The notes under the pieces were generated by a model, which made no database searches, was not told the DNA's origin, and worked only from the letters and a program-made list of their open reading frames with translations. The position numbers and the translations under genes are program-made. A DNA stretch of 7,974 nt from JBFJWU01 sp041623475 [NCBI: bacterium] (GTDB lineage Bacteria; J088): NCBI GenBank assembly GCA_041623475.1, contig JBFJWU010000144.1:1-7974 (forward strand). The letters are read 5' to 3'. Below are positions 1-7,974 of the stretch, in pieces; position 1 is the stretch's first letter; every line of letters begins with the position of its first letter.

Positions 1-298
1 CAGTTTGACCCGCGGCGTTGGACATCCGCAGCTCCAGATACTTGTCTGTGTACCAGATTACCTCTGGTCTGGATACCATCCTGGCTTCAATCAGTTCCAG
101 CTGTTCCCCGTCGCGGTAGGCGTTGGAAACCATCACGGCAGAAGGACCGTCAGCCATCAGCATCAAGGTGACTTTTGATCGTCCCTTGGGGCCTTCAATG
201 GTCAGCGTTTCATCGCTTGAAATCGCGTCGCCCGCAGGGGCGACCGACGCAACAGCCAAAGAACCGACAACTATTAGAAATCGTGTCAAAACAGCCAT
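1..298 (-). CDS. Small exported protein of unknown function (C-terminus beyond window)
   Basis: The reading frame starts at ATG 298 on the minus strand and stays open for 99 codons to the window edge, so the C-terminus is missing. The N-terminus looks like a Sec signal peptide: MAVLTRF, then a hydrophobic stretch (LIVVGSLAVASVA), with likely cleavage after APAGDA near residues 23-25. The mature part (LTIEGPKGRSKVTLMLMADG, then a Tyr/Asp/Glu-rich stretch) looks beta-rich, but I do not recognise a family. An AGGA sequence (308-311) lies 9 bases upstream of the start. The gene is 42 bases downstream of the SRPBCC gene on the same strand and is probably the last visible member of the TRAP operon. 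It is likely periplasmic. No function is assigned. Confidence 0.68.
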   Translation of the reverse strand, partial: MAVLTRFLIVVGSLAVASVAPAGDAISSDETLTIEGPKGRSKVTLMLMADGPSAVMVSNAYRDGEQLELIEARMVSRPEVIWYTDKYLELRMSNAAGQT

Positions 299-312
299 GG
301 CTTTCGATCCTA

Positions 313-332
313 GCACGTCAGGAAAAACGTGC
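313..332. repeat. Perfect 6-bp inverted repeat in the intercistronic gap
   Basis: GCACGT (313-318) and ACGTGC (327-332) are perfect reverse complements around an 8-base loop. The hairpin lies between the SRPBCC stop and the AGGA sequence preceding the last gene. Neither side is followed by a T-run, so it is not a standard intrinsic terminator. It could affect translation or mRNA stability of the downstream gene, or be a chance structure. Confidence 0.35.
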
Positions 333-340
333 AATAGATC

Positions 341-829
341 CTAAAATCGCTCATCGACATATTTAGCCAGCCCCTTCATGTACCCGCCAAGGGCGCGTTT
401 CATAAACGGCGCGATCAACCGATCAAGCAGCCCGAAAATACCAGCACCGTCATAGGCAACGGTCCATTGCAACTGGCATTGCCCCTCACCCAGATCCTTG
501 ATGTCATAATTTTCCGCAAAAATCTTCCAGGTTTTGCGATTTGTGCCGTCCAGGCAGAACGCCATGTGCCGGCCGGATTCCCAAGCTATGAACCGTTCGT
601 ACAACGTCAGGTTGCCGCTAAGATCGACGGTCCTGGTTGTGCCGACACCGTAGGGTTTGGAGCTGGTCCAGGTGACATTCTGGATTCCGCCCGCCCACAC
701 GGTCCAGGCAATTTCATCCTCGAACACCTGGAACAACTGGTCGCCCGAGCAATTCAGCTCAACAGTAAAATCGAATCGACGCACCGCTCGATCGAAATAC
801 GTCAGGTCGACCGTTTCGCAGTCGTACAT
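341..829 (-). CDS. SRPBCC / START-like (polyketide cyclase-dehydrase type) protein
   Basis: This 162-residue protein has the length and layout of single-domain SRPBCC proteins (Polyketide_cyc2-like). There is a short N-terminal strand (FDFTVELNCSG, about 19-29), then the first helix (DQLFQVFEDE, about 30-39) and a Trp-rich turn (WTVWAGGIQNVTW). A run of beta strands carries the usual G-x-G-T-x-R-x-V pattern (GVGTTRTVDL, about 61-70). A long amphipathic C-terminal helix follows (LLDRLIAPFMKRALGGYMKGLAKYV, about 134-158). The family forms a hydrophobic cavity that binds lipids, polyketides or other apolar ligands; no catalytic residues can be assigned here. There is no signal peptide, so it should be cytoplasmic. 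Its ATG lies 3 bases past the dctM stop, so it is almost certainly cotranscribed and may be translationally coupled. The ligand is unknown. Confidence 0.8.
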   Translation of the reverse strand: MYDCETVDLTYFDRAVRRFDFTVELNCSGDQLFQVFEDEIAWTVWAGGIQNVTWTSSKPYGVGTTRTVDLSGNLTLYERFIAWESGRHMAFCLDGTNRKTWKIFAENYDIKDLGEGQCQLQWTVAYDGAGIFGLLDRLIAPFMKRALGGYMKGLAKYVDERF

Positions 830-832
830 CGG

Positions 833-2116
833 TCAGGGTCCCAGAAGTGCCAGTGATATTTGCGGAATATATGTAATCAAACCCAGGCCAATCAGCAGTA
901 GCGCTGTAAACGGCAACGCTCCGCGCACGACTTCGAGGAACGGACGATTGAAGATCGAGGTCGCAACAAACAAGTTTAGCCCCAGGGGCGGTGTCAGGAA
1001 TCCGATCTCCAGATTGACAATAAAGATAATGCCCAGGTGAACAGGATCGACACCATACTCGACACCGACAGCTGCGATAATCGGTGCCAGGATCAGGATT
1101 GCGCTGATGATATCCATCACGCAACCGGTCGCAAGCAAGACAATGTTGGTCAACATCAGGAAACCGACTTTTGAGTCGACGTATCCTTGCAGGGCCTCTG
1201 TCAACAGGACCGGCACACGTTGCAATGTCAGGAAATTCGCCAATGCCGCCGCCAGGGCGACGATCATTAAAATAGCGCCCATTTCGGTCATTGATCGAAC
1301 AATCAGGTTGGGCACTTCGCCAAATTTGATTTCCTTGTGGATAAACACTTCAACGAACAGCGCGTAGACGACAGACAGCGCCGCGGCTTCGTTGACCGTC
1401 GTAAATCCGCTGTAAATCCCGCCCAGAATCAGGACAGGCAGCATAATCCCCCAGAATCCTTCGCGAAACCGTGCCGCCGCCGTCGCGAAATCAAACGGCT
1501 CAGTACGGACGCCATAGCGAATGCCCTGGATCACGCAATAGACCATCAGAATTCCACCCAACAGCAGGCCAGGCAGGAAACCGGCGATAAACAGGCGCCC
1601 AACGCTGACACCATCGACCATGATCGCGTAGACGATCATGGGGATACTTGGGGGAATCAGGATGCCCAGGCTCCCGCTGCTGCTGATCAGCCCCAGCCCG
1701 AATCGTTCCGGGTATTCCTCTTTGACAAGTGCCGGGAACATGACCATTCCGATGGCGACAACAGTCGCGGCGCTGGAGCCACTGATCGCGGCAAAGATCA
1801 GGCAGGCAAAGACAGTCGCGACACCCAACCCCCCGGGTAACCAACTGACCAGGGATCTTGCGAATCCAATCAACTTTCGACTGATTCCGCCGCCCGTCAT
1901 AATGACCCCAGCCAGGACAAAAAACGGTATCGCCAGCAGCGCCTCTTTATTAAGGATGCCGAACATCTTCTGGGCAACCAGAAATCCCCATTTGTCGGAC
2001 GGGATATGCGTGAACACGCCAAATGACAGCAGCGTCATTGATCCAATGACCGCGAACAGGGGAACGCCCAGTGCAATCAGAACGAACCCGGCGAGAACGA
2101 CTAAACCGGCGGTCAC
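833..2116 (-). CDS. dctM: TRAP transporter large permease subunit DctM
   Basis: This is the large membrane subunit of a TRAP secondary transporter, which uses an ion gradient to import the ligand delivered by the periplasmic receptor. At 427 residues it has the normal family length and is hydrophobic throughout, with about a dozen membrane segments. Family hallmarks are visible: IPFFVLAGVIMTGGGISRKL (about 63-82), the SGSSAATV motif (112-119), GILIPPSIPM (151-160), and near the C-terminus FLTPPLGLNLF. The start is GTG at 2116. Its first four bases overlap the dctQ stop (GTGA), a typical coupled arrangement for Q and M subunits. No ATG near the N-terminus fits better. The next gene, an SRPBCC protein, begins 3 bases after the stop. 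Family-level assignment is secure; the substrate cannot be read from this subunit. Confidence 0.96.
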   Translation of the reverse strand: MTAGLVVLAGFVLIALGVPLFAVIGSMTLLSFGVFTHIPSDKWGFLVAQKMFGILNKEALLAIPFFVLAGVIMTGGGISRKLIGFARSLVSWLPGGLGVATVFACLIFAAISGSSAATVVAIGMVMFPALVKEEYPERFGLGLISSSGSLGILIPPSIPMIVYAIMVDGVSVGRLFIAGFLPGLLLGGILMVYCVIQGIRYGVRTEPFDFATAAARFREGFWGIMLPVLILGGIYSGFTTVNEAAALSVVYALFVEVFIHKEIKFGEVPNLIVRSMTEMGAILMIVALAAALANFLTLQRVPVLLTEALQGYVDSKVGFLMLTNIVLLATGCVMDIISAILILAPIIAAVGVEYGVDPVHLGIIFIVNLEIGFLTPPLGLNLFVATSIFNRPFLEVVRGALPFTALLLIGLGLITYIPQISLALLGP

Positions 2117-2700
2117 GAGTTTGGCTCTTCCGGCGCGTCCGCAGATTTGATCAGGTCATCCAGCCCGACAGCGGCCCGCCGTCGATCCCCGGGATATGCA
2201 CCAAGTGCAATGGCCAGTTCCTCGAGCGCGATCTGCAAAAAACGAATACTCATTACAGACAGCGAAATCGGCAGTCCGACTACAACGTATTTCATCGGCA
2301 ATTGCAGTGCAGTCGAGGTCCGGAACTGTACGCCGGGGCTGTTCATATATTCGATTCCGGCGAACAATACGAATACGACAAACACACCAGTCGCCAGGAA
2401 CACGGCCGCATTCAGGAACAGCGCGGCGGGTCGGTCACCGAGGAGTTTGGGCACAGCGTCGACAACAATGTGTTTGCGGTCACGGGTAGCCAGCGATCCG
2501 CTGATGAACCCGACCCAGACAAGCAGAAACGTCGCAAGCTCGTTGGCACCAAACAGGTTTTTGTCGGCAACGACACGTAATACGCTTTGGCCGAACACGG
2601 TCCCGACCATTGCAATCACTGCGACAACGACGACGAACTTTTCGACTGCAGCAATCCAGTCGTCCAGCATGCGCCAGCGATCCAGTACGCTTGTAATCAC
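2113..2700 (-). CDS. dctQ: TRAP transporter small permease subunit DctQ
   Basis: This 195-residue protein has four predicted membrane segments (about 19-41, 54-72, 92-116 and 135-160), as expected for DctQ. The family signature follows the first loop: GANELATFLLVWVGFISG (51-68), then SLATRDRKHIVVD (69-81), matching the usual E-x-A-x-x-x-x-V-W pattern followed by R-x-x-H-I-x-V-D. DctQ pairs with DctM in the inner membrane. The start is GTG at 2700, chosen because GAGGA (2708-2712) sits 7 bases upstream. An ATG at 2670 (Met11) lacks such a site and would remove part of the N-terminal region. The polar C-terminal tail (DLIKSADAPEEPNS) is cytoplasmic or disordered. The stop overlaps the dctM start. 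Confidence 0.94.
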   Translation of the reverse strand: MITSVLDRWRMLDDWIAAVEKFVVVVAVIAMVGTVFGQSVLRVVADKNLFGANELATFLLVWVGFISGSLATRDRKHIVVDAVPKLLGDRPAALFLNAAVFLATGVFVVFVLFAGIEYMNSPGVQFRTSTALQLPMKYVVVGLPISLSVMSIRFLQIALEELAIALGAYPGDRRRAAVGLDDLIKSADAPEEPNS

Positions 2701-2707
2701 ACGTATA

Positions 2708-2712
2708 TCCTC
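2708..2712 (-). promoter_or_regulatory. Ribosome binding site that fixes the GTG start of dctQ
   Basis: GAGGA on the minus strand is followed by a 7-base spacer and GTG at 2700. The spacing is near ideal and supports the GTG start over the in-frame ATG at 2670. Confidence 0.7.
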
Positions 2713-2744
2713 AAAAGCCCTGCGTCAATTCTAAGCGGCCGAAA

Positions 2745-3764
2745 TTACTTGTTCTTTGCCCTGTACTCCGCCTTGCCTTGCTCGGCAAGCTTCAGGACGT
2801 CCTCGCCGATCAGGGCACGAATCTGCGGGTCGTTGACGACACCTGCAGACCGCTTGCGGAACACGTCACGTTCCGCTGGAGTCAACTGGACAATGTTCTT
2901 GCCCATTGTCTTGAACAAATCTTCCAGTTCTTTTTCTGATTCAAGCAACCGGTTGCGCATATCGGTTTCGCCCTTGCGCATCTCCGAATAAAAAACCTGC
3001 TTGTGGGCATCAGGAACTGTTCCCCACCACCCCTTGTTGCAAATCATGACGGCGGGTTGATAGATATGACCACTGATCGTCACGTTGTTGATAACTTCTG
3101 CCCAGCCTGTGGCCATGATCAAGACCAGGGTATTGTCGCCACCATCAATAATGCCGCGTTCCAATGCCTGGTAAATCTCGGTTGTCGCCAGCGGTGTCGG
3201 ATTCACGCCCAGTGATTTCCAAAATGCGATGTGAACCGGGCTCTCCTGGCTCCTCATTTTCAGGCCCTTCAGGTCCTCGGGCTTGCGGACGATCGAATCG
3301 CCCATCGTATAAAAGTGACGCCAGCCGTTTTCGCTCCAACCCAACTGGACCAGCCCGATCTTTTCCAACTCCGAGGCAAAGTAGTCCCGGAAGTGGTTGT
3401 CAATAACGTAGTAAGCCTCGTCGCGGCTTTCCCAGAAAAACGGAATTTCGAACACCTGCATCGCCGGCATCAAATTGGCGACCGAACCGGTGCTGACTCC
3501 GGCGCATTCAATCGAACCAAACTGGGTGCTTTCGACCATCTGGATCTCGTCACCCAACTGCCCGCCGGGAAAAATCTGCCATTTGAACTCGTTATTGGTT
3601 CGGGACAGCAGCCCCTTCGACATCAGTTCCAGGCTTTCGATCCAGGGAGATCCACCGGGTGCCATAGTTCCAAGCTTGACGCGCTTGACATCAGCGCCCT
3701 GGGCCGAAGGAGCGGCCACAAGCATCACTGCAGCGATTAATGACAGTCTGATTTGATTCTTCAT
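2745..3764 (-). CDS. dctP: TRAP transporter periplasmic substrate-binding protein (DctP / TatP type)
   Basis: This 339-residue protein has a Sec signal peptide (MKNQIR, then LSLIAAVMLVAAPSAQG) with cleavage around residues 23-24. The mature protein begins with the DctP-type pattern VKLGTMAPGGSPW (29-41). Further family landmarks are FPGGQLGDE (65-73), the lid region EDLKGLKMRSQES (163-175) carrying the ligand-binding arginine position (R171), and TEIYQALERGIIDGGDNTL (195-213). That last segment aligns with the usual EVYxALQxGxxDGxExP motif but reads GGDNT where many members have GQENP. The C-terminus is a helix-rich, lysine-containing tail (EQGKAEYRAKNK). It lies 46 bases downstream of the TatT-like lipoprotein gene and 44 bases upstream of dctQ. 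No clear Shine-Dalgarno precedes its ATG. Pairing with TatT suggests a TPAT receptor with a probably hydrophobic ligand, which is an inference. Confidence 0.94.
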   Translation of the reverse strand: MKNQIRLSLIAAVMLVAAPSAQGADVKRVKLGTMAPGGSPWIESLELMSKGLLSRTNNEFKWQIFPGGQLGDEIQMVESTQFGSIECAGVSTGSVANLMPAMQVFEIPFFWESRDEAYYVIDNHFRDYFASELEKIGLVQLGWSENGWRHFYTMGDSIVRKPEDLKGLKMRSQESPVHIAFWKSLGVNPTPLATTEIYQALERGIIDGGDNTLVLIMATGWAEVINNVTISGHIYQPAVMICNKGWWGTVPDAHKQVFYSEMRKGETDMRNRLLESEKELEDLFKTMGKNIVQLTPAERDVFRKRSAGVVNDPQIRALIGEDVLKLAEQGKAEYRAKNK

Positions 3765-3810
3765 GTATAAAACCCGTTTTCCAAATATTGAAAGTTAACC
3801 GGCAGCTGCT

Positions 3811-4725
3811 TCAGTCCAGCAATGCGTACAGCGAAAACGGCAGCGACGCAAACAAGTCATTTACCTGTGCCAGCATTTCACGAGCCTTTTCCTGCTCGAC
3901 TTTCTGTTCCGGCACTACATCGGGTATGACGGTTGGATCGCTTTCGATAACCTGATTCAAGAGATTTTCGAACATCTCGCGGTCCTGGATCTTGGTTGCC
4001 AGCGTGTCGGCCATCAGGACCTTGGTACCCAGGTAGTTGGGCGCGAGTTCGAGGCTTTTATCGTAATGTTTACGAGACACTTCAACATCACCGCCAGCAA
4101 ATGATGGTGCGATGGAATAGTATGCACCCCAATAACGATCAGGGCCGCCGTAGTAGTAATCCGGCGCCTGTTCGGTAACCCATTCCATCAGTTTCTTGAC
4201 GCGGTTTTTCTGGGACAGCAGCGTTGTAAAGCCCTTCAGGCGAGCCCATTTACCCGTTGCTGCAGCGCTCCAGTAAACCGCTCCGGCGTAGCTCGCATCA
4301 AGGACGCGGATCGCGTCCTCAACGGGTTCTTCATCAACCTTGACCAGTTTTACAAAGTCCTCGTCCGTTGCCATGGCACGTTCACCCCAGCTGGCGGACG
4401 TATCGTACAACCTCAGCTGTTCCTCTTTGTTTGCCCGGTTATAACCGTCGGACAGGAAATAGTATGCGCGCGACAGGCGGATCATCACATCCTTCTGGTT
4501 GGGATTGATCGCGATCGCCTTCTCGTAACCGGCGATTGCCTGACGCAACGTATCCGCGTTGTCACGACCCGCCCAGGCCGCCTCAGCCTCGGCCAGTACT
4601 TCGGTCAGGTTACCTTCGACCTGGGTTGTCTCGCGCTCCCAGCCGGCGACGCGGCTGGCACCACACGCGCTTAACAATCCTGCCGTCGAGACAACAGCAA
4701 CTGCCGCAAAAAACTTCCTGTTCAT
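3811..4725 (-). CDS. tatT: TatT-type TPR lipoprotein associated with the TRAP transporter
   Basis: This 304-residue protein starts with a lipoprotein signal peptide: MNRKFF, a hydrophobic core, and lipobox LSAC with the lipidated cysteine at 21. Gly22 follows rather than Asp, so outer-membrane sorting by Lol is expected. The mature protein is helical and TPR-like. One repeat is visible at about 59-96 (LRQAIAGYEKAIAINPNQKD...) and another at about 217-250 (SRKHYDKSLELAPNYLGT...). The segment YYYGGPDRYWGAYYSI (190-205) is the kind of aromatic signature I associate with the TatT family, as is the C-terminal pattern MFENLLNQVIESDP. TatT was defined from T. pallidum Tp0956, a TPR lipoprotein that complexes with the TRAP receptor Tp0957. 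Here the gene sits directly upstream of dctP, as expected for such a pair. An AGGAGG site (4735-4740) lies 9 bases from the ATG. The family call rests on recalled motifs and context. Confidence 0.85.
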   Translation of the reverse strand: MNRKFFAAVAVVSTAGLLSACGASRVAGWERETTQVEGNLTEVLAEAEAAWAGRDNADTLRQAIAGYEKAIAINPNQKDVMIRLSRAYYFLSDGYNRANKEEQLRLYDTSASWGERAMATDEDFVKLVKVDEEPVEDAIRVLDASYAGAVYWSAAATGKWARLKGFTTLLSQKNRVKKLMEWVTEQAPDYYYGGPDRYWGAYYSIAPSFAGGDVEVSRKHYDKSLELAPNYLGTKVLMADTLATKIQDREMFENLLNQVIESDPTVIPDVVPEQKVEQEKAREMLAQVNDLFASLPFSLYALLD

Positions 4726-4734
4726 TCCTGATTT

Positions 4735-4740
4735 CCTCCT
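4735..4740 (-). promoter_or_regulatory. Strong ribosome binding site of the TatT gene
   Basis: AGGAGG on the minus strand lies 9 bases before the ATG at 4725, with a second AGGA directly abutting the start. It is the strongest Shine-Dalgarno in the transporter operon and suggests high expression of the lipoprotein relative to its neighbours. Confidence 0.65.
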
Positions 4741-4772
4741 CGGAAAAAATTCTTTTCTGCCCGAAAACGGGC
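4741..4772 (-). promoter_or_regulatory. Intercistronic hairpin with downstream T-run, possible attenuator
   Basis: On the minus strand GCCCG (4772-4768) pairs perfectly with CGGGC (4763-4759) around a TTTT loop. About 9 bases later comes a run of six T. The intervening GAAAA can pair either back with TTTTC of the first hairpin or forward with the T-run, so the structures are mutually exclusive. This lies in the 69-base gap between the receiver-protein stop and the TatT gene. The T-run is too far from the stem for a classical terminator. A weak terminator, an mRNA processing site, or chance are all possible. Confidence 0.3.
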
Positions 4773-4794
4773 CGGTTTACGTGCTAAATTCGTT

Positions 4795-5223
4795 TCAAGT
4801 TCCGGTATCGTCGTCCGTGGCGCTGTCATCACCCAGCATAATCCCCTTTTCCGCCAGCAGGATACGAACTTTTTCAACCAGGTCATCACCGTTAAAGGGC
4901 TTGGTCACATATGCGTCGCAGCCCGCCTGGAATGCCCGTTGCAAATGCTCCTGGTCATCGCGTCCAGTCACGATAATCACCGCCGTGTCTTCCAGTTCCG
5001 GTTTGGACTTGATGACACGGCAGATCTGCTCGCCATTCAGGTCAGGAAGCATCAGATCCAGGAACACGACATCCGGGCGCTCACTGGCAACTTTCTTGAC
5101 TGCTTCGGCTCCGGATTCGGCCCGAAAAATTTCCAGCTCTGAAAACTGTTTCAGAATTCGTTCTTCTTCATCGAGGATCGCAACGACATCATCAACTAGC
5201 AATATTTTCGCTCGATTGGTCAT
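4795..5223 (-). CDS. Stand-alone response-regulator receiver protein
   Basis: This 142-residue protein consists of a single CheY-like receiver domain. All conserved positions are present: acidic pair D11-D12 (ILLVDD), phospho-acceptor D56 (VVFLDLMLPDLNG), switch residue T86 (IIVTGRDD), Y105, and K108 in YVTKPF. The domain ends near residue 125 and is followed by a short acidic tail (GDDSATDDDTGT) with no output domain. It should therefore act by protein-protein contact after phosphorylation by a histidine kinase that is not in this window. Its ATG overlaps the stop of the upstream gene (ATGA), so the two are translationally coupled and probably work together. It lies 69 bases upstream of the TRAP operon on the same strand and might be cotranscribed with it, though a hairpin separates them. 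The target is unknown. Confidence 0.93.
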   Translation of the reverse strand: MTNRAKILLVDDVVAILDEEERILKQFSELEIFRAESGAEAVKKVASERPDVVFLDLMLPDLNGEQICRVIKSKPELEDTAVIIVTGRDDQEHLQRAFQAGCDAYVTKPFNGDDLVEKVRILLAEKGIMLGDDSATDDDTGT

Positions 5224-5798
5224 TTTTTGGATGCCTTTTTTGACCCGGATGCCTTCTTCTTTGCGGCAACCTTTTTGGGCTTGGTTGTTTTCTTTTCCGA
5301 ATTGCCGGCCCGCCGCCGGAGGACCTGGACGGGATCTTCCGACTGGGCTTCGCGCAGCAGTGCCCGCAGGTCAGATAATGTTCGGACCCCGCGCGACGAT
5401 GCAAGCTGCAACACACGCGGTCCGCCACGCAGCAATACCTGCACATAGCCTCGACGGAGCAGTTTACCGAACGGCGATATCAGTCGGAACCGAACCTGCA
5501 CGTCCGGATCTTCGCTTGTTACGCATTCAAACAAAACCATCGCGAAATCGCCAATGTCGCCATCCGCGCCGGTCAGCATATCAATCGACGAGGGCGTAAA
5601 ACTGAACGCAAAATCCGGATCCGGCGACGGCCCTTCCAGCAGCAGGCTCTGGCCGTCTTCACGCATCAGGTGCCACTCGCCGTCCAGGTGCGAAAAAAAC
5701 ACCTGGCTGGACGCCCCGTCCTTGATGTTTTTGGCCGCATCGACCCAACTCGGATGACTTAGAAAGTACTCCGACAGCTTTTTTACGTAGGGGTCCAT
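5220..5798 (-). CDS. Protein of unknown function with possible SCP2-like core and lysine-rich tail
   Basis: This 192-residue protein is soluble and has no signal peptide. Residues 1-25 look helical. Residues 33-130 look alpha/beta, with a pattern resembling sterol-carrier (SCP2) folds: a strand-like FAFSFTPSSIDMLTG (63-77), then GDFAMVLFECV, then VRFRLISPFGKLLRRGYVQVLL (102-123). This match is by eye and weak. Residues about 168-192 form a basic tail (KKTTKPKKVAAKKKASGSKK...) with 12 lysines in the last 24 residues. The tail resembles histone-H1-like tails of some bacterial proteins, so nucleic-acid or membrane-phosphate binding is possible. The gene overlaps the receiver-protein start by four bases (ATGA). 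Its own ATG sits 9 bases after a strong extended -10 element with no Shine-Dalgarno, so the mRNA may be leaderless. I do not recognise the protein as a named family. Confidence 0.82.
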   Translation of the reverse strand: MDPYVKKLSEYFLSHPSWVDAAKNIKDGASSQVFFSHLDGEWHLMREDGQSLLLEGPSPDPDFAFSFTPSSIDMLTGADGDIGDFAMVLFECVTSEDPDVQVRFRLISPFGKLLRRGYVQVLLRGGPRVLQLASSRGVRTLSDLRALLREAQSEDPVQVLRRRAGNSEKKTTKPKKVAAKKKASGSKKASKK

Positions 5799-5807
5799 TG
5801 GAGTCGG

Positions 5808-5816
5808 ATTATAGCA
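5808..5816 (-). promoter_or_regulatory. Extended -10 promoter for the lysine-tail protein / receiver operon
   Basis: On the minus strand TGC (5816-5814) precedes a consensus TATAAT (5813-5808), giving an extended -10 element. There is no good -35 at 16-18 bases, as is usual for extended -10 promoters. A perfect TTGACA (5846-5841) lies 27 bases upstream, too far for this -10. Transcription would start near 5800-5802, leaving a leader of only about 2-4 bases before the ATG at 5798. Confidence 0.6.
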
Positions 5817-5855
5817 GGTTTATTTCCCATTACCCACTGATGTCAAAGGATGAAA

Positions 5856-5882
5856 TTAAAAACGGACCGTCCGGACTCGGTC
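5856..5882 (-). terminator. Probable intrinsic terminator of the antiporter gene
   Basis: Eight bases after the stop codon of the antiporter gene, GACCG (5882-5878) pairs with CGGTC (5869-5865) around an 8-base loop. It is followed after two bases by TTTTT and an AT-rich stretch. The stem is short but perfect. The position separates the antiporter unit from the promoter of the next gene. Confidence 0.55.
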
Positions 5883-5889
5883 AGGGTAG

Positions 5890-6831
5890 TCAGCCAAAAA
5901 TCGCCATTGTCGACCCGATGTAGACCACGTAGATGCAAACCAGTACGCCCCCGCGAATCCGTCCGATGTTCATGCTGCCGCCTGCGATTGGAAGCAGAAG
6001 CAACGGCAGCAGCAGCGCAACCCCGGCGTCCAGCCATTGACCGCCACCTGTAAAGGCCACCGGACTGACGATGGCCGCGCCGCCAAGCACGAAGGTCAGG
6101 TTAAAGAAGTTACTTCCGATCAGGTTGCCGATGCCGATATCCTGCTCGCCACGGGCGACACACAACATCACCGTAACCAGTTCAGGCAGGCTGGTTCCCA
6201 GGGCCACCAACGTCACGCCGATCAATCGATCACTGACGCCCAATGCTGTCGCGATATCGATGGCGCCGGTGACAAACCATTCACCCCCCAGGTATAGCCC
6301 GGCCATTCCAACAACCAACAGGCCTATTTCGGTCATTACTGACTTACCAGTTACTTCCGGTACGTCGGGGTCAACCTCATCAGTGCCGCCAAACATGAAC
6401 AGGGACACGGTGAAGCCGAGGCCAAAACACAGCAGCGCCCCCCCCTCGCCCCTGGATACTGTGCCGTCAAGGAATATCCAGACGACGAATGCGGAAACCA
6501 CCAGCAGCAGCGGAATTTCACGGGTAATCAATCGATTCTGCATCGCCATCGGTGTTACAACCGATGCCAGCCCCAGGATTAACGCGATGTTGCAGATATT
6601 GCTGCCCAGGACATTGCCGATCGCGACGCCCGAACTGCCACCCAACGTCGCTGTAGACGTGACAAAAAACTCGGGCAGACTGGTCCCGTAAGCGACAATC
6701 GTCAGGCCGATCACGACCGGCGAGACGTTAAACCGTTTTGCAATTGCGGCGCCACCGGCGACCAGCCAGTCAGCCCCCAGGTACAGGGCAACTCCCCCGG
6801 CCAGAAAGTATGCAATTGAAAAGACGTCCAA
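5890..6831 (-). CDS. yrbG: Calcium/sodium antiporter of the CaCA family (YrbG-like)
   Basis: This inner-membrane cation exchanger has 313 residues, near the usual 300-350 of bacterial YrbG-type proteins. It shows the internal duplication typical of the CaCA superfamily. The first alpha repeat has GTSLPE (49-54) followed by GSNICNI (76-82). The second has GTSLPE (212-217) followed by GSNFFN (239-244). The glutamates of both repeats, E54 and E217, are the ion-binding positions. The halves are joined by an acidic loop (DEVDPDVPEV, 151-160). About ten hydrophobic segments are visible. The start is TTG at 6831: an in-frame TAG lies at 6852-6850, the only other intervening near-start codon is ATT, and GAGGA sits 6 bases upstream of TTG. 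The resulting N-terminus aligns well with the family. The gene is divergent from the reductase gene and ends at a terminator. Ion specificity (Ca, Na, K) cannot be fixed from sequence. Confidence 0.93.
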   Translation of the reverse strand: MDVFSIAYFLAGGVALYLGADWLVAGGAAIAKRFNVSPVVIGLTIVAYGTSLPEFFVTSTATLGGSSGVAIGNVLGSNICNIALILGLASVVTPMAMQNRLITREIPLLLVVSAFVVWIFLDGTVSRGEGGALLCFGLGFTVSLFMFGGTDEVDPDVPEVTGKSVMTEIGLLVVGMAGLYLGGEWFVTGAIDIATALGVSDRLIGVTLVALGTSLPELVTVMLCVARGEQDIGIGNLIGSNFFNLTFVLGGAAIVSPVAFTGGGQWLDAGVALLLPLLLLPIAGGSMNIGRIRGGVLVCIYVVYIGSTMAIFG

Positions 6832-6837
6832 AACAGG

Positions 6838-6842
6838 TCCTC
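6838..6842 (-). promoter_or_regulatory. Ribosome binding site supporting a TTG start
   Basis: GAGGA on the minus strand is followed by a 6-base spacer and TTG at 6831. With the in-frame stop at 6850-6852, this leaves TTG as the only reasonable initiator for the antiporter. Confidence 0.7.
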
Positions 6843-6922
6843 GCGGAATCTAATGGTCCGCACAGGATAACATTCGCAAACCGGCCTTTTGCTGTCTGGT
6901 TCCTGGCGGGTAAGATATGCCC

Positions 6923-6928
6923 AGGAGG
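6923..6928 (+). promoter_or_regulatory. Ribosome binding site of the acyl-CoA reductase gene
   Basis: AGGAGG lies 5 bases upstream of the ATG at 6934. It is a full consensus match and confirms the start of the plus-strand gene. Confidence 0.75.
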
Positions 6929-6933
6929 GCGAC

Positions 6934-7974
6934 ATGGCAACCACATACTTCGTCACCGGCGGCACGGGATTCATCGGTCGATTCCTGATCAGGGAACTGG
7001 CCGCGAAAGAATGCGATATCTACGTTCTGGTCAGATCCGGGTCGCGCCAGAAATTTGCCAGGCTCGTTGATGCGTGTGACAGCCTCCCGGGCCGGTTGAT
7101 TCCCGTTACTGGTGACATCACACGACGATCTGTCCTGTCAGCAAAGAAAGACCGCGAACTACTCATTCGTTCTGTCGACCAGGTGTTCCACCTGGCGGCG
7201 ATCTACGACATGTCAGTTGACTCAGACACTGCCAGGACCATGAACGTCGACGGAACAGAGCACGTCATCCAACTGGCCAACGACATGAAAAAGTGCACGT
7301 GCCTGCACCACGTCAGTTCGATTGCTGTTGCCGGGGATTTCAAAGGCGTGTTTGACGAAACCATGTTTGACGAGGGGCAGAAACTCAAACATCCATATTT
7401 CGCAACCAAGTTCGAGTCCGAACAACTGGTCAGGACAACGGCGAAAACGCCGTGGCGGATTTATCGACCAGGTGTCGTTGTTGGCAGTTCGCAAACAGGC
7501 GAGATGGACAAGATCGATGGGCCGTATTATTTTTTCAAATTGATTCAGAATATTCGCGGGGTCTTACCACAGTGGATGCCTTTGGTCGGTATCGAAGGTG
7601 GCCCACTGCAAATGGTCCCGGTCGACTACGTCGCCGCAGCCATTGCCCGTATCGCCTCGCAGCCAGGATTGGACGGCAAAGCATTCCATTTGGTTGATCG
7701 CGAGGCCCGGTCAATTGGCGACGTCACAAATGAGTTTTGCAGGGCGGCACACGCGCCGGAATTGGCGATGCGGATCGATTCGCGGATGTTCAATGTCATT
7801 CCGCCGGGAATCAGGATGGTTGCCGGCCAATTACCAATGGTCAGGGACTTTCGCGACACCATCGCCGACAGCATCGGCGTGCCGCCACAGTTGCTCGGCA
7901 GCATGAACCTGCGCGCCACGTTTTCTGATGCAAACACTGCCGCTGCCCTGGACGGCAGTGATATCGAGTGCCCG
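6934..7974 (+). CDS. Fatty acyl-CoA reductase, N-terminal SDR half (C-terminus beyond window)
   Basis: 347 codons are visible and the frame is open at the window edge. The N-terminus is an extended SDR Rossmann domain: YFVTGGTGFIGR (5-16) is the NADP-binding glycine motif, followed by VFHLAAIYDM (84-93), HHVSSI (125-130, catalytic Ser region) and the active-site Y155-x-x-x-K159 (YFATK). Long stretches match what I recall of the alcohol-forming fatty acyl-CoA reductase of Marinobacter (Maqu_2507 type): RIYRPGVVVG, TGEMDKIDGPYYFFKLIQ, ALPQW-like LPQWMPLVGIEGG, VPVDYV, and further on MRIDSRMFNVIPP. Those enzymes are about 660 residues and carry a second SDR domain in the C-terminal half, which would lie outside this window. 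They reduce acyl-CoA (or acyl-ACP) to fatty aldehyde and then alcohol with NADPH, feeding wax-ester synthesis. Some close homologues are annotated only as SDR oxidoreductases, so the exact substrate is inferred. Confidence 0.88.
   Translation, partial: MATTYFVTGGTGFIGRFLIRELAAKECDIYVLVRSGSRQKFARLVDACDSLPGRLIPVTGDITRRSVLSAKKDRELLIRSVDQVFHLAAIYDMSVDSDTARTMNVDGTEHVIQLANDMKKCTCLHHVSSIAVAGDFKGVFDETMFDEGQKLKHPYFATKFESEQLVRTTAKTPWRIYRPGVVVGSSQTGEMDKIDGPYYFFKLIQNIRGVLPQWMPLVGIEGGPLQMVPVDYVAAAIARIASQPGLDGKAFHLVDREARSIGDVTNEFCRAAHAPELAMRIDSRMFNVIPPGIRMVAGQLPMVRDFRDTIADSIGVPPQLLGSMNLRATFSDANTAAALDGSDIECP

Follow-up and report, generated by a model that had tools for sequence, protein, structure and literature searches.

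The window, by which we mean the whole stretch of 7,974 nucleotides analysed here, encodes a TRAP transporter of the TatT-associated (TPAT) type, and on balance it probably represents a distinct branch of these systems, in which the receptor and the pore of the TatT-like component (T) have both adapted to an acidic ligand. The TPAT identity, proposed in an earlier note from the sequence, is borne out by sequence, fold and gene order: a TatT-type T is present, it carries a lipoprotein signal, and DctP and DctQM genes lie beside it. The genes run on the minus strand in the order T, dctP, dctQ, dctM, with 46 bp between T and dctP, 44 bp between dctP and dctQ, and a 4 bp overlap between dctQ and dctM, so the TPR lipoprotein does lie directly upstream of the TRAP genes, as the earlier note had it. 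The span that it gave, 2113–4725, holds for T, dctP and dctQ, while dctM lies just outside.

Features of the window, with positions, strand and supporting match
Feature	Length (aa)	Positions	Strand	Basis
Unknown-family protein, signal-like N terminus, truncated by the window edge		2-334	(-)	ORF
START/SRPBCC-like lipid-binding-fold protein	162	341-829	(-)	PF10604 Polyketide_cyc2, 3.7e-14
dctM, large permease subunit	427	833-2116	(-)	PF06808, 1.8e-104; TIGR00786, 3.6e-119
dctQ, small permease subunit	195	2113-2700	(-)	PF04290, E 4.5e-21
dctP, solute receptor	339	2745-3764	(-)	PF03480, E 2.8e-64
T component, TatT-type TPR lipoprotein	304	3811-4725	(-)	PF16811 match
Single-domain response regulator		4795-5223	(-)	PF00072, 1.6e-25
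Protein without family match	192	5220-5798	(-)	ORF

The START-like gene begins 3 bases past dctM and is possibly on the same transcript, and the truncated gene starts 6 bases past it. On the other side, the response regulator sits 69 bases upstream of T, a possible regulator of the cluster, and is overlapped by 4 bases by the gene for the 192-residue protein. Promoter and terminator scans gave hits at about the level of shuffled sequence (3 vs. 3.9 and 10 vs. 8.7, respectively), so the extent of the operon is read from the spacing. A PDB sequence search at E 1 gave no match for the START-like protein, and neither the truncated protein nor the 192-residue protein has a Pfam match up to E 10. 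The only PDB match of the 192-residue protein is a PCNA chain, over three repeats (summed 1.2e-05, single stretches E ≈ 20), so a by-eye reading of it as SCP2-like was dropped; tblastn with it against all related loci collected gave a best value of only E 5.8. The window's own neighbours are absent from the 56 related loci, save for scattered response regulators, and a plasmid search with dctM returned only matches below 60% identity.

The HMM search suggested earlier for T gave a clear match to Pfam TAtT (PF16811; E 1.3e-34, 120 bits, cut-off 26.5), spanning just T residues 103–292 against positions 70–263 of the profile; with this partial coverage, T is a divergent member of the family. The structure model (pLDDT 91.3) shares its fold with PDB 8g52 (Z 34.9), T. 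pallidum TatT (3u64; Z 25.7) and the sterol transporter BstC (Z 20.3). PDB 8g52, released in 2023 as a “bacterial TPAT family transporter,” is of the same T class (E 1.9e-53) but is a different protein (41% identity, rmsd 1.6 over 258 residues), in which the equivalents of Lys159 and Arg197 are present; our literature search found no publication on it. T. pallidum TatT-TatP (Tp0956-Tp0957) has the same T fold and likewise places T beside dctP and permease genes, although TatT matches the window T in sequence at just E 0.004. BstC of Methylococcus capsulatus (PDB 7t1s) also forms a ring with a pore, but its partners are BstA and BstB rather than a TRAP operon (PMC10942540). The window T was rejected as a BstC, the NCBIfam match being weak (16 bits vs. 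an equivalog cut-off of 350).

The N terminus of T reads AGLLSAC21-G22-A, with an LSAC lipobox at 18–21 and glycine at +2. By our own rule, a lipobox is present in 61/83 relatives of the window type, none of the 61 having aspartate at +2. A lipid anchor at the outer membrane is plausible for T, although the +2 sorting rule for lipoproteins derives from E. coli. The signature that the earlier note saw around 190–205 was confirmed as R197, Y198, G200, A201, Y203 and P207, invariant in 57 sequences, an invariance partly built in, as two patterns, the signature minus P207 among them, had served to find the 56 relatives. A gene caller scored by composition was used on the related loci; it did not see T in 7 of them, where T was placed by tblastn and HMM. 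Scanning genomes with the T protein on its own turned up no relative, nor did a plasmid search with T or a search of viral contigs with T alignment A3.

The receptor, by comparison, looks like that of a conventional TRAP system. Judged from its sequence, DctP carries a Sec-type signal without an N-terminal cysteine and is thus unlike a lipoprotein, whereas T. pallidum TatP is reported as one. Its model (pLDDT 92) has the DctP fold, and SiaP residues 30–292 align to chain residues 6–268 (offset 24), which puts Arg171 at the position of SiaP Arg147; His178 and Asn211 are also present. R171 and H178 are invariant in 33/33 receptors. DctP thus combines the fold and the arginine of an ordinary DctP-type TRAP receptor, while T. 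pallidum-type receptors lack the Arg147 equivalent. The nearest solved folds are those of ordinary TRAP receptors, including receptors for sugar acids and isethionate (7bbr, 8t9t), and the nearest solved sequences are 4pdh, 4p9k/4pak and 4pdd, whose ligands we take to be small sugar acids. Given these relatives, Arg171 may signal just a small acid. The part of PMC4646407 available to us associates this arginine with selectivity for carboxylates, and there and in the available part of PMC5812351 TatP is described with alanine at this position and a hydrophobic pocket. The earlier note implied that the hydrophobic ligand proposed for T. pallidum might carry over; this is not supported, since that proposal concerns a TatP with alanine, while the window receptor, like all those examined beside a linked window-type T, has arginine.

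The type of T and the receptor residue go together. Across the TAtT loci surveyed, the receptor beside a window-type T has arginine at the SiaP-147 position in 50/50 cases (33 including the window, and 17 from a later set counted after two duplicates had been dropped), while beside any other T arginine is found in 0/74 scorable receptors, 53 of which have tryptophan. Of the 65 such receptors in the first set, one could not be scored and none of the other 64 has arginine (Trp 50, Phe 9, Tyr 5); the later set adds 0/10 (Trp 3, Gly 3, Tyr 2, Ala 2). The first counts leave out seven repeat loci, as well as 11 receptors that have no recognised T nearby, namely L073–L075 and L077–L080 (Arg), L081–L083 (Arg but no His178, other TRAP receptors) and L143 (Trp). 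Four genomes contain both classes of T and receptor. The T and P trees agree, with a Spearman correlation of 0.52 where the highest value among 2000 shuffles was 0.29; kinship of the species could by itself make such trees agree.

T is charged at positions that by homology would line its pore, for which the cavity-lining residues of BstC (PMC10942540, Table 6) served as the alignment reference. At the pore-homologous positions the window T has Lys159, where BstC has Leu129 in its cavity, together with Arg197 and Glu273. Position 159 is basic in 83/84 window-type sequences and 2/78 other T sequences, and position 273 is glutamate in 83/83 (acidic in 7/76 others). Position 197 is arginine in 84/84 (basic in 2/79 others), though it lies within the search pattern, taken from the window, behind 56 of the 84, so that just 27 are independent. 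Position 277 is acidic in 69/83, and the conserved acids at 273 and 277 may simply pair with the basic pore residues. As far as aligned sequences can tell, T diverges in parallel with the receptor at positions lining the BstC pore.

A lysophospholipase-like hydrolase gene lies downstream in 22/56 related loci, directly after the permease genes or a lone T in 20 and after two intervening genes in two (L027, L034). Among the 26 distinct window-type loci of the later set it appears in only 2, though many of their 3-kb flanks stop inside dctM; within its 8 kb the window has none. The hydrolase is mostly confined to one syntenic lineage, and three copies inspected by eye have no signal peptide. A START gene precedes T in one locus (L010), a PlsC gene follows it in another (L024), and a Hydrolase_4 gene precedes it in a third (L012). 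The hydrolase, START and PlsC neighbours together give a hint of lipids.

TAtT occurs in 121/188 genomes of the G154 phylum and 81/191 of the G004 phylum; among the 14 control genomes DctM is found in 6 and TAtT in none, consistent with the earlier remark that most TRAP systems do without this component, as do the classical DctPQM and SiaPQM, which share with the window the receptor, both permease subunits and the carboxylate-binding arginine. Window-type T is often found apart from its own P, Q and M genes: in 24/56 related loci, nothing within the DNA examined matches P, Q or M (L009 and L040 are at a contig end), and in 12 of these 24 the hydrolase still adjoins T. All 11 solitary-T genomes searched have dctM elsewhere. 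Eight were inspected, leaving out the dctM regions of G155, G158 and G159, and seven (L073–L075, L077–L080) have an Arg-type receptor with dctM elsewhere; the eighth, G157 (L076), has dctM without a receptor within 13 kb.

What, then, is the cargo? That the system imports a small organic acid of hydrophilic character, such as a sugar acid or sulfonate, with T as a docking or assembly platform whose pore is free of ligand, is a serious rival, if a rather unlikely one. Arg171 and Asn211 are kept, the receptor resembles carboxylate-binding TRAP receptors, and the window-type pore is, by homology, charged and not fully hydrophobic. Set against this are the lipid-enzyme neighbours in several lineages, the START-like gene in the window cluster, the hydrophobic matter reported for the TatT pore in the available part of PMC5812351, and the sterols bound by BstC (PMC10942540).

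The neutral, hydrophobic kind of ligand put forward for T. pallidum would suit the T fold and a gene set equal to TatT-TatP. We hold it improbable, however, as the arginine, a filter for carboxylates (by the report of PMC4646407, so far as available), is present in all examined window-type receptors linked to T, while in receptors beside other T proteins its place is taken by Trp, Phe, Tyr, Gly or Ala. Finally, T might be mainly an independent periplasmic lipid shuttle, as BstC may be for sterols, only loosely coupled to the TRAP genes. The many T loci without TRAP genes, half of them with the hydrolase, would fit this, but the Arg-type receptors and dctM elsewhere in nearly all inspected solitary-T genomes, and the linkage of all four genes in the window, make it very improbable.

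We therefore return to a TPAT adapted to an acidic ligand. As the receptor keeps its acid-gripping arginine, the cargo is probably fatty-acid-like or otherwise acidic rather than a neutral fat, most likely an anionic amphiphile, for instance a long-chain fatty acid or a lysolipid. T, lipid-anchored probably at the outer membrane, would take up or shelter the ligand within a central pore, at whose mouth DctP would dock and receive it; the receptor would close on the carboxylate (or phosphate or sulfonate) via Arg171 and deliver the ligand to DctQM for ion-driven import.

More tentatively, and with rather less than even confidence, we propose that two TPAT classes coexist in single genomes. One would be a neutral-ligand class like that of T. 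pallidum (receptor Trp, Phe, Tyr, Ala or Gly, with a mostly uncharged T pore), and the other an acid class including the window (receptor Arg, and a T pore with Lys/Arg159, Arg197 and Glu273), its T and TRAP genes perhaps unlinked, serving as an outer-to-inner-membrane route for fatty acids or lysolipids. In the parts of the TPAT literature available to us, no TPAT with a proven ligand was found. The class split turns the vague proposal of a “hydrophobic ligand” into two distinct predictions for purified receptors. T components of either kind are common in the G154 and G004 phyla, and the split warns against ascribing the T. pallidum ligand to so large a group. Were the acid class to carry fatty acids, it would provide an ion-gradient-driven route for them across the periplasm.

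The gene for the TatT-type TPR lipoprotein of the window (T, 304 aa) is followed by dctP, dctQ and dctM, encoding receptor and permease. The earlier note had proposed a TatT-associated TRAP transporter (TPAT) here, and its facts, among them lipobox Cys21 followed by Gly, agree with the sequence; the span it gave holds T, dctP and dctQ but leaves dctM outside.

Genes of the window around T
Feature	Position	Strand	Remarks
Gene cut by window end	beyond START/SRPBCC-like gene	-	ORF call
START/SRPBCC-like gene	341-829	-	3 bases after dctM
dctM	833-2116	-	family match
dctQ	2113-2700	-	family match
dctP	2745-3764	-	family match
T	3811-4725	-	signal peptide, then lipobox ending in Cys21, then Gly
Single-domain response regulator, no output domain	4795-5223		just upstream of T
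192-aa protein, lysine-rich tail, no known family	overlaps response regulator (pair 4795-5798)		upstream of T
SDR with NAD_binding_4 (Male sterility) domain	6934-7974, cut	+	like first half of PRK07201

By the features tested, the window system is a TPAT. The HMM check proposed earlier places T in Pfam TAtT (PF16811; 120 bits, cut-off 26.5), the match beginning only at residue 103. Its closest solved sequence is 8g52 (PDB sequence search, 1.9e-53), with T. pallidum TatT (3u64, 0.004) and BstC (0.11) matching more weakly among unrelated TPR proteins. Modelled as a single chain with AlphaFold2 (57 sequences; pLDDT 91.3, pTM 0.87), and also searched with Foldseek, T likewise has the TatT-type fold: 8g52 (Z 34.9, rmsd 1.6, 258 residues) is followed by 3u64 (Z 25.7, rmsd 2.2, 239 residues), 4di3 (Z 25.4) and BstC 7t1s (Z 20.3, rmsd 3.8, 222 residues), and generic TPR proteins come next (Z at most 18.3); 8g53, which bears the same title as 8g52, is less similar (Z 13.8). 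TPATs are already known, and with 8g52 a solved T of the window class already exists; our literature search found no publication on 8g52/8g53.

The DctP model (33 sequences, pLDDT 92.0) resembles ordinary TRAP receptors, with sugar-acid (7bbr) and isethionate (8t9t) receptors among the first rows. SiaP 30-292 aligns to window receptor 6-268, making window Arg171 the counterpart of SiaP Arg147; Arg171 and His178 are invariant in the window receptor and 32 linked relatives. According to PMC4646407, Arg147 is the filter for carboxylate ligands and is present in 5943 of 6142 DctP-type receptors, and T. pallidum Tp0957 has Ala there. PMC5812351 describes TatP homologues as mostly without the Arg, a wording that suggests exceptions had been seen. 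A TPAT split by receptor Arg was not found by our literature search, the two primary 2012 TPAT papers being outside its reach.

The genome scan, for which T was aligned to the 8g52 segment, covered named genomes and yielded 56 T loci, the majority with Deltaproteobacteria, Myxococcota or proteobacterium in the title. In 32 of these T has a receptor gene close by; 24 have none of the receptor or permease genes in the fetched DNA, L009 and L040 lying at contig ends. The window receptor shares 56-57% identity with its counterpart in L035 (titled Gemmatimonadetes) and 25-39% with the other relatives, and the window groups with L035, L034 and L027 in both T and receptor trees (SH-aLRT 90 and 100). 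T and receptor tree distances correlate (Spearman 0.52 over 51 rows, of which L006 and L146 are duplicates of each other; 2000 shuffles give at most 0.29).

The class of T and the receptor residue go together. Further TAtT loci came from the phyla of G001, G002, G154 and G004, where only best-scoring places became loci, and from regions fetched separately; the receptor residue was part of no search. Scores with the profile of window T's alignment (A3) split this first set in two, the gap running from 172 to 282 bits, the upper, window-type group scoring high by construction, having been found using T itself. Receptors beside window-type T have Arg in 33/33. In the 65 loci with another T, the receptor site is Trp in 50, Phe in 9, Tyr in 5, unscorable in 1 and never Arg, with His178 or Gln236 in none of the 64 scorable. 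The site in this other class (L064-L071, L084-L142) is thus usually Trp (50/64), as against Ala in T. pallidum. A later test used 40 further loci (phyla of G154 and G004), chosen non-randomly by profile coverage for both kinds, from which L146 and L156 were removed as duplicates of earlier loci; window-type T score at least 254 and others at most 71, L184 (window-type, no linked receptor) falling inside the first gap. Arg, His178 and Gln236 recur in all 17 receptors linked to the 26 window-type T, while 10 of the 12 others have a receptor, with Trp 3, Gly 3, Tyr 2 and Ala 2.

Both classes coexist in four genomes (G161-G164), each with two TAtT hits: the high-scoring one adjoins a receptor with Trp at the site (L068-L071), with dctM also near in three genomes and not in the examined stretch of G163, and the second is a window-type T without TRAP genes (L042, L046, L051, L055). 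In seven of eight solitary-T genomes whose dctM place was fetched, an Arg-type receptor lies there, so a TRAP operon at another place in the genome probably serves the lone window-type T; the eighth (G157, L076) has dctM without a receptor. Solitary window-type T in L042, L046, L048 and L051-L055 are preceded by very long proteins of one cluster (up to ~2,600 aa), the L054 copy with TPR matches. L164 has window-type T, dctQ, dctM and hydrolase, with the receptor gene absent from the 6.8 kb examined, and L027 and L034 have no dctQ or dctM match within the fetched DNA. In L007, L011, L014, L023 and L047, dctQ and dctM appear fused (~745-857 aa), with flanks resembling, by eye, IMP dehydrogenase and pyrE; at a similar site, some sister genomes carry only T and the hydrolase.

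T changes in parallel at positions aligned to BstC cavity residues. PMC10942540 tabulates the BstC cavity-lining residues, and its numbering fits the BstC sequence for all residues listed. One alignment took in BstC together with 84 window-type T and 79 others. In its Leu129 column (window Lys159), 83/84 window-type T have a basic residue, versus 2/78 others; in the Asn244 column (window Glu273), 83/83 have Glu, versus an acidic residue in 7/76. At Arg166 (window Arg197), 84/84 window-type T have Arg, versus a basic residue in 2/79 others, a count to be read with the two patterns that found the 56 scan relatives, one of which, derived from the window, contains Arg197; 27 sequences (L137 and the 26 later loci) are free of this bias. 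BstC Arg132 falls in an alignment gap and residues 82 and 83 have no counterpart. With acids among the charged positions, the charges may pair with one another.

Neighbouring genes give hints of lipid metabolism. In 22/56 loci a gene for a Hydrolase_4 protein lies downstream, 10 of them with receptor genes and 12 lacking these; it adjoins the permease genes or T in 20, and two genes come between in L027 and L034. The one representative scanned matches PF12146 at 3.4e-85, and for each of the four of the 22 that were compared with NCBIfam the two best models, below cut-off, are lysophospholipase L2 and phospholipase BipL. These loci are mostly one syntenic lineage, L027/L034 and L045 being placed elsewhere in the trees, and in the later set, where 3-kb flanks often stop inside dctM, only 2/26 window-type loci have the hydrolase (L164, after dctM; L161, ~1.9 kb after T). 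Elsewhere a START gene overlaps the start of T (L010), a PlsC acyltransferase lies just after T (L024) or Hydrolase_4 precedes it (L012), and the window has its START-like gene after dctM. L034 has a scanned aldehyde:ferredoxin oxidoreductase after the receptor gene, with a homologue in L027; the order in both is T, receptor, oxidoreductase, a small protein that looks by eye like MoaD/ThiS, and hydrolase. Response regulators alone among the outer neighbours of the window had matches in the related loci, scattered over six of the 56. The window's SDR, on the opposite strand, is a second hint of lipid metabolism close to TPAT genes; it scores 421 bits against PRK07201 (cut-off 549), the gene being incomplete at the window edge, and its NAD_binding_4 group includes fatty acyl-CoA reductases.

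What the analysis establishes is the set of parts, their fold classes and order of genes, the receptor Arg and its pairing with window-type T; how they work together is inferred. A lipobox, by the rule used, is present in 61/83 window-type relatives, with Asp at +2 in none of the 61; by the +2 sorting rule, derived from E. coli, T is likely lipid-anchored in the outer membrane. The main rival reading takes the cargo for a small hydrophilic acid and T for a platform, because among solved structures the receptor is closest to ordinary small-acid receptors. In the hand-over that we propose instead, anchored T would take an acidic amphiphile through its pore and give it to DctP; DctP would then grip the acid group on Arg171 and feed DctQM. 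The lipid nature of the cargo is the weaker part of this proposal. A model of the same kind has been published for the T. pallidum TPAT, as set out in PMC5812351.
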